From Xanthobacter autotrophicus Py2 (GTDB lineage: Bacteria > Pseudomonadota > Alphaproteobacteria > Rhizobiales > Xanthobacteraceae), in contig CP000781.1 in NCBI GenBank assembly GCA_000017645.1, positions 930,001 through 994,000 on the forward strand: DNA of 64,000 nt. Reading direction: 5' to 3'. The position numbers were made by a program, and so were the translations under genes. This document shows positions 1 to 64,000 of this stretch, one piece after another (the stretch's first letter is position 1; every line of letters starts with the position of its first letter). Under the pieces are notes generated by a model that saw only the letters and a program-made list of their open reading frames with translations, did no database searches and was not told the DNA's origin.

Positions 1-2
1 TC

Positions 3-1181
3 CTCACCTTCACCCTCGCCATCGTGGTGTATTTCATCGGCGCCGGCCTCAACGGCGTGATCGCCCCGCTGCGTCGCTGGAACATTCCGGAGGCGGTCAC
101 CGGCGGCCTCCTGGCGGCGGTGGCGACGCTCGTGTGCTATCGCGTGCTCGGCCTTGCCATCTCGTTCGACCTCGCTGCGCGCGACATGCTGCTTTTGTAT
201 TTCTTCACCGGCATCGGCCTCAATGCGCGCCTGTCGGACCTGGTGCTGGGCGGGCGGCCGCTGCTCATCCTGCTGCTTCTGACTGTGGTCTATCTCGGGC
301 TGCAGAATGTGGTGGCCATCGGCGGGGCCAAGGCGCTGGGCCTGCCCGACGGCATCGCCCCGCTGCTGGGCTCGGTGTCGCTCATCGGCGGGCACGGCAC
401 CACCATCGCCTGGGCTCCGCTGATCTCCGAGCGCTTCGGCCTGCCCAATGCCCTGGAAGTGGGCATCGCCAGCGCCACCCTGGGCCTCGTCATCGCCAGC
501 CTCGTGGGCGGGCCGGTGGCGGGCATCCTCATCAACCGCTTCAAGCTGCGCAGCGACGAGATCCTGGCCCCCATGGTGGGCCTGCCCGACGACGACGTGG
601 GGCCGGACGCGGGCAAGGTGACCTATCGCAACATCCTGAGCGCGCTTCTGGTGCTCAACGTGGTGATCCTCACCGCGTATTCGCTGGAAGGGCTGGTGGA
701 GCAGACCGGCATCAAGCTGCCCCTGTTCGTGGTGTGCCTGCTGGTGGCCATCGTCATCACCAACACGCTGCCCCATGCCCTGCCGCGCATGACGTGGCCG
801 GCGCGCACGCCGGCGCTGGCGCTCATCTCCGACCTGTCGCTGAAGATCTTCCTCGCCATGTCGCTCATGAGCATGCAGCTGTGGACTCTGGGCGGGCTCG
901 GGCCGGCGCTGGCCGTGGTGCTCGGGCTGCAGACGCTGGTGGCGGTGCTCTACATCCTGTTCGCGGTGTTTCCGGCAATGGGGCGCAACTACCAGGCGGC
1001 GGTGCTGGCGGCGGGCTTCACCGGCATCAGCCTTGGGGCGACGCCCACCGCCATCGCCAACATGACGGCGGTGACGCGTACCCACGGGCCGGCGCCCATC
1101 GCCTTCATCATCCTGCCGCTGGTGTCGGCCTTCTTCATCGACATCGCCAACGCCCTCGCCATCGGCTTCATGCTGCGCTGA
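3..1181 (+). CDS. gltS: Sodium/glutamate symporter GltS (5' end cut off)
   Basis: Inner-membrane Na+-coupled glutamate uptake carrier. The reading frame is open from the window edge, so the true start lies upstream. About 392 residues are visible against roughly 400 for E. coli GltS, so only about ten residues should be missing. The frame is a run of hydrophobic segments with the two GltS signatures: the GGHGTTIAW loop near residue 130 and a GATPTAIANMTAVT loop near residue 345, which are the family's paired re-entrant loops. The C-terminus FFIDIANALAIGFML matches the family end. Family assignment is secure; glutamate as the substrate is inferred from the family. No neighbouring gene suggests a more specific role. 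Confidence 0.9.
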   Translation, partial: LTFTLAIVVYFIGAGLNGVIAPLRRWNIPEAVTGGLLAAVATLVCYRVLGLAISFDLAARDMLLLYFFTGIGLNARLSDLVLGGRPLLILLLLTVVYLGLQNVVAIGGAKALGLPDGIAPLLGSVSLIGGHGTTIAWAPLISERFGLPNALEVGIASATLGLVIASLVGGPVAGILINRFKLRSDEILAPMVGLPDDDVGPDAGKVTYRNILSALLVLNVVILTAYSLEGLVEQTGIKLPLFVVCLLVAIVITNTLPHALPRMTWPARTPALALISDLSLKIFLAMSLMSMQLWTLGGLGPALAVVLGLQTLVAVLYILFAVFPAMGRNYQAAVLAAGFTGISLGATPTAIANMTAVTRTHGPAPIAFIILPLVSAFFIDIANALAIGFMLR

Positions 1182-1555
1182 GGGCGGGCGCGCCTGGAGC
1201 ATCAGCGCCGGGCGCCATCTGCATTCATGAAAGGCCAGGCGCGGGTGCGGTGGTCCTGCCGCGCATGCTTAGCCGTGGGCGGCAGGTTGCGCGGGGACGG
1301 TCGCCGCGCGACCGGCTGACCCTGAGCCTCATTCACATCAGAATAAATCGAAACTGAAGATCGATTTGTAATAATTCTCGATCGCGCGTTTGCAAGATGG
1401 TGTAGAAGTACGCTGATTCTTATTGTTATTCAATCCGTGAATATCCCCTCTTGTTGAGCTAAATTCGTGTGGCTAGCATTTGCTTGCAAATTGGGATGCC
1501 GGCGTTGGCTGGTATTCCGTTCTAGATTTGAATCACTTCATAAAGAGACGGGTCC
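1182..1555. other. AT-rich intergenic region before flavodoxin
   Basis: 374 bp without a credible gene. The first 150 bp are GC-rich; from about 1330 the DNA turns clearly AT-rich, unlike its surroundings. It contains a 7-bp inverted repeat (AAATCGA at 1345-1351, TCGATTT at 1361-1367) and the hexamer array at 1414-1431 listed separately. It most likely carries the flavodoxin promoter and its control sites. Confidence 0.6.
1414..1431 (-). promoter_or_regulatory. Possible iron-responsive (Fur-like) operator
   Basis: On the minus strand this reads as three consecutive hexamers, GAATAA CAATAA GAATCA. This resembles the three-hexamer description of Fur boxes. It lies about 125 bp upstream of the flavodoxin start in AT-rich DNA. 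Flavodoxins commonly replace ferredoxin under iron limitation, so iron control would make sense, but the match to the GATAAT consensus is loose. Confidence 0.3.
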
Positions 1556-2038
1556 ATGATTGTCACGGTGATCTTCGGCTCCGATGGCGGAGCCACGAAA
1601 GGGGTCGCGTCCAAGATTTCAAAGAAATGCCAGGGCCGTTCGGTGGACATCAAAGCCGCGACCAAGGCCGATTTCGAGAATAGCGATCTTCTCATCCTCG
1701 GCTCGCCCACCTATGGCGACGGAACATTGCAGACCGACTGGGAAGAGAACATCGACAAGCTGCGCAGCGCCAACCTGAAGGGCCGGAAGGTGGCGCTGTT
1801 CGGCACGGGGGACCAGGAGAGCTATCCCACCTCCTTTGTCGATGCCATCGGCATCCTCTATGACGAGGTGACGGATCTCGGCGCGGTGGTGGTCGGCTTC
1901 ACCGACACCGCCGGCTACGACTATGTGGGCTCCACGGCCGAACGGGACGGCCAGTTCGTCGGCCTCGCCCTCGACCTCGACACGCAATCCGGTCTGACCG
2001 ACAAGCGGGTGACGGCATGGCTCAGCAAGCTGCTTTAG
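1556..2038 (+). CDS. fldA: Long-chain flavodoxin
   Basis: Small cytoplasmic FMN electron carrier, 160 residues. The N-terminal phosphate loop (residues 7-13, FGSDGGA then T14) is a variant of the usual TGxTGxT. The SPTYGDGT segment near residue 50 forms the first isoalloxazine loop, with W62 close by. GTGDQESYPTSF near residue 83 is the second flavin loop, followed by the insertion that defines long-chain flavodoxins. The start ATG has a purine-rich AAAGAGACGG ribosome site upstream. The DUF2023 gene overlaps the 3' end, a pairing often seen with flavodoxins. It could serve as a NifF-type donor to nitrogenase or as a general FldA; no nif gene is present to decide. Confidence 0.9.
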   Translation: MIVTVIFGSDGGATKGVASKISKKCQGRSVDIKAATKADFENSDLLILGSPTYGDGTLQTDWEENIDKLRSANLKGRKVALFGTGDQESYPTSFVDAIGILYDEVTDLGAVVVGFTDTAGYDYVGSTAERDGQFVGLALDLDTQSGLTDKRVTAWLSKLL

Positions 2039-2490
2039 GCCCCTGCATGGACGTGCCGGAGGATGTGTCCCTCGCGCAGGAGGCCGGCTGGCCTCCGTCC
2101 CCGGCCGTCGCTGTTGCAGAGGGGTGCGCGGCGCCGGTGATGCGGCTGTTCCAGCACCATGTCTATGAATACGGGCGGGGCGTGCGCGCCCTGTTCCTCA
2201 TGACGCTCTGCCGCGCCGAGCTGCCGCTGGTGCTGGCCCGGCTCGGGCGCCACGGCATCGACCATTTCGTGCAGGAGGTGAGCCCGGTGAAGGTGAACCT
2301 CTTCTTCGGCCGTCCGGCCTTCGTGGCGGTGGCGCGGGCGGTGGTCACCCGGCCGCTCAACACGTTGACGGCGGAAGAGGATTTCATGCTCGGCACCCTG
2401 CTCGGCTACGACAAGGAGCAGCAGTGCCGGCGCTATCTCGGCCGGTCCGGGCGCGGCCAGCCGGAAGAGGTCGCCCTCGCCGCCGAATGA
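2017..2490 (+). CDS. DUF2023 family protein
   Basis: The core from about residue 41 (VMRLFQHHVYEYGRGVRALF) matches DUF2023, a small family of unknown function that is repeatedly found next to flavodoxin genes. The family is usually near 120 residues, so the 157-residue reading from ATG 2017 may be too long; ATG 2047 and GTG 2137 are in-frame alternatives. The 2017 start lies inside the flavodoxin gene, overlapping it by 22 bp, which would give tight translational coupling. No membrane segment or signal peptide is visible. A role tied to flavodoxin, such as a partner or maturation factor, is inferred from context only. Confidence 0.8.
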   Translation: MAQQAALGPCMDVPEDVSLAQEAGWPPSPAVAVAEGCAAPVMRLFQHHVYEYGRGVRALFLMTLCRAELPLVLARLGRHGIDHFVQEVSPVKVNLFFGRPAFVAVARAVVTRPLNTLTAEEDFMLGTLLGYDKEQQCRRYLGRSGRGQPEEVALAAE

Positions 2491-2517
2491 GGGCGGCGGC
2501 TGTCGGCTGGGCGCAGG

Positions 2518-2883
2518 CTAGCGGGCGCCTTCGCTCTCGGCGTAGCGGGTGGCCAGCGGCAGGGACGCGGTGGCGAGGAAGGAGCGGTAGCGGCGCCTTG
2601 CATCCATGGCGGTGCCGTTGTCGGCGATGGCGGCTTCCTGCAATTCCGCGAGCGCCCACGGGGTGGGCTCCACCGGAATGGCGACGATCTCGGGCGCCGC
2701 GCGCGAGGTGATCTCAATCACGTCGTGGGGGGTGAGGGCCTGGAGGGCGTGGGTGGCCAGCTGGCGCTGGTAGGCGCGCCGTTCGGGTGAAAGCTCGTCC
2801 CACGGCTCCAGCAGGGGATAGCGCTGCCGGGAGAAGGCGTGCATCGCGCGCGCCATGCGCTCCACCATGTCGTTTGCCACCAT
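2518..2883 (-). CDS. Small hypothetical protein, 121 residues
   Basis: Convergent with the DUF2023 gene, 27 bp from its stop. The predicted protein is soluble and mostly helical. It begins with an amphipathic stretch (MVANDMVERMARAMHAFSRQ) followed by a segment rich in Arg, Gln and Leu. I do not recognise the family. The third codon positions are GC-rich as in neighbouring genes, which supports real coding. It has no signal peptide, transmembrane helix or cysteine motif. Confidence 0.6.
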   Translation of the reverse strand: MVANDMVERMARAMHAFSRQRYPLLEPWDELSPERRAYQRQLATHALQALTPHDVIEITSRAAPEIVAIPVEPTPWALAELQEAAIADNGTAMDARRRYRSFLATASLPLATRYAESEGAR

Positions 2884-2992
2884 CCCCGCCTCTCAACGCC
2901 TGACAAACTGAAGCCCGGGACCCCGGATGGAAGGCAGGATGCCAGACGCCCCTTTCCCGGAAGTTGCCGGGCGGGCCGACCTTCCGACATGG

Positions 2993-3007
2993 TTAATGGA
3001 CGGTTGA
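2993..3007. promoter_or_regulatory. Possible degenerate CtrA-type site
   Basis: TTAATGGACGGTTGA fits TTAA-N7-TTAA with one mismatch in the second half-site. It lies in the 260-bp divergent gap between the small hypothetical gene (minus) and the aldolase gene (plus). TTAA is rare in this GC-rich DNA, which gives the match slight weight. Confidence 0.25.
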
Positions 3008-3143
3008 TGCCGACGGTCGTTGGGCGCCTGCCTGCGTCATCGCGCTGCCGCACGGGCGGGCGATTATCCGCCCGCCTTGCATTGCGGCGGCGTCGGCCGC
3101 TGCTCTAGGATGCGGGCCGAAACGGGATCAAGGGAGTAGATGC

Positions 3144-3893
3144 ATGTCCGTGAAGCTCAGCGACCTGAAGGTGAAGCTGTTCACCGACGGGGCCGACAAG
3201 GCGCAGATTGTGGAAATGGCCAAGCAGCCCCACATCGCCGGCTTCACCACCAATCCGTCCCTGCTGCGCAAGGCCGGCGTGACCGATTATGAGGCCTATG
3301 CCCGCGATCTCGTCGCCGCCGTGCCGGACCGGCACATCTCGTTCGAGGTGTTCTCCGACGACATCCCGGAAATCCGCGCCCAGGCCCGCGTCATCGCCAC
3401 CTGGGGCGAGCATGTGCACGTCAAGCTCCCGGTCTCCACCACCCGTGGCGAGACGCTGTACGACCTGGTGCGGGACCTGGTGAACGACGGCGTGAAGGTG
3501 AACCTCACTGCCATCTTCGACGTGCCCCAGGTGGAAGAGGGTGTGAAGGCGCTGGCTGGTGGCGCCCCCTCCATCATCTCGGTGTTCGCCGGGCGCCTCG
3601 CCGATCTCGGCATCGACTACAAGCCCGCCATCTCGCGGGCGGTGGCGCTGGCCAACGCGACCAACAACGTGGAGGTCATCTGGGCTTCCACCCGCGAGGT
3701 GTGGAACGTGATCGAGGCGGACGAGCTGGGCTGCCACATCATCACCGCCCCCGCTGACGTGCTGAAGAAGCTTCCGGCGCTGGGCTCGCGCACCGCCGCC
3801 GAGCTGTCCCTCGACGCGGTGAAAGCCTTCCGCGCCGATGCGCTGGCCGCCGGCCTGACCCTGGACCTCAAGGGCCGCGCCGCCGCCGAGTGA
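3144..3893 (+). CDS. Transaldolase-family aldolase (Fsa/TalC type)
   Basis: Cytoplasmic class I aldolase of the transaldolase superfamily, 249 residues. It has the family motifs GFTTNPSLLRKAG (residues 33-45), SFEVFSDD (66-73) and VHVKLPV with the presumed Schiff-base lysine K94. The WASTREVWN and CHIITAPADVLKKL segments also fit. The length is between fructose-6-phosphate aldolase (about 220) and true transaldolase (above 300), so the small Fsa/TalC subgroup fits best. Expected chemistry is dihydroxyacetone transfer or reversible fructose-6-phosphate cleavage; the exact substrate cannot be read from sequence. It appears monocistronic. Confidence 0.85.
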   Translation: MSVKLSDLKVKLFTDGADKAQIVEMAKQPHIAGFTTNPSLLRKAGVTDYEAYARDLVAAVPDRHISFEVFSDDIPEIRAQARVIATWGEHVHVKLPVSTTRGETLYDLVRDLVNDGVKVNLTAIFDVPQVEEGVKALAGGAPSIISVFAGRLADLGIDYKPAISRAVALANATNNVEVIWASTREVWNVIEADELGCHIITAPADVLKKLPALGSRTAAELSLDAVKAFRADALAAGLTLDLKGRAAAE

Positions 3894-3900
3894 CTTTTTC

Positions 3901-3930
3901 GGGGCACTGCCTGCGTTGAAGGCAGGCCCC
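3901..3930 (+). terminator. Weak hairpin after the aldolase gene
   Basis: GGGGC-ac-TGCCT, a 7-nt loop, then AGGCA-g-GCCCC forms a bulged 10-bp stem just after the stop codon. No T-run follows, so it is either a 3'-end stabiliser or a weak terminator. Confidence 0.3.
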
Positions 3931-4009
3931 GGCATTGCACACATCGCGCGCGCTGTTACACTGGCCGCAAGGCGCAGCCGGTCGCTGACCCAGCGGCAGG
4001 CCTGAGCGC

Positions 4010-5365
4010 ATGTTTCCGCCTTGCGGCGAGGGGATGGACATGAGGGACGAGACGCACGGACCCGGTGCGGGTCCGGGGCAGTCTTGCCGCGAGCGTGCCG
4101 TAACGGAAGCCGTAACGGATGCACGCTGCGGGGCAAAAGGGCTCGCGGGTTCGGCCACGGTGACCGTGGACGGGGTCGCGCCTCTGGACCCGCCTTCGTG
4201 TTCCGACAAGATCGCGTCCCCCGGCAAGATCGTGTCCCCCGACCCTGCGCAACCCTGCGCCAGCCCGCCCCGCACCCCTCCGGACCATCCGGTTTCAGCG
4301 CCTCCCGCGTCGGCCAGCGGGCATCCCGCGCCGTCCTATCCGTCCGGCAATGCCAGCGCGGTCTATGCCGCCATTGACCTCGGCACCAACAATTGCCGCC
4401 TCTTGGTGGCGCGGCCCACGGCGCGCAGCTTCCGGGTGGTGGATGCGTTTTCGCGCATCGTCCGCCTCGGCGAGGGGCTGACCGCCTCCGGCCGCCTGTG
4501 CGACGAGGCCATGGCGCGGGCAGTGGCTGCCCTTGAGGTCTGCGCCGCCAAGATGGACCTGCGCGGCGTGACCCGCGCCCGCATCGTCGCCACCGAGGCC
4601 TGCCGCGCCGCCGACAACGGCGCCGAATTCTGCGCCCGGGTGGAAGAGCGCACCGGGCTCCAGCTGGAGGTGGTTGACCGCCGCACCGAGGCGGGGCTCG
4701 CGGCCACCGGCTGCGCGCCGCTGGTGGACCCCACCTGCGACGGTGCCGTGCTGTTCGATATCGGCGGCGGCTCCACCGAGGTGGTGTGGCTGGGCCGGCG
4801 CTCGGCGGGGGATGACGGGCCGCCGCGCGCCCGCATCCGCTCCTGGGTGTCGCTGCCGGTGGGCGTGGTCTCCCTGTCCGAGCGGCATGGGGGGGTGCGC
4901 GTCTCGCCCGATGTCTTCCACGCCATGGTGGACGAGGTGTGCGGCATGCTGGACGGCGTGCGCCAGAGTTGGGGCGTGCGCGCTCCCGGCCGACTGCACC
5001 TGCTCGGCACCTCCGGCACCGTCACCACCGTGGCCGGCATCCATCTCGGCCTCGACCGCTACGACCGCACCCGGGTGGACGGCGCGTGGCTCGGCGCCAG
5101 CCACATCGAGGAGGTGGTGGAGCGCCTCATGTGCATGTCCTTCGAGGAGCGGGTGGCCAATCCCTGCATCGGGGCCCAGCGGGCGGATTTGGTGCTGGCC
5201 GGCTGCGCCATCATGGAGGCGGTGCGCCGGGTTTTCCCCACGGACCGCCTGCGGGTGGCGGACCGGGGCTTGCGCGAGGGCATGCTGGTGCAGTTGATGC
5301 GGGCTGATGGCGCCTGGCGGCGCAATCGCCCCGCCGGCACCCCTTCCGGAGACGCACACGCGTGA
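4010..5365 (+). CDS. Ppx/GppA family phosphatase with N-terminal extension
   Basis: Exopolyphosphatase or pppGpp phosphohydrolase of the sugar-kinase/Hsp70 fold. The conserved part starts near residue 120 with YAAIDLGTNNCRLLVA (phosphate loop 1). DIGGGSTEVVWLG (phosphate loop 2), LLGTSGTVTTVAG and DRGLREGML follow. The first ~115 residues are Pro/Ala/Ser-rich and look disordered. Start choice is uncertain: ATG 4040 has GAGGGG six bases upstream and may be the true one. The stop overlaps the rlmE start (GTGA), a Ppx-RlmE coupling seen in many alphaproteobacteria. Polyphosphate and pppGpp are both plausible substrates. Confidence 0.88.
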   Translation: MFPPCGEGMDMRDETHGPGAGPGQSCRERAVTEAVTDARCGAKGLAGSATVTVDGVAPLDPPSCSDKIASPGKIVSPDPAQPCASPPRTPPDHPVSAPPASASGHPAPSYPSGNASAVYAAIDLGTNNCRLLVARPTARSFRVVDAFSRIVRLGEGLTASGRLCDEAMARAVAALEVCAAKMDLRGVTRARIVATEACRAADNGAEFCARVEERTGLQLEVVDRRTEAGLAATGCAPLVDPTCDGAVLFDIGGGSTEVVWLGRRSAGDDGPPRARIRSWVSLPVGVVSLSERHGGVRVSPDVFHAMVDEVCGMLDGVRQSWGVRAPGRLHLLGTSGTVTTVAGIHLGLDRYDRTRVDGAWLGASHIEEVVERLMCMSFEERVANPCIGAQRADLVLAGCAIMEAVRRVFPTDRLRVADRGLREGMLVQLMRADGAWRRNRPAGTPSGDAHA

Positions 5366-6126
5366 CCACCCCACCCCGCGGGCCGGACGGCCGGCCCCTG
5401 AAAGTGCGCGTGAAAAAATCGCGCGGCCGCACCACGTCCTCCCAGAAATGGCTGCAGCGCCAGCTCAACGACCCTTACGTCGCCCGCGCCAAGCGCGAGG
5501 GCTGGCGCTCGCGCGCCGCGTTCAAGCTCATCGAGATGGACGAGAAGGCCCGGCTTTTGAAGCGCGGCATGCGCATCGTGGACCTGGGCGCTGCCCCCGG
5601 GGGCTGGAGCCAGGTGGCGGCGAAGAAGATCGGCCTTGAGGAAGGCCTCGGCAAGATCGTCGCCATCGACCTTCTGGAGATCGAGCCCATTCCCGGTGTT
5701 GCCTTCGCCCAGATGGATTTCCTGGCGCCGGACGCACCGGAGCGGCTGATCGCCATGCTGGGCGGGCAGGCCGACCTCGTCATGTCCGACATGGCGGCCA
5801 ACGCGACCGGGCACAAGAAGACCGACCACCTGCGCATCGTCGGCCTGGTGGAGCTGGCGGTGGAGTTCGCCCGACAGGTGCTGGCGCCGGGCGGGACCTT
5901 CCTCGCCAAGGTGATCCAGGGCGGCATGGAAGCGACCCTTCTGGCCGACCTCAAGCGCGACTTCACCCAGGTGCGCCATGTGAAGCCGGCCGCCAGCCGT
6001 GCCGATTCGGCCGAGCTGTATGTGCTGGCCACCGGCTTCCGCGGCGAGGCGGACCGGGCCGAGACGGACGATGCCGGGACCGATGGCACCGGGACCGCCG
6101 AGGCGCAGGCGCCCCGCGATCAGTGA
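5362..6126 (+). CDS. rlmE: 23S rRNA 2'-O-ribose methyltransferase RlmE (RrmJ/FtsJ)
   Basis: SAM-dependent enzyme that methylates U2552 in the A-loop of 23S rRNA late in 50S assembly. Seen in the sequence are the SAM motif IVDLGAAPGGWSQVA, the VMSDMAANATGHKKTDHLR motif carrying the catalytic Asp, and AKVIQGG with the C-terminal catalytic Lys. These complete the K-D-K-E tetrad expected of the family. A basic N-terminus (KVRVKKSRGRTTSSQKW) suits RNA binding. The last ~30 residues are Asp/Glu/Thr-rich and not part of the fold. It starts with GTG overlapping the ppx stop by four bases. Its 3' end overlaps the convergent exporter gene by seven bases. Confidence 0.93.
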   Translation: MTTPPRGPDGRPLKVRVKKSRGRTTSSQKWLQRQLNDPYVARAKREGWRSRAAFKLIEMDEKARLLKRGMRIVDLGAAPGGWSQVAAKKIGLEEGLGKIVAIDLLEIEPIPGVAFAQMDFLAPDAPERLIAMLGGQADLVMSDMAANATGHKKTDHLRIVGLVELAVEFARQVLAPGGTFLAKVIQGGMEATLLADLKRDFTQVRHVKPAASRADSAELYVLATGFRGEADRAETDDAGTDGTGTAEAQAPRDQ

Positions 6127-7559
6127 TCGGGACTGACCTCGCTGCGCGGGTCGGCGAGGTCCGGCTTGCGGCCGTTCAGCTCCGCACCGGCATTCCGGGG
6201 CAGGCCGACGAAATAGGCGAGGCTCGCCAGGCTCACCACCGCCACCACCAGGAAGGCGACGGCGAAGTCGCTCTGGGTTACCGCCATCTCGCCCCGGTGG
6301 GCGCGCATGGTCTCCAGCACAAAGCCGGCCAGCGCTACGCCGCAGGACAGCGACACCTGCTGCGCCACGCTGGCGAAGGAGGTGGCACGGCTCATCTCCT
6401 GGGGCTCCACTTCCGCATAGCTCAGCGCATTGAGCGCTGTGAACTGGAGCGAGCGCAGGAAGCCGCCCACCAGCAGCACCATGACGATGATCCAATGGGG
6501 CGTGAACGGCGTGAAGGCGGCGTTCACCGCGATGAAGCCGGCCGAAAGCACGGCGTTGGCAAGGAGCACGCGCTTGTAGCCGAGCCGCCGCAGCAGCGGT
6601 GCGGCGGTGAATTTCATGATGAGGGCCCCCGCCGAGGCGGCGAAGGTGAGCATGCCCGAGGCGAAGGGCGACAGGCCGAACGACAGCTGGAGCAGCAGCG
6701 GCAGCAGGAAGGGCAGGGCGCCGATGCCCACCCGGAACAGCGAGCCGCCCACTACGCCGGCGCGGAACGAGGAATGCCGCAAGAGGTTCAGGTCGAGCAC
6801 CGCATGGGGCGTGACCCGCGCATGGCGCACATAGAGCCACAGGGCGCCGGCGCCGATGCCGGCCACGGCGAGGGCGGCCCACACCGGCACCAGCTCCTGT
6901 CCCAGCACGGCGAAGCCGAAGACCAGGCCGGCGAGCCCGATTCCGGACAAAACGAGGCCCTTCAGGTCGAGCGGCGGCACGTCCTCTTCCCGAACATTCT
7001 CGATGAAGCGTGTGGCGAGGAACACCCCCAGCACCCCGATGGGCACATTGATGAAGAAGATCAGCCGCCAGTCGAAATAGGTGGTGATGAAGCCCCCCAG
7101 CGGCGGGCCGAACACCGGACCCAGCAGGGCGGGAATGGTGAGCCACGCCAGAGCCGACACCAGCTCCGTCTTCGGCACCGAGCGCAGGATGACGAGCCGC
7201 CCCACCGGCACCATCATGGCTCCGCCCATGCCCTGGACGATGCGGTAGAGTACGAAGTCGGTGAGCGAGGTGGAGAGCCCGCACAGGATCGAGCCGATGG
7301 TGAAGATGACGATGGCGGAGCGGAACACGGTGCGCGCGCCATAGCGGTCCGCCGCCCAGCCGCTGGCCGGAATGAAGACCGCGAGGGAGAGCAGGTAGGA
7401 GGTGAGCGCCAGCTTGAGCGCTACCGGGTCTTCCTTCAGGTCGGCGGCGATTGCGGGCAGGGAGGTGGCGATCACCGTCGCGTCCACCTGCTCCATGAAC
7501 AGGGCACAGGCGACGATAAGGGGAATGAGAACCTGCGGCGGCAGCGCGTGGCGCGGCAT
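6120..7559 (-). CDS. MFS drug exporter, DHA2 (EmrB/QacA-like) family
   Basis: Inner-membrane proton-coupled multidrug exporter with a DHA2-like, 14-helix-type hydrophobicity pattern. Family marks are FMEQVDATVIATSLPAIA in helix 1, GWAADRYGARTVF (motif A, loop 2-3), RIVQGMGGAMMVPVGR in helix 4, and GPVFGPPLGGF (antiporter motif C, helix 5). I use ATG 7559, giving 479 residues starting MPRHALPPQ. An in-frame upstream start at 7646 would add 29 charged residues unlike the family. No adaptor or regulator gene adjoins it. Substrate is unknown. Confidence 0.88.
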   Translation of the reverse strand: MPRHALPPQVLIPLIVACALFMEQVDATVIATSLPAIAADLKEDPVALKLALTSYLLSLAVFIPASGWAADRYGARTVFRSAIVIFTIGSILCGLSTSLTDFVLYRIVQGMGGAMMVPVGRLVILRSVPKTELVSALAWLTIPALLGPVFGPPLGGFITTYFDWRLIFFINVPIGVLGVFLATRFIENVREEDVPPLDLKGLVLSGIGLAGLVFGFAVLGQELVPVWAALAVAGIGAGALWLYVRHARVTPHAVLDLNLLRHSSFRAGVVGGSLFRVGIGALPFLLPLLLQLSFGLSPFASGMLTFAASAGALIMKFTAAPLLRRLGYKRVLLANAVLSAGFIAVNAAFTPFTPHWIIVMVLLVGGFLRSLQFTALNALSYAEVEPQEMSRATSFASVAQQVSLSCGVALAGFVLETMRAHRGEMAVTQSDFAVAFLVVAVVSLASLAYFVGLPRNAGAELNGRKPDLADPRSEVSPDH

Positions 7560-7753
7560 GAGCGTTTCCGTAGGGTCGCGCCTCGGGGCAGGGTCTTCGG
7601 GGGCAGAGCGACGCGTTGAGCCCGGCGTCCCGAATAGGGGCTCCACACGCCGTGATCAACCACCTCCAGCCCCGCCGGGGTCACGATGCCTTGCAGGCGC
7701 GCCGGTCCGCACCATATGGATGCCGAGGCCTTTAAGGAGGGCCTGACGCGACC

Positions 7754-8005
7754 ATGATCTACATTCTCGCCGCTCTGCTTCCGCCGCTCGGCCTGCTGGT
7801 GAACGGACAGCCGATTTCGGCCCTTATCAATCTGGTCATGATCGTGCCGTGCATCCTGCTCGGCCTGATCTTCCCGCTGCTGTTCCTGTTGCCCTCCGCC
7901 CATGCGGTCATCGCCGTGCACATGAAGCGCACGGATCGCCGCCAGCGCGAGGTGCTCGAGGCGATCCAGCGCAGCGGCGTCCCGCCCGCCGACTGGCGGC
8001 CCTGA
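7754..8005 (+). CDS. Small YqaE/Pmp3-like membrane protein
   Basis: An 83-residue protein with two hydrophobic segments separated by a short NGQPISALINL turn. The N-terminal ILAALLPPLGLLVNGQP and the following LINLVMIV segment match the Pmp3/YqaE proteolipid pattern. Unlike the ~50-residue family members, it has a charged C-terminal tail of about 30 residues (KRTDRRQREVLEAI). A strong AAGGAGG ribosome site lies 13 bases upstream. Family members are linked to membrane potential and stress, but a function here is inference. Confidence 0.7.
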   Translation: MIYILAALLPPLGLLVNGQPISALINLVMIVPCILLGLIFPLLFLLPSAHAVIAVHMKRTDRRQREVLEAIQRSGVPPADWRP

Positions 8006-8072
8006 CACGCGGTTTCGTCCCCTCCGGCCCGGCCGGAGGGGAACGCATGCGACTTGGGAAAGTGGCGCCCCG

Positions 8073-9098
8073 TCAGTCCACCGTCAGAACGATCTTGCCC
8101 ACGTGGGCGCTCGCATCCATGCGGGCGTGGGCGGCGGCGGCATTGGCCAGCGGGAAGGTCTCGTCCATCACCGGGCGGTATTTTCCCGCCGCGATCAGCG
8201 GAAACACCTGCTCCACGATGGCGGCGGCCAGCGCCGCCTTCTCCGCCACCGGGCGCGAGCGCAGGGTGGAGCCGGTGTGGGTCAGGCGCTTCAGCATGAG
8301 GCGCATGAAGTCGACCTCGGCCTTGGCGCCCTGCTGGAAGGCGATCTGCACGATGCGCCCGTCCTGGGCGGCGGCTTCGTAATTCTTCTGGATGTAGGGG
8401 CCACCAATCATGTCCAGGATCACGTTGGCGCCCTTGCCGCCGGTGAAGCTCTTCACTTCGGCCACGAAATCCTGGGTGCGGTAGTTCACTGCTAGGTCGG
8501 CGCCCAGCGCCACACAGGCGGCGCACTTTTCGTCCGATCCCGCCGTCACCACCACCCGCGCGCCGAAAGCCTTGGCGAGCTGGATGGCCGTGGTGCCGAT
8601 GCCGCTCGACCCGCCGTGCAGCAGCAGCGTCTCGCCCGCCTTCAGCTGGCCGCGCTCGAAGATGTTGCTCCACACGGTAAAGGCGGTTTCCGGCAGGGCC
8701 GCCGCCTCGGCGGCGCTCAGGCCTTCGGGGATCGGCAGGGCCGTGGCCTCGTGCGTCGTGCAATATTGCGCATAGCCGCCGCCGGTGACGAGGGCGCAGA
8801 CCCGGTCGCCCAGCTTGAAGCGGCTCGCGCCTTCGCCGAGGGCCACCACCGTGCCGGCGATCTCCAGGCCCGGAATGTCCGAGGCACCGGGGGGCGGCGG
8901 ATAGAGGCCCTTGCGCTGCATCACGTCCGGCCGGTTGATTCCGGCGGCCTCCACCTTCACCAGGAGTTCGCCGGCGGCGGGGGCGGGGACCGGGCGGTTG
9001 CCTGGCACCAGCACCTCCGGCCCGCCGGGCGCGGAGATGAGGATGGCGGTCATGGTTTCAGGCAGCGGGGCAGGAGATACGGGGGCAGCGGACGACAT
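8073..9098 (-). CDS. NAD(P)H quinone oxidoreductase, zeta-crystallin/PIG3 type
   Basis: Zinc-independent medium-chain dehydrogenase/reductase, 341 residues. The GroES-like part has GINRPDVMQRKGLYPPPPGA and GLEIAGTVVALG. The Rossmann part has LLLHGGSSGIGTTAIQLAKAFGA, which binds the dinucleotide and prefers NADPH in this family. The zinc ligands of alcohol dehydrogenases are absent, as expected for PIG3-like quinone reductases. I start at ATG 9098 because GGAG lies six bases upstream. A longer frame to 9191 would include a 12-bp tandem duplication (9107-9130). A divergent DUF1192 gene follows 250 bp away, a common alphaproteobacterial neighbour. Confidence 0.9.
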   Translation of the reverse strand: MSSAAPVSPAPLPETMTAILISAPGGPEVLVPGNRPVPAPAAGELLVKVEAAGINRPDVMQRKGLYPPPPGASDIPGLEIAGTVVALGEGASRFKLGDRVCALVTGGGYAQYCTTHEATALPIPEGLSAAEAAALPETAFTVWSNIFERGQLKAGETLLLHGGSSGIGTTAIQLAKAFGARVVVTAGSDEKCAACVALGADLAVNYRTQDFVAEVKSFTGGKGANVILDMIGGPYIQKNYEAAAQDGRIVQIAFQQGAKAEVDFMRLMLKRLTHTGSTLRSRPVAEKAALAAAIVEQVFPLIAAGKYRPVMDETFPLANAAAAHARMDASAHVGKIVLTVD

Positions 9099-9348
9099 GG
9101 ACGGCTCCGAAAGGACTTCCGAAAGGACTTGCGGCGCGGCGCCTGAGGCGCAGTGTCTGGCGATGGCGCGAGAGGGGAAACCGGCCGGCACGACCTGACC
9201 GGTGAAATCCGCCTCGCCTCATGGCATTGGGGGCTCTTGCGAGCAGGCCCCTTTTAACCGAAGCGGGGACGGGCAAAATAGGAAATAGGCGGGTCGGACC
9301 TGAAGTCCGTTCCACCACGCGAGGCGACAATAGGGAGGGGCACGCAAG

Positions 9349-9537
9349 ATGCCAATGGATGACGAACTTTTGCCGCTGCCGCGCGAGCCGCTCATCGCGG
9401 CGGATATCTCGCGCCTGTCGGTGGACGAGATCGAGCAGCGCATCGCCGACCTCAAGGCGGAGATCGCGCGCCTGGAGACGGCGCTCACCGCCAAGCTCGC
9501 CTCCCGCGCCGCCGCCGATGCCGCTTTTAAATTATAG
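9349..9537 (+). CDS. DUF1192 small coiled-coil protein
   Basis: A 62-residue cytoplasmic protein. It shows the DUF1192 pattern: an acidic start (MDDELLPLP), LSVDEIEQRIADLKAEIARLE as a single coiled-coil helix, and the conserved end KLASRAAADAAFK. The family has no known function and is almost confined to alphaproteobacteria. A GGGAGGGG ribosome site precedes ATG 9349; ATG 9355 is a possible alternative. It is divergent from the quinone oxidoreductase. Confidence 0.85.
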   Translation: MPMDDELLPLPREPLIAADISRLSVDEIEQRIADLKAEIARLETALTAKLASRAAADAAFKL

Positions 9538-9579
9538 GGGCGCCGGCCCAGAGGGGGCAGGGGTTTTAGATGTCACGCG

Positions 9580-9594
9580 TTAAGGCGGCCTTAA
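9580..9594. promoter_or_regulatory. CtrA-type binding site TTAA-N7-TTAA
   Basis: TTAAGGCGGCCTTAA is an exact match to the alphaproteobacterial cell-cycle regulator CtrA consensus and also a perfect palindrome around its centre. It lies 43 bp after the DUF1192 stop and about 260 bp before the next gene, so it more likely controls what follows (a possible small RNA or the gene at 9856). Confidence 0.55.
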
Positions 9595-9654
9595 TCCCTG
9601 CCTGCCAGACTTCACTTGTCCGCAGCGTTCCTCCCAACACCTGACCGGACATGA

Positions 9655-9706
9655 GAGCGAGTACCGAGACCGAGTATCTGGACCGAGTACCTGGACCGAG
9701 TACCTG
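9655..9706 (+). repeat. Tandem 13-bp repeat, about four units
   Basis: Three near-identical copies of GACCGAGTAYCTG at 9668-9680, 9681-9693 and 9694-9706 follow a degenerate unit at 9655-9667. They lie between the CtrA-type site and the terminator at 9730. The unit length is not a multiple of three, consistent with non-coding DNA. Confidence 0.85.
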
Positions 9707-9729
9707 GCAACTCTCCCTGTCAGACTTCG

Positions 9730-9755
9730 GAGCCGCCGCAAGGCGGCTCTTCTTT
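9730..9755 (+). terminator. Intrinsic terminator with GNRA loop
   Basis: GAGCCGCC, a GCAA tetraloop, GGCGGCTC, then TTCTTT: a perfect 8-bp GC-rich stem with a short T-rich tail on the plus strand. It would end a transcript starting near the CtrA-type site. Confidence 0.75.
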
Positions 9756-9855
9756 GCGTGGGGTGCCCGATATCCCCAGGGCATTTGAGGCCCGGACCCT
9801 TTACGGGCGCCCGCCCGTTCCGCTTGATGCACGCCCTTGTGTGAGGAGCGCTCAA

Positions 9856-10266
9856 GTGCGGGACCGGGACGCGGCGGCATCAGCCGCCATCTTCAACGGA
9901 GGTATGGAGACGCTCGCCTCCGCGCAGGCGCGCCTGTCCTCGACTTCGCTCGACCCCTCCGCCGCCGACGCCTTGCGTCGCCTGGTGCTGGATGCGTCTT
10001 CGGCGCTGCTGATGCTCGACATGCTGGGCGAGGGGGACATGGCGCCCGAGGCTTTCCGCAGCGAAGCCGCGCGGCTTCACCTGGCCCTGCCGACCGGGCT
10101 CGTCGAACGCCTGCCGGCGGCGGCCCGGATCGGGGCGCTGGAACTCGCGACCCTGTGCGGAACGCTCGCCGCGCGGCTTCAGGCCGCGGCCATGCCGGCT
10201 ACCGGTGCATCACGCAACGCAAAAAGCCGCGACGGCGGCACAACCGCCCGCGGCTTCAGCTGGTGA
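9856..10266 (+). CDS. Hypothetical helical protein, 136 residues
   Basis: I choose GTG 9856 because GAGGAG lies seven bases upstream; ATG 9904 is a shorter option, and the frame also opens further upstream through the terminator region, which is unlikely to be coding. The protein is Ala/Leu-rich and helical (DALRRLVLDASSALLMLDML, PAAARIGALELATLCGTLAA), soluble, and unlike any family I know. Its last ~15 codons run through the minus-strand rpmE terminator. The CtrA-type site 260 bp upstream hints at cell-cycle control. Confidence 0.55.
   Translation: MRDRDAAASAAIFNGGMETLASAQARLSSTSLDPSAADALRRLVLDASSALLMLDMLGEGDMAPEAFRSEAARLHLALPTGLVERLPAAARIGALELATLCGTLAARLQAAAMPATGASRNAKSRDGGTTARGFSW
10221..10256 (-). 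terminator. Intrinsic terminator of rpmE
   Basis: Read on the minus strand: AAGCCGCGGGCGG, a short loop, CCGCCGTCGCGGCTT, then TTT. This is a long GC stem with a T-run, 120 bp after the rpmE stop. It overlaps the 3' end of the plus-strand hypothetical gene. Confidence 0.75.
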
Positions 10267-10376
10267 CGCGCTCAAGCTGAACGGCGAAGGGGATGCCCCT
10301 GCGCCAGCACGGCAAAGCCGCCACGTCAGGCCCTGCGACGCAGATACGCAGGGCCGGATGCCGCGGCGGGGGCCGA

Positions 10377-10601
10377 TCAGCCCTTGAGAAGGGCGCCGAA
10401 CTTGCTCTTGAAGCGGGAAACGCGGCCGCCGCGGTCCATCAGCTGCTGGGTGCCGCCGGTCCACGCGGGATGGGTGCGCGGGTCGATATCGAGCTGAAGG
10501 GTGTCACCCTCCTTGCCGTAGGTCGACCGGGTCGTGTACTCGGAACCGTCCGTCATCACCACCTTGATGAAGTGGTAATCGGGGTGGATGTCGCTCTTCA
10601 T
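10377..10601 (-). CDS. rpmE: 50S ribosomal protein L31
   Basis: A 74-residue large-subunit protein. It starts [19 protein letters not shown], has [16 protein letters not shown] and [13 protein letters not shown], and ends with the basic VSRFKSKFG, all typical of L31. The zinc-binding cysteines of the C+ form are absent, so this is the zinc-independent type. It is transcribed alone, divergent from the ABC exporter, with its own terminator downstream. Confidence 0.96.
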
Positions 10602-10691
10602 TGGTTCAATCCTTTATCGCCACGCCGACGCCCTCCCGGGTCCGGCAGCGTCAATTTCGGTTCCTGACGGAAGTGGCGGGTCTATAACCGA

Positions 10692-12509
10692 GTGCATGCT
10701 TTGACACAAGCCGACACCTCAACTGCCCCCAACAACGACGCCTCCGAGGGCTCCCGGCGCCGCAAGGCCAACCTGAAGCCGCTGCGAGGCCTTGCCCCCT
10801 ACCTGTCGCGCTATCGCGGCCGGGTCGCGGCGGCGCTGGTCGCCATCCTGGTGGCGGCGCTGGCGACGCTGGCGCTGCCGCTGGCGGTGCGGCGCATGAT
10901 CGATTTCGGCTTCGCGGCCGACCATGCGGCCCTGGTGGATCGCTATTTCGCGGTGCTGGTGGCGGTGGCGGCGGTGCTCGCCGCCGCCTCCGCCGCCCGC
11001 TACTACCTTGTGACCACGCTCGGCGAGCGGGTGGTGTCGGACCTGCGCACCGCCGTCTTCGCCCGCCTGGTGACGCTGGACGGCGCCTTCTACGACACCG
11101 CCCGCTCCGGCGAGCTGACCTCGCGCCTTACGGCGGACACCACCCAGCTGAAGTCGGCGGTGGGCGCCTCGGCCTCCACCGCCTTGCGCAACCTGGTGCT
11201 GTGCGTGGGCGGCATCGCCATGATGGTGGTGACCAGCCCGCGCCTGTCGGCCCTGGTGCTGGTGGCCATCCCGGTCATCGTACTGCCGTTGGTGGCGTCC
11301 GGCCGCAAGGTGCGCCGGCGCACCCGCCATGCCCAGGACACGCTGGCCGACGCCTCGGCCTATGCCGCCGAGGCCCTCAACGGCATGCGCGCGCTGCAAT
11401 CCTCCAGCGCGGAAGGCGCTGCGCGGGCGCGCTTCGACGGGGCGGTGGAAGAGGCCTTCACCGCCGCACAGGACGCGACGCGGGCGCGGGCCTGGCTCAC
11501 CGGCGTCGCCATCTTCCTCGTCACCGCCAGCATCGTGGCGGTGCTGTGGGCGGGCGCCCAATCGGTGCTCGGCGGTACCATGAGCTCGGGGGCGCTGAGC
11601 CAGTTCGTGCTCTATGCGGTGCTGGCCGCCGCCTCGCTGGGCAATCTGTCCGAGACCTGGGGCGAGGTTTCCGCCGCGGCCGGCGCCGCCGAGCGCATCG
11701 GTGAACTGCTGAAGGTGGAGCCCCAGGTGCGCACCCCGGCCCAGCCAGTTGCGCTGCCGGCGCGTCTTTCCGGCGCCATAAGGTTCGACGAGGTGTCCTT
11801 CGCCTATCCCACGCGGGCCGACGACAATGCCCTGCATGCCGTCTCCTTTACCGTGCGGCCCGGCGAGCGGGTGGCGCTGGTGGGGCCGTCGGGGGCGGGC
11901 AAGAGCACGGTGTTCCAGCTGCTGGAGCGCTTCTACGATCCGCAGGCGGGGCGCATCCTGCTGGACGAGATCGACATCGGCACCGCCGATCCGGTGGACG
12001 TGCGCCGGCAGATCGCGCTGGTGCCGCAGGAGGTCGCCATCTTTGCCGACACCGTGCGCGCCAACATCCGCCTGGGCCGGCCCGACGCCACCGACGCCGA
12101 GGTTGAGGCCGCAGGCCAGGCGGCGGCGGTGGACGAGTTCGTGGCGCGCCTGCCGCAGGGCTGGGACACGCTGGTGGGCGAACGCGGGGTGACCCTCTCC
12201 GGCGGCCAGCGCCAGCGCATCGTCATCGCCCGCGCTATCCTGCGGGCCGCCCCCATCCTGTTGCTCGACGAGGCCACCAGCGCGCTCGATGCGGAAAGCG
12301 AGACCCTGGTGCAGACCGCGCTCGAGCGCTCCATGGAGGGGCGCACCACGCTCGTCATCGCCCACCGCCTCGCCACCGTGCTGGAAGCCGACCGGATCCT
12401 GGTGATGGAGGCCGGCCGCGTGGTGGACGAGGGCACCCACGCCGAACTGGTGGCCAAGGGCGGCCTCTACGCCCGCCTCGCCCAGCTCCAGTTCAACGCG
12501 GCGGCTTAA
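10692..12509 (+). CDS. ABC exporter half-transporter (MsbA/LmrA-like)
   Basis: A fused permease-ATPase of 605 residues that should act as a homodimer in the inner membrane. An N-terminal six-helix exporter domain spans about residues 40-320 (first helix VAAALVAILVAALATLALPL). The nucleotide-binding domain has Walker A GPSGAGKST, Q-loop VPQEVAIFADTVRANI, signature LSGGQRQR, Walker B ILLLDEATSALD and H-loop IAHRL. GTG 10692 is the best start in frame. It lies alone, divergent from rpmE. Lipid or drug export is expected of the family; the substrate is not deducible. Confidence 0.92.
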   Translation: MHALTQADTSTAPNNDASEGSRRRKANLKPLRGLAPYLSRYRGRVAAALVAILVAALATLALPLAVRRMIDFGFAADHAALVDRYFAVLVAVAAVLAAASAARYYLVTTLGERVVSDLRTAVFARLVTLDGAFYDTARSGELTSRLTADTTQLKSAVGASASTALRNLVLCVGGIAMMVVTSPRLSALVLVAIPVIVLPLVASGRKVRRRTRHAQDTLADASAYAAEALNGMRALQSSSAEGAARARFDGAVEEAFTAAQDATRARAWLTGVAIFLVTASIVAVLWAGAQSVLGGTMSSGALSQFVLYAVLAAASLGNLSETWGEVSAAAGAAERIGELLKVEPQVRTPAQPVALPARLSGAIRFDEVSFAYPTRADDNALHAVSFTVRPGERVALVGPSGAGKSTVFQLLERFYDPQAGRILLDEIDIGTADPVDVRRQIALVPQEVAIFADTVRANIRLGRPDATDAEVEAAGQAAAVDEFVARLPQGWDTLVGERGVTLSGGQRQRIVIARAILRAAPILLLDEATSALDAESETLVQTALERSMEGRTTLVIAHRLATVLEADRILVMEAGRVVDEGTHAELVAKGGLYARLAQLQFNAAA

Positions 12510-12511
12510 TT

Positions 12512-12546
12512 CCAACGGCCGTTGAGCTTGGCTCAATGGCCGTTGG
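12512..12546. terminator. Long hairpin between convergent genes
   Basis: A 16-bp stem (12512-12527 with 12531-12546, one G-U pair) closes a 3-nt TTG loop, two bases after the ABC exporter stop. It faces the end of the acetyltransferase gene and may terminate both directions, although no long T-run follows. Confidence 0.55.
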
Positions 12547-12609
12547 TTGAAGCCCGCGCGGCGTTTGAGCGTCACCCTCTCGGCATCGGTCAAAACCGAG
12601 GCCGTCGGT

Positions 12610-13089
12610 CTAAAGCCCGCGTGTCGCCTGGGCGGTATCCTCCCCGCGCCATTCCATGCGGAAAGTGCGGCGGCCAGACATGGGGTTCTCGCCCTCGGCG
12701 ACGACGGCGAGCCCCATCTTCTGGTAGAAACGCACCGCGCGGGGATTGTCCTGGTTCACGTCGAGGGCGACGACGGCCGGGGAGATGCGCCGCGCCTCGT
12801 CCATCAGCGCCTCCGCCGCGCCCTGTCCCCAGACGCGCGGGGCGACCGCCAGCTGGTCGAGATATCCGGTGCCGGGGTGGATGACCACGAAGCCGGCCAC
12901 CGCCCCCGCCCCGTCCAGCGCGACCCGAATCAGCGCACCGCCTGCGGTGAGGGTATCGAGATGGCTTTCAAGCCACGGCCGGCGGGCCTCGAAATCGATC
13001 TCCGGCAGGGTCTTCGCCCAGCTCTCCACCCACAGCTGCGCCATGGCAGGACGATGGGCGGGCAGGGCAGGGACGAGGGTATAGGGCAT
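12610..13089 (-). CDS. GNAT family N-acetyltransferase
   Basis: Acetyl-CoA-dependent acetyltransferase, 159 residues from ATG 13089. Motif A is LDQLAVAPRVWGQGAAEALM, with the acetyl-CoA pyrophosphate loop in RVWGQGAA. LDVNQDNPRAVRFYQKMGL forms the C-terminal motif B with the usual NxxAxxFYxxxGF pattern. An in-frame start at 13227 would add 46 residues without family resemblance. The substrate is unknown. The gene is convergent with the ABC exporter. Confidence 0.85.
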   Translation of the reverse strand: MPYTLVPALPAHRPAMAQLWVESWAKTLPEIDFEARRPWLESHLDTLTAGGALIRVALDGAGAVAGFVVIHPGTGYLDQLAVAPRVWGQGAAEALMDEARRISPAVVALDVNQDNPRAVRFYQKMGLAVVAEGENPMSGRRTFRMEWRGEDTAQATRGL

Positions 13090-13257
13090 GGGAATGTCAC
13101 GTCTTGGCTTCAGACGACGGGATGGCTCGTGCGGATCCAACTTCTTCGCCGTCAAATCCGGGCATCCAACCTGAACCAGAGGGATTGCCGGGCACTTAAC
13201 GTCTCTTGAGCCGCGCTGCTGGTCCATTCCCGCAGGAATTCAGAGACGACCGTAGCC

Positions 13258-14280
13258 TCACCGCTCCGTCAGCTTCAGCTCGATGCGGCGGTTGCGGGCG
13301 CGGGCCTCGTCGGAGGCGGCGGGATCGATGGGCTGGTATTCGCCGAAACCGGCGGCGATCAGGTGCTGCGGGCTCACCCCCTTGGAAATGAGGTACTGAA
13401 CCACCGCGATGGCCCGCGCCGCCGACAGCTCCCAGTTGGACGGGAACTGGGGCGTGGCGATGGGCCGGTTGTCGGTATGCCCATCGATGCGCAGGGCCCA
13501 GGAGATGTCCGGGGGGATGGATTTCTCCAGATCGAGGATGGCGCCCGCCAGCTTGTCCAGTTCCGCCAGCGCCTCGGGGCGGGGCGTGGCGGAGCCGCGG
13601 TCGAAAAATACCTCCGACTGGAACACGAAGCGGTCACCCACCACCCGCACGTCCGGCCGGTTGCCGAGGATGTCGCGCAGGCGGCCGAAGAATTCCGAGC
13701 GGAAGCGCGTCAGCTCCTGCACCCTTTGGGCCAGTGCCACGTTGAGCCGGCGGCCGAGGTCGGTGATCTTGGTCTGGCTCTCGGCATCGCGCTTCTCGGC
13801 GACATTGAGGGCCTCTTCCAGCGCCGCCATCTGCCGGCGCAGGGCGGAAATCTGCTGGTTGAGCAGCTCGATCTGGGCGACGGCGCGGGCCGCCACGTCC
13901 TTCTGCAGGTCCACCTCGCGGGCAAGCGCCCGGGTGCGGCCCTCGTCGGAGGTCGGCGCCGGGGCGGCAGAAAGCTGGCTCTTGAGGCGGTCGCGCTCGG
14001 TTTCGGTGGCCTCCAGCGAGGCGCGCAGGGTGGCCAGCTCCCCGTCCGTGGTCTGGCCGGTGGCGCGTTCCAGCGACAGCAGCTCCGTGAGCTGGCGGAT
14101 CTGCGCCTGCAGGCGCTGCATCACATTGTCCTTGCCCGACATCTCCTGGGTCAGGAAGAACTGGGTGAGCATGAAGACGGACAAAAGGAAGATGAACACC
14201 AGCAGCAGCGTGGACAGGGCGTCCACGAAGCCGGGCCAGTAGTCGATGTGGCGGTCGCGGCCGCGTCTGCCCAGGGCCAT
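13258..14280 (-). CDS. OmpA/MotB-like peptidoglycan-binding membrane protein
   Basis: 340 residues: a short cytoplasmic N-terminus, one membrane helix (about residues 18-42, WPGFVDALSTLLLVFIFLLS), a long periplasmic coiled coil (about 50-200), and a C-terminal OmpA-like domain. The OmpA signatures are IDGHTDNRPIA and LSAARAIAVVQYLISKGV. The helix carries an Asp (FVDAL), as in MotB proteins, where it belongs to the proton path. It lies 38 bp after the MotA/TolQ-like gene, so the two likely form a proton-driven stator-like complex anchored to peptidoglycan. No flagellar genes are nearby. Confidence 0.85.
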   Translation of the reverse strand: MALGRRGRDRHIDYWPGFVDALSTLLLVFIFLLSVFMLTQFFLTQEMSGKDNVMQRLQAQIRQLTELLSLERATGQTTDGELATLRASLEATETERDRLKSQLSAAPAPTSDEGRTRALAREVDLQKDVAARAVAQIELLNQQISALRRQMAALEEALNVAEKRDAESQTKITDLGRRLNVALAQRVQELTRFRSEFFGRLRDILGNRPDVRVVGDRFVFQSEVFFDRGSATPRPEALAELDKLAGAILDLEKSIPPDISWALRIDGHTDNRPIATPQFPSNWELSAARAIAVVQYLISKGVSPQHLIAAGFGEYQPIDPAASDEARARNRRIELKLTER

Positions 14281-14318
14281 GGCTCAGCTCCCGCTCAAGG
14301 GTTGGTCCCGGCGTCCGG

Positions 14319-15398
14319 TCATGCCTTGCCCCGTCCGGAGGTCTCGTCCTCCAGCCGGCGGACGAGGCGCTTCAGCTCCTCCTGCTGGGCGCTCTGCGCC
14401 TCGATCATCTGCTTCAGCAGGGCCTGCTCCGAGCGCATGTGGGTGACGAGACCCTGAAGGCTCTCGGCAAGCTGGGACATGGCGGTGGTGACCCGCTGGG
14501 AGCCTGCTTCCGTCATGGTCTTCTCCAGCCGGCCCATGGCGGAGACCAGGGGTGCGGTGTCGAACGCCGGCTGGGGCGGCGGGAGGGCGAGGGGCGGGCT
14601 TGAGGGAACAGGCTGCGCCGTCGCCGAGAGGCGCGCCGGCTCGCGCTCGGCGCCGAAGCCGCGCTCGCGGGGGGGCTCATCGAGGTCGCGCACGGTGGTG
14701 GAGAGCCAGTCTTCCAGATCGGTATAGAAACGGGTCTGCGCCTGCCCCGCCTGGAGGTCGAGGAAGCCCAGCACCAGCGAGCCCGACAGGCCGAACAGGG
14801 AGGACGAGAACGCCGTGCCCATGCCGCCGAGCGGGGCGGCCAGGCCGGTCTTCATATCCTCGAAGATGGAGCCGGCATCCGGCCCTACCTGCAGCGAGCT
14901 GATGACCGTGCCGATGGAAGACACGGTTTCCAGCAATCCCCAGAAGGTGCCGAGCAGGCCGAGGAACACCAGAAGACCGGTGAGGTAACGCCCCATGTCC
15001 CGGCTCTCGTCGAGGCGGGTGCCGATGGAATCCAGGATCGACCGCATGGTGACCTGGGAAATGGACATCCGCCCTACCCGGTCGCCCAAAAGCGCCGCCA
15101 TGGGCGCGAGCAAGGTGGGCGGGCGCGCCACCGCCAGCCCCGGGTCGGAGAGGCGGAAGGAATTCACCCACTCCACCTCGGGAAACAGCCGCGCCACCTG
15201 TCGGATGGCGAGGATGATGCCGACCGCGAGCACCCCGAAGATGACGCCGTTGAGGCCCGGATTGTTGAGGAAGGCGGCCAGGATCTGCCGGTGCAGCACG
15301 GCGGCGAGCGCCGCGCACAGGGCCAGGAACACGATCATCCGCACCAGGAAGATTTGGGGGGACGATACCTTGATGAAAGGATCGACGACGCGCGCCAT
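14319..15398 (-). CDS. MotA/TolQ/ExbB-like membrane protein
   Basis: 359 residues from ATG 15398, which has GAGGAA five bases upstream. Hydrophobic segments lie near residues 15-35, 48-65, 140-160 and 190-210. The conserved block YLTGLLVFLGLLGTFWGLLE, then GLAAPLGGMGTAFSSSLFGLSGSL, matches the MotA/TolQ/ExbB proton-channel domain. The C-terminal third is Pro-rich, then coiled coil (LLKQMIEAQSAQQEELKRL). It is the partner of the OmpA/MotB-like gene downstream. The pair resembles non-flagellar, biopolymer-transport-like stators found widely in alphaproteobacteria; its physiological role is unknown. Confidence 0.85.
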   Translation of the reverse strand: MARVVDPFIKVSSPQIFLVRMIVFLALCAALAAVLHRQILAAFLNNPGLNGVIFGVLAVGIILAIRQVARLFPEVEWVNSFRLSDPGLAVARPPTLLAPMAALLGDRVGRMSISQVTMRSILDSIGTRLDESRDMGRYLTGLLVFLGLLGTFWGLLETVSSIGTVISSLQVGPDAGSIFEDMKTGLAAPLGGMGTAFSSSLFGLSGSLVLGFLDLQAGQAQTRFYTDLEDWLSTTVRDLDEPPRERGFGAEREPARLSATAQPVPSSPPLALPPPQPAFDTAPLVSAMGRLEKTMTEAGSQRVTTAMSQLAESLQGLVTHMRSEQALLKQMIEAQSAQQEELKRLVRRLEDETSGRGKA

Positions 15399-15525
15399 GA
15401 AGGTTCCTCGAAAGCAAGGGTCCTCGAGCGGAAGGGGCATCGAGCGGAAGATCCGGCCCGGTCCTGATAGCAGATTGCGGTGAGTCTGGCTCACCCCAAT
15501 CCGGTTCCGGCGGTGCGGTGCCCGA

Positions 15526-16173
15526 CTATGGCACAGCGCCGGTGCCGGGCGAAACCGTCATCACCTTACGGAAAACCAGTGACAGGTTGTTGGACGGCAT
15601 CTCGACCACCCGCGCGAGGGCGAGGCCGTTTTTCGCCGCGCAGGCGGCCACGTCGTGAAGGTGGCGCAGGCCGAAGCGCGGGTCCTGCCGCTTCAGGTCG
15701 GCGTCGAAGGCCACATTGCTGGGGGCGGTGGGGACGCCATCCTGCAGGTAAGCGCCATAGGCGAACAGCACGCCGTCCGGCGGCAAGCGGGCACCGGCGC
15801 CGCGCATGAGCCCTTCGGTCGCCTCCCACGGGCTGATGTGGATCATGTTGACGCAGACCACCGCATCGACCTTGCCCACCGGCCAGTCCGCAGCGGCGGC
15901 ATCCAGCGCGAGGGGCGCTCGGACGTTGGCAAGGCCTTCCGCAGCGGTCCAGGCAGCGATGGAGGCCCGCGCCTCGGGGGAGGGGTCGGAGGGTTGCCAG
16001 GTGATATGCGGCATCTTTCGGGCGAAATACACCGCGTGCTCGCCGGTGCCGCTGGCGATCTCCAGCACCAGCCCGGTCGCGGGCAGAAGCTGGAGCAGCT
16101 GGGCGGCGATGGGCTCGCGGTTGCGCGCGACCGCCGGGGCGGAACGGCGCGCGTCGGGGGACGGATCGGGCAC
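15526..16173 (-). CDS. DUF938 SAM-dependent methyltransferase
   Basis: A predicted class I methyltransferase of 215 residues. It has the DUF938 start DARRSAPAVARNREPIAAQL, the SAM motif VLEIASGTGEHAVYFA and the conserved VDAVVCVNMIHISPWEAT. I choose GTG 16173 because GGAG lies ten bases upstream and the length then fits the family. The frame remains open to 16422, but the extra residues are Pro/Arg-rich and lie in the promoter region of the divergent moxR operon. The substrate is not known. Confidence 0.82.
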   Translation of the reverse strand: MPDPSPDARRSAPAVARNREPIAAQLLQLLPATGLVLEIASGTGEHAVYFARKMPHITWQPSDPSPEARASIAAWTAAEGLANVRAPLALDAAAADWPVGKVDAVVCVNMIHISPWEATEGLMRGAGARLPPDGVLFAYGAYLQDGVPTAPSNVAFDADLKRQDPRFGLRHLHDVAACAAKNGLALARVVEMPSNNLSLVFRKVMTVSPGTGAVP

Positions 16174-16442
16174 GGGTCGGGTTCTCCGCTGCGTCAGGGC
16201 GCCCGGGGCCGATGGGGCAGGGGGGCGGGAGGCGCCATCTTGGCCGGTGGGGCTGCGGGGCTCAACCGTTCCCCATGCCTCCATCCGCCGCAGCGGCACG
16301 GGGCGCATCTTCGGCGTCCGGCCGGCCCGGGACTTGGCCTGGGGCGCCGCGAGCTTGAAAAATGACTGCGAGATAATGTGCGATCGCGCATCCGCGGCGA
16401 TATAAGGATCCAAAGCCAGCACGAGACCGGAACCCTTCTTTC

Positions 16443-17504
16443 ATGACGACAAGCCGTGACGCCAGTTTCCTGGAAGGCGCCTTTGCCCGGGCGCGGCCCC
16501 CCGCGGCGGATCGCGCCGGTCATGAGCGGATGGCGCATGAAAGTGCCGGGCTCGCGCGGGCGTTCGATGATCTTGCCGCCTATATGAACGCCTGCATCCT
16601 CGGCCAGCCGGCGTTCGTGGAACTGCTGCTCATCGCCGTGCTGGCGGACGGCCACCTTCTGGTGGAGGGCGCGCCGGGCCTTGCCAAGACCAAGGCCATC
16701 AAGGCGCTGGCCCGCGCCATCGACCTCAGCGACCAGCGCATCCAGTTCACGCCGGACCTGCTGCCCTCCGATCTGACCGGCACCGACATCTACCGGCCCG
16801 AGGACGGCACCTTCCGGTTCCAGAAAGGGCCGCTGTTCCACAATTTCATCCTCGCCGACGAGATCAACCGCGCCCCGGCCAAGGTCCAGTCGGCCCTGCT
16901 GGAGGCCATGGCCGAGCGGCAGGTGACGGTGGGCGGCAAGACCTACCGCCTCGACGACCTGTTCATGGTGATGGCCACGCAGAACCCCATCGAGCAGGAA
17001 GGCACCTATCCCCTGCCGGAGGCCCAGCTCGACCGCTTCCTGCTGCACGTGCGCATCGATTTCCCCGATATCGCCGCCGAGCGCGAGATCCTGCGCCTGG
17101 TGCGCGGGGAGGCGCGGGGCGTGGCGCCGGACTTCGGTCCGCCCCTGCCGCAGGAGGTGGTGTTCGCCGCCCGGCGCGCGGTAGCGGCCGTCCATATGGC
17201 AGAGCCGGTGGAGGAATACCTGCTCCAGATGGTGCAGGCGACCCGCCACCCCGAGCTGTACGGCGCCGACCTCGAAGGGCTGGTCAGCTTCGGCGCCAGC
17301 CCGCGCGGCACCATCGCCCTCGACCGCTGCGCCCGCGCCCATGCCTGGCGGCGCAAGCGCGACTATGTGGTGCCGGAGGATGTGCAGGCCGTGCTGAAGC
17401 CGGTGCTGCGCCACCGCGTGCTCATGACCTTCGAGGCCGAGGCCGACGGGGTGACGAGCGACGATTTCATCGACCTCCTCATCGCCCGGGTGCCGGTGGG
17501 CTGA
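16443..17504 (+). CDS. MoxR-type AAA+ ATPase
   Basis: Cytoplasmic AAA+ chaperone-like ATPase, 353 residues, first gene of the Bat operon. Walker A is EGAPGLAKTKA (residues 75-85), a MoxR variant with A-K in place of the usual G-K. Walker B is FILADEINRAPAK. Sensor 1 lies in VMATQNPIEQEGTYPLPEAQ, followed by the LDRFLLH arginine-finger region. MoxR proteins help mature or insert metal cofactors or assemble complexes with VWA-domain partners, which are encoded immediately downstream. ATG 16443 is used; ATG 16530 is a possible later start. Confidence 0.92.
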   Translation: MTTSRDASFLEGAFARARPPAADRAGHERMAHESAGLARAFDDLAAYMNACILGQPAFVELLLIAVLADGHLLVEGAPGLAKTKAIKALARAIDLSDQRIQFTPDLLPSDLTGTDIYRPEDGTFRFQKGPLFHNFILADEINRAPAKVQSALLEAMAERQVTVGGKTYRLDDLFMVMATQNPIEQEGTYPLPEAQLDRFLLHVRIDFPDIAAEREILRLVRGEARGVAPDFGPPLPQEVVFAARRAVAAVHMAEPVEEYLLQMVQATRHPELYGADLEGLVSFGASPRGTIALDRCARAHAWRRKRDYVVPEDVQAVLKPVLRHRVLMTFEAEADGVTSDDFIDLLIARVPVG

Positions 17505-17518
17505 GGTCGCGGACTGCC

Positions 17519-18493
17519 ATGTCGGAACGGGAGATGTCGGACAAGGATCCGTTGAAGGGCGTCGTCGCCCGCCTGCCGGAGCTGGTGGCCGCGCGCCCGC
17601 GCGGGGGCGGCGGCTTTGCGCCCGGCGGCAAGGTGCGGACCCACCAGTTCGGCGGCCACCGCTCGTCCTTCCGCGGCCGCGGCATGGAATTCGACGAGGT
17701 GCGAGCCTACCATCCCGGCGACGATGTGCGCACCATCGACTGGCGTGTCACCGCGCGCACCGGGCGCACCCACACCAAGCTGTTCCAGGAGGAGCGCGAG
17801 CGCCCGGTCCTGATCCTCGCCGATGCGCGCGCGCCCATGCGCTTCGGCACGCGCGACAGCTTCAAGTCGGTGCTGGCTGCAAAGGCGGCGGCCATCCTGG
17901 CCTGGGTCGGCATCGCCGGCGGCGACCGGGTGGGGGGCGTGGTGCTGGCACCGTCCGGTGTCAGCGCCTTCCGGCCCGAGCGCAGCCGCAGGCGAATCCT
18001 GAATTTCGTGCGCGCCGTGGCCGATGCCACCGCCGAGCGGGTGGGACCGGCGCCGGAGGAGCCCACGCTGGCGGAAGCCCTGGCGCGGACCCGGTCGCTG
18101 GCCCGGCCCGGCACGCTGGTCTTCCTTGTCACCGACTTTGGCGATCTCGATGTCCATGCCGTGCGCGAGCTGGAGCGGCTCGCGGTGGACAATCACGTCA
18201 CCTGCCTGTTCGTGTTCGACCGGCTCGAGGCGCAGATGCCGGACCCCGGCCACTATCCTGTCACCAACGGGGTTGCGGTGGCGCGGCTCGATGCGGAGCG
18301 GGCGGCGCTGCGGGCGGCCTATGCCCAGCGCTTCGCCGTGCGCCATGACGGGGTCGAGCGGATCTGCCGCGAGCGCGGCATGACCTTCCTGGACCTTGAG
18401 ACCGGCAGCGATCCGGCGGATGTGCTGCATCCCGAGCGGCTGCGGCCGCTCCAGTCGGCGGGGCGGCGGGCAATGGGGCGTGCCCCGGCATGA
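17519..18493 (+). CDS. DUF58 domain protein
   Basis: 324 residues, second gene of the MoxR/Bat operon. The DUF58 hallmark is DEVRAYHPGDDVRTIDWRVTAR near residue 60. A VWA-like fold follows (RPVLILADARAPMRFGT, then LVFLVTDFGDLD), with the first Asp of the metal site present but a degenerate DxSxS. It is soluble, with no signal peptide. DUF58 proteins usually sit between MoxR and Bat proteins and are thought to bridge the ATPase and the membrane VWA proteins. Its stop overlaps the DUF4381 start (ATGA). Confidence 0.9.
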   Translation: MSEREMSDKDPLKGVVARLPELVAARPRGGGGFAPGGKVRTHQFGGHRSSFRGRGMEFDEVRAYHPGDDVRTIDWRVTARTGRTHTKLFQEERERPVLILADARAPMRFGTRDSFKSVLAAKAAAILAWVGIAGGDRVGGVVLAPSGVSAFRPERSRRRILNFVRAVADATAERVGPAPEEPTLAEALARTRSLARPGTLVFLVTDFGDLDVHAVRELERLAVDNHVTCLFVFDRLEAQMPDPGHYPVTNGVAVARLDAERAALRAAYAQRFAVRHDGVERICRERGMTFLDLETGSDPADVLHPERLRPLQSAGRRAMGRAPA

Positions 18494-19083
18494 CCTCTCC
18501 CACCACGCTCCCGCCCACCGCGCCCGATTTCTCGACCCCGGACTTCCTGACGCCGGGGGGGAAGATCCCAGACGCCCCGGCGCCGCCCTCCCTTGAGGAA
18601 CAGCTCGCCACCCTGCGCGATATCCACCTGCCGCCGGACGTGCCGTTCTGGCCGCCTGCTCCCGGCTGGTACGCGCTGGCCGGGCTGGTCCTGTTGGTGG
18701 GGGTCGTGCTCGCCATCCGCGAATGGCGCTGGCGGCAGACGCTTGCCTACAAGGCCATGAAGGAGTTCGAGGCGACGCTGGCGCAGGCCCATGCCCATGC
18801 ACAAGAGGGGGGCGATGGCCTTCCCGATGCCCAGACCATCGCCGCGGCGGCCTCCGGCGTGCTGCGCCGGCTCGTGCGCGCCCAGTCCGGGGATGAGGCC
18901 ACGGCCCTCACCGGGGAAGCTTGGGCGCGGGTGCTGGTGGCCGGCAAGGCGGGCTTCGGCGTCGCCGAGGCGGCATACCTCGCCCGCGCGCCCTATTATC
19001 CGCCGGCCGCCGCTCCGGATGCCGGGATCGCGCCGAAAGCCTTCGTCACTGCCGTGCGGCGCTGGATCAGGGCGCGCGCATGA
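18490..19083 (+). CDS. DUF4381 single-span membrane protein
   Basis: 197 residues, third structural gene of the Bat operon. It has a Pro-rich N-terminus, LRDIHLPPDVPFWPPAPGWY just before one membrane helix (about residues 57-77), and a cytoplasmic helical domain. This is the DUF4381 architecture found in MoxR-Bat operons. It overlaps the genes on both sides by four bases, so it is probably made in fixed ratio with them. No catalytic motif is visible. Confidence 0.87.
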   Translation: MTSPTTLPPTAPDFSTPDFLTPGGKIPDAPAPPSLEEQLATLRDIHLPPDVPFWPPAPGWYALAGLVLLVGVVLAIREWRWRQTLAYKAMKEFEATLAQAHAHAQEGGDGLPDAQTIAAAASGVLRRLVRAQSGDEATALTGEAWARVLVAGKAGFGVAEAAYLARAPYYPPAAAPDAGIAPKAFVTAVRRWIRARA

Positions 19084-20117
19084 TCACCCTGCAATGGCCA
19101 TTCGTGCTGGCGCTGCTGCCGCTGCCGTTCCTGGTCCGCCTGCTGCTGCCGCGCGCGCCGGAGCGGCAGGCCGGTGCCCTGCGCCTGCCGTTCTTCGCGG
19201 ACCTCGCCCGCGCCGGCCTCGTCGCCGCCGGCCGGCCCCGCTTCAGCCGCCTGCGGCTGGCGACGCTGGCCTTCATCTGGACCCTGCTGGTCATCGCCGC
19301 CGCGCGGCCGGTCTATGTGGGTACGCCCGTCGCTATCCCCGTGGAAGGCCGCGAGATGATGCTGGCGGTGGACCTTTCCGCCTCCATGTCGTCGCCGGAC
19401 CTGGTCCAGTCCGGCGTGCCGGCCAACCGGCTGCAGGTGGTCAAGCGCGTGGCGGACGACTTCATCGCCCGCCGCACTGGCGACCGCATCGGCCTCATCC
19501 TGTTCAGCACGCGGGCCTATGTGCAGGCGCCGCTGACCCTCGACCGCAATGTGGTGCGCCAACTCCTCGCCGAGGCCTCCATCGGCATGACTGGGCGCAA
19601 CACCTCCATCGGCGATGCCATTGGCCTTGCGGTGAAGACCCTGCGCGATCGGCCGGCGAAGGATCGGGTGCTGATCCTGCTCACCGACGGTGCCAACACC
19701 TCCGGCGTGCTCGACCCCATGGAGGCGGCGGCCATCGCGGCGAAGGAGAATGTGCGCATCCACACCATCGGCGTGGGCGCCGACAGCAATTTCACCGACA
19801 TCCAGCCCGGCATGCTCATGAACCCGTCAGGCGACCTCGACGAGGAGGCGCTGAAGAAGATCGCGGGGCTCACCGGCGGCCAGTATTTCCGCGCCCGGAA
19901 CGACAAGGGCCTCGCTGCCATCTATGCCGACATCGACCGGCTCGAGCCGGTGGCCGGGGACCCGCAATATGTGCGTCCCACCATCGCCCTGTTCTACTGG
20001 CCGCTCGGGGCGGCCCTGCTCCTGAGCTTCGTCCTCTCGGCCCTGCTGCTGCTGCATCTGCCCCTGCGCCGCCGGGCGGGCGGGGGTGAGCCGGCGCGCT
20101 TGGAGGGCTCCGCCTGA
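19080..20117 (+). CDS. batA: BatA-like VWA membrane protein
   Basis: 345 residues starting MITLQWPFVLALL. Two N-terminal helices (about residues 5-22 and 60-80) and one C-terminal helix (about 300-325) flank a von Willebrand A domain. The metal-ion-dependent adhesion site is intact: DLSAS (DxSxS), the Thr in GRNTSIGDA, and LLTDGANTSG. This is the BatA arrangement. In Bacteroides and Leptospira, Bat proteins are linked to oxidative-stress tolerance; in alphaproteobacteria the role is not settled. The start overlaps the DUF4381 stop and the stop overlaps the next start. Confidence 0.9.
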   Translation: MITLQWPFVLALLPLPFLVRLLLPRAPERQAGALRLPFFADLARAGLVAAGRPRFSRLRLATLAFIWTLLVIAAARPVYVGTPVAIPVEGREMMLAVDLSASMSSPDLVQSGVPANRLQVVKRVADDFIARRTGDRIGLILFSTRAYVQAPLTLDRNVVRQLLAEASIGMTGRNTSIGDAIGLAVKTLRDRPAKDRVLILLTDGANTSGVLDPMEAAAIAAKENVRIHTIGVGADSNFTDIQPGMLMNPSGDLDEEALKKIAGLTGGQYFRARNDKGLAAIYADIDRLEPVAGDPQYVRPTIALFYWPLGAALLLSFVLSALLLLHLPLRRRAGGGEPARLEGSA

Positions 20118-22159
20118 TGCCGGCGAGCTTCCATCTCCTGCGGCCCGAATGGCTGCTGGCCCTGCTGCCGGCGGCGGTGCTCGCAGCGCTGCTGTGGCGC
20201 CGGCTGAAGCAGGGCGCGAACGACTGGTCGCGGGTGGTGGATCCCCATCTGCTCGTCCACCTTGCCGCGTCGGGCGGACGACAGACGGGCCGCTGGCCCA
20301 TCGCGCTGCTGCTGGCGGGCTGGGGCGCGGCCATCCTCGCCATGGCCGGGCCCACCTGGGAGAAGCTGCCGCAGCCGGCCGGCGGGCGGCTTGAACCCGT
20401 GGTGGTGGCGCTCAGCCTCACCCGTTCCATGGGTGCCAGCGATGCCAGCCCCACCCGCCTTGCCGCCGCCCGCTACAAGGTGGCCGACGTGCTCGCGCGC
20501 ATGCGCGGCGGCGAGGTGGCGCTGGTGGTCTATGCCGACATTCCCTTCACCGCCGCGCCCCTGACCGAGGACGCCCGCGTGGTGGGCCAGATGCTGCCGG
20601 AGCTTGCCACCAACCTGATGCGCGGCGGCCCCGCGCGCACCGATCTCGCCATCGAGAAGGGGGTGGAGCTTCTGAAGGGCGCCGGCGCTTCCAGCGGCCG
20701 CATCCTCATTCTCGCGGACAGTGCCGGGGATGACCCGGCGAAGGCGCAGGCGGCGGCCAGGGCGGCCGCGGGGGCGGGCTTCAAGGTCAATGTGATCGGC
20801 GTTGGTGGCTCCGGCGCGGATGGGGCCGCGCCTCTGGATGCGGCGGGCCTTTCCGCCCTCGCGGTTGCCGGGCGTGGCACCTTCTCCCGCCTCACCGCCG
20901 ACGACAGCGACCTGGAGAGCACCCTGCCGCTGACCAGCGCGTCCGCCACGGCGCCGCCGGCCGACCAGGACGGTTTCACGGCGGATGTGTGGGCGGACAT
21001 GGGGCCGTTCGTGCTTCTCATCGCCGTCCTGCTGGCGCCCTTCGCCTTCCGCCGGGGGTGGATCGCCGTGCTGCTTCTTGCCATCCTGCCTACCCTGTTC
21101 GCTCCGCCTCCGGCGGCGGCGGGGACATGGGACGATCTGTGGGCGCGACCGGACCAGCAGGGCGCCTCCGCCTTCAGCGCCGGGGACTATGCAACCGCCG
21201 CCCAGCGTTTCGAGGACCCGGCCTGGCGCGCCGCCGCCCGCTACAAGGCCGGCGACCATGCGGCCGCGGCAGCAGCCTATGCGGGCATTCCCGGCGCCGA
21301 CTACAATCGCGGCAATGCGCTGGCCCGCTCCGACCGGCTGGAGGAGGCCGTCGCCGCCTACGACGCCGCGCTCAAGGCCGACCCCGCCGACGCCGACGCC
21401 AAGTTCAACCGGGATCTGGTGCAGGGCATCATCGACGCCCGCAAGAAGAAGGACGACGACAAGAAGAACGACCAGAAGAAGGACAAATCCGGCAGCGGTG
21501 GAGGCGGTGGCGGCGGCAAATCCGATCCCGGCAAGCCCGATCCGAACAAGTCCGACCCTTCCAAGTCTGATCCGGCGAAACCTGATCCCGCCAAGCCGGA
21601 CAATGCGAAGCCGGACGCAGGCAAGGCCGGCGCGGACCCGCAGAAGGACAAGCCCGGCGAGCCCGATAAGGGCGATCCGCAGTCGGCTGGCGGCGCGCCA
21701 CAGCCGTCCGGACCGCCGCAAGCCCCTGCGCCGCTGCCGCCGCGACGGCCGCCCGAGATCGCCGCTGCTCCGCAGCCACCGGCCGAGCCGCCCCAGCAGC
21801 AGCCGGCACCCCAGCCGCCGCCACAGGCGAACCCGCCGTCTCCTCCGGCCACCGCCGCGTCGGCCCCGCCGCCGCCTCTGCCGCAGGGCGCGCCTGATGT
21901 GCCGCACGACAGCGGGGACGCAAACAAGGCGTTCGAGCCTCCCCCGCCCGGCCCCACCCAGGTGGTGCCGACCGCAGCGCCCCCGTCGCCCGGCAGCAAG
22001 GAGGGCAAAATGCCCGCGCAGGCGCTGTCCGACGACGCGCAGAGCCGCGAGCAGGCGCTGCGCCAGGTGCCGGACGATCCCGGCGGCCTCCTGCGCGCCC
22101 GCATCCGCGCGCGCTATTTGGGCAGCCCGGTCAACGTCCAGGTGGAGGGCGAGCCATGA
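20117..22159 (+). CDS. BatB/BatC-like fusion: VWA domain, TPR and proline-rich tail
   Basis: 680 residues. Two N-terminal helices, a VWA domain (about 93-275), a further pair of hydrophobic segments (about 298-330), TPR-like helices (about 350-435), then a ~200-residue Lys/Asp/Pro repeat region and a short conserved end. This combines BatB (VWA) and BatC (TPR) in one chain. The metal site is degraded: the expected DxSxS reads S100-L-T102-R-S104, so the key Asp is missing. This contrasts with the intact site in the preceding BatA-like protein. The tail has KSDPxKPDP-type repeats. Its start codon overlaps the previous stop by one base. Confidence 0.88.
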   Translation: MPASFHLLRPEWLLALLPAAVLAALLWRRLKQGANDWSRVVDPHLLVHLAASGGRQTGRWPIALLLAGWGAAILAMAGPTWEKLPQPAGGRLEPVVVALSLTRSMGASDASPTRLAAARYKVADVLARMRGGEVALVVYADIPFTAAPLTEDARVVGQMLPELATNLMRGGPARTDLAIEKGVELLKGAGASSGRILILADSAGDDPAKAQAAARAAAGAGFKVNVIGVGGSGADGAAPLDAAGLSALAVAGRGTFSRLTADDSDLESTLPLTSASATAPPADQDGFTADVWADMGPFVLLIAVLLAPFAFRRGWIAVLLLAILPTLFAPPPAAAGTWDDLWARPDQQGASAFSAGDYATAAQRFEDPAWRAAARYKAGDHAAAAAAYAGIPGADYNRGNALARSDRLEEAVAAYDAALKADPADADAKFNRDLVQGIIDARKKKDDDKKNDQKKDKSGSGGGGGGGKSDPGKPDPNKSDPSKSDPAKPDPAKPDNAKPDAGKAGADPQKDKPGEPDKGDPQSAGGAPQPSGPPQAPAPLPPRRPPEIAAAPQPPAEPPQQQPAPQPPPQANPPSPPATAASAPPPPLPQGAPDVPHDSGDANKAFEPPPPGPTQVVPTAAPPSPGSKEGKMPAQALSDDAQSREQALRQVPDDPGGLLRARIRARYLGSPVNVQVEGEP

Positions 22160-23925
22160 TCCGCGCGCTGCTGCGCCTGGCTCTCCTGCTGGCTGCGCTG
22201 ATCGCGGCGACGCCGCTCCTCGCTGGCGCCTTCAAGGCGAGCATCGAGCGCCTGCCCACCGACCAGGGCGAGCCGTTCGAGCTGGTGCTGAGCCTGACCG
22301 GCCGCGACAGCCTGGAGCCACCGAACGTCACCCCTTTGTCGAAGGATTTCGAGATCCTCGACCGGCGCAAGCGCAGCCGCATGGACACCTTGGCCGGGCA
22401 AAGGATCGAGGTGAACGAATGGGTGCTGACCCTGGTGGCGAAGCATCCGGGCCGTCTCACCATTCCCTCCCTTTCGGTGGGCGGGGAGGCGAGCGCCCCC
22501 ATCGACCTCACCATTGCTCCCGGCGCGGCCATTGCGCCGCCCGATGACGAGCCGCTCTCGCTGGCGGTGGACGTGCAAGGCACGCCCCCGTTCTTTCTCC
22601 AGAGCGAGATCCCCATCGTGGTGCGCATGTTCGACCGCGTCGGCGCGCTGGAGGCGACGGCGGGGCAGCCGGAGGCCGATGGTGCCTCCTTCACCCCCGA
22701 TGGGGGACTGAAAACCTATTCCCGCGTCTTCGGCCGCCAGCGCTTTCGGGTGGTTGAGCTGCGCTACATCATGCGGCCGCAGCGCACCGGCACCATCCAG
22801 ATCCCCTCCTTGGCGCTCAAGGCTTCAATCCCCACCTCGCCTCCGGGCGCGCAGGAGCAGGCCCGCACGCTGGGACGGCCCGCCATGCCCTGGCTCGGCG
22901 GCGGCTTCAACGCCGGCCGCAAGGTCACCGTCTATTCCAATCCGGTGGAGGTGGAGATCAGCCCGCGCCCCGCCGGCGTCACCGGCTGGTTCCTGCCGGC
23001 CCGGTCCGTGACCCTGCGCGAGAGCTGGTCGCGTCCGCCGGCGCAGGCCAAGGTCGGCGGCGCGCTGGTACGCACCTTGCGGCTGGAGGTGAAAGGCGCA
23101 AGCCCCGGCCAGTTGCCGCCCCTCGCGGCGCCCGAGGTGGACGGCGTGCGCCAATATGCCGACGAGGGCAAGCCGGAGGCGACCTCCGTGGACGGCGGCA
23201 TCGGCGCGGTGGTGGAGACGCGCGTCTCCGTGGTGCCCACGCGGGCCGGAACGGTGACGCTGCCGGCCATCTCCGTGCCGTGGTGGAACGTGACGGCAAA
23301 CCGGGCGGAAGTGGCCACCTTGCCGGCCGTGACCCTCAATGTGTCGGCCTCCTCCGACGGCAGCGCACCGCGGGTTCCGACCGCTCCCGTTGCCGTACCG
23401 GCCCCAACGCTAACTGCTGATGGAACATCAGGCGGCTGGAACGTGCGCGATGTGCTGGCCGTGCTCGCCGTGACCGTGCTGGTGGTCGGCACCGTCTTCT
23501 ACAGCGGGCGTCGGCGGCGCCCGGCCGAGGCCGAGCGTGCGCCGGACCCGACGCATCCCGGAGCGGTCCGGCCGGCCGGGGCCGTCCACGGCCGCACGGC
23601 CGGGCGTCCGAAATTGGCGCCCGTGGATCTCGATGCGGCGGCGCGGGCGCTCGATGCCGCCTGCCGCGGTAATGATGCGGCCGCCGCCCACCGCGCCTGG
23701 CTCTCCTTCGCCCGCGCCATGGGCGGGACGGGGGCCTGGACCCCGCGTACCCCCGGGATGGCGCAGGCGGTGGCGGAGCTGAGCCAGCACCTGTATGCGG
23801 GCGGGGCCGGGGGCTGGGACGGGCGCGCTTTACGCAAGGCGCTGGCCACCGAACGGCGTGCCGCGAAGGCGCGGAACGGGCGCAAGGCCCGTGGCCTCCA
23901 GCCGCTCTATCCCACGTCCCGTTGA
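22156..23925 (+). CDS. batD: BatD-like periplasmic/membrane protein
   Basis: 589 residues, last gene of the operon. An N-terminal signal peptide (about residues 1-24, LLLAALIAATPLLAGA) precedes a large beta-rich periplasmic part with the BatD pattern: QGEPFELVLSLTG, FEILDRRKRSR and VNEWVLTLVAKHPGRLTIPS. A C-terminal membrane helix (about 430-450) is followed by a cytoplasmic helical domain. BatD proteins accompany BatA/B and are assumed to form one envelope complex with them. Coupled to the preceding gene by ATGA. Downstream it converges on a LysR gene with 42 bp between the stops. Confidence 0.88.
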   Translation: MIRALLRLALLLAALIAATPLLAGAFKASIERLPTDQGEPFELVLSLTGRDSLEPPNVTPLSKDFEILDRRKRSRMDTLAGQRIEVNEWVLTLVAKHPGRLTIPSLSVGGEASAPIDLTIAPGAAIAPPDDEPLSLAVDVQGTPPFFLQSEIPIVVRMFDRVGALEATAGQPEADGASFTPDGGLKTYSRVFGRQRFRVVELRYIMRPQRTGTIQIPSLALKASIPTSPPGAQEQARTLGRPAMPWLGGGFNAGRKVTVYSNPVEVEISPRPAGVTGWFLPARSVTLRESWSRPPAQAKVGGALVRTLRLEVKGASPGQLPPLAAPEVDGVRQYADEGKPEATSVDGGIGAVVETRVSVVPTRAGTVTLPAISVPWWNVTANRAEVATLPAVTLNVSASSDGSAPRVPTAPVAVPAPTLTADGTSGGWNVRDVLAVLAVTVLVVGTVFYSGRRRRPAEAERAPDPTHPGAVRPAGAVHGRTAGRPKLAPVDLDAAARALDAACRGNDAAAAHRAWLSFARAMGGTGAWTPRTPGMAQAVAELSQHLYAGGAGGWDGRALRKALATERRAAKARNGRKARGLQPLYPTSR

Positions 23926-23967
23926 TCGGGATCCGGCCGAACGGTCTGGTTCCGGGCGGAGCGGCGG

Positions 23968-24861
23968 CTAGACGCTGCCCCACACCCTCAGCAGGAAATC
24001 GGTGAAGATGGAGACCGCCGGCGAGCGCACCGGAGTGGCCCAGGCGGCCACGGTGACGATCTTTTCCGACACGTCGTCGAGATCGCGGATGACGATGCCG
24101 CGCCGCTGCAGGTTGCGCACGCAGCTGGCATAGACCGAGACTCCGGCCCCCGCTGCGACCAGCCCGAAAATGCCTTCCGACGAGGAGGCCTCCTGGGTGA
24201 TGCGCGGGGTGAAGCCGGCGCGGTGGCAGATGGAGAAGAAGGCGTTGCGGAAGGCGCCCCAGTTCTCGCCCGAGCCGAGCACGAAGGGCTGGTCCGCAAG
24301 GTCCGAGAGGCGCAGGGTGCGCACGTTGGAGAGCGGATGGGTGATGGGCAGCAGCGCCACGTAGCGGTTGTCGTCGAAGGTGTAGCTCTCCATGCTCGGC
24401 TCCTCGAACGGGCCGATCATGAAGCCGATGTCGATGCGCTCCGCCAGCAGCGCCTCCTGCTGCTTGAAGGTGGGGATGAACGAGATCTCCAGCCGAATCT
24501 CCGGCCGGTAGCGACTGAAGGCGCTCAGGAATTCCGGCAGCCGGCCGTTGATGGCGAAGTCCATGTAGCCGATGCGCAGCAGGCCCACCTCGCCGCTGGC
24601 GGTGCGGCGGGCGTTGGTGACGGCCCGTTCCAGCCGTTCCAGGGCGGCGCGGCCGTCGGCGAGGAAGGCTTTGCCGGCCTCGGTCAGTTCCACCGAGCGC
24701 GTGGTGCGGGCGATCAGCGGCACGCCCACGTCCTGTTCCAGGTCGCGGATCAGGCGGCTCATGGCCGGCTGGGTCATGTGGGCGCGCTGGGCGGCGCGGC
24801 TGAAGTGCAGTTCCTCCGACAGGAGGACGAAGGCACGGACGTGGCGGAGGTCGAAGCGCAT
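23968..24861 (-). CDS. LysR-family regulator, divergent from the amidohydrolase
   Basis: 297 residues from ATG 24861; ATG 24873 is an alternative. N-terminal winged helix: MRFDLRHVRAFVLLSEELHF, then SRAAQRAHMTQPAMSRLIRDLE. The C-terminal effector domain has the usual LysR substrate-binding fold (GLLRIGYMDFAINGRLPEFL). It is divergent from the N-carbamoylsarcosine amidohydrolase-like gene across a 128-bp AT-rich gap with inverted repeats. It is therefore the likely regulator of that gene and perhaps the importer behind it. The inducer is unknown; a creatinine-pathway or N-methyl compound is a guess from context. Confidence 0.9.
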   Translation of the reverse strand: MRFDLRHVRAFVLLSEELHFSRAAQRAHMTQPAMSRLIRDLEQDVGVPLIARTTRSVELTEAGKAFLADGRAALERLERAVTNARRTASGEVGLLRIGYMDFAINGRLPEFLSAFSRYRPEIRLEISFIPTFKQQEALLAERIDIGFMIGPFEEPSMESYTFDDNRYVALLPITHPLSNVRTLRLSDLADQPFVLGSGENWGAFRNAFFSICHRAGFTPRITQEASSSEGIFGLVAAGAGVSVYASCVRNLQRRGIVIRDLDDVSEKIVTVAAWATPVRSPAVSIFTDFLLRVWGSV

Positions 24862-24883
24862 GGGTACATTCATATCACAAATG

Positions 24884-24911
24884 GCATAAGTCATGCGAAA
24901 TTTGGAATTTC
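24884..24911. promoter_or_regulatory. Inverted repeats in the LysR/amidohydrolase gap
   Basis: Two small dyads lie side by side: GCAT-aagtc-ATGC (24884-24896) and GAAATT-tgg-AATTTC (24897-24911). They sit midway between the divergent LysR and amidohydrolase genes. This is the position and style of a LysR recognition and activation site, although the exact operator is not proven. Confidence 0.4.
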
Positions 24912-24989
24912 TCCTGTCATAGAAGATTGAGCACTCTGGTCCCTGCAAGTCCGGCGCAGACGGGCGGAAAACCAGCAGGGACAACGACT

Positions 24990-25700
24990 ATGGCGTTCGA
25001 GGAAGATCTCGATGCGGCGCTGACGCGCGCCTTCGAACAGGCAACCTCCCTCTACCAGGGGCGCGGCTTCCAGCGGCGGGTGGGCTTCGGCAGCCGGCCG
25101 GCGCTGATCAACGTGGATCTGGCCAACGCCTGGACCCGTCCCGGCAACCCGTTCACCTGCGAGAAGATCGACGACCAGATCATTCCCGGGGTGCAGGCCC
25201 TGCTCGCCGCCTGCCGGCGCAATGGCCACCCGGTGGTGCATGTGACCACCTGCTACCAGGTCACCGACGAGACCGAGGCTGCGACCGATATGGGCTTGTG
25301 GCACCACAAGATTCCCATCGAGGTGGTGGATCAGTCCAAGCCCGAGCTGTGGGCCATCGACAGCCGCATCGAGCCGGTGAAGGGGGAGCAGGTGCTCATC
25401 AAGAAGCGGGCCTCCGCCTTCCACGGCACCTACCTCGCCGGCTTCCTGCGCGCCAACAATGTGGATACCATCCTGGTGACCGGTGTCACCGCCTCCGCCT
25501 GTGTGCGCACAACGCTTTGCGACGGCTTGGCGGAGGGCTTCCGCACCATCGCGGTGAAGGAATGCATCGGCGACCGGGTGCCTGGCGCAGTGGCCTGGAA
25601 CCTCTTCGACATCGACGCGAAGTTCGCCGATGTGGAGCCGCTGGAGCGCTGCATCTCCTACCTCGACGAAGTCGGCGCCAAGTCTCGCGCCGCGGCGTGA
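24990..25700 (+). CDS. N-carbamoylsarcosine amidohydrolase-like isochorismatase-family enzyme
   Basis: 236 residues from ATG 24990, with AGGGA upstream. It belongs to the isochorismatase-like cysteine hydrolases. The catalytic triad is visible: D43 in LINVDLANAW, K138 in VLIKKRASAF, and C171 in VTGVTASACVRTT. The spacing agrees with N-carbamoylsarcosine amidohydrolase, which converts N-carbamoylsarcosine to sarcosine, CO2 and ammonia, the last step of the N-methylhydantoin route of creatinine breakdown. The nearby sarcosine oxidase operon supports this substrate. Creatinine deaminase and N-methylhydantoinase genes are not in the window. Another carbamoyl amide cannot be excluded. Confidence 0.78.
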   Translation: MAFEEDLDAALTRAFEQATSLYQGRGFQRRVGFGSRPALINVDLANAWTRPGNPFTCEKIDDQIIPGVQALLAACRRNGHPVVHVTTCYQVTDETEAATDMGLWHHKIPIEVVDQSKPELWAIDSRIEPVKGEQVLIKKRASAFHGTYLAGFLRANNVDTILVTGVTASACVRTTLCDGLAEGFRTIAVKECIGDRVPGAVAWNLFDIDAKFADVEPLERCISYLDEVGAKSRAAA

Positions 25701-25727
25701 AGAGTTCTCTCGCCGCGGCCTGATCGG

Positions 25728-25751
25728 GTCGCCGCGCTCCGGTGCGGCGAC
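25728..25751 (+). other. Hairpin inside the amidohydrolase/importer gap
   Basis: GTCGCCGC and GCGGCGAC (perfect 8-bp stem, 8-nt loop) lie 27 bp after the amidohydrolase stop and have no T-run. A stem of this kind between an enzyme gene and a binding-protein gene may protect or partially attenuate the mRNA. Confidence 0.4.
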
Positions 25752-25817
25752 TTCCAGACCTTCTCCGACATCGACGACTTCGACTTCGACATCAAAAAAT
25801 AAAATCCAGAGGCGGAC

Positions 25818-26885
25818 ATGACGAAGACTGATCTCACCCTTTCGGGTGCGCCCTCCCGGCGTGCCGTCCTCGGAGCGCTCGGTGCGGGGGCGGCGGTGCT
25901 CGCCGCCCCGCGCCTTGCCCGTGCGCAGGAGGGCACCCTCGTCGTCTCCAACTGGGGCGGTGACTGGAACGAGCGGACCATCCGCTTCGTGGAAGCGCCG
26001 CTGGTGGAAAGCCGCGGCATCAAGATCGTCCGCGACCTCGGCATGGAGCCGGAGCGCAAGGCCAAGCTGATCGCCGAGAAGCGGCTCAAGCGTGGCACCA
26101 TCGACGTCATCCATATCAACGAGGGCGACAGCGTGGAGCTGAACGCTCAGGACGTGCTGAGCGACATCGATTTTTCCAAGGTGCCCAATTACGCCGACGT
26201 GGTGCCGGCGCTCAAATCCAAGCCCTTCTTCGTGCCGTGGCTCTACAGCGGCGTCACGATCATCTACAACAAGGACAAGGTGCCGAACCCGCCCAAGTCC
26301 TATGAGGAGCTGTGGGACAAGAAGTGGGCCGGCAAGATCGGCCTCACCAACCAGCTTTACTTCAACTACATCATGATGGCCGGCCTGATCAAAGGCGGCA
26401 ATGTCACCAATACAGAGCAGGGCAAGGAACGGCTGATCCAGCTGAAGGAGCTGACCCAGCCGCGCATCTATGCCGCCCACCAGCAGCTCGGCGCCGGCCT
26501 CGTCAATGGCGAGGTGGACATTGCGGTGAACTACAAGGCGCGCGGCCTGCAATGGGCCAATGACGGGGCGCCGCTGGCCATCCAATATCCGACCGAAGGC
26601 GCCATCGCGGTCATGTTCGGTGCCGCCCTGCCCAAGCGCGCGCCGAGCCCGGACCTCGCCAATATCTATTTCAACGCCATGCTGGACAGGAAAGCCATGG
26701 CGGGCCTTGCCGGCGCCAGCTTCTACGCCCCGGCCAATTCCAAGGCGGAGCTTTCCGACGAGCTGCGCGCCAAGGTGGACTTCACGGCGGCGCAGGCGGC
26801 GGCGCTGAAATTCCCCGATTATGCCCACGTGGCCAAGAATACGGCGGAATGGCTCGAGTGGTGGAACAAGAACATCGCCCGCTGA
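25818..26885 (+). CDS. ABC importer solute-binding protein (PotD-like), Tat-type signal
   Basis: Periplasmic binding protein of 355 residues. The N-terminus has a twin-arginine pattern (SRRAVLGALGAGAAVLAA) with a likely cut after ARA near residue 36, so it may be exported folded. The mature part begins LVVSNWGGDWNERTIRF, matching the spermidine/putrescine-type family 1 binding proteins. It is followed by two permeases and an ATPase in order, making a full importer. The substrate is unknown. Position behind the N-carbamoylsarcosine amidohydrolase-like gene suggests a creatinine-related or N-methylated amine or amino acid, but polyamines are the family's best-known ligands. Confidence 0.88.
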   Translation: MTKTDLTLSGAPSRRAVLGALGAGAAVLAAPRLARAQEGTLVVSNWGGDWNERTIRFVEAPLVESRGIKIVRDLGMEPERKAKLIAEKRLKRGTIDVIHINEGDSVELNAQDVLSDIDFSKVPNYADVVPALKSKPFFVPWLYSGVTIIYNKDKVPNPPKSYEELWDKKWAGKIGLTNQLYFNYIMMAGLIKGGNVTNTEQGKERLIQLKELTQPRIYAAHQQLGAGLVNGEVDIAVNYKARGLQWANDGAPLAIQYPTEGAIAVMFGAALPKRAPSPDLANIYFNAMLDRKAMAGLAGASFYAPANSKAELSDELRAKVDFTAAQAAALKFPDYAHVAKNTAEWLEWWNKNIAR

Positions 26886-26896
26886 GCGCGGTCGGC

Positions 26897-27838
26897 ATGT
26901 CGGGTTCGGCCATGTCCACGGCAACGACCAGCCCTGGCGGTGCCAGCGCGCCGCCCCTCAAGCTTCCCGCGCCGGGTGCGCGGGAGCGCCGGCGCCTGTC
27001 GCCGGCCTTCGGCCTCGCCGCGCCGGGCACCCTGTTCGTGGTGCTGGCGCTGATGGGGCCGCTCGCCCTCATGTTCCGCTATTCGCTGAACCGGTTCGTG
27101 CCGGGGCAGATGATGGTGGAGGCGCTCACCCTCGCGAACTACCAGAAATTCTTCGCCGACAGCTACTACCAGGAGGTGCTGGCGACCACCCTGTGGGTGT
27201 CCGGCCTCTCCACACTCCTGTGCCTCCTTGCCGGCTTTCCGGTGGCGTACTTTCTGGTGCGGCAGGCCAGCGACAAATGGAAGGGGCGGTTGCTCCTCCT
27301 CGTCATCCTGCCGCTGCTCATGGGCAATGCGGTGCGCACCGCAGCGTGGATGGTGATTTTGGGTGACAAGGGCCTGTTCAATGCCTTCGTCGGCACGCTC
27401 GGCCTGTCGCCGGTGAAGCTCATGTACACGCCCACCGCCGTGGTCATCGGCCTGGTCTCGGTGTTGCTGCCGTTCATGATCGTGACGCTGCAGAGCGTTA
27501 TCGAAGGCATTGACGCCAATCTGGAAGCCGCCGCCTCCAGCCTTGGCGCCTCCCACCTCACCACCCTGTGGCGGGTGGTGCTGCCCTTGGCGCTGCCGGG
27601 CATCCTCGCCGGCACCATGCTGTGCTTCATCCTCTCCATGAACGCCTATGCGACGCCGGTGCTCATCGGCGGGCCGAGCTTCCAGATGATGGCGCCCGCC
27701 GTCTACCAGCAGGTGGCGAAAGCCATGAACTGGCCCTTCGGCGCGGCGCTCGCCTTCGTGCTCATGGCGGTGACCCTGGTGCTGACCACCACCGCCAACG
27801 TCCTGGTGCAGCGGCGCTATCGCCGCTGGAGCGAGTGA
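26897..27838 (+). CDS. ABC importer permease 1 (PotB-like)
   Basis: 313 residues from ATG 26897; 26912 is also possible. Six membrane helices. The first, after a basic N-terminus, is LAAPGTLFVVLALMGPLAL. The EAA loop that contacts the ATPase is seen as EAAASSLGASHLTTLWRVVLP. It forms the permease pair with the next gene and starts 11 bp after the binding-protein gene. No substrate-specific feature is visible. Confidence 0.9.
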   Translation: MSGSAMSTATTSPGGASAPPLKLPAPGARERRRLSPAFGLAAPGTLFVVLALMGPLALMFRYSLNRFVPGQMMVEALTLANYQKFFADSYYQEVLATTLWVSGLSTLLCLLAGFPVAYFLVRQASDKWKGRLLLLVILPLLMGNAVRTAAWMVILGDKGLFNAFVGTLGLSPVKLMYTPTAVVIGLVSVLLPFMIVTLQSVIEGIDANLEAAASSLGASHLTTLWRVVLPLALPGILAGTMLCFILSMNAYATPVLIGGPSFQMMAPAVYQQVAKAMNWPFGAALAFVLMAVTLVLTTTANVLVQRRYRRWSE

Positions 27839-27846
27839 GTGCCGCC

Positions 27847-28653
27847 ATGGGAATTCTCGCCATCAACCGCATCTATGCCGCGCTCTCGGCGCTGGTGCTT
27901 GCCTTCGTGCTGCTGCCGCTGGTGGCCATCGTGTGGGTGAGCTTCTTCGCCAACCGCATCCTCTCCTTCCCGGCCACCGGATACACCCTCGACTGGTATG
28001 TCCGCGCCTGGGAGCAGGAGGCGTTCCGCAACGGCTTCATCACCAGCATCGAGACCGCGCTGGTGGCGGTGGCCATCTCGCTGGTGCTGGGCGTGCCGGC
28101 AAGCCTGGCGCTGGTGCGCTATCGCTTTCCGGGGCGGGATGCCATCCAGACCGTGCTGCTCTCGCCCATGGTGGTGCCTGGCATCGTCGGCGGCGCGGCC
28201 CTGTTCATGGCCTTCATCGAGCTGGAAGTGCTGCTGGACGTGGAGATCGCCGGCACCCTGCCGGGCCTGCTCATCGCCCATGGCCTCATCGCCTTGCCGT
28301 GGACGGTGAGGTTGGTGACGGCCTCGCTGGTGGGCATGAGTCCGTCCTTTGAGGAAGCGGCGCGCTCGCTGGGCGCGGGGGTGTTCACCACCTTCTTCCG
28401 GGTGACGCTGCCCATCATCAAGCCGGGCATCGTGGCGGCGGCGCTGTTCTCCTTCGTGGTGTCCTTCATCGACCTTGAGAAGTCGATCTTCCTGGTGGGG
28501 CCGGGCCGCACCACGCTCCAGATCGCGCTGGTCTCGTATCTGGAATGGAACCTTGATTCCACGGTGGCGGCGGTCGCGACCGTGCAGATCCTCATCATCG
28601 GCGCGCTGCTGATCGCCAGCGACCGCTATGCCCGCCTCGCGCGGGCGTTCTGA
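27847..28653 (+). CDS. ABC importer permease 2 (PotC-like)
   Basis: 268 residues from ATG 27847, eight bases after the previous stop. Six membrane helices, with the EAA loop EEAARSLGAGVFTTFFRVTLP. The sequence FANRILSFPATGYTLDWY after helix 1 is typical of PotC-type permeases. It should pair with permease 1 in a heterodimer. The reading frame is open far upstream inside permease 1, but that part is a shadow of that gene. Confidence 0.9.
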   Translation: MGILAINRIYAALSALVLAFVLLPLVAIVWVSFFANRILSFPATGYTLDWYVRAWEQEAFRNGFITSIETALVAVAISLVLGVPASLALVRYRFPGRDAIQTVLLSPMVVPGIVGGAALFMAFIELEVLLDVEIAGTLPGLLIAHGLIALPWTVRLVTASLVGMSPSFEEAARSLGAGVFTTFFRVTLPIIKPGIVAAALFSFVVSFIDLEKSIFLVGPGRTTLQIALVSYLEWNLDSTVAAVATVQILIIGALLIASDRYARLARAF

Positions 28654-28678
28654 AACGCCTGTTTTCGGAGTGACCTGA

Positions 28679-29740
28679 ATGTCCGACGTCGTCCTCCAGT
28701 CCATCGTCAAGCGCTATGACGCCACCACCGCCGTGGACAATGTCTCGCTCAACATCCGCCAGGGCGAGCTGGTGGCGCTGCTCGGCCCCTCCGGCTGCGG
28801 CAAGACCACGACCCTGCGCATGGTGGGCGGCTTCATCCCCGTCACCGAGGGGCGCATCCTGGTGGGTGGGCGCGATCTCACCTCGCTGCCGCCCAACAAG
28901 CGCAACATGGGCTTCGGCTTCCAGAACTACGCGCTGTTCCCGCACATGAGCGTGGGCGAGAACGTGGCCTTCGGCCTGCAGATGCGCAAGCTGCCCAAGG
29001 CCGACATCGCAGCCAAGGTGAAGACGGCGCTGGACCGGGTGAAGCTTTCCCATCTCGCCGACCGCCTGCCCAAGCAGCTCTCCGGCGGCCAGCAGCAGCG
29101 GGTGGCGCTCGCCCGCGCTCTGGTGATCGAGCCGGACGTGCTGCTGCTCGACGAGCCGCTCTCCAACCTCGACGCGCAATTGCGCAACGAGATGAAGCTG
29201 GAGATCCGCAACATCCAGCAGCAGCTCGGCATCACCACCATCTTCGTCACCCACGACCAGGACGAGGCGCTCTCGGTGGCCGACCGGGTGGTGCTGATGC
29301 GCGCCGGGCGCATCGAGCAGATGGGCGCGCCGGACGATTTGTTCGAGCGGCCGGCTTCGCACTTCGTGGCCGAATTCATGGGCGTCACCAACCTGTTGGC
29401 CGGCACGCTCGAAGGCGTCGGCCGCTTCCGTCTCACCAGCGGCGAGGTGGTGGCGGTGCCGGTGGCCGGGCTGTCCGGCGACCTCGCGCTGGCGCTGCGT
29501 CCCGAGCGGGTAATCCTCGACGGCACCGACGAGGCGCTGCTCGCCAACACGCTGTCGGCCGAGGTGGAGTTCGCCACCTATCGCGGCCTCGTCATCGATT
29601 ACCGGGTGCGCCTGCCGTCCGGGGTGACGCTGATCGCCCGCCGGCCCTCGCCAGCGGTGGGCGGCCCCGCCCCGCTCAGCCCCGGCCGCGCCGTGCGCGT
29701 CTCCTGGCCGCCCGAGGCCGGAACCCTCGTGCCCATGTGA
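28679..29740 (+). CDS. ABC importer ATP-binding protein (PotA-like)
   Basis: 353 residues. Nucleotide-binding domain with Walker A GPSGCGKTT, Q-loop FQNYALFPHMSVGENV, signature LSGGQQQR, Walker B VLLLDEPLSNLD and H-loop FVTHDQDEAL. A C-terminal TOBE-type regulatory domain begins near residue 240. This is the CUT1/PotA architecture that energises the binding protein and permeases encoded just before it. It may also serve the second importer at 31.5-34.3 kb, which has no ATPase gene of its own. Confidence 0.93.
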   Translation: MSDVVLQSIVKRYDATTAVDNVSLNIRQGELVALLGPSGCGKTTTLRMVGGFIPVTEGRILVGGRDLTSLPPNKRNMGFGFQNYALFPHMSVGENVAFGLQMRKLPKADIAAKVKTALDRVKLSHLADRLPKQLSGGQQQRVALARALVIEPDVLLLDEPLSNLDAQLRNEMKLEIRNIQQQLGITTIFVTHDQDEALSVADRVVLMRAGRIEQMGAPDDLFERPASHFVAEFMGVTNLLAGTLEGVGRFRLTSGEVVAVPVAGLSGDLALALRPERVILDGTDEALLANTLSAEVEFATYRGLVIDYRVRLPSGVTLIARRPSPAVGGPAPLSPGRAVRVSWPPEAGTLVPM

Positions 29741-29805
29741 CCTGGCACCCGCTCCTTTTCCAGTATCCGCCGACGTAAGTCTGGCACCTCAGAAGGCATT
29801 TCGCC

Positions 29806-30819
29806 GTGAATCTGCACGTTTCGCCCACGAAGGAAGATCAAGCCGTGTCCAGCCTGCACGAACAGCTTGTCGTCATCGACGGCCTTATCATCTCCGATTT
29901 CAGCCGTGCGGTGTTCGAGGACATGCGCAAGGGCGGCCTCACCGCCGCCAACTGCACCTGCTGCGTGTGGGACAACTTCACCGAGACCATGCGCAATATA
30001 GCCAAGTGGAAGAAGGATTTCGCGGCCAACGCGGACATCATCTCCCAGGTCTACACCACGCAGGACATCCTGAAGGCCAAGGCCGAGGGCAAGACCGGCA
30101 TCATCCTCGGCTGGCAGAACACCTCCGGCATCGAAGACCACATCGAATATCTCCAGCTTTTCCATGAGCTGGGCGTGCGCATCATCCAGATGACGTACAA
30201 CACCCAGAACTGGGTCGGTTCCGGCTGCTACGAGGGCACCGACAGCGGCCTCTCCGACTTCGGCCATGACGTGGTGGCGGAGATGAACCGCCTCGGCATC
30301 CTGTGCGACCTTTCGCACGTGGGGCCGAAGACTTCGGAAGACACCATCAAGGCGTCGAAGCAGCGCGTGGCCTATTCCCACTGCCTGCCGGCGGGGCTCA
30401 AGGCCCATCCGCGCAACAAGAGCGACGCGCAGCTGCGCTTCATCGCCGACAAGGGCGGCTTCATCGGCGTCACCATGTTCCCGCCCTTCCTGGCGAAGGG
30501 GCCTGAGGCCACCGTCGCCGATTATGTGGAGGCGATGGAATACATCATCAACATCGCCGGCGAAGACGTGGTGGGCGTGGGCACCGACTTCACCCAAGGC
30601 TACGGCCAGCCCTTCTTCGACTGGATCACCCACGACAAGGGCTTCGGCCGCAAGCTCACGGATTTCGGTGCCGTCATCAATCCGGAAGGCTTCCGCGAGA
30701 TCGGCGACTTCCCGAACCTCACCGCCGCCATGGAACAGCGCGGCTGGTCCACCGCCCGCATCGAGAAGGTGATGGGGCAGAACTGGCTCCAGCTGCTCAA
30801 GGACGTGTGGGGCGCTTGA
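29806..30819 (+). CDS. Membrane dipeptidase-family (M19) metallohydrolase
   Basis: 337 residues. Family M19 renal-dipeptidase-like amidohydrolase with VVIDGLIISD near the N-terminus, EDMRKGGLTAANCTCCVWDN, NTQNWVGSGCYE, a metal-site Asp/His block (CDLSHVGPKT) and VVGVGTDFTQGYG. No N-terminal helix is evident despite the family name. It closely resembles the protein encoded next to the dimethylglycine dehydrogenase genes in Pseudomonas (PA5396 type), whose substrate is not established. GTG 29806 is used; GTG 29845, with GGAAG eight bases upstream, is an equally good start. It precedes the DUF5943 gene as in Pseudomonas. Confidence 0.88.
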   Translation: MNLHVSPTKEDQAVSSLHEQLVVIDGLIISDFSRAVFEDMRKGGLTAANCTCCVWDNFTETMRNIAKWKKDFAANADIISQVYTTQDILKAKAEGKTGIILGWQNTSGIEDHIEYLQLFHELGVRIIQMTYNTQNWVGSGCYEGTDSGLSDFGHDVVAEMNRLGILCDLSHVGPKTSEDTIKASKQRVAYSHCLPAGLKAHPRNKSDAQLRFIADKGGFIGVTMFPPFLAKGPEATVADYVEAMEYIINIAGEDVVGVGTDFTQGYGQPFFDWITHDKGFGRKLTDFGAVINPEGFREIGDFPNLTAAMEQRGWSTARIEKVMGQNWLQLLKDVWGA

Positions 30820-30860
30820 GCCCCATTTCGTCTTTCCTCCAACGCGGGACTACTTTCAAG

Positions 30861-31388
30861 ATGGCCAAGCCCGAGATCGAGATCGACGTGGACCCGGCGA
30901 CGGGACGCTGGTTCGTGGACAAGATGCCCATGATCCTGGTGCCCCAGCATTTCTACAACAACAACCACTTCGCCATCGAGGGTGCGCTGGGGGCCGAAGC
31001 CTTCGACGCGACGCTGGCCCCGGCGGGGCACCTCTCCGCCTATGTGTGGTGCAGGAAGCAGGCGGAGGTCTACGGGCTCGAAGGCGTCGATGTGTTCGCC
31101 CACTACATGAAGCGGCTGTCGCAGCGCGGCTGGGGCCTGTTCTCCATCCTCGCCATCGATCCCGCCGCCGGCACCGCCACCATCCGCCTCGACAACTCCT
31201 CCTTCGTGACGGAGCAGACGCGCTCGGCGGGTCGTAAGCTCTGCTACATGTTCGCGCCGTGGCTGGCCGGGGCGCTGGAATTCGTCTGCGAGCAGGCCGG
31301 CGCGCCGCAAAAGCTTGAGGCCCGCGAGGTGCAGTGCGCCGCCGAGGGCCACGACTACTGCCTCTACGAAGTCAAGCCCGCCGTCTGA
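30861..31388 (+). CDS. DUF5943 (V4R-like) protein
   Basis: 175 residues from ATG 30861. It matches the conserved protein that follows the membrane-dipeptidase gene in Pseudomonas betaine/dimethylglycine clusters (PA5397 type). The C-terminal part, LEFVCEQAGAPQKLEAREVQ then CAAEGHDYCLYEV, has the Cys-Gly/His-Cys arrangement of V4R small-molecule-binding domains. The N-terminal region includes RWFVDKMPMILVPQHFYNNN. It is soluble. A ligand-sensing or accessory role is likely but unproven. It lies between a hydrolase and a second importer, all on the plus strand. Confidence 0.82.
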   Translation: MAKPEIEIDVDPATGRWFVDKMPMILVPQHFYNNNHFAIEGALGAEAFDATLAPAGHLSAYVWCRKQAEVYGLEGVDVFAHYMKRLSQRGWGLFSILAIDPAAGTATIRLDNSSFVTEQTRSAGRKLCYMFAPWLAGALEFVCEQAGAPQKLEAREVQCAAEGHDYCLYEVKPAV

Positions 31389-31470
31389 GGCGGGCGTCTT
31401 CTTCAATAAGACCTGAATTAGCGACCCAAATATGGGCGCACCTTCCATCCGACCAGAGGACTTGAGGAAC

Positions 31471-32538
31471 ATGAGCGACAAGATGAACATGTCTCGCCGC
31501 ACCGCGCTGAAGACGTTTGGCGTGGCTGCCGCCGGGGCGCTGGCGGCGCCCGCCGTCATCACCCGGTCGCTGGCCGCCAGCGAGACGCTGGTGGTCTATA
31601 ATTTCGATGGTCTGCTCGGCAAGGTCATCAAGGATCACTGGATCGATCCCTTCAGCCAGTCCACCGGGGTGAAGGTCGAAGTGCTGACCATGCAGGGCTC
31701 CTCCCCGCCCATGGCCAAGATCAAGGCCCAGGTGGATGCCGGCCGCCCCGATGCGGATGTCATCCCCATGCAGATGCCCGACTATGTCTTCGGCGTGCGG
31801 AACAACCTGTTCCAGACCATCGACGCCAAGGACATGCCCGAATACGCCAACCTCTATCCCGATTACATCACGCCTCATGGGCCGAAACTGGTGCTGTGGA
31901 GCTACGGCCTCGCCTACAACACCGACAAGATCAAGACCGCGCCCACCGCCTGGGCCGACCTGTGGGACCCCCAGTACAAGGGCAAGGCGGCGCTGAACGA
32001 GGCGCTGTTCGACCAGGCGCTACAGATGGTCAACCTCGTCGCCAAGGGCAAGCCTTTGCCGGTGGACGACGCCACCTTCGCCGCCCTCACCAGGCTGCGC
32101 CCGAATCTTGCAACGCTCTGGACCACAGGCGCCCAAGCCGAGCAATTGCTGCGCACCGGCGAGGTGTGGATCATGCCGGTGTGGAACGGCCGCGTGTATC
32201 CGCTCAAGGACCAGGGCGTGCCGATTGATTTCGTCTCGCCGAAGGAAGGCTTCTTCACCCGGGCCGACCCGTTCTGCATTCCGCGCGGCGCGAAGAACCC
32301 GGAGCTTGCCAAGGCCTTCATCAACTTCTCCTGCACGGTCGCCCCGCAGCAGGCGCTGGCCAAGGGGCTGTTCTATGCCTCGCCCAACCAGAAGGTGGTC
32401 TATCCGCCGGAAATCGCCAAGCGCGTGGTGGTCTCCACCCGCGAGGAACTGGCGCGCGCCGTGCCGGAGGATTTCGAGGTGATCGTGGACAATCTGCCCG
32501 ATTGGCGCCGGCGCTGGGATGCCTGGAAGCAGAGCTGA
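31471..32538 (+). CDS. Second ABC importer solute-binding protein, Tat-type signal
   Basis: 355 residues from ATG 31471, preceded by TTGAGGAAC. The signal has a twin-arginine core (MSRRTALKTFGVAAAGALAA), and cleavage is expected near residue 36. The mature part, LVVYNFDGLLGKVIKDHWID, is a family 1/PotD-like extracellular binding domain. It differs clearly from the protein at 25.8 kb, so it is probably tuned to a different ligand. Two permeases follow, but no ATPase gene. Confidence 0.88.
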   Translation: MSDKMNMSRRTALKTFGVAAAGALAAPAVITRSLAASETLVVYNFDGLLGKVIKDHWIDPFSQSTGVKVEVLTMQGSSPPMAKIKAQVDAGRPDADVIPMQMPDYVFGVRNNLFQTIDAKDMPEYANLYPDYITPHGPKLVLWSYGLAYNTDKIKTAPTAWADLWDPQYKGKAALNEALFDQALQMVNLVAKGKPLPVDDATFAALTRLRPNLATLWTTGAQAEQLLRTGEVWIMPVWNGRVYPLKDQGVPIDFVSPKEGFFTRADPFCIPRGAKNPELAKAFINFSCTVAPQQALAKGLFYASPNQKVVYPPEIAKRVVVSTREELARAVPEDFEVIVDNLPDWRRRWDAWKQS

Positions 32539-32565
32539 GCGAAAGCCGGTCGCGGAGCCCTCGTC

Positions 32566-33492
32566 ATGGCGAGCGATGCCTCTCTCCCATCCTCCCTCGC
32601 GGATCCACGGGGCAAGTGGATGTCATTGAAAAACCTCGGTCGCCAGGGTTTCGGCCGGCTCGGATGGTGGGGGCTTCTGGCCCCCGCCATGGCGTTGTAC
32701 GCCCTCGTCTTCTTCATGCCGCTGGGCGTGCTGGTGGGCGAGAGCGTGCACCCCTCCGGCGCGCCGCAGCTGTCGCTTGCCAATTATGCCGCCTTCTTCA
32801 CCGATGGCGTCACCTTCTCCATCTTCGCGCGCACGGTGCGGCTTGCCTTCTTCGTCACCCTCACCTGCCTCGTGTTCGGCTATCCGCTGGCCCTGTTCAT
32901 GCGGCGGGCGGGGCCGGTGCTGCGGCTGGTGGCGCTCACCATCGTGGTGTCGCCGCTGCTCACCTCGGTCATCGTGCGCAATGTGGCCTGGCTGCTGGTC
33001 CTGGGGCGCGAGGGCATGGTGAACACCCTGCTGCGGCAGGCCGGCCTCATCGATGCGCCGCTGCCACTGCTCTACAACACCTTCGGCGTGGTGGTGGGCG
33101 TCACCCACGTCTATCTCGCCTTCCTGGTGCTGCCGGTGTTCTCCTCGCTGCTCGCCATCGATCCCTCGGTGGAACAGGCGGCGTCGAGCCTTGGCGCCTC
33201 GCGCTTCACCGTGTTCCGCAAGGTGACGGTGCCGCTCTCTTTGCCGGGGGTGATCGCGGGGTCCACCCTCGTGTTCGTGCTCACCATGGGGGTGTATCTC
33301 ACGCCGGTCATCATGGGCGGCAGCTTCGTCACCACGCTGCCCATGGTGATGACGGACCTGGTACGCACCCAGTTCGACTGGAGCCGCGCGGCGGCCTTCG
33401 CCATCGTGCTCCTGGCCTTCATCGCCGTGGTGATGGTGGCGTCCAGCCGCGCCGAGCGGCGCATCGAGCGCATGCGCGGGGAGCTGTCGTGA
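32566..33492 (+). CDS. Second ABC importer permease A (PotB-like)
   Basis: 308 residues from ATG 32566, with GGAG eight bases upstream. Six helices starting near residue 30 (GLLAPAMALYALVFFMPLGVL). The EAA-type loop reads EQAASSLGASRFTVFRKVTVP. Its stop overlaps the next start by one base (TGATG). It pairs with permease B and the binding protein upstream. Confidence 0.9.
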   Translation: MASDASLPSSLADPRGKWMSLKNLGRQGFGRLGWWGLLAPAMALYALVFFMPLGVLVGESVHPSGAPQLSLANYAAFFTDGVTFSIFARTVRLAFFVTLTCLVFGYPLALFMRRAGPVLRLVALTIVVSPLLTSVIVRNVAWLLVLGREGMVNTLLRQAGLIDAPLPLLYNTFGVVVGVTHVYLAFLVLPVFSSLLAIDPSVEQAASSLGASRFTVFRKVTVPLSLPGVIAGSTLVFVLTMGVYLTPVIMGGSFVTTLPMVMTDLVRTQFDWSRAAAFAIVLLAFIAVVMVASSRAERRIERMRGELS

Positions 33493-34286
33493 TGAGCGAG
33501 AACCGGATCGGCCTCCTCGTGGGTACCATCGCCGTGACGGTGATGGTGTTCCTCATCCTGCCCCAGCTCATCCTGCTGGTGCAGTCGTTCACGGCGGAGG
33601 ATTATCTGTCCTTCCCGCCGAAGCATTTCGGGCTGCGCTGGTACGCCTTCATCTTCGGCGATGAGACCTGGCAGCGGGCGCTGTTCACCAGCCTCCTCAT
33701 CGCCGTGCTGGTGACGCCGCTCGCCGTCATCCTCGGCACGGCGGCGGCCATCGGGCTCGACCGGGGTCCCATGCGCCTGCGCAAGGCCATGCGCACTGCT
33801 TTGGTGTCGCCCATGGTGCTGCCCCACGTGGTGCTGGGCATGGCCATCTACCGGGTGTTCCTGCCGCTGCGCTTCGACGACACGCTCGCGGGCTTCCTGG
33901 TGGCGCATCTGGTCTTGTGCGTGCCCTATGTGATCGTCACGGTGGGGGCGAGTCTCCAGGCCATGGACCGCTCGCTGGAACAGGCCGCCATGAGCCTCGG
34001 CGCCTCGCTTCCAGTGGCCTTGTGGCGGGTGGTGCTGCCGCTGGTTCGGCCGGGGGTGATCGCGGGGGCGGTGTTCGCCTTCATCACCTCGTTCGACGAA
34101 TTCATCGTCACCTACTTCCTGGCGAGCCGGCAGACCACCGCGCCCATCCAGATCTTCTCCAGCCTGTCCTATCAGCTGGAGCCGTCCATTGCGGCGGTTT
34201 CGGGCCTCACCCTGGTGGTGACGGCGGCCCTGTGCGGCCTGCTCATCCTGCGTGGGAGCATGGCGGGCACGGCGCAGGTGGCGTGA
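33492..34286 (+). CDS. Second ABC importer permease B (PotC-like)
   Basis: 264 residues from ATG 33492. Six helices; the EAA-type loop is EQAAMSLGASLPVALWRVVLP. SFTAEDYLSFPPKHFGLRWY follows helix 1, as in PotC-type permeases. It is the last gene of the plus-strand importer block. A REP-like element and then a strong two-way terminator separate it from the convergent sarcosine oxidase operon. With no ATPase gene, this importer probably borrows the PotA-like subunit at 28.7 kb. Confidence 0.9.
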   Translation: MSENRIGLLVGTIAVTVMVFLILPQLILLVQSFTAEDYLSFPPKHFGLRWYAFIFGDETWQRALFTSLLIAVLVTPLAVILGTAAAIGLDRGPMRLRKAMRTALVSPMVLPHVVLGMAIYRVFLPLRFDDTLAGFLVAHLVLCVPYVIVTVGASLQAMDRSLEQAAMSLGASLPVALWRVVLPLVRPGVIAGAVFAFITSFDEFIVTYFLASRQTTAPIQIFSSLSYQLEPSIAAVSGLTLVVTAALCGLLILRGSMAGTAQVA

Positions 34287-34312
34287 GGGGGGGCAGGACG
34301 GCGGGCGCCACC

Positions 34313-34429
34313 ACCGTCATGCCCGGCCTTGTGCCGGGCATCCACGCGGTTCGGCCGGGAACCCCTTTCGGAAGCCAGCACCAACGGCACGGCGTGGATG
34401 TCCGGGACGAGCCCGGGCATGACGGCGGT
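34313..34429. repeat. REP/BIME-like palindromic element, copy 1
   Basis: A ~117-bp unit made of two inverted half-elements. The left half begins ACCGTCATGCCCGGCC and contains GGGCATCCACGCGG; the right half contains GGCGTGGATG and ends CCGGGCATGACGGCGGT. The ends are complementary. The same plan occurs at three further intergenic sites in this window. Peptides read from it (of the type MPGLVPGIHAV) are not genes. Confidence 0.88.
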
Positions 34430-34442
34430 GCAAGCCCAAACA

Positions 34443-34485
34443 AAAAGCGCGGGACGGATGGCCTCCGTCCCGCGCTTTTCTTTTC
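34443..34485. terminator. Strong two-way intrinsic terminator
   Basis: A 16-bp perfect stem (34443-34458 with 34464-34479) around a 5-nt loop, with A-runs on the left and T-runs on the right. It is placed between the convergent permease and soxG genes and should stop transcripts from both. Confidence 0.92.
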
Positions 34486-34500
34486 ACCCGATCCCCGCGA

Positions 34501-35040
34501 TCAGGCGAATTCCTGCGCCACCTCAGTGAGGAAGCCGGAGACATAGGGCGCGAACGAGCGCCAGCATTCCACCCGGAAGCCGGTTCCCAGCCGCACCACC
34601 ACCACGTCGGCCTTGCCCAGCAGGGTGCGGGTGGCTGAGCCTTCAGGGAAGGCGGCGTCGGACAGGTCCAGCGCGATGCCGGCGTTCAGCACGTCCGCCG
34701 CATGGGGGCCGGTGACGGCGATGCCCACGTTGCGGTGGCCCACGGCCACCAGCGAGAAGAAGCGGCCCGCAAGAGCCGCCTCCAGTGCCGCCTGGGCGGC
34801 AGCGCCTTCGCCTTCGGGCAGCACCAGCAGCCATTCGTCGGGGCCGAGCCGGGCGGCGAAGTGCTCCGGCGTGCCGTGGGCGGTGTTGAGGGCGCCCGAC
34901 AGGTCGAAGCCGCCAGCAGTGCCCGAAAAACCTCTCAGCCGCAGCACGAAGCGGTCGGCCGGGGGCAGGGGGGAGACGATGCCGCCGGTGCCTGCAGGCA
35001 GGGCGGGGGTGCGGCGGGCGATAGTCGGGGTATCAAGCAT
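34501..35040 (-). CDS. soxG: Sarcosine oxidase gamma subunit
   Basis: 179 residues from ATG 35040, with GGAAGGAG seven bases upstream. It has the SoxG pattern: FVLRLRGFSG, LGPDEWLLVLP, ALAGRFFSLVAVGHRNVGIAVTG (in two parts) and GFRVECWRSFAPYVSGFL at the C-terminus. It is the smallest large-complex subunit of heterotetrameric sarcosine oxidase and resembles a piece of the GcvT fold. It overlaps the soxA stop by eight bases and is last in the soxBDAG order. Confidence 0.9.
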   Translation of the reverse strand: MLDTPTIARRTPALPAGTGGIVSPLPPADRFVLRLRGFSGTAGGFDLSGALNTAHGTPEHFAARLGPDEWLLVLPEGEGAAAQAALEAALAGRFFSLVAVGHRNVGIAVTGPHAADVLNAGIALDLSDAAFPEGSATRTLLGKADVVVVRLGTGFRVECWRSFAPYVSGFLTEVAQEFA

Positions 35041-38000
35041 GGAGCGCTCCTTCCGTCTGGACGCCATTCACGCGCTTGCCTTCGGGATCGACGAACACCG
35101 GCTCGGTCACGGTCACGGCCGTGAAGCCGGTGGGGGTGGTGACGTGCAGGGTCTGCCCCATGCGCGCCCGCCCGCCGGCAACCAGCGCCAGCGCGATGGG
35201 CTGGTCGAGGCTCGGGCTGAGATAGGACGAGGTGACGTGCCCCAGCATGGTCATGGGCACCTTTTGGGCCGGATCGGCGACGATCTGCGCCCCCTCGTCC
35301 AGCACCGTGCGCCCGTCGACGCTGGCAAGGCCCACCAGTTGCTTGCGGTCGGCCAGCGCCATGTCCGGGCGCGCCAGCGAGCGCTTGCCCACGAAATCGC
35401 GCTTTAGCTTGGAGACCATGCCGGAGAGGCCGAGATCGTCAGGCGTCACGGTGCCGTCGGTTTCCTGGCCGACGATGATGAAGCCGCGTTCCGCGCGCAG
35501 AACATGCATGGCCTCGGTGCCGTAGGGGGTGATGCCGAAGCGCTGGCCGTAGTCGAACAGCGCCTCCCACACCGCGCGGGCGTGGTCCGCCGGCACGTTG
35601 ATCTCAAAGCCCAGCTCGCCGGTGAAGGAGACGCGCATGAGCCTTGTCGGCACGCCGCAGATCTCCCCGACGCGCACCGCCATGTGCGGGAAGGCCGCGC
35701 CCGCGAGGTCGATGCCGGTGACGAAGGGCGCCAGCACGTCACGGGCGCGGGGGCCCTGAAGGGCGATCACCGCCCATTCCTCGGTGGTGGAGGTGGCGAA
35801 GACGTTGAGGTCCGGCCACTCGGTCTGGAGATAATCCTCCATGTGGGCGAGCACGCGCGGCGCGCCGCCGGTGGTGGTGGTCACATGGAACAGGTCGGGG
35901 GCAAGGCGCGCGACCACGCCATCGTCGAAGATGAAGCCGTCTTCCTTCAGCATCAGACCGTAGCGGCACTTGCCCGGTTCCAGCTTCAGCCAGGCATTGG
36001 GATAGATGCGGTTGAGGAATTCCGCCGCATCCGGCCCCTTCACCTCGATCTTGCCGAGCGTCGAGGCATCGAAGATGCCGACGCTTTCGCGCACCGCCTT
36101 GCATTCGCGCTTGACCGCCGCATGCATGTCTTCCCCCGCCTTGGGGAAATACCAGGCGCGGCGCCATAGCGAGACGTTCTCGAACCTGGCGCCATGCTCC
36201 ACCGCCCACTCATGCAGCGGGGCGGTGCGGATGGGGTCGAACAAGGCCCCGCGCGCCGAGCCGATGATGGCGCCGAAGGTCACCGGCGTATAGGGCGGGC
36301 GGAAGGTGGTGGTGCCCACCTGCGGGATGGGCTTTTCCAGGATCTCCGACAGCAGGCCCAGCGCCGCCATGTTGGAGGTCTTGCCCTGGTCGCTGGCCAT
36401 GCCGTTGGTGGTGTAGCGCTTCACATGCTCCACGCTCTCGAAGCCCTCGCGCACGGCAAGGCGGATGTCCTTGGCCGTCACGTCGTTCTGGAAGTCGAGG
36501 AAGGCGCGTACCTTCTTGGGATCATCGTCCGTGGGCAGCACCCGCGCCGGGGCAAAGCCCGTGGGGGTCGCCGGGGCGGCGGCGAACAGCCGGGAACCGC
36601 CCGCGCCCGCCGCGCCGCTGCCCGCCGCCCAGCCTTCGGCGAGGATTGAGCCGAGGTCGTAGGTGCCCTCGCAGGCGCCGGCGGAGCGCTCTTTCTGCAC
36701 CGAGATGCCGGGCACGAAGGCGTCGATCTCCGCGCGGAAGGCAAGCTTGCCGCGCGATTGGGAGAACAGGTGCACGGACGGCGTCCAGCCCCCCGAGACG
36801 CCGGCGCAGTCGCACGGCAGGGTGCGCCGCGCGCCGACGCCCTTGCCAGCGGTAAAGGGCGCGACGATGAGGCCGGTGAGCCCCTTGCCGCCGGTGGAGC
36901 CCACCACCGTGTGGCCGGCGAGGATCTCGATGCCCGAGACCCGCTCCTTCTCCGGGCCGATGGCGCTCAGGGGCCGGGTGTCCACGATGGTGACATCGAG
37001 CCCGGCGGCCTTGGCGTCCGCCGCTGCTTCATAGGCGGAAGCGCCGTTGGTGGCGAACACGATGCGCCGGCCCGGCGCCACCCCGTAGCGGTTGATGTAG
37101 GTGCGCACGCTTTCCGCCAGCATGATGCCGGGGCGGTCATTGTCGGCGAAGGAGAGCGGGCGCTCGTGGGCGCCGGTGGCGATCACCACTTCCTGCGGGC
37201 GCACCTGCCACAGCCGCTCGCGCGGCAGCTTGGGATCGGGCTTTTCCAGATGGTCGGTGACGCGCTCGGTCAGCACCACGTGGTTGTGGTTGTAATAGCC
37301 GAAGGCGGTAGTGCGCGGCAGAAGGGTGACGTTGGTGCGCCCAGCCAGCGTCGAAAGCGCCTGCGCCACCCATTGCGCGGCGGAGACGCCGTCGATGGTG
37401 GCGGTGCGTTCCGCGAGGAGGCTGCCGCCCATCTCCGCCTGTTCGTCGGCCAGGATCACGCGCTTGCCGGTCTCGGAGGCGGCCAGCGCTGCGGCGAGGC
37501 CGGCCGGCCCCGCGCCCACCACCAGCACGTCGCAATGGGCATTCCGGTGCACGTAGCGGTCGGCGTCCGCCACGTCCGGCGCTACGCCGAGGCCGGCGGC
37601 GGCGCGGATCTTGGGCTCGTAGAGCTTGTCCCAGAACGAGCGCGGCCACATGAAGGTCTTGTAGTAGAAGCCCGCCACCAATACTGGCGACAGGCGGTCG
37701 TTGACTGCGCCGATGTCATGCTCCAGCGAGGGCCAGTGGTTCTGCGAGGACAGCTTCAGCCCGCCCACCGCCTCGATCACCGTGGCGCGGTTGTTGGGGT
37801 CGGCGCGGCCGGGGCCGCGGTCTACCTTCAGCAGCGCGTTGGGCTCGTCGGCGCCGTGGGTGAGGATGCCGCGCGGGCGGTGATACTTGAACGAGCGGCC
37901 CACCAGGCGGATGCCGTTGGCGAGCAGGGCGGAGGCCACCGTGTCGCCGGCAAAGCCCTCAACGGTCTTGCCGTTGAAGGTGAAGGCCAGCGGCCGAGCG

Positions 38001-38044
38001 CGGTCGATGCGGCCGCCGGTGGGGAGGCGATTGGATTGGGCCAT
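35033..38044 (-). CDS. soxA: Sarcosine oxidase alpha subunit
   Basis: 1003 residues, the normal length. An N-terminal ferredoxin-like module (about 1-110, FTFNGKTVEGFAGDTVASAL) is followed by a dinucleotide-binding domain (DVLVVGAGPAGLAAALAASE, about residue 175) that binds NAD in this family. A C-terminal GcvT-like domain (about 600-1000, with YGLMLKEDGFIFDDGVVARL and ELGFEINVPADHARAVWEAL) passes the methyl-derived formaldehyde to tetrahydrofolate. Together with SoxB, SoxD and SoxG it oxidises sarcosine to glycine, 5,10-methylene-THF and H2O2. One base separates it from soxD. Confidence 0.95.
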   Translation of the reverse strand: MAQSNRLPTGGRIDRARPLAFTFNGKTVEGFAGDTVASALLANGIRLVGRSFKYHRPRGILTHGADEPNALLKVDRGPGRADPNNRATVIEAVGGLKLSSQNHWPSLEHDIGAVNDRLSPVLVAGFYYKTFMWPRSFWDKLYEPKIRAAAGLGVAPDVADADRYVHRNAHCDVLVVGAGPAGLAAALAASETGKRVILADEQAEMGGSLLAERTATIDGVSAAQWVAQALSTLAGRTNVTLLPRTTAFGYYNHNHVVLTERVTDHLEKPDPKLPRERLWQVRPQEVVIATGAHERPLSFADNDRPGIMLAESVRTYINRYGVAPGRRIVFATNGASAYEAAADAKAAGLDVTIVDTRPLSAIGPEKERVSGIEILAGHTVVGSTGGKGLTGLIVAPFTAGKGVGARRTLPCDCAGVSGGWTPSVHLFSQSRGKLAFRAEIDAFVPGISVQKERSAGACEGTYDLGSILAEGWAAGSGAAGAGGSRLFAAAPATPTGFAPARVLPTDDDPKKVRAFLDFQNDVTAKDIRLAVREGFESVEHVKRYTTNGMASDQGKTSNMAALGLLSEILEKPIPQVGTTTFRPPYTPVTFGAIIGSARGALFDPIRTAPLHEWAVEHGARFENVSLWRRAWYFPKAGEDMHAAVKRECKAVRESVGIFDASTLGKIEVKGPDAAEFLNRIYPNAWLKLEPGKCRYGLMLKEDGFIFDDGVVARLAPDLFHVTTTTGGAPRVLAHMEDYLQTEWPDLNVFATSTTEEWAVIALQGPRARDVLAPFVTGIDLAGAAFPHMAVRVGEICGVPTRLMRVSFTGELGFEINVPADHARAVWEALFDYGQRFGITPYGTEAMHVLRAERGFIIVGQETDGTVTPDDLGLSGMVSKLKRDFVGKRSLARPDMALADRKQLVGLASVDGRTVLDEGAQIVADPAQKVPMTMLGHVTSSYLSPSLDQPIALALVAGGRARMGQTLHVTTPTGFTAVTVTEPVFVDPEGKRVNGVQTEGALHA

Positions 38045-38045
38045 C

Positions 38046-38339
38046 TCACTTGCCTCCTTCAGTTGGGAGCGCAGGGCGCGGCTGGCCCATCTCGTAGCTG
38101 GCGAGGAAGCTGTCGCTCACGGTGTTGCGCAGGGCGTTGAACCAGCGGCCGCAGCCGTGGGAATGCAGCCAGCGCTCGGCATGCACGCCCTTGTTGCTGG
38201 TGCGCACGAAGAGATAGTCCGCCCACCGGGCGTCATCGAGGGCGCTGGGGTCGGCCGGGCGGGCGATATGGGCCTCGCCGCCGCAGTGGAATTCCACCTC
38301 GGGGCGCGGTCCGCAATAGGGGCAGGGAACGAGGAGCAT
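38046..38339 (-). CDS. soxD: Sarcosine oxidase delta subunit
   Basis: 97 residues. Zinc-binding start LLVPCPYCGPRPEVEFHCGG, giving three Cys plus His as in SoxD. The later HGCGRWFNALRNTVSD with the HGCxRWF signature completes the family pattern. It is a small structural subunit of the oxidase complex. The start ATG lies 11 bases after the soxB stop, and GAGCATG-type sequence is tight around it. Without its zinc site the complex is not expected to assemble, judging from the family. Confidence 0.94.
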   Translation of the reverse strand: MLLVPCPYCGPRPEVEFHCGGEAHIARPADPSALDDARWADYLFVRTSNKGVHAERWLHSHGCGRWFNALRNTVSDSFLASYEMGQPRPALPTEGGK

Positions 38340-38350
38340 GGTGCGAATCC

Positions 38351-39604
38351 TCAGTGGGCAACGGCCGCCGCCGCTGCCTCGTCGATGAGGCGGCCGGTGC
38401 GGAAGCGGTCGAGGGTGAAGGGGGCGTTGATGGGGTGGGGCTCGTCGCGGGCGATGGTGTGGGCGAACACATGGGCCGAGCCCGGCGTCGCCTTGAAGCC
38501 GCCGGTGCCCCAGCCGCAATTCACATAGAGCCCCTTCACCGGCGTCTTGCCGGTGATGGGTGAGCGGTCCGGCGTCACATCCACGATGCCGCCCCAGGAG
38601 CGCAGCATCTTCATGCGGGTGAATTGCGGGAACAGCTCGCAGATGGCGTCCAGCGTGTGGGTGGTGATGTGCAGGCCGCCCTGCTGGCTGTACGACACAT
38701 ACTGGTCGGTGCCCGCGCCGATCACGAGTTCGCCCTTGTCGGACTGCGAGATGTAGGCGTGCACCGCGTTCGACATGAGCACGCAGGAAAAGCACGGCTT
38801 CACCGGCTCGGACACCAGCGCCTGCAGCGGGAAGCTCTCCAGCGGCATGCGCACCCCGGCCATGCCCATCACCATGGAGGTGTGGCCGGCCACCGAGACG
38901 CCGATCTTCTTTGTCTTGATGGCGCCGCGGGAGGTTTCCACCCCCGTCACCGCGCCGTCCGGGCCGCGGGTGATGGCGGTGACCTCGCAATTCTGGATGA
39001 TGTCCACGCCCAGCGCATCGGCGCCGCGGGCATAGCCCCACACCACCGCATCATGCCGCGCCGTGCCGCCGCGCCGCTGCAGCGCCGCGCCCATCACCGG
39101 ATAGCGGATGTCCGGGGAGATGTTCAGCGGCGGGCAGAACTCCTTGGCCTGTTCCGGCGTCATCCACTCGTTGTCGATGCCGTTGAGCCGGTTGGAATAG
39201 ACGTGGCGTTTGAAGCTCTGCACGTCGTGCGCGTTGTGCGCCAGCATCAGCACGCCGCGCTGGGAGAACATGACGTTGTAGTTCAGCTCCTGGGATAGTC
39301 CTTCCCACAGCTTCACCGCGTGCTCGAACAGTGCTGCGCTTTCGTCATAGAGATAATTGGAGCGGATGATGGTGGTGTTGCGCCCGGCATTGCCGCCGCC
39401 GATCCAGCCCTTTTCCAGCACCGCGATATTGGTGAGGCCGTGTTCCTTGGCGAGATAATAGGCGGCGCCCAGTCCGTGGCCGCCACCGCCGATGATGATG
39501 GCATCATAGGCGGCCTTCGGCGTAGGGTTGCGCCACTGGCGCTCCCAGCCCTGGTGGCCGTTGAGGGCTTCGGTAAGCAGCGAGGAAATGGAAAAGCGGC
39601 GCAT
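38351..39604 (-). CDS. soxB: Sarcosine oxidase beta subunit
   Basis: 417 residues from ATG 39604 ([14 protein letters not shown]), the usual SoxB start; a GTG at 39613 is less likely. FAD-binding Rossmann motif [20 protein letters not shown], then [21 protein letters not shown]184 in [15 protein letters not shown] is the likely site of covalent FMN, by analogy with characterised enzymes. This subunit performs sarcosine oxidation. It is the first gene of the soxBDAG run, 323 bp from glyA; a REP-like element fills part of that gap. Confidence 0.95.
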
Positions 39605-39744
39605 GGGCCTCACGTCCTTGTTCTTGAGCCAGGATGCGCCCGGCCGGGGTGGCGTTCTCGTTCAAATGCGACCGGATTCTGGAATGGATGCGACGGGGGT
39701 GGGGAGGCGGCTGGCGCCGAGGCACAGGGCGAACACCTCAACCA

Positions 39745-39862
39745 CCCGTCATGGTCGGGCTCGTCCCGGCCATCCACGCCGTTCCGCCTGCGCGCCGTTC
39801 GACATTTTGCGCCCTGCCGTGCCGCGTGGATGCCCGGCACAGGGCCGGGCATGACGGCGGTT
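39745..39862. repeat. REP/BIME-like palindromic element, copy 2
   Basis: About 118 bp between soxB and glyA. It starts ACCCGTCATGGTCGGGCTCG, has GGCCATCCACGCC, then CGCGTGGATGCCCGGC, and ends GGGCATGACGGCGGT. It has the same bipartite plan as copies 1, 3 and 4. Here it lies inside an operon-like run, so it may affect mRNA stability between glyA and soxB. Confidence 0.88.
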
Positions 39863-39927
39863 CAAGGGGGTAGCGGCGCTCCTGCCCTCCCTCCGCTCAC
39901 GCTTTAGTCGGCAGGGACACGGGCCCC

Positions 39928-41202
39928 TCACATCCCCGCATAGAGCGGGAAGCGGGCGCACAGCTCGGCCACCCTGGCGCGGGTCGCCACCTCCGCCTTG
40001 CCGTTGGCTTCGGCGCCATTGGCCGCAAGGCCGGTGAGCACGTCGGCGATGAGGTCGCCGACCTCTTCGAACTCGGCGATGCCGAAGCCGCGCGTGGTGC
40101 CGGCCGGGGTGCCGAGGCGGATGCCCGAGGTCACGAACGGCTTTTCCGGATCGAACGGGATGCCGTTCTTGTTGCAGGTGAGGCCGGCTCGCTCGAGAGC
40201 GGCTTCCGCCGCCTTGCCGGTGACGCCGAAGGGCCGCAGGTCCACCAGCACCATGTGGCTGTCGGTGCCTCCCGAGACGATGGCCGCCCCGCGCTCGGAC
40301 AGCCGGCCGGCCAGCGCCCGCGCGTTGGAGACCACCTTGAGCGCATAGGTGCGGAAATCGTCGGTGAGGGCCTCGCCGAAGGCCACCGCCTTGGCCGCGA
40401 TCACATGCATCAGGGGGCCGCCCTGGAGGCCGGGGAAGACCGCCGAGTTCAGCTTCTTCGCTAGCGCCTCGTCATTGGTAAGGATGAGGCCGCCGCGCGG
40501 TCCGCGCAGGGTCTTGTGGGTGGTGGTCGTCACCACGTGGGCATGGGGGAAGGGGGAAGGATAGGCCCCCGCCACGATGAGCCCGGCATAGTGGGCCGCA
40601 TCCACCATCAGGTGCGCGCCCACCGCATCGGCGATGGCACGGAAGCGGGCGAAATCGATGATGCGCGGATAGGACGAGCCGCCGGCGATGATGAGCTTGG
40701 GCCTGTGCTCCTGCGCCAGGCGCTCCACCTCGTCATAGTCGATGAGTGCGTTGTCGCGCGTCACGCCATAGCCGATGGCCTTGAACCACTTGCCGGAGAG
40801 CGTGGGCGGCGCGCCGTGGGTGAGATGCCCGCCCGCCGCCAGCGACATGCCGAGCAGGGTGTCGCCGGGCTGGAGCAGGGCCATCAGCACCGCCGCATTG
40901 GCCTGCGCGCCCGAGTGCGGCTGCACATTGGCGAAGCCGGCGCCGAACAGCGCCTTGGCGCGGGCGATGGCGATCTCCTCCACCACGTCCACATGCTCGC
41001 AGCCGCCGTAGTAGCGCTTGCCCGGCAGGCCCTCGGCATACTTGTTGGTGAGCACCGAGCCCTGCGCCGCCAGCACCGCCTCGGACACGATGTTCTCCGA
41101 GGCGATCAGCTCGATCTGGTCCTGCTGGCGCTTCAGCTCGGCGCGGATGGCGTCGAACACGGCGGGGTCGGCGGCGTGGGTCGGGGCAACGTGAAGGGTC
41201 AT
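39928..41202 (-). CDS. glyA: Serine hydroxymethyltransferase
   Basis: 424 residues. PLP-dependent enzyme interconverting serine and glycine with tetrahydrofolate. Family marks: [39 protein letters not shown], and the PLP-lysine motif [14 protein letters not shown]. In this setting it would combine the glycine and 5,10-methylene-THF made by sarcosine oxidase into serine. A glyA copy beside soxBDAG is also seen in Pseudomonas sarcosine operons. A separate housekeeping copy probably exists elsewhere. Confidence 0.95.
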
Positions 41203-41245
41203 GGGCGTTGGTCCTTCTGGAAGGGATGGGGATGGGCGGGGCGGC

Positions 41246-42592
41246 TCAGCATTCCGGCACGTTGACCGCGAGGCCGCCCTGCGAGGTTTCCTTGTATTTG
41301 GACTGCATGTCGGCGCCGGTCTGGCGCATGGTCTCGATCACCTGGTCCAGGGAGACGTGGTGGATGCCGTCGCCGCGCAGCGCCAGCGAGGCCGCCGCGA
41401 TGGCCTTGTTGGCGCCGAAGGCGTTGCGCTCGATGCACGGGATCTGCACCAGCCCGCCGATGGGGTCGCAGGTCATGCCGAGGTGATGTTCCATGGCGAT
41501 CTCGGCGGCGTTCTCGATCTGCGCCGGGCTTGCCCCCAGCACTGCCGCGAGTCCCGCCGCCGCCATGGAGGCGGCCGAGCCCACCTCGCCCTGGCAGCCC
41601 ACCTCGGCGCCGGAGATGGAGGCGTTGCGCTTGATGAGCGCGCCCACCGCCGCTGCGGTCAAAAGGAAGTCCCGCAACTGGGCGTGGCTCGTGTCGGGGC
41701 AGATGTCGCGCACATAGCGCAGCACCGCCGGCACGATGCCCGCCGCCCCATTGGTGGGGGCGGTGACGATGCGCCCGCCGGCGGCATTCTCCTCGTTCAC
41801 CGCCATGGCGAACACCGAGACCCAGTCCATGACCTCATGGGGCGGACGCTGGTTGGTGAGCCGATCGGCCTGCAGTTGGTCGTGGATTGCCCTGGCGCGC
41901 CGCTTCACCCGGAGCCGGCCGGGCAGGGCGCCCTCGCGGGCAAGGCCCCGGTCGATGGAGGCGAACATGGCGTCCAGAATGGCATCCAGCCCCCGCTCCA
42001 CGTCTTCGCGCGGGCGCAGGGCGCATTCGTTGGCCATCTGCAGATCGGCGATGGAGAGTTGCGCGCGGGCGCAGGCGGAGAGCAGCTCCGCCGCCGTGGC
42101 GAAAGGGTGGGGCACGTCCTGCGCCGGCGCCTCGCGGGTCTCACCCTCCTCCACCACGAAGCCACCGCCGATGGAATAGAACACACGTTCTTCGAGGGTC
42201 GCGCCGTCTTCTCCAAATGCGCGGAAGCGCATGCCGTTGGAGTGGAGCGGCAGCAGGGTGGCGAAATCGAAGATCAGGTCGCGCTCGGTATCGAAGGCGA
42301 TGCGCGCGCCGCCGGCCTCGATGAATTTCTGGATGGCGAGGCGCGCGGTGAGCACCGGCACCTCGTCCGGGTCGAGCGTATCGGGCGCGGCGCCCATGAG
42401 GCCGAGCCAGATGGCGGTGTCGGAGCCATGGCCCTTGCCGGTCCAGGCCAGCGAGCCGAACAGTTCCGCCGTGACGCGCCGGGTGCCCTGCGGCAGCCCC
42501 TCGCGAAACCGCCGCGCCGCCACCATGGGCCCCACCGTGTGCGACGAGGACGGCCCGATGCCGATCTTGAAGAGGTCGAACACGCTGATCAT
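41246..42592 (-). CDS. sdaA: L-serine ammonia-lyase (iron-sulfur type)
   Basis: 448 residues from ATG 42592 ([19 protein letters not shown]), the standard start. Single-chain 4Fe-4S serine dehydratase that gives pyruvate and ammonia. Motifs: [11 protein letters not shown] near the N-terminus, [31 protein letters not shown], and [20 protein letters not shown]; the cysteines in the last two blocks are the expected cluster ligands. It lies 43 bp upstream of glyA on the same strand and would drain the serine produced there. An upstream extension of the frame (to 42781) is Pro/Arg-rich and not part of the family. Confidence 0.94.
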
Positions 42593-42822
42593 CCGTTGCC
42601 TCTGGTTTGAAGGTGGGGCGCGCTGGAACCCTCTCCCGCTCGCGGGACAGGACGGGTGGGGGAAGCGGTGCTTTTCACGCGGCGCCGGAGTGGGTGGCGC
42701 GGACCGGCCACTCCCCACCCGCCCGCCCGGTCTTGACCTGCCCCCCGGACGGGGCCGATGCTGTGATACTGCCTGCCGCAAGCGCCTTGATCTCGGCGTG
42801 GTGCGACCCCTGTCTGGAACAG

Positions 42823-43911
42823 ATGCGACATTCGCCGCCCTCCCGAACGCCGCCGGGCGCCCGGCACCCGAGCGCCAAGCTGCGGGTGGGCTTCGTGCTG
42901 ATGCACAATTTCACCCTCACCGCGTTTTCGAGCTTCGTGGACGTGCTGCGCCTCGCCGCCGACGAAGGCGACCGCTCGCGCCCCATCGGCTGTTCGTGGC
43001 AGGTGATGAGCCCCGGCCGGCGCCCGGCGCGCTCGTCCTGCGGCATCGATATCCAGCCCACCGCCGACCTCGGCGATCCGGGCGATTTCGACTACATCGT
43101 GGTGGTAGGCGGCCTGCTGCACGGCATGCCGCCGCTGCCGGCCGCGGTGGCCAGCTGGCTCCAGCGCGCGGCCAAGGCAAACGTGCCGCTGGTGGGGGTC
43201 TGCACCGGCTCGTTCGTGCTGTGCCGGCTGGGGCTGATGGCGCAGCGCAAGTGCTGCGTCAGCTGGTACCACTACCGCGATTTCCTGGAGGAATTTCCCA
43301 CCCTCGTGCCGGTGGCCGACCAGCTGTTCGTGGTGGACGGCGACCGCATCACCTGCTCCGGCGGGGCGGGGGTGGCGGACCTCGCGGCGCAACTGGTCAC
43401 CCAGCATCTGGGATCGGCGGTGGCGCAGAAGGCGCTGAACATCCTGCTCATCGACCGCCCGCGCACGGCCGACAGCGCCCAGCCGGCGCCGGGCCTTGGG
43501 CAAGGCAGTCCGGGCGAGGGGCGGCCTGGGGATGGCGGCATCGAGGATGCCCGCGTCTCCCGCGCGCTGCTGCTGATGGAGCAGAACCTTGCCGAGCCCC
43601 TGCCCATCGCCGCGCTGGCCGATGCGCTGGCGGTGAGCCCGCGCCAGCTGGAGCGGCTGTTCGCCGAGCGGCTGGGCGAAAGCCCGCAGGAGAGCTATCT
43701 GGCGCTGCGCCTGCGCCATGCTCGCTGGATGCTGGCCAACACCCCGTTTTCCGCCGCGCGCATCGCCGCCGATCTGGGCTTCGCCGACGGTTCCCATTTC
43801 GGCCGGGCGTTCAAGGCCCGCTTCGGCGAGACCCCGGCAGTCTTCCGCCGCGCCACCGCCCGCCCCGCCCGCCGCTCCGCTCCGGCGGAGGAGACGCGGG
43901 TGTTCGATTAG
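42823..43911 (+). CDS. GlxA-family AraC regulator (GbdR/SouR-like)
   Basis: 362 residues from ATG 42823, with GGAACAG just upstream. N-terminal DJ-1/PfpI amidotransferase-like domain (LRVGFVLMHNFTLTAFSSFV, then GVCTGSFVLCRLGLM at the nucleophile-elbow position). C-terminal AraC domain of two helix-turn-helix units (IAALADALAVSPRQLERLFA and IAADLGFADGSHFGRAFKAR). This is the architecture of GbdR and SouR, which activate betaine and sarcosine genes in Pseudomonas. It is divergent from sdaA-glyA-soxBDAG and probably activates them in response to sarcosine, dimethylglycine or betaine (inference). Confidence 0.9.
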   Translation: MRHSPPSRTPPGARHPSAKLRVGFVLMHNFTLTAFSSFVDVLRLAADEGDRSRPIGCSWQVMSPGRRPARSSCGIDIQPTADLGDPGDFDYIVVVGGLLHGMPPLPAAVASWLQRAAKANVPLVGVCTGSFVLCRLGLMAQRKCCVSWYHYRDFLEEFPTLVPVADQLFVVDGDRITCSGGAGVADLAAQLVTQHLGSAVAQKALNILLIDRPRTADSAQPAPGLGQGSPGEGRPGDGGIEDARVSRALLLMEQNLAEPLPIAALADALAVSPRQLERLFAERLGESPQESYLALRLRHARWMLANTPFSAARIAADLGFADGSHFGRAFKARFGETPAVFRRATARPARRSAPAEETRVFD

Positions 43912-43950
43912 AGACCCCCGGCCACACCGGGAGCAATATGGGGAGACGAC

Positions 43951-44274
43951 ATGAGCACGACCGAGTTGAGCACGACCAAGGCGCCTTTCGTGGTGATCGC
44001 GGAGTTCGATGTGGAGCCCGCCCACCTCGCCGATTTCCTCGCTGTCGCGCGCGATGATGCCGCCCATTCGGTGGTCGACGAGCCCGGCTGCCAGCAGTTC
44101 GAGGTGACCGTGCTGGAAGGGTCGTCCACCGTGGTGTTCTTTGAGGTTTACGACGACCGCGCGGCGTTCGACGCCCATCTGGAGACGCCCCACCTCGCCC
44201 GTTTCCGCGATGCCTTCCAGGCCCTGATCCGCTCCGAGCCGACGGTGCGCTTCGGCGCCCTGCGCAGCGTGTAG
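43951..44274 (+). CDS. Antibiotic biosynthesis monooxygenase (ABM)-domain protein
   Basis: 107 residues, 39 bp after the AraC regulator, with GGGGAGACGAC before the ATG. The ABM ferredoxin-like fold is seen in VVIAEFDVEPAHLADFL, DEPGCQQFEV and VVFFEVYDDRAAFDAHLETP. Proteins of this kind are often YgiN-like quinol monooxygenases or small dimeric binding proteins. It may be co-transcribed with the regulator; a role in sarcosine metabolism is not evident. Confidence 0.82.
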   Translation: MSTTELSTTKAPFVVIAEFDVEPAHLADFLAVARDDAAHSVVDEPGCQQFEVTVLEGSSTVVFFEVYDDRAAFDAHLETPHLARFRDAFQALIRSEPTVRFGALRSV

Positions 44275-44397
44275 GGCGCGTCCCGCCTCGCATTAAGGCC
44301 CGCCGTCGTCCCCCGGGACGCGGCGGTCGCCCCGTCCCGCCTCGCCGACGCTTTTCCACCAGGGGGGCTTGTCAACGCCATCCACTTTGATCAATAT

Positions 44398-44413
44398 CTC
44401 AATCTGTATTGAG
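44398..44413. promoter_or_regulatory. Putative ArsR operator
   Basis: CTCAAT-ctgt-ATTGAG is a perfect 6-bp inverted repeat in an AT-rich stretch nine bases before the arsR start. The position fits autorepression by ArsR, where arsenite binding would free the promoter. Confidence 0.6.
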
Positions 44414-44421
44414 GTGTTGAG

Positions 44422-44781
44422 ATGGATGAACCCCACGCCTTGGCCGCCTTCGCCGCCCTGTCCCAGGAGACGCGGCTGCGCATCGTGCGGTTGCTGGTGG
44501 AAGCCGGGCCGGAAGGCCTCGCCGCCGGCGCCATCGGCGCGGCCATGGACGGGGCCTCGTCCTCGCGCATGTCGTTTCACCTGAGCCACCTGGAACAGGC
44601 GGGGCTGGTGGCGTCGCGGCGCGAGGGGCGCTCCATCCTCTACAGCGCGGTCTATCCCACCCTGTCGGGGCTGATCGCCTTCCTCATGCGCGACTGCTGC
44701 CAGGGCCACCCCGAGGTGTGCGCCCCCGCCGTCGCCGCCTTGTCCTGCGCCTGCGAACCCACCGGGGACACCCATGCCTGA
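44422..44781 (+). CDS. arsR: ArsR-family metalloregulatory repressor
   Basis: 119 residues. Winged-helix DNA-binding core: FAALSQETRLRIVRLLVEAG, SSSRMSFHLSHLEQAGLV, then REGRSILYSAVYPTLSGLI. Cysteines cluster at the C-terminal end (DCCQGHPEVC), a likely arsenite-binding site that differs from the helix-3 CxC of E. coli ArsR but occurs in other proteobacterial ArsRs. First gene of the ars operon; its stop region overlaps the next start by eight bases. Confidence 0.92.
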   Translation: MDEPHALAAFAALSQETRLRIVRLLVEAGPEGLAAGAIGAAMDGASSSRMSFHLSHLEQAGLVASRREGRSILYSAVYPTLSGLIAFLMRDCCQGHPEVCAPAVAALSCACEPTGDTHA

Positions 44782-45343
44782 CGCAAAATGCTCTGACGCA
44801 ACTCTGCCTGGCGCCGCCACCGGGCACGTCTTCAACGTGCTGTTCCTGTGCACCGGCAATTCCGCGCGCTCGATCCTCGCCGAGAGCATCCTGAACAAGG
44901 ACGGCGCGGGCCGCTTCCGGGCCTTTTCGGCCGGCAGCCAGCCGAAGGGCGAGGTGAACCCCTATGCCCTCAAGGTGCTCAGCGCCCTCGACTATCCCGC
45001 CGAGGGCTTCCGCTCCAAGAACTGGGCGGAGTTCGCGGCCCCCGACGCGCCGGTGATGGATTTCGTCTTCACCGTCTGCGACAACGCCGCCGGCGAGACC
45101 TGCCCGCTCTGGCCCGGCCAGCCCATGACCGCCCATTGGGGCATCGAGGACCCCGCCGCGGTGGAGGGCACCGACATCCAGAAGGAGGCCGCCTTCGTCG
45201 CCGCCTTCCGCTATCTGAGGAACCGCATCTCGGTGTTCACCGCCCTGCCCATCGCCAAGCTCGACCGGCTCGCGCTGGGCGCGCAGTTGCGGGAGATCGG
45301 CCGGCTCGACGGCTCCACCCACCCCCGCCCGGACGTTGCGTGA
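44774..45343 (+). CDS. arsC: Arsenate reductase, low-molecular-weight phosphatase type
   Basis: 189 residues. It has the LMW-phosphatase P-loop FLCTGNSARS (CX5R) near residue 26 and the DFVFTVCDNAAGETCPLWP segment with two further cysteines. These are the three-cysteine relay used by thioredoxin-coupled ArsC proteins. It reduces arsenate to arsenite for export by Acr3. It overlaps arsR and lies eight bases before a second, unrelated arsenate reductase gene. The N-terminal ~18 residues are an extension. Confidence 0.9.
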   Translation: MPDAKCSDATLPGAATGHVFNVLFLCTGNSARSILAESILNKDGAGRFRAFSAGSQPKGEVNPYALKVLSALDYPAEGFRSKNWAEFAAPDAPVMDFVFTVCDNAAGETCPLWPGQPMTAHWGIEDPAAVEGTDIQKEAAFVAAFRYLRNRISVFTALPIAKLDRLALGAQLREIGRLDGSTHPRPDVA

Positions 45344-45351
45344 GGCCCGCC

Positions 45352-45777
45352 ATGGACGTGATCATCTACCACAACCCCGCCTGCGGCACCTCGCGCAACA
45401 CCCTGGCCATGATCCGCAACGCGGGCATCGAGCCGCATGTCATCGAATACCTGAAGACACCGCCGTCGCGCACGCTGCTGGCCGAGCTGATCGCCCGCGC
45501 CGGCCTCACGGTGCGCGGCGCGCTGCGGGAGAAGGGCACGCCCTATGCCGAGCTTGGCCTCGCCGATGAGGCGCTCTCCGACGATGCCCTGCTCGATGCC
45601 ATGATGGCCCATCCCATCCTCATCAACCGGCCGCTGGTGGTGTCGCCCAAGGGCGTGCGCGTGTGCCGGCCGTCCGAGCTGGTGCTGGACCTGTTGCCGC
45701 CCCAGAAGGGCGCGTTCACCAAGGAAGACGGCGAACGGGTGGTGGACGCCGCCGGCCAGCCCGTTGCCGCCGGCTGA
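45352..45777 (+). CDS. arsC: Arsenate reductase, glutaredoxin-coupled ArsC type
   Basis: 141 residues. The ArsC/Spx-like thioredoxin fold starts VIIYHNPACGTSRNTLAMIR with the catalytic Cys (residue 11 or so, in NPACGTSRN). The conserved Arg motif HPILINRPLVVSPKGVRVCR follows. This is the E. coli plasmid R773-type enzyme that uses glutathione and glutaredoxin. Its presence beside a thioredoxin-type reductase makes the operon redundant for the same reaction but with different electron donors. Confidence 0.92.
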   Translation: MDVIIYHNPACGTSRNTLAMIRNAGIEPHVIEYLKTPPSRTLLAELIARAGLTVRGALREKGTPYAELGLADEALSDDALLDAMMAHPILINRPLVVSPKGVRVCRPSELVLDLLPPQKGAFTKEDGERVVDAAGQPVAAG

Positions 45778-45800
45778 CGCACGGCAGAGAGATTTCAATC

Positions 45801-46856
45801 ATGTCCATCTTTGAACGGTTCCTCACCGTCTGGGTCGGCCTGTGCATCATCGTGGGCATCGCGCTCGGCCATCTGGCGCCGGCCGCGTTCCAGGCCATCG
45901 CCGCCGTGGAGGTGGCGCAGGTCAACATCCCGGTGGCGGTGCTGATCTGGCTGATGATCGTGCCCATGCTGCTGAAGATCGATTTTGCCGCCCTCGGCGA
46001 GGTGGGGCGCCACTGGCGCGGCATCGGCGTGACTCTGCTGGTGAACTGGGCGGTGAAGCCGTTCTCCATGGCGCTTTTGGGCTGGTTGTTCATCGGCTGG
46101 CTGTTCCGCCCGCTGCTGCCCGCCGACCAGATCGACAGCTATATCGCCGGCCTCATCATCCTCGCCGCCGCGCCGTGCACCGCCATGGTGTTCGTGTGGT
46201 CGAACCTGACCCGCGGCGAGCCCCATTTCACGTTGTCCCAGGTGGCGCTTAACGATGCCATCATGGTGGTAGCCTTCGCCCCCATCGTGGCGCTGCTGCT
46301 GGGGCTCTCGGCCATCACCGTGCCGTGGGGCACGCTGGTGCTCTCCGTGGTGCTCTATATCGTGGTGCCGGTGATCGTCTCCCAGCTGGTGCGCCGGCGG
46401 CTGCTGGCGCAGGGCGGGCCGCAGGCCCTCGAGGGCGTGCTGGCGAAGCTCGGCCCGGTCTCGCTGGTGGCGCTGCTCGCCACGCTGGTGCTGCTGTTCG
46501 GCTTCCAGGGCGAACAGATCATCGCCCAGCCGCTGGTGATCGCGCTCCTGGCGGTGCCGATCCTGATCCAGGTTTATTTCAACTCGGGCCTCGCCTACAT
46601 CCTCAACCGAATCGCCGGCGAAGAGCATTGCGTGGCGGGGCCGTCCGCCCTCATCGGCGCATCCAACTTCTTCGAGCTGGCGGTGGCGGCGGCCATCTCC
46701 CTGTTCGGCTTCCAGTCGGGGGCGGCGCTCGCCACCGTGGTGGGCGTGCTCATCGAGGTGCCGGTGATGCTGTCCGTGGTGTGGATCGTGAACCGCTCCA
46801 AGGACTGGTACGAGCGCGGCGGGCAGGCCGCCAAGCCGGCGCGCCAGACCCCATGA
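45801..46856 (+). CDS. acr3: Arsenite efflux permease Acr3
   Basis: 351 residues, ten membrane helices. ACR3 (BART superfamily) features: [34 protein letters not shown] and [20 protein letters not shown], with the conserved Cys in the last block that is essential in characterised ACR3 proteins. GIASNFF-type end motif seen as [19 protein letters not shown]. It exports arsenite from the cytoplasm. Its stop overlaps the arsH start (ATGA). Confidence 0.94.
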
Positions 46857-47575
46857 CTGACGATACCCTGCCCAACCTGGACGCCCGCGTCCTTCCCCTC
46901 CCGTCCGTGGATGCGCTGCTGCCGACGGCGCCGTCCCGGCATCCGCCGCGCATCCTGCTGCTCTACGGCTCGCTGCGGGAGCGCTCCTACAGCCGCCTGC
47001 TGACGCTGGAGGCCGAGCGGCTGCTGCAGCATTTCGGCGCCGAGACCCGCATCTTCGATCCCCACGATCTGCCGCTGCCGGACGGAGCGCCGGTGGAGCA
47101 TCCCAAGGTGCAGGAACTGCGCGAGCTTTCCCTGTGGTCCGAGGGACAGGTGTGGTGCAGCCCGGAGCGGCATGGCGCCATGAGCGCGGTGATGAAGGCG
47201 CAGATCGACTGGATCCCGCTTGCCATCGGCGCCATCCGGCCCACCCAGGGCCGCACCCTTGCGCTGATGCAGGTGTGTGGCGGCTCCCAGTCCTTCAATG
47301 CCGTCAACCAGATGCGCATCCTGGGACGCTGGATGCGCATGCTGACCATCCCCAACCAGTCCTCGGTGGCGAAAGCCTACGCGGAGTTCGACGCCGCCGG
47401 CCGCATGAACCCCTCCCCCTATTACGACCGCGTGGTGGACGTGATGGAGGAGCTGGTGAAGTTCACCCTGCTGACCCGCGACGTGGCGCCCTATCTCACC
47501 GACCGCTACAGCGAGCGCAAGGAAGCCGCCGAGGCGCTGGACGCCCGCCTCGCCCTCGACGCGGCCGTGCGGTGA
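46853..47575 (+). CDS. arsH: ArsH NADPH-dependent FMN reductase
   Basis: 240 residues. Flavodoxin-like flavoprotein with [17 protein letters not shown] (FMN phosphate loop), the ArsH-specific [20 protein letters not shown] and [20 protein letters not shown]. ArsH oxidises trivalent organoarsenicals such as methylarsenite to less toxic pentavalent forms in several bacteria. It ends the ars operon, which therefore covers inorganic and methylated arsenic. Confidence 0.93.
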
Positions 47576-47954
47576 CGGGGCAGGGCGGATCCTCTCAAGG
47601 GACCCTCCGCTGAACCGGCTTCCCGGACCGGCGCGTTTCAAGATCTTGTCGTGTCCGCTCCGAATGAGATCATGCTCTGCAGCGGCCGCAGGGCGTGATC
47701 CACCGTCATGCCGGTGCGCTGAGCGGGCGTGGCCGCCCTTATCCAGACTATTGGCCAGCAAAGCACTGGTCTTCGCGCCCGCCGGGCCGACCGGGGATGC
47801 CGCAGCGATCTGAGTTGCCCGAAAACACTATTTCGCAAATTGCGAATACAGGACTTATTATGGCGTGCGGAGATGAACTGCACAGCTTTCCCTTGCGGTC
47901 GCGTTCGCCATGTGCACCCTATCGGGCAGTGTTCCCGACGGGGCGGACGGCGAC
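47576..47954. other. Intergenic region between arsH and the GH18 gene
   Basis: About 380 bp. The first 200 bp hold no recognisable gene. A 15-bp palindrome, TTCGCAA-A-TTGCGAA, lies at 47832-47846 in a locally AT-rich stretch, 108 bp before the GH18 start, and is a candidate operator. The frame of the GH18 gene opens at 47910, but those 15 residues are not conserved-looking. Confidence 0.6.
47832..47846. promoter_or_regulatory. 15-bp palindrome, candidate operator
   Basis: TTCGCAAATTGCGAA is a perfect inverted repeat about one central base. It includes the 10-mer GCAAATTGCG, which recurs exactly at 54851-54860 and 62369-62378, both intergenic. The factor is unknown. Confidence 0.4.
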
Positions 47955-50210
47955 ATGGCAACGCGAACAATCACATGGGCATGGGGCGCGCAGGAGGTCG
48001 TCAGCTTCGACCCCGCCACGGATGTCCTTGATTTCGGCTGGCTGAACGCCAGCGATTTCACCATCACCGAAGTCAACGGCTCGGTGGTCATCGCGCTGCC
48101 GGCCAATGCGCACAGCTACACCCTCGAAGGGGTCAGCCTCTCCGACCTGTCGCTGGCGAACATCAGCGCGTTCGATGCCTCGGTGTTCGCGCAATGGAGC
48201 GCCGCCATCGCGGCCGACGGCGCCACCACGCCCGTCGCCGGCACCCTTTTCGCGCTCTCCGCCGCGCGCGACACCGACACGGTGCTGAGCTTCAACCCCG
48301 CCGCGGACAAGCTGGATTTCAGCGGCCTGTCGGCGTCTGATTTCTCCATCGCCGAGGTCAACGGTTCGGTGGTGATCTACCTTTCGGCCGAGCGCCAGAC
48401 CTACATCCTCGATGGTGTGACGCTCTCCCAGCTTTCCCTGTCCAGCATCGCCAGCCAGGATGCCGCCGTGCTCGCCGAATGGAGCCAGGCGCTGGCGAGC
48501 CCGGCGGGCAGCAGTGCCGCGCCAACGTCCGGCGGCGGTGAGGCCGTCACCACGACCCTCGGCTGGAACTGGAACACGCAGACCGTGCTGGCCTTCGATC
48601 CCGCCCGGGACAAGATCGATTTCGGCTGGCTGACGCCGCAGGACTTCTCCGTCGTCGAGCTGAACGGCTCCGTGGTGATCCTGATGCCCGGCGCGCAGCA
48701 GAGCTATACGCTGGAGGGCGTGACCCTCGCCGAGCTTTCGGCGGCGAACATCACCGCACGCAGCGCCGTGGTGCTTGAGGAATGGGCAACGCTCCTGTCC
48801 GGCGCGAGCGGATCGGGGGGCGGATCGGGCGGCGGGTCCGGCAGCACTCTTCCCGTCATCGAGGCGTCGGCCTGGATCGATGCCAAGGCCTATGTGGCTG
48901 GCGATCTGGTGAGCGTCGGCCACCTCGTCTACCAGGCCAATTGGTGGACGCTGGGCACCGATCCCACAAGCGACCACGGCGCCGTGGGCACGGGCCATGT
49001 GTGGAGCGTCGTCGGCTATGCCGATCTCACGCCGGTGGCCCCCGACGCGCCGGACGGCCTGCACCTTTTGACCACCACCGAGACCTCCGCGACCCTCACC
49101 TGGGACGCGGCGGAGGTGTCGGGCGTGGGCACGGTGACAGGCTATGCCATCTATCGCGATGGCGAGCTGGTGGGCACCACCACCGACCTGAGCTTCAAGG
49201 TCTCGGGCCTTGTGGCGGACACCACCTATCATTTCTCCGTGGTGGCCGTGGACGAGGCCGGCACCTCGCCCGCCGCCACCCCCATCGCGGTGACCACCGA
49301 CGCCCCCGGCACCGATGCCGCCGACCAGCAGCATTTCTCGCCCTATTTCGAGATGTGGCTGCCCTCCAGCCAGAACCTGGTGCAGACGGTGGAGGATGTG
49401 GGGCTCACCGCGGTCACCCTCGCCTTCGTGCTGGGCACGGGGCCGGACCAGATCGGCTGGGGCGGTCTCGGCTCCATCGACAACGACACCCTGGCCAACG
49501 GCACCACCATCTCCTCCATGGTGGCGGCGCTGCAGCAGAACGGGGTCGAGGTCACCATCTCCTTCGGCGGCGGCTATGGCCAGGAGCCGGCGCTGTCCTT
49601 CACCAACGTCGCGCAGCTGACCGCCGCCTACCAGTCGGTGATGGACAAGTACAACGTCACCTCCCTCGACTTCGACATCGAGGCCGACGCGCTGACCAAT
49701 ACGGCGGCAAGCCACCTGCGCAACGAGGCCCTGGTGGCGCTGGAACAGGCCAACCCCGACCTCACAGTCTCCTTCACCCTGCCGGCGCTGCCCACGGGGC
49801 TGAACCAGGCCGGGCTGGACCTTTTGGCCCAGGCCAAGGCGGACGGGGTCGAAATCGACACCGTGAACATCATGGTGATGAATTACGGCGCCTATTACGA
49901 CAGCGGCGACATGGGGAAGGATGCCATCGACGCCGCCGAGGCCACCATCGCGCAGCTGCACCAGCTGGGGCTCGATGCCAAGGTCGCGATCACCCCCATG
50001 ATCGGCCAGAACGACGTTCCCGGCGAGGTCTTCACCCTGGACGATGCCCGCCAATTGCTGGATTACGCCGAGGGCAATGACCACATCGCCTATATCGCCA
50101 TGTGGTCGCTGGGCCGCGACCATGGCGATGACGTGGGCCACCTGACCGAGACCAGCAGCGGCGTCGCCCAGCATGACTACGACTTCGCCAAGATCTTCTC
50201 CATGGTGTGA
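47955..50210 (+). CDS. Modular GH18 chitinase-like protein with triple N-terminal repeat
   Basis: 751 residues from ATG 47955. Three ~85-residue repeats come first (about 5-85, 90-175, 185-270), each with a VxxFxPAxDxxDF start, an xVxExNGSVVI middle and a YxLxGVxLxxLS end. A Gly/Ser linker follows, then a chitin-binding module of the CBM5/12 type (YVAGDLVSVGHLVYQANWWT), a fibronectin III domain and a GH18 barrel. The catalytic DxDxE is LDFDIE, with E576 as acid. No N-terminal signal peptide is visible, so export may use a C-terminal or repeat-dependent route. Chitin or a related glycan is the expected substrate. Confidence 0.85.
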   Translation: MATRTITWAWGAQEVVSFDPATDVLDFGWLNASDFTITEVNGSVVIALPANAHSYTLEGVSLSDLSLANISAFDASVFAQWSAAIAADGATTPVAGTLFALSAARDTDTVLSFNPAADKLDFSGLSASDFSIAEVNGSVVIYLSAERQTYILDGVTLSQLSLSSIASQDAAVLAEWSQALASPAGSSAAPTSGGGEAVTTTLGWNWNTQTVLAFDPARDKIDFGWLTPQDFSVVELNGSVVILMPGAQQSYTLEGVTLAELSAANITARSAVVLEEWATLLSGASGSGGGSGGGSGSTLPVIEASAWIDAKAYVAGDLVSVGHLVYQANWWTLGTDPTSDHGAVGTGHVWSVVGYADLTPVAPDAPDGLHLLTTTETSATLTWDAAEVSGVGTVTGYAIYRDGELVGTTTDLSFKVSGLVADTTYHFSVVAVDEAGTSPAATPIAVTTDAPGTDAADQQHFSPYFEMWLPSSQNLVQTVEDVGLTAVTLAFVLGTGPDQIGWGGLGSIDNDTLANGTTISSMVAALQQNGVEVTISFGGGYGQEPALSFTNVAQLTAAYQSVMDKYNVTSLDFDIEADALTNTAASHLRNEALVALEQANPDLTVSFTLPALPTGLNQAGLDLLAQAKADGVEIDTVNIMVMNYGAYYDSGDMGKDAIDAAEATIAQLHQLGLDAKVAITPMIGQNDVPGEVFTLDDARQLLDYAEGNDHIAYIAMWSLGRDHGDDVGHLTETSSGVAQHDYDFAKIFSMV

Positions 50211-50370
50211 GCACCTGTCGGGAACTCAAAAGGCCATGACGCTGAGAATGCGCCTTCGAGGGCTCGCGCCGCCCAACCGGCCGAGCTTTCAAACGGGCTC
50301 TGAGCGCCACCCTATTGATATCCAGGCGTGACGAGGCGTTGGCAGGCCGCACCGCGATCTGCCGGCAGCC

Positions 50371-51747
50371 TCACGCGGCAGCGGGGGCCTTTTGGCCGGC
50401 GCTGTCGGCGGCGCGGAACAGGCTTTCCATCTCGCGGCGCACCTTCACCGCCTGCTGGGTCTCGTCGAAGGTGACATCCGCCCAGCGCACCGGCTGGCCG
50501 CCGGCGACCGGGTTCTTCAGCACCACGTTATGGGCAAGGCCGATGGGCAGGCCGCCATGGGCCAGCGAGAGGCTGGCAGGCATGAGCTTGCCGTAGACCA
50601 TGAAGCCGCCCTCGCCATCGAGCTTCTCGCCGGGCTTCAGGTCGCGCTTGGCGGTGGCGACCACATCGCCCCGGAAGCCCTGGGTGCTGCCGGTGGCCTC
50701 GCCCCGCAGCGCGGCGGAGGCGATGGAGATGCCCAGCTCAAGCCCGATCAGGTGATAGGGCTTGTACATGGTGGCGTAGCGCCCGGTGGAGTCGGTCTTC
50801 AGGCCATATTGGGCGAAGCACTGCTTCACATAATCCGAGGGCGCCTCGAAGGTGGCATAGACGCCCCACCTGAGATCCCGGAACACCGGGCGGCCGTCGC
50901 GCTCCAGCGAGGAGACCACTTCCACCGTGCCCTTGTGGGGGAGGATGCCGCCATCGGCGCGCGGGCGCAGGATGGTGGGCAGGTCATCCTTGCCGCAGGG
51001 CGGGAAGCTGAGGCCGTCAGCGGCCGGCTCCAGATCGCAGCCATTGGCCACCGCCGCCATTTCCAGCGCCGATTTGGTGCCGTCCAGAAAGGAGTTGAAC
51101 ATCTGGGCGTTGAAATCGCCCCCCGCCACCTCTTCCGGGCTGAAGCCGTAATGGCCCCACACCGTCTCTGGCGTCGACTGGTGGTAGGCGGGCAAATACT
51201 TCGTACCCTTGCCGGCGCAGATCACCTCAAGGCCGGCGGTGCGGGCCCAGTCCACGATCTCGGCGATGAGGGCGGGCTGGTCGCCATAGGCGAAGGAATA
51301 GACGATGCCGGCCGCCGCCGCATGCCGGGCCAGCAGCGGGCCGGCGAGGGCGTCGGCCTCCACGTTCACCATCACGATGTGGCGGCCATGCTTGCAGCAC
51401 AGCAAAGCGTGGCGGATGCCGGCGCCCGGATTGCCGGTGGCCTCGACGATGACATCCATGCCGCCGGTGGCGATCAGCGCCTCGGCATCGTCGGTGATGA
51501 AGGTGCTGCCGCTGGCCATGGCCTCCGCGAACGAGCGCGCGGCGTAGCGCTCCGCCGGCCAGTCCACGCGGGCGCAGGAGGCTCGGGCGCGGTTCACGTC
51601 GAGATCGGCGATACCCACGATGTGGAGGCCGGGGGTGCGCGGCCCCTGGGACAGGAACATGGAGCCGAACTTGCCGGCGCCGATGACGCCGACCCGCACC
51701 GGCCTGCCGGCGGCGGCGCGTGCCTTGAGCTTGGCATAGAGATTCAT
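50371..51747 (-). CDS. NAD(P)-dependent oxidoreductase with C-terminal SAF domain
   Basis: 458 residues from ATG 51747, with GGGAGAAAG upstream. An N-terminal Rossmann fold (VRVGVIGAGKFGSMFLSQ) is followed by a homoserine-dehydrogenase-like catalytic region (MDVIVEATGNPGAGIRHALL, CAGKGTKYLPAYHQSTPETV). The C-terminal SAF-like segment is DVVATAKRDLKPGEKLDGEG. Such enzymes are often annotated by the Rossmann or the SAF part only, and act on sugar acids or similar substrates in some pathways. The divergent LysR gene probably regulates it. The substrate is unknown. Confidence 0.8.
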   Translation of the reverse strand: MNLYAKLKARAAAGRPVRVGVIGAGKFGSMFLSQGPRTPGLHIVGIADLDVNRARASCARVDWPAERYAARSFAEAMASGSTFITDDAEALIATGGMDVIVEATGNPGAGIRHALLCCKHGRHIVMVNVEADALAGPLLARHAAAAGIVYSFAYGDQPALIAEIVDWARTAGLEVICAGKGTKYLPAYHQSTPETVWGHYGFSPEEVAGGDFNAQMFNSFLDGTKSALEMAAVANGCDLEPAADGLSFPPCGKDDLPTILRPRADGGILPHKGTVEVVSSLERDGRPVFRDLRWGVYATFEAPSDYVKQCFAQYGLKTDSTGRYATMYKPYHLIGLELGISIASAALRGEATGSTQGFRGDVVATAKRDLKPGEKLDGEGGFMVYGKLMPASLSLAHGGLPIGLAHNVVLKNPVAGGQPVRWADVTFDETQQAVKVRREMESLFRAADSAGQKAPAAA

Positions 51748-51873
51748 GGCTTTCTCCCGTGTCGTTGGCATCGCGGTCTTTGGGCCGCGCGATCCGTCGC
51801 ACAGGTGTAAGGCGGGGTTTTCCCAATATAAATGGTTGAATCGCCACATGGTGCGTGCAAAAAATCGCAGACC

Positions 51874-52782
51874 ATGCGCGACCTCGACTGGAACGACCTG
51901 CAAGCCTTCCTGGCCGTGGTGCGGGCCGGGCGGCTCACTGCCGCGGCCCAGGCCATGCGCGTGGATCATTCCACCCTGAGCCGGCGCATCACCGGGCTGG
52001 AGGCGGCGCTGAAGACCCGCCTGTTCGAGCGGCGCCCGGCCGGCTACGTGCCCACCGCCGCCGGGGAGCGGCTGGTGGCGGAAGCGGAGGCGGTGGAAAG
52101 CATCGTCATCGGCATGCGCGCCAAGCTCACCGACCAGGTGCTGGGCCTCGCGGGATCGGTGCGCATCGGCACCCCGGAGGGTTTCGGCACCTATTTCCTG
52201 ACCCCGCAGATGATCCATTTCTGCGCCCGTCATCGCGAGCTGCAGGTGGAACTGGTGGCCAATCCGCGCACCGTCAGCCTGTCCAAGCGGGAGGCGGACA
52301 TCGGCATCATGATGGCCCGCCCGGAAGAGGGGCGCCTGCATGCCACGCGGCTGACGGACTACGAGATGGGGCTCTATGCCTCCCGGCACTATCTGGCGCA
52401 GCACGCGCCCATCGCCAGCCGGGCCGACATCCGCCAGCACGCCTTCATCGGCTATATCGACGACCTGCTGCCCACGGCCGCCCACGGCTATGTGGCTGAG
52501 CTGGACAAGGCGCTGAACCCGCAGATGCGCATGTCCAACATCATCACCCAGCTGGTGGCGGCCACCAACGGGGGCGGGCTGTGCATGCTGCCATGCTTCA
52601 TGGCCGGCACGTCGGCCGACCTCGTCCGGCTGCTTCCGGAGGAGATCGCCATCACCCGGTCCTACTGGCTGGTGATCCATTCCGACGTGCGGGAGCTGGC
52701 GCGGGTGCGGGCGGTCATCGACTTCATCGCCGAGACCGTGGCGGAGCAGCGGCGGCTGTTCCTGCCGTCCGGCTCCGCTTGA
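51874..52782 (+). CDS. LysR-family regulator divergent from the SAF oxidoreductase
   Basis: 302 residues from ATG 51874. Winged helix MRDLDWNDLQAFLAVVRAGR, then AAAQAMRVDHSTLSRRITGLE. The effector domain is of the LysR type (GSVRIGTPEGFGTYFLTPQM). Divergent from the oxidoreductase gene across 126 bp that include the AT-rich CCCAATATAAATGG. This arrangement suggests that it controls the oxidoreductase in response to a pathway metabolite. Confidence 0.9.
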   Translation: MRDLDWNDLQAFLAVVRAGRLTAAAQAMRVDHSTLSRRITGLEAALKTRLFERRPAGYVPTAAGERLVAEAEAVESIVIGMRAKLTDQVLGLAGSVRIGTPEGFGTYFLTPQMIHFCARHRELQVELVANPRTVSLSKREADIGIMMARPEEGRLHATRLTDYEMGLYASRHYLAQHAPIASRADIRQHAFIGYIDDLLPTAAHGYVAELDKALNPQMRMSNIITQLVAATNGGGLCMLPCFMAGTSADLVRLLPEEIAITRSYWLVIHSDVRELARVRAVIDFIAETVAEQRRLFLPSGSA

Positions 52783-52878
52783 AGATGAGCAGGGCGGGCG
52801 AGCGCGCGAGCGGGCTGTGAAACCCTGTTGGATATTCGCTCAGATGGGTGCCTGAAGCCGTCCCAGGCGCATGATCGT

Positions 52879-52993
52879 CGTCATGGCCGGGCTTGACCGG
52901 ACCATCCACGCGGCCAGGCTGGGAATGAGGTTCGAACGCATCCCCAAGCGGCTCGGCGTGGATACCCCGAACAAGCCCGGGCATGACGGGGGC
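52879..52993. repeat. REP/BIME-like palindromic element, copy 3
   Basis: About 115 bp. Left half CGTCATGGCCGGGCTTGACC with ACCATCCACGCGG; right half CGGCGTGGATACC and AAGCCCGGGCATGACGGGGG. It is more diverged than the other copies. It lies between the LysR gene and the end of the convergent D-aminoacylase gene. Confidence 0.82.
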
Positions 52994-53080
52994 GATTGCG
53001 GTCAGGTCTTTTTGAATTTTCAAACAGGTCCTGAGGCCCCGGCGGCCGAAAAGCCGCCGGAGACACGCCCGCCATCCCAA

Positions 53081-54820
53081 TCAGGACGGCAGGCGCCCCG
53101 CTGCGCCGCCGCGCACCAGGCGTCCGGGACGAGCGCCGGTATCCTCGCCGCCCTTCGTCACCCCGACGCCCTTCACATAGGTCGCCACATAGCCCTCGGC
53201 CTTCTGCATCAGGCGCTGGGCGCCATTAGGCAGGTCGTGGATCATGTGCAGCTTGCCGAGCTGCAGGTTGGGATAGTCGATGAGGTTGATGTCTGCGCGC
53301 AGGCCGGGGGCGATGCGGCCACGGTCCTTGAGGCCGTAGAAGCTCGCCGTGTCGAAGCTCTGCTTGCGCACGATGTGTTCCAGCGGCAGGCGAGGGCCGC
53401 GCTGGCGATCGCGCACCCAGTGGGTCAGCAGGAAGGTGGGCGCGCCCGCATCGCAGACGGTGGCCACATGCGCGCCGGCATCGCTGCCGCCGGGAATGGT
53501 GTGGGCGCTGCTGAGCAGGTCGTAGGTGGGGTCGAGGTTGCCGTCCGCATAACCCATGATGGGCCGGTGCAGGAAGCCCTTGCCGTCCTCGCTGAGGAGG
53601 ATGTCGAGGGCCACCTCGCGGGGGTCGCGGTTCTCGCGCTTGGCGATGGCGCGGATGCTGGTCTCCGGAGCCGGTTCGTAATTGGCCGGGTTGCTCAGGG
53701 GATAGACGCCGCGCCACTGGTTGAAGCCGGTGGGGAAGCCGAGCACATCGTTCACGCCCTCCAGCGCCATGGCCTTGCGCAGCTCGGGCTGGGCCTTGAG
53801 CCGGCCGACCATCTCGGCATAGGGCAGCTTCGACAGCTCCTTGTAGATGGGCGATTCGACGAACGCGTGGTGCCGGCTCTCGAGGCAGACCATCACCCCG
53901 ATGGAGCGGCAGAACATCTGCGGGCGCACCAGCGGGCCATTGCTGCCGGCCGGCGCCGTCTCGTCGAGCTGGGTGCGCCAGAAGCTGGGCTGGATGTGGT
54001 TCTGCCCCATCAGGAAGGTGATGGGGCAGCCGGTGCGCGCCGAGATCTCCTTCATCCAGGCGAGGTCGCGGGCCGGATTGACGATATCTTCGCCGAGCAG
54101 GCCCGCCGGCACCACTTCCATCACGCCGTGGCCACTGGCCACCACCGCCTCGGCGAAGGCGTACAGCTCCTCGAAGGTGGCGAAGGTGCCGGGCACCGGC
54201 TCGCCGTCCGTGGCGCGGTGCACAACGGTGCGCGAGGTGGTGAATCCGAGGGAGCCGGCGTCCTGCGCCTGCCGCACCATGGCGGCCATGGCGGCGATGT
54301 CCTCGGGGGTGGCGTCCTCGTTGGTCATGCCGCGCTCGCCCATGACATAACCGCGCAGGGGGCCATGGGCGATCTGGCAGCCGACATCGATGGCGAAATT
54401 GCGCCGACCGAGGAAGTCGAGATATTCGGGGAAGGTCTCCCAGCCCCAGCAGATGCCCTCGGACAGGGCGGTGCCGGGAATGTCCTCCACCCCCTCCATC
54501 ATCTGGATCAACCACTCGTGCCGGTCCGGCTTCACGGGGGCGAAGCCAACGCCGCAATTGCCTGAGATCGCAGTGGAAACGCCGTGCCAGAGCGAGGGGG
54601 CGAGCTGCTCGTCCCAGCTCATCTGACCATCATAGTGGGTGTGGATGTCGATCCAGCCGGGGGTGACGAGGAGGCCGTCCGCATCGACGGTTTCGCGCGC
54701 GGTGCCGCTGACCTTGCCGACCTCGACGATCACGCCGTCCTTGACTGCCACGTCGCCCGTGAACGATGGTGCTCCGGTGCCGTCCGCAATCTGCCCGCCC
54801 TTGATCAGCAGATCATACAT
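53081..54820 (-). CDS. N-acyl-D-amino-acid deacylase / D-aminoacylase-family amidohydrolase
   Basis: 579 residues. Zinc-dependent amidohydrolase family 3: an N-terminal beta sandwich ([20 protein letters not shown]), the metal-site [17 protein letters not shown], then [13 protein letters not shown], and late [20 protein letters not shown] with the final metal Asp/His. The length fits D-aminoacylase (about 500-580). Likely action is hydrolysis of an N-acyl-D-amino acid or a related cyclic amide; the exact substrate is not clear. It is divergent from the carrier-protein/FkbH cluster, with 236 bp between. No signal peptide is seen. Confidence 0.85.
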
Positions 54821-55056
54821 CGCGCCTCGTCTCCCGACACTTTTCCCGTTGCAAATTGCGACAAACGGGAACTTGACTCCAAATCGGCGATCAGATTACC
54901 ATTGCTGCAACTGCGAAGACAGATTTCTTTCAGAAAAAAATTATCTTTTTCGTCGCTGGCGTGTCACTGGGGGCTGGCCGGGGCAGTGTAGAATGTGCGT
55001 CGCGACAGCTTTGCGATCGTACCATGCTACAGCCTCTGTAAGTTTCATGTAAATCC
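54821..55056. promoter_or_regulatory. AT-rich divergent promoter region of the acylation cluster
   Basis: This DNA is markedly AT-rich against its surroundings. It contains an inverted repeat TTCCCGTT (54843-54850) / AACGGGAA (54864-54871) that encloses GCAAATTGCG (54851-54860), the 10-mer also present upstream of the GH18 gene. It should hold promoters for both the D-aminoacylase (minus) and the acyl-carrier gene (plus). Confidence 0.5.
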
Positions 55057-55335
55057 ATGTCGTGGGGTGCGCAAGTCGTGACGCTCGAACATCCAGACGT
55101 TTATGAAAGACTTACGGACGTGTTCCGTGATGTATTTCAGGACGATGATATTGTCTTGTTTCCAGAAATGACGGCCGCCGATGTCGACGGCTGGGACAGT
55201 CTGGCAAATATCAGGCTCATCCTGGCTGTGGAGACGGCCTTTTCGATTCGCCTTTCAGCGGCTCAGGCGGCCTCTCTTGCGAAGCTTGGAGATCTGGTCA
55301 ATCTGATTGCCAGTAAGATACAGCAAAAAAAATAA
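55057..55335 (+). CDS. Acyl carrier protein (DltC-like position)
   Basis: 92 residues; ATG 55057 or GTG 55078 could start it. Four-helix carrier-protein pattern with the phosphopantetheine attachment site DGWDSLANIRLI (Ser48), then a typical ending helix. Base composition is AT-richer than its neighbours, as is its promoter region. It precedes the FkbH-like gene and is its likely partner: FkbH-type enzymes load a glyceryl unit from 1,3-bisphosphoglycerate onto a carrier protein. Later genes (MBOAT, SGNH) suggest that the load is passed to a membrane acyltransferase. Confidence 0.88.
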   Translation: MSWGAQVVTLEHPDVYERLTDVFRDVFQDDDIVLFPEMTAADVDGWDSLANIRLILAVETAFSIRLSAAQAASLAKLGDLVNLIASKIQQKK

Positions 55336-55398
55336 TGTCTTAAAAACAAGGCTGAGGAATCGTGTATTGGGAGGACAGACCAAGAAGGGCTGGGGATT

Positions 55399-57312
55399 AT
55401 GGCGGCGATCTACCGGGACCTCGCGTGGTTACCTCGCGTTCAGGACTTTCGAAAGGCCTGCAAGGCCATAGGGGATGAGGGAGACTCATCCGCTTTTCGC
55501 AAGCTTGCGGGTTACTTTCTTGATGGGACGCAGCTCAATCGACTGGCGTCGCTCCTGCGGGCGGCCAGGCTGAAGGGCGATGTGGACCAGCAGCTTGCAT
55601 CGCTCCGGCTCGGCGTGATCGGCGACGGCACGCTGGACCTGCTGTTGCCCGCCATCGAGGCAACGGGCCTCCGCCACGGCTTGTCCATCGAAACCATCGG
55701 CTGCAACTATGGCCAGACCATCAATGAGGCCATGTCGGCCGAGTCGCGGCTGAACCAGAGCGGTTGCGACGCCATTCTCTTGGCGATGGACCACCGCGGT
55801 CTGCCGCTCAGTGCGCCCATCGGCGATGCTGCGACTGCGAAGCAGGCGGTGGATGCCGCCTATGACCTGATCCAGGAGCTGTGCGCTGCGCTGCGCAAGC
55901 ATAATCCTACCGCCCACATCGTCGTCCAGACTATCGCGCCGCCGCCGGAGACCCTGTTCGGCCACCTCGACCGGCGCCTCGCCGGCACGCAGCAGAACAT
56001 GGTCGGCAGCCTGAACCGCAGGCTCATCGACGCGCCGCCCATCGAGGGCTGCGTGATGTTCGACGTGGACGCGCTGGCGCGCACGGTCGGCCTTGCGGCA
56101 TGGCATGCGCCGACCCAGTGGAACATGGCGAAGCTGCCCTTCTCCATGGATTACGCCCCGCTCTATGCCGACCATCTGGGCCGGCTGCTGGCGGCGCTGA
56201 AGGGCAAGAGCCGGCGGGTGCTGGTGCTCGATCTCGACAATACGGTGTGGGGCGGCGTCATCGGCGACGACGGGATCGCCGGCATCAAGATCGGCGAAGG
56301 CGACGGCACCGGCGAAGCCTTCCTGAGCGTGCAGAGGCTGGCCCTGTCCCTGCGCGATCGCGGCATCGTGCTGGCGGTCTCGTCCAAGAATACGGACGCC
56401 GTGGCGCGCGCCGCCTTCCGCGACCATCCCGACATGCTGCTGCGGGAAGACCATATCGCCGTGTTCCAGGCCAACTGGAACGACAAGGCCACCAATATCA
56501 AGGCCATCGCGGACGAATTGTCCCTCGGCCTCGACAGCTTCGTGTTCCTGGACGACAACCCGGCCGAGCGCGACCTGGTGCGGCAATACCTGCCGCAGGT
56601 CGCCGTGCCGGAGCTGCCCGAGGACCCCGCGCTCTACGCCCGCACCCTGAGCGCCGCCGGCTATTTCGAGGCCACCCTGTTCTCCGAGGAAGACCGCAAG
56701 CGCGCCGCCTTCTACGAGGGCAACGCCCGCCGGGCCTCCCTGGGCCAGGGCGTGGCCAGCATCGACGACTATGTGGCCGCCCTCGACATGGAGATCGACC
56801 TGCGGCCGTTCGATGCCATCGGCCGCTCGCGCATCTACCAGCTCATCAGCAAGAGCAACCAGTTCAACCTCACCAGCCGCCGCTACAGCGAGGCCGACGT
56901 GAAGGCCATGGAGGAAGACCCCTCCATCTTCACCCTGCAGGTGCGGCTGAAGGACCGGTTCGGCGACAATGGCATGATTTCCGTGGTCGCCTGCCGGACC
57001 GTGGAGGGCAACCGCTGGCTCATCGACACCTGGCTGATGAGCTGCCGCGTGCTCGGGCGCGGCGTGGAGAAGATTGTCCTGCGCCACCTGGTCGAGGCGG
57101 CGCGGCGGCAGGGCATCGCCGAACTGGTCGGCGAATACCGCCCCACGGAGCGCAACGTCCTGGTGCGCGACCACTATGCCCAGCTCGGCTTCACGGCCCT
57201 ATCCATGGGCGCGGATGGCAACAGCCTCTGGACGCTGGAGACCAGCGTCGAGGTGCAAACCCCTCCCGTTCGCTATGCGAACGCGGCCCCGGAACTGATC
57301 GCCGCCGAGTGA
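55399..57312 (+). CDS. FkbH-like HAD-IIIC domain protein
   Basis: 637 residues. N-terminal SGNH-like region (about 60-250, with LGVIGDGTLDLLLPA), then a HAD-IIIC domain with LVLDLDNTVWGGVIGDDG (nucleophile D278, D280), the VSSKN motif and FLDDNPAERD. The C-terminal GNAT-like part runs to LVGEYRPTERNVLVRDHYAQLGF. FkbH enzymes convert 1,3-bisphosphoglycerate into glyceroyl-carrier protein in polyketide pathways. No polyketide synthase is nearby, so a non-PKS use of the same chemistry is likely. It is flanked by a carrier protein and an MBOAT gene. Confidence 0.9.
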   Translation: MAAIYRDLAWLPRVQDFRKACKAIGDEGDSSAFRKLAGYFLDGTQLNRLASLLRAARLKGDVDQQLASLRLGVIGDGTLDLLLPAIEATGLRHGLSIETIGCNYGQTINEAMSAESRLNQSGCDAILLAMDHRGLPLSAPIGDAATAKQAVDAAYDLIQELCAALRKHNPTAHIVVQTIAPPPETLFGHLDRRLAGTQQNMVGSLNRRLIDAPPIEGCVMFDVDALARTVGLAAWHAPTQWNMAKLPFSMDYAPLYADHLGRLLAALKGKSRRVLVLDLDNTVWGGVIGDDGIAGIKIGEGDGTGEAFLSVQRLALSLRDRGIVLAVSSKNTDAVARAAFRDHPDMLLREDHIAVFQANWNDKATNIKAIADELSLGLDSFVFLDDNPAERDLVRQYLPQVAVPELPEDPALYARTLSAAGYFEATLFSEEDRKRAAFYEGNARRASLGQGVASIDDYVAALDMEIDLRPFDAIGRSRIYQLISKSNQFNLTSRRYSEADVKAMEEDPSIFTLQVRLKDRFGDNGMISVVACRTVEGNRWLIDTWLMSCRVLGRGVEKIVLRHLVEAARRQGIAELVGEYRPTERNVLVRDHYAQLGFTALSMGADGNSLWTLETSVEVQTPPVRYANAAPELIAAE

Positions 57313-57315
57313 GAC

Positions 57316-58752
57316 ATGAGCGTCCCTTCCTTTGAGTTCTTCCTGTTCGCGCTGGTCGCGGCCGGGATCTACAATCTCGTCCCCATGGGCGTGGCGCGGC
57401 GGCTGGTGCTGCTGGTGGCGAACTTCGCCTTCCTGGCGACCTTTGCCACCACCGGCTACGATCTCATTCCCTATGCCGCGTTCCTCGCCATCGGCTACCT
57501 GTTCATCCGCGGTTGCGCGCCGATCCAGACCTCGTGGGCCTTCTGGTTCACGGTGGGCGCGACCATTCTGCTGTTCTGCTGGCTAAAGAAATATACTTTC
57601 CTGCCGGAGGCGAGTTTCCTGCACGTGGTCTATGTGCAGGTGGGCCTGTCCTATGTCTTCTTCCGGGTCCTGCACCTGGTGGTGGATGCCCATAGCGATG
57701 AACGGCTGCAGAAATTGTCACTCATCTCCTATCTCAATTTCACGCTGAACTTCACTGCCCTCGTGTCCGGCCCGATCCAGCGCTACGAGGATTACATCGA
57801 CTCCACCGAGACCCGTCCGCGTCCCCTCGACATGGGGGTTCTCGGCGAGGTGCTGGAGCGGTTGGTGGTCGGCTGCTTCAAGGTGTGGGCGGCGGCGGCC
57901 ATCGTCGCCGAGCTGCAGCACGCGCTCGAATTCCAGGTGGTGGAGGCGACCGGCCTGTTCACGCGCATCCTCTGTGCGGCGGGGCTTGCGGCGCTGTTCC
58001 CCATCTTCCTGTTCTACAATTTCTCCGGCTACACCGACGTGGTCATCGCCATCGCCCGGCTGTTCCGCATCGAACTGCCGGAGAATTTCAACAAGCCGTT
58101 CACCGCCGCCAGCTTCATCGACTACTGGAACCGCTGGCACATGTCGCTGTCGAACTGGCTGAAGACCTATGTCTACACGCCGCTGTTCGCCTCCATCATG
58201 CGCAATGTGAAGAACCCCAGGCTCCTGGCCTATGCCAGCGCGGTATCGCTGTTCGTCACCTTCTTCCTGATCGGCGCCTGGCACGGCCGCACGTCGGAAT
58301 TCTTCTTCTTCGGCTTCCTGAACGGCCTCGGGGTGGCGGTGAACCAGATCTACCGCACGATCCTGCAGGACAAGATGGGCCGCAAGCCCTATGCGGCGCT
58401 TAGCGCCCGCCCGCTCTACCGGTTCTTCGGCCGCGGCCTCACCTTCACCTGGGTGGCTTTCACCCTCCTGTGGTTCTGGTCGGACTGGGCGCAGCTGGCG
58501 GAGATCGCGCGCGGCATCGGCTTCGGCGGCGTGGTGGCGGCGGCGCTCATCCTCATCCTTGCCTCCTGCGTCGCGCTGCAGGCCCTGGTGACGGTGGATG
58601 CGCTGCTGCGCGGCCCCAAGCTCGACGGCCGGCCGCTGGTGCTGAGCCGCTATGCCCGCACGGTCTTCGTCACCGTGCTGGTGATGGGCGTGGTCACGGT
58701 GCAGAGCGTCATGACCTCGCCGGCGCCTGACATCGTCTACAAGGATTTCTAG
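57316..58752 (+). CDS. MBOAT-family O-acyltransferase (DltB-like)
   Basis: 478 residues, about 11 membrane helices. Family signatures: LNFTALVSGPIQRYEDYI, PENFNKPFTAASFIDYWNRW with H275 in WNRWHMSLSNWLKTYVY, and FFLIGAWHGRTSEFFFFG with the catalytic H323. This is the DltB/AlgI pattern of polytopic acyltransferases that move acyl groups across the inner membrane. It starts four bases after the FkbH-like stop. The acyl donor is probably the carrier protein encoded two genes upstream; the acceptor is unknown. Confidence 0.93.
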   Translation: MSVPSFEFFLFALVAAGIYNLVPMGVARRLVLLVANFAFLATFATTGYDLIPYAAFLAIGYLFIRGCAPIQTSWAFWFTVGATILLFCWLKKYTFLPEASFLHVVYVQVGLSYVFFRVLHLVVDAHSDERLQKLSLISYLNFTLNFTALVSGPIQRYEDYIDSTETRPRPLDMGVLGEVLERLVVGCFKVWAAAAIVAELQHALEFQVVEATGLFTRILCAAGLAALFPIFLFYNFSGYTDVVIAIARLFRIELPENFNKPFTAASFIDYWNRWHMSLSNWLKTYVYTPLFASIMRNVKNPRLLAYASAVSLFVTFFLIGAWHGRTSEFFFFGFLNGLGVAVNQIYRTILQDKMGRKPYAALSARPLYRFFGRGLTFTWVAFTLLWFWSDWAQLAEIARGIGFGGVVAAALILILASCVALQALVTVDALLRGPKLDGRPLVLSRYARTVFVTVLVMGVVTVQSVMTSPAPDIVYKDF

Positions 58753-58806
58753 CACGCGCCGGAACAGGCGGCCGCCTTCCCAGAATTTCGAGCCGGAGCA
58801 CACGAC

Positions 58807-59925
58807 TTGGAGCGTCGCGACTACTTCATCCTGCCCCTCATCGTGATCGCCACCGTGCTGGTGGTCGCCGTGCCGGTGGAAGCGGCGCTGCGCATCTTCT
58901 TCCCCTATTCGGAAGCCGACCGCTGCGTGGTCTATGGCGACCCGCGTCCCAGCGCCTTCCACGCGACGCCCAATTGCTCGTCCCGCATCAAGGTGCCGGA
59001 AGGCCCTTGGGTGGACATGAAATACAACGCATGCGGCTACCGCAGCACCGACCCGTGCACGCCGAAAAAGCCCGAGAGCCTGCGCCTCGCCGTCATCGGC
59101 AGTTCGCTGGCGGCGGGCTATCTCGTGCCCTACGACGAATCCGTGTCGGCCCGGGCGCGGGAAAGCCTCACCACCCTCTGCCGCCTGCCGGTGGATGTGC
59201 AGAACCTGGGCGCCGAGGGCAACATGGGCGTGCGCCTCACCGCCAGCGCGGAAGCCGCCGCCGCGCTCACGCCCGATGCCATCGTGCTGGTGGTCTCGCC
59301 CACCGACCTCGTGCTCGACAATGCGATGGACCAGGCGGCGCCGGCGCCCGGTGCCGTCGCCAAGCACCAGGCCGGCTGGATCCAGGAATTCAAGGCGCAG
59401 CTGTCCCGCTCGCGGCTGCTGTATATGGAATCCTACCTGCTGCTGCGGAACGACGACAATTACGTGCCCATCTACCGCCGGTCCGGCCACAAGGCCGATT
59501 TCATGCGGCTGCCGCTGTCGGAGGACTGGCAGGCGCGGCTTGCCCATCTCGACCGCGACATCTCGCGGGTGAGGGCTGCCATCGGCCCCGATATTCCGCT
59601 CATCATCCTGTTCGCGCCGGAGCGCGCGCAGGCCGCCATGCTGGCCGTGCCCCACCTCGCCAAGGGCATGGCGCCGGCCTACCTGCAGAGTGAAATCGCC
59701 CGCCGTGCGCAGGCCCATGGTGCGTATTTCGCCGACATGTCGCCGCTGATCCCGCCCGGCACCCCCTCGAGCGACATCTACTACGCCATGAACGGCCACC
59801 TGAACGGCGAGGGCCACGCCCTGCTGTCCGAAGCCCTCGTGGGCGGCCTGTTCAATGCGCACATTCCCGCCTTCACGTCCGCCTGCACTGCCCCTTCTGC
59901 TACCGCCGAGCTCAATCCCGGCTGA
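58807..59925 (+). CDS. Membrane-anchored SGNH/DltD-like protein
   Basis: 372 residues from TTG 58807, with GGAG eight bases upstream. One N-terminal membrane helix (about 8-28), then a periplasmic SGNH-like domain: nucleophile block IGSSLAAGY (Ser100), Gly block NLGAEGNMGV (Gly135), third block SPTDLVLDN, and NGHLNGEGHALL (His331). The expected block-I Asp, block-III Asn and block-V Asp read Ser99, Thr166 and Asn329. Position after an MBOAT gene matches DltD or the AlgJ/AlgX class. It probably hands the acyl group to, or trims it from, a surface glycan. Confidence 0.85.
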   Translation: MERRDYFILPLIVIATVLVVAVPVEAALRIFFPYSEADRCVVYGDPRPSAFHATPNCSSRIKVPEGPWVDMKYNACGYRSTDPCTPKKPESLRLAVIGSSLAAGYLVPYDESVSARARESLTTLCRLPVDVQNLGAEGNMGVRLTASAEAAAALTPDAIVLVVSPTDLVLDNAMDQAAPAPGAVAKHQAGWIQEFKAQLSRSRLLYMESYLLLRNDDNYVPIYRRSGHKADFMRLPLSEDWQARLAHLDRDISRVRAAIGPDIPLIILFAPERAQAAMLAVPHLAKGMAPAYLQSEIARRAQAHGAYFADMSPLIPPGTPSSDIYYAMNGHLNGEGHALLSEALVGGLFNAHIPAFTSACTAPSATAELNPG

Positions 59926-60084
59926 GCGCCGGGGCGCTGGGAGGAGCGTCGGCAGCCGCCGTGGCGGCCGCGGGGCGCCGCAATCTGCTCGGACAGCGGG
60001 TTGCGTTTCCTTAAGCTAGAGTGCGATTCGCCGGGCAGGCGGATCCGATGGCCCGGAAAACGCGCTCCAGCGGCAGGAACAGGA

Positions 60085-61464
60085 ATGGGCACGCCTTCTC
60101 CCAGCGGCTCGGATCTCGATGAAGCCAAGGCCTTCCTTGCGCGCCATCCGGATCTGCAAGCCATCGACATCATCCTGACCGATTACCACGGCATCGGCCG
60201 CGGCAAGACCATCCGGCGCCATGAGCTGGAGGCGCTCTACAGCACCGGCCGGGGCATGCCCGCCTCCTTGTTCGGGCAGGATGTGGCCGGCGACGACGTG
60301 GAGGAGAGCGGCCTCATCCTCACCGACGGCGGCGGCGATCAGGTCTGCTGGCCGATCCCCGGCACCCTCGGGCTCCTGCCCGCCACCGGGCGGGGCCAAG
60401 TGCTGGTGAGCATGTACCACGGCGACGGCACGCCGCTTGGCGTCGAGCCGCGCCACGCGCTGGGCCGGCAGGTGGCCCGGGCCCGCGCCGCCGGTTTCGA
60501 GCCCATGGGGGCGCTGGAGCTGGAATTCTATCTGGTGGACCGGGAGCGCGATGCGAGCGGGCGGTACCAGCCGGCGCGCTATGCCCTCACCGGGCGGCGC
60601 TCGCTTGCCACCAACACCATGTCGGTGGACGAGCTGGACGAGATGTCTCCCCTGTTCGACGCCATCTACGCGGGCGCGGCGGAGCTGGGTGTGCCGCTGG
60701 AGTCACTCATCTCCGAGTACGCGCCGGGGCAGTATGAGCTGACCATCCGCTATCGCGACCTGGCGCGGGCAACCGACGATGTGATCATCGCCAAGCGGCT
60801 GATCCGCGCCACCGCGCGCCGCTTCGGCATGGAAGCCTGCTTCATGGCCAAGCCGTTCGGCGATCGCTCCGGCTCGGGCATGCACCTGCATCTGTCGCTG
60901 GCCGGGGCGGGCGGCGCCAATTTGTTCGCGGACCTGCCCTCGGGCGAGCTGAGCCCCCTCATGCTCCACGCCATCGGCGGCATCCGCGCGACCATCGCCG
61001 ACACCATGCTGGTGCTGGCGCCGTTCCTCAATTCCTGGCGGCGCTTTGCCTCTGTGGTCTATTCCCCGGTCTCGGACACCTGGGGCGTGGAGAACCGGAC
61101 GGTGGCAGTCCGCGTGCCTTCGGGCAGCGCCAAGGGCCGCCATTTCGAGCACCGGGTGGCGGGGGTGGATGCCAACCCCTATCTGGTGGCGGCGGTGACG
61201 CTGGCCGGCGCGCTCGACGGCATCGCGCAGCGCCGCGATCCCGGCCCGCCGGCGGAGGGCAATTCCTATGCGGGCGCGCGGGCGGTCCATCTGCCGCGCA
61301 GCTGGCTGGACGCCATCGACTGCTTCGCGCAATCGGACTTCGCAAAGCAGGCGCTGGGGGCGGAGCTACACCACAGCTTCGCCGCCATCAAGCGCGCGGA
61401 ATGGCTGCGCCTCGCGCTGGAAGTGTCCGATGCCGAGTGGGCGCTTTACGGCTTCACGGTCTGA
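60085..61464 (+). CDS. Glutamine synthetase-family ligase (PuuA-like)
   Basis: 459 residues from ATG 60085, with AGGAACAGGA upstream. Glutamine-synthetase catalytic fold: an N-terminal beta-grasp part (IIDILTDYHGIGRGKT-like), then MGALELEFYLVD, SEYAPGQYELTIRY, MEACFMAKPFGDRSGSGMHLH and NRTVAVRVPSG. The adenylylation loop of GlnA I is not evident, so it is a gamma-glutamyl-amine ligase or similar rather than the housekeeping enzyme. It converges with a class I amidotransferase gene (19-bp overlap), the same kind of pairing as PuuA/PuuD of putrescine breakdown. Confidence 0.87.
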   Translation: MGTPSPSGSDLDEAKAFLARHPDLQAIDIILTDYHGIGRGKTIRRHELEALYSTGRGMPASLFGQDVAGDDVEESGLILTDGGGDQVCWPIPGTLGLLPATGRGQVLVSMYHGDGTPLGVEPRHALGRQVARARAAGFEPMGALELEFYLVDRERDASGRYQPARYALTGRRSLATNTMSVDELDEMSPLFDAIYAGAAELGVPLESLISEYAPGQYELTIRYRDLARATDDVIIAKRLIRATARRFGMEACFMAKPFGDRSGSGMHLHLSLAGAGGANLFADLPSGELSPLMLHAIGGIRATIADTMLVLAPFLNSWRRFASVVYSPVSDTWGVENRTVAVRVPSGSAKGRHFEHRVAGVDANPYLVAAVTLAGALDGIAQRRDPGPPAEGNSYAGARAVHLPRSWLDAIDCFAQSDFAKQALGAELHHSFAAIKRAEWLRLALEVSDAEWALYGFTV

Positions 61465-62177
61465 GCTTCGGCTTCGGCCTCAGGCACAGTCTTGCCCACC
61501 TGCCCGCGCCGCAGGAAGGCTTCGATCATGTCGGCGATGGCAGGCGTGGAGGTTTCGCCCTCAAGGCTTTGGGCGGCCTTGGCGGCAAGTTCCTCCGGCA
61601 GCGCCTTGCCGCGCGCCTTCAGCAGGTCGGCGCCGAAGGCCGGGGTGAATTCCGGATGGGGCTGGAACGACAGCGCCCTGTCGCCATAGGCCAGCGCCGC
61701 GAACCGGCAGAAGGGCGAGGTGGCGATGACCTCGGCGTCGGCCGGCTTCTCCACCACCTGGTCCTGGTGCCACGCCACGAGGCGGGCGTCGTCCAGCAGG
61801 CCTTCCACCGCATAGCGCTCCACGCCCACGGACCAGCCGCCGGCGAATTTCTCCACCTTGCCGCCCAGGGCCTGCGCCAAGATCTGGTGGCCGAAGCAGA
61901 TGCCGACCAGAGGTACGCCGGCCGCATAGGCGCGGCGCAGGAAGTCTTCCAGAGGCGCGATCCACGGATGGGGCTCGTAGACGCCGAACCGCGAGCCGGT
62001 GATCAGCCAGCCCTCGGCATCGTTCACGCTGTCAGGGAAGACGCCGTCGAGCACCGGATAGGTGACGAACTCGAACCCCCGCCCGGCCAGCAGGCGCCGG
62101 AACATGGCGTCGTAGTCGCCGTGCTGCTCGTGCAGATCCTCCGGCGCGCGCCCGGTTTGCAGGATGCCGATCTTCAT
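61446..62177 (-). CDS. Class I glutamine amidotransferase-like hydrolase
   Basis: 243 residues from ATG 62177, with AAGGA eight bases upstream. Nucleophile motif GICFGHQ (Cys94) and catalytic His174/Glu176 in SFQPHPEF, as in class I amidotransferases. It resembles gamma-glutamyl amide hydrolases and GMP-synthase-like domains of unknown substrate. It is antiparallel to and overlaps the glutamine-synthetase-family gene, so the two may act on the same gamma-glutamyl intermediates; this is inference. Confidence 0.85.
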   Translation of the reverse strand: MKIGILQTGRAPEDLHEQHGDYDAMFRRLLAGRGFEFVTYPVLDGVFPDSVNDAEGWLITGSRFGVYEPHPWIAPLEDFLRRAYAAGVPLVGICFGHQILAQALGGKVEKFAGGWSVGVERYAVEGLLDDARLVAWHQDQVVEKPADAEVIATSPFCRFAALAYGDRALSFQPHPEFTPAFGADLLKARGKALPEELAAKAAQSLEGETSTPAIADMIEAFLRRGQVGKTVPEAEAEAQTVKP

Positions 62178-62253
62178 GCCGCGGTCCTTAAGCTTGCCCA
62201 TTGCCTATTTAGAGACCGGTTTGAAATTTAAAATGGGCATAAGCGCGATCACC

Positions 62254-62369
62254 CCATCATGCCCGGGCTTGTCCCGGGCATCCACGCCGATCCGCTTGCG
62301 CCAGCGCGCGAAAGCCGCTCCCGGCGCAGCCCGCGTGGATGGCCGGGACAAGCCCGGCCATGACGGCGG
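62254..62369. repeat. REP/BIME-like palindromic element, copy 4
   Basis: About 116 bp. Left half CATCATGCCCGGGCTTGTCC with GGGCATCCACGCC; right half GCGTGGATGGCCGGG and AAGCCCGGCCATGACGGCGG. Together with copies 1-3 it is one repeat family. It lies between the amidotransferase and livF genes. Confidence 0.88.
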
Positions 62370-62495
62370 CAAATTGCGGACGAGGCCGCGAGCACCCATC
62401 CGAGCGAATTTCCAAACGGCTTCTCAGATCGGCATCGGCGCGGGCAAAGAAAATGCGACAAAAGAAATTCGCCGCGCAACCCGGCCCGGTGCTGG

Positions 62496-63197
62496 TCACA
62501 GGCCGAGATAGGCGGTGCGTACCTTGGGATCGTTGAGCAGGGCGGCGCCGGAGCCTTCCATCACCACCCGGCCGGTCTCCAGCACATAACCGCGGTCGGC
62601 GATGGCCAGCGCCGCCGAGGCGTTCTGCTCCACCAGCAGCACGGTGATGCCTTCCGCCTGCAGCGCGCGCACGGCGGCGAGGATCTGGTCCACCAGCAGC
62701 GGGGCAAGACCAAGCGAGGGCTCGTCCAGCAGCAGCAGCTTGGGGGCGGCCATCAGCGCGCGGCCGATGGCCAGCATCTGCTGCTGGCCGCCGGACAGGC
62801 TCATGGCCGCGATCCGGCGTTTTTCCGCCAGCACCGGGAACAGGGCGAAGACATGATCGAGCCGCGCCCGCATGCCCGCATCCTGCCGGCGATAGGCGCC
62901 GAGCCGCAGATTGTCCTCCACGCTCAGCGGGCCGAACACCTGCCGGCCCTCCGGCGACTGGGAGATGCCGCGCACCACCCGCTGGTGGGGCTCCAGCCGC
63001 TCGATGGCTTCGCCCTCGAACACGATGCGGCCCGAGCGCGCCGGCTGCACACCGGAGAGGGTGCGCAGCAGGGTGGTCTTGCCGGCGCCGTTGGAGCCCA
63101 CCAGCGCGACGATCTCCCCGGCCTTCACCTCAAGCCACACCTCGTGCAGCACGTTGATGCGGCCATAGGCGGAGGTGATGGCTTCAACCGTGAGCAC
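62496..63197 (-). CDS. livF: Branched-chain amino acid ABC importer ATPase LivF
   Basis: 233 residues. Nucleotide-binding domain with Walker A GSNGAGKTT, SPEGRQVFGPLSVEDNLRLG, signature LSGGQQQM, Walker B LLLLDEPSLGLAP and LVEQNA. This is the LivF pattern (HAAT family). It overlaps the livG stop by 14 bases and is last in the liv operon here. The binding protein and livH lie outside the window. Substrates may be branched-chain or other hydrophobic amino acids or amides. Confidence 0.93.
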   Translation of the reverse strand: MLTVEAITSAYGRINVLHEVWLEVKAGEIVALVGSNGAGKTTLLRTLSGVQPARSGRIVFEGEAIERLEPHQRVVRGISQSPEGRQVFGPLSVEDNLRLGAYRRQDAGMRARLDHVFALFPVLAEKRRIAAMSLSGGQQQMLAIGRALMAAPKLLLLDEPSLGLAPLLVDQILAAVRALQAEGITVLLVEQNASAALAIADRGYVLETGRVVMEGSGAALLNDPKVRTAYLGL

Positions 63198-63972
63198 GAT
63201 CCGCCTCCCGCGCGCCGTGGTCGCCGAGATAGGCGGCGATGACCTGAGGGTTCTCGCGCACCACGCGCGGCGGACCTTCCGCCAGCGGGCGGCCCTGGGC
63301 CAGCACCAGCACGCGGTCGGAAATCTTCATCACCAGCTTCATGTCGTGCTCGATCAGGACCACGCCGACGCCGGCCTTGGCGATGTCGGCGATGAGATGG
63401 TCGATGGCTTCCGTCTCCACTGCGTTGCAGCCGGCGGCGGGCTCGTCGAGGAGCAGCACCTTTGGGCTGGCCGCCAGCGCGCGGGCGATCTCCAGCCGCT
63501 TCAGCGCGCCATAAGGCAGGGCGCCGGCGGAGGCATCCGCCAGATGGGCAAGCCCCACCCGGCCGAGCAGCGCGAGCGCGTGCTCGCGCGTCACCTTGTT
63601 CTGCCGCGCTACGGAAGGCAGGCCGAGCAGGTCGGCGAGGAAGGAGGTGCGCTCGGCGAGGTGGCAGCCCACCATCACGTTCTCCACCGCGCTCATGCGG
63701 AAGAACACCTGCAGGTTCTGGAAGGTGCGCGCCATGCCACGGCGCACCAGCAGGTGCGGGGCAAGGCCGGTCATGTCCGCGCCGGCCAGCGTCACCTTCC
63801 CCCGCGAGGGGCGGTAGATGCCGGTGACGAGGTTGAACAGGGTGGTCTTGCCCGCCCCGTTCGGCCCGATGATGGAGAACACCTGCCCGGCTTCCACCGT
63901 GAAGGAGACGCCGTCCACCGCCCTCAGGCCGCCGAAGGAGATGCCCATGTCGCGGACTTCTAGGAGGCTCAT
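63184..63972 (-). CDS. livG: Branched-chain amino acid ABC importer ATPase LivG
   Basis: 262 residues. Starts MSLLEVRDMGISFGGLRAVD, the LivG beginning. Walker A GPNGAGKTT, ARTFQNLQVFF, LPYGALKRLEIARALAA (LivG-type signature), Walker B VLLLDEPAAG, and VVLIEHDMKLV. It overlaps livM (ATGA) upstream and livF downstream. Confidence 0.94.
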   Translation of the reverse strand: MSLLEVRDMGISFGGLRAVDGVSFTVEAGQVFSIIGPNGAGKTTLFNLVTGIYRPSRGKVTLAGADMTGLAPHLLVRRGMARTFQNLQVFFRMSAVENVMVGCHLAERTSFLADLLGLPSVARQNKVTREHALALLGRVGLAHLADASAGALPYGALKRLEIARALAASPKVLLLDEPAAGCNAVETEAIDHLIADIAKAGVGVVLIEHDMKLVMKISDRVLVLAQGRPLAEGPPRVVRENPQVIAAYLGDHGAREADRAHG

Positions 63973-64000
63973 GGCAGGCGCTCCAGGATATAGGCGCGGA
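63969..64000 (-). CDS. livM: LivM permease, C-terminal end only
   Basis: The minus strand before livG reads RAYILERLP then a stop (TGA) that overlaps the livG ATG as ATGA. A hydrophobic permease ending here is expected in the liv operon order. Only about nine codons are inside the window, so identity rests on context. Confidence 0.5.
   Translation of the reverse strand, partial: RAYILERLP

Follow-up and report, generated by a model that had tools for sequence, protein, structure and literature searches.

A candidate FkbH-fed, four-gene acyl-export system in Xanthobacter autotrophicus Py2

The four genes and their conserved residues

The window, that is the whole stretch of 64,000 nucleotides analysed from Xanthobacter autotrophicus Py2 (contig CP000781.1, positions 930,001 to 994,000), carries at positions 55057-59925 four genes on one strand (+) encoding an acyl carrier protein (ACP), an FkbH protein, an MBOAT and an N-anchored SGNH protein. 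A sequence-only reading had described here a carrier with Ser48, an FkbH protein, an MBOAT with His323 and an anchored SGNH protein in one direction, which is confirmed by open reading frames, profiles and alignments. The features recognised are the following:

55057..55335, + strand: acyl carrier protein, 92 aa (open reading frame; weak NCBIfam ACP matches)
55198-55200, + strand: ACP phosphopantetheine site Ser48, in Asp47-Ser48 (alignment of ACPs)
55399..57312, + strand: FkbH-type protein, 637 aa (TIGR01686; PDB 3slr match; predicted model and fold matches)
57043-57045, + strand: FkbH Cys549, in Ser548-Cys549-Arg550 of the GNAT-like domain (alignment)
57316..58752, + strand: MBOAT O-acyltransferase, 478 aa (PF03062; DltB structures 6bug/8jem, E 4e-40)
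58138-58140, + strand: MBOAT His275, aligned to DltB His289
58165..58227, + strand: MBOAT residues 284-304, replacing the PLGG(N/S) turn of other MBOATs and aligned to DltB helix HC
58282-58284, + strand: MBOAT His323, aligned to DltB His336
58726..58749, + strand: MBOAT C-terminal acyl-shuttle motif, residues 471-478 (PDIVYKDF; motif as given in excerpts of PMC12148441)
58738-58740, + strand: MBOAT Tyr475, the shuttle Tyr
58807..59925, + strand: membrane-anchored SGNH protein, 372 aa (PF13472; alignment; predicted model; fold matches)
59104-59106, + strand: SGNH Ser100 (alignment)
59797-59799, + strand: SGNH His331 (alignment)
59979..60005, + strand: terminator-like hairpin beginning 54 bases 3' of the fourth gene, a possible operon end (consensus scan only)

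The four proteins and most of their catalytic residues are evident from the sequence. In the ACP, Asp47 and Ser48 are invariant among the 18 ACPs aligned. The FkbH protein is composed of an N-terminal domain, a HAD-IIIC phosphatase domain and a C-terminal GNAT-like domain, and belongs to the TIGR01686 family with 304.3 bits against a curated cut-off of 146.65. Its HAD residues (Asp278, Asp280, Thr282, Lys363, Asp385, and Asp386) and the Ser-Cys-Arg at 548-550 are invariant across 48 aligned FkbH sequences, three of them encoded on Streptomyces plasmids, at loci that in two cases also carry ketosynthase genes; the same residues are common to the window protein and to the FkbHs of polyketide-type loci. 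Assembly-line FkbH proteins load onto carriers a glyceryl group from 1,3-bisphosphoglycerate, as described in parts of PMC8949500 and PMC7489565, and by analogy the acyl group handled by the window protein would be glyceryl from the same donor.

The MBOAT has a conserved His323, and its two active His are separated by a spacing of 48, compared with 47 in DltB; the DltB residue numbers and DltC contacts used for the alignment are those in the excerpted text of PMC11035591, where helix HC is the DltC docking helix. By alignment count the "GG" turn is present in 1 of 26 FkbH-linked MBOATs versus 74 of 80 others, and most FkbH-linked proteins have instead a longer segment at the place where DltB binds DltC. 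Six MBOATs of loci lacking FkbH are also devoid of the turn: an AMP-ligase together with a carrier protein is encoded at L064 and at L020, and a DltD at L070, whereas L042, L044, and L084, in which the turn is absent, yet no carrier was detected, count against the association. In this selected sample a carrier protein accompanies 25 of the 31 MBOATs without the turn and 2 of the 75 with it. Residues 284-304 are read, from sequence, as a probable carrier-type docking site for the ACP, and the lost turn is a sequence mark that may predict carrier-fed MBOATs.

At the C-terminus, Pro471, Tyr475, and Phe478 are invariant in a 30-row MBOAT alignment; in comparison to the FXYXXF shuttle motif, the tail IVYKDF keeps Tyr475 and Phe478, while the first Phe is replaced by Ile, Val or Leu. 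The shuttle Tyr is aligned in 23 of the 26 FkbH-linked proteins, the remaining three being gapped.

The SGNH protein is anchored by one N-terminal transmembrane helix; Ser100 and His331 are invariant in the alignment. At the acid position two residues N-terminal to the catalytic His, most sequences have Asp, the window protein and some relatives Asn. Among the 25 loci of FkbH-linked MBOATs (leaving aside L130, with FkbH at a distance of about 7 kb, and the duplicate loci L138 and L140), 21 have a recognised SGNH-like protein, mostly identified by reading GxS and D/N-H motifs together with one transmembrane helix, some gene calls being crude. The 21 do not include L180 and L188, where a crude pattern alone picks out an ORF with suitable length, helix and motif; L181, whose neighbour resembles a transglutaminase, and L115 gave no recognised SGNH partner. 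Pfam misses most of these divergent partners, since only 1 of 10 neighbours searched touched an SGNH family (L179, E 0.27).

Genomic context and co-occurrence

The consensus scan that located the hairpin gives 8 terminator-like sites in the region versus 3.2 in shuffles. A GH18-like protein is encoded 5 kb from the operon. No ketosynthase motif occurs in stop-to-stop ORFs of at least 200 aa in the window, L136 or L201-L203, so that a polyketide context is rejected and the statement of the sequence-only reading that no polyketide genes are near holds for the window. Among the 18 window proteins scanned there is no match to an AMP-binding (DltA-type) ligase, whose place is occupied by FkbH, and no glycan-synthesis gene was found adjoining the operon; consequently the acceptor is not named by the context.

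The four-gene set recurs in distant bacteria, a conservation that supports the sequence-only reading. In a tree of 106 MBOATs, 26 have FkbH in the locus, a distribution that needs 5 changes versus 23.3 when labels are shuffled, with 0 of 500 shuffles as low. The clade of the window protein, spanning three phyla, has FkbH in 13 of 13 members (SH-aLRT 96), and a second clade in 9 of 9 (SH-aLRT 98). Four rows (L115, L130, L139, and L142) had been fetched by FkbH, which biases the label; when they are dropped, FkbH accompanies 22 of 102 MBOATs with 4 changes versus 20.0 (0 of 500) and the window clade is still 13 of 13 (SH-aLRT 98). Left off the tree were L138, a second record of the L180 place; L140, which comes from the S. 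meliloti region of L142; and ORFs shorter than 330 residues. Several FkbH rows are long branches whose position on these quick trees is unsure.

Loci in which the MBOAT reaches a profile score of at least 180 bits have FkbH in 15 of 15 cases, one place being counted twice, and in a class-level search by the MBOAT alone FkbH is found in 10 of 18 loci besides that of the window (L183 with no more than a 46-bit fragment where a contig ends). Conversely, 18 of the 20 FkbH loci fetched at order level are without an MBOAT nearby, some lying on short contigs; within the genus, the MBOAT is confined to 3 of 14 genomes, and extending the look around G512 yielded 1 of 21, which was already known. Around the three further MBOATs of the Py2 genome, the 19.9-kb stretches have no FkbH or ACP among their stop-to-stop ORFs. 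Close relatives of the window MBOAT do not always stand beside alginate or cellulose acetylation genes at the loci looked at; L009 (Acidobacteriaceae) does have a BcsAB-type cellulose synthase about 4 kb away, and the partner of L012 matches the AlgX family. The S. meliloti pSymB copy has capsule export genes at 4-7 kb.

Comparison with known systems and proposed mechanism

The Dlt system of teichoic-acid D-alanylation (DltA-DltB-DltC-DltD-DltX) shares with the window a dedicated carrier, a DltB-related MBOAT (PDB 6bug) with the DltB-like segment between the two active His, and an anchored SGNH protein. The correspondence with DltC, DltB and DltD put forward in the sequence-only reading is valid as a resemblance, together with the substitution of DltA by FkbH, and fails as strict Dlt membership, which is rejected: the MBOAT reaches 172 bits, short of the 375-bit cut-off of the DltB equivalog TIGR04091, the SGNH protein has no match at E 1e-3 to Pfam DltD (PF04914), a family that does pick up the DltD next to the L070 MBOAT, and the shuttle motif is fused to the MBOAT, whereas in Dlt the shuttle Tyr is on DltX according to excerpts of PMC12148441.

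The same excerpts describe PatA/PatB and AlgI/J/X-type pathways as having an MBOAT with a C-terminal Tyr shuttle and a separate SGNH protein, like the window, and as using an acyl-CoA donor and no carrier protein; in contrast, the window set encodes a carrier and a loader and its MBOAT is without the GG turn. With the FkbH/ACP pairs that load glyceryl for tetronate and methoxymalonate polyketides, and with FkbH-loaded NRPS modules, the window shares the conserved FkbH residues and an adjoining free-standing ACP, but no PKS or NRPS was found and the carrier product would be fed to a membrane exporter. An architecture in which Dlt-like carrier feeding is combined with a built-in shuttle of the PatA kind, and in which FkbH substitutes for DltA, is well supported at the level of sequence. 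The gene set is a clear candidate exception in joining a Dlt-type carrier and a PatA-type fused shuttle, and no description of such a system was found in a literature search.

The locus probably encodes an acyl-export system in which FkbH would take the glyceryl group from 1,3-bisphosphoglycerate, remove the 3-phosphate and load the group on the phosphopantetheine of ACP Ser48. Glyceryl-ACP would then dock at the DltB-like segment on the cytoplasmic face of the MBOAT, which, through His323, would pass the acyl via its lumen onto Tyr475, a residue of the MBOAT's C-terminal tail. The periplasmic SGNH protein would transfer it from Tyr to Ser100 and then, as an ester, to a hydroxyl group on a polymer of the envelope, for which a polysaccharide is the likeliest candidate. 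The transfer of an acyl group across the membrane, already proposed in the sequence-only reading, is supported.

Alternative readings and wider significance

The same exporter could move another acyl group if FkbH acted on a different acyl phosphate or if glyceryl were altered on the ACP before export, by O-methylation or by dehydration and reduction to lactyl. Possible tailoring genes do occur at FkbH loci, namely those of a methyltransferase family (12 of 53), of MaoC-SDR type (17 of 53, nine matches being above 200 bits and the other eight weak, 37-77 bits) and VOC (3 of 53), and the non-FkbH loci searched gave no MaoC-SDR match; since such genes stand beside some FkbH-ACP pairs of relatives, the acyl group may differ among loci. 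For the window this reading is unlikely, as its operon has no methyltransferase, MaoC-SDR or VOC gene, and the MaoC-SDR protein of L012 found no match in the genome, although an empty answer of this kind is weak evidence. It is quite improbable that the acceptor is a small molecule or a lipid at the membrane instead of a polymer. Cyanobacterial suomilide-type clusters, in the portions of PMC13122637 and PMC10143770 that treat them, combine an FkbH domain with an MBOAT for which acylation of a sugar has been proposed, and the lack of an adjoining glycan-synthesis gene among the window proteins fits such an acceptor; in those clusters, however, the FkbH domain loads an NRPS and the two proteins act at separate steps, while the window MBOAT is accompanied by an anchored SGNH protein, as in the polymer acylation described in PMC12148441 excerpts, and capsule or sulfation genes are close by in some relatives.

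Ordinary O-acetylation from acetyl-CoA, with ACP and FkbH as passengers, has a precedent in the PatAB-like MBOAT-SGNH pairs of the PMC12148441 excerpts, and some homologues are annotated AlgI in the source record. This reading is rejected as highly improbable because FkbH is kept in every member of the window clade and because it is a carrier-type segment that sets FkbH-linked and DltB-type MBOATs apart from most others.

If glyceryl export by the four proteins is true, a glycolytic intermediate would feed directly into envelope modification, and no ATP would be consumed by an adenylating ligase. A broader and more tentative proposal, rather doubtful at present, is a general route of envelope decoration in which a glycolytic acyl phosphate is passed by FkbH to a carrier, optionally tailored (methylation; MaoC dehydration and SDR reduction of glyceryl to lactyl) and delivered by interchangeable transferases, MBOAT-SGNH and perhaps WcbI-type, the lost GG turn telling carrier-fed from CoA-fed MBOATs. 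Such a route could explain the ester-linked glycerate of some surface polysaccharides; glyceryl on exopolysaccharides is known, as L-glycerate in gellan is mentioned in part of PMC4432689, citing Kuo 1986. The copy present in the laboratory strain Sinorhizobium meliloti 2011 makes the system testable.

Gene set and surroundings

As the sequence-only reading had claimed, the ORF call places four genes in one direction in the window:

55057–59925, + strand: carrier protein (ACP), FkbH protein, MBOAT and SGNH protein

The gaps between these genes measure 63, 3 and 54 bp. Past the last stop, 54 bases on, a terminator-like hairpin begins, recognized by consensus scan only. The set is flanked by an opposite-strand amidohydrolase and a glutamine-synthetase-like gene; farther left, the window encodes a GH18-like protein and also has sarcosine, serine and one-carbon genes; those for a sarcosine oxidase-like protein, serine hydroxymethyltransferase and serine dehydratase adjoin one another at 35033–42781. 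A dispersed repeat of about 110–160 bp is located at 52874–53030 and 62214–62368; the stretch 52871–54600 has 29 matches, itself included, in its own genome (5.6 Mb, 2 contigs) and is also matched in 12 of the 13 other genus genomes, nearly always via its first 170 bases at ~70–85% identity.

The nearest MBOAT retrieved by protein search, 95% identical, has a source label ending in "Xanthobact". FkbH or ACP is absent from the 19.9-kb stretches surrounding the three other MBOATs of the genome. A second, distant FkbH-domain protein is encoded in locus L136 of this genome (G000:C1:695000-714900), scoring 170 bits to TIGR01686 and 54 bits to the window FkbH; the search of this stretch for ACP gave no match.

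Distribution and phylogeny of the FkbH-linked MBOATs

In the genome survey that the sequence-only reading had proposed, the FkbH-MBOAT pairing recurs in distant bacteria and clusters on the MBOAT tree. FkbH was found in seven loci among the 80 MBOAT-profile matches listed in the named-genome scan, belonging to Pseudomonas sp. T1-3-2, to Eremiobacterota, Acidobacteriaceae and Rhodocyclales MAGs, and to Reyranella, Phaeospirillum and Prochlorococcus. The MBOAT occurs in 3/398 genomes of the phylum sample (E 1e-60), with FkbH alongside in all three, in 3/14 of the genus sample and in 19/385 of the class sample (E 1e-40), where FkbH is present in 10 of 18 loci, the window's own excluded.

A quick tree was built from 106 MBOATs, with L182, L011, L012, L181, L081 and L142 flagged as long branches; the FkbH label (26 rows) is strongly clustered on it, requiring 5 changes against a shuffled mean of 23.3 (0/500 as low). 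The clustering holds when the four rows that had been retrieved through FkbH are left out (22/102 rows, 4 changes, shuffled mean 20.0, 0/500). The four-gene set is confirmed and is more than a chance grouping. FkbH is present in 13/13 rows of the window's clade, whose members are labelled Pseudomonadota, Acidobacteriota and Vulcanimicrobiota (three phyla), and in 9/9 rows of a second clade including S. meliloti pSymB, 3 of these 9 having been fetched by FkbH; the Prochlorococcus copy (Cyanobacteriota) falls outside the 13-row clade. The starred branches of the tree require at least 3 changes, which implies more than one gain or loss of the pairing.

A putative mark of carrier feeding

Most MBOATs have, between the two active His residues, a PLGG(N/S) turn and a spacing of 40. 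The turn is found in one of the 26 FkbH-linked MBOATs of the alignment (L130, whose FkbH is about 7 kb off), and a His-His spacing of at least 44 characterizes 24/26 of them versus 4/80 others; in DltB the spacing is 47, and the corresponding stretch is described in PMC11035591 as helix HC, the docking site of DltC. Six MBOATs not linked to FkbH also lack the turn: L070 adjoins a DltD gene, L064 and L020 have an AMP-ligase and a carrier protein in the locus, and in the loci of L042, L044 (a 3.3-kb contig) and L084 a carrier was not detected. Overall, a carrier protein was detected in the locus of 25/31 rows without the turn versus 2/75 with it, a count that includes the window's ACP by hand and from which kinship is not removed, the two FkbH clades standing apart on the tree. 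On these alignments, the absent turn and the longer spacing would represent a mark of carrier feeding of the MBOAT.

Acyl group and candidate acceptor

PMC8949500, PMC7489565 and PMC3679948 describe the loading of glyceryl from 1,3-bisphosphoglycerate by FkbH, and PMC4432689 reports exopolysaccharides carrying glyceryl. Open-access records, mostly titles and abstract openings, contained no recognized account of an ACP-FkbH-MBOAT-SGNH system; in those records FkbH and MBOAT appear together in only two papers, on cyanobacterial peptides, at separate steps. The glyceroyl-export reading is best retained in its architecture, very probably a carrier-fed MBOAT-SGNH exporter with FkbH as loader; the complete scheme, in which FkbH loads glyceryl onto ACP, the MBOAT exports it and the SGNH protein esterifies an envelope polymer, is held with lower confidence, as somewhat probable.

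The FkbH-ACP pair is also present without a nearby MBOAT: among 20 fetched order-level FkbH loci, 19 have an ACP match (E < 0.1) and two an MBOAT in the stretch. In 53 FkbH loci, which count L138/L180 and L140/L142 twice, the neighbours include a methyltransferase family (12), VOC (3) and MaoC-SDR-type proteins (17, nine above 200 bits), for six of which a Pfam check gave both MaoC and SDR. MaoC-dehydratase/SDR fusion-type proteins lie near FkbH-ACP pairs in loci L011, L012, L112, L113, L115, L120, L134, L135 and L141. Dehydration and subsequent reduction of glyceryl-ACP would chemically yield lactyl.

As regards the acceptor, the FkbH-ACP pair adjoins a WcbI-type acetyltransferase in Niveispirillum, is near sulfotransferase and sulfate-activation genes in Rhodobacteraceae SC52, lies 4–7 kb from capsule export genes in S. 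meliloti and about 4 kb from cellulose synthase in an Acidobacteriaceae MAG; these contexts point to envelope polysaccharides. The context of the other FkbH loci and of the window itself indicates no acceptor. In S. meliloti ml47 pSymB (L142, 12810–17845; same region in L140), MBOAT, SGNH-like protein (annotated as TonB-dependent receptor), ACP and FkbH are upstream of capsule export genes, RkpR among them. A long FkbH protein is encoded on a Maritalea plasmid (L200, 4822–7281) among pseB, nucleotide-sugar and N-acetylneuraminate-synthase-type genes, a neighbourhood in which a nonulosonic acid or a sugar of similar kind may be what is acylated.
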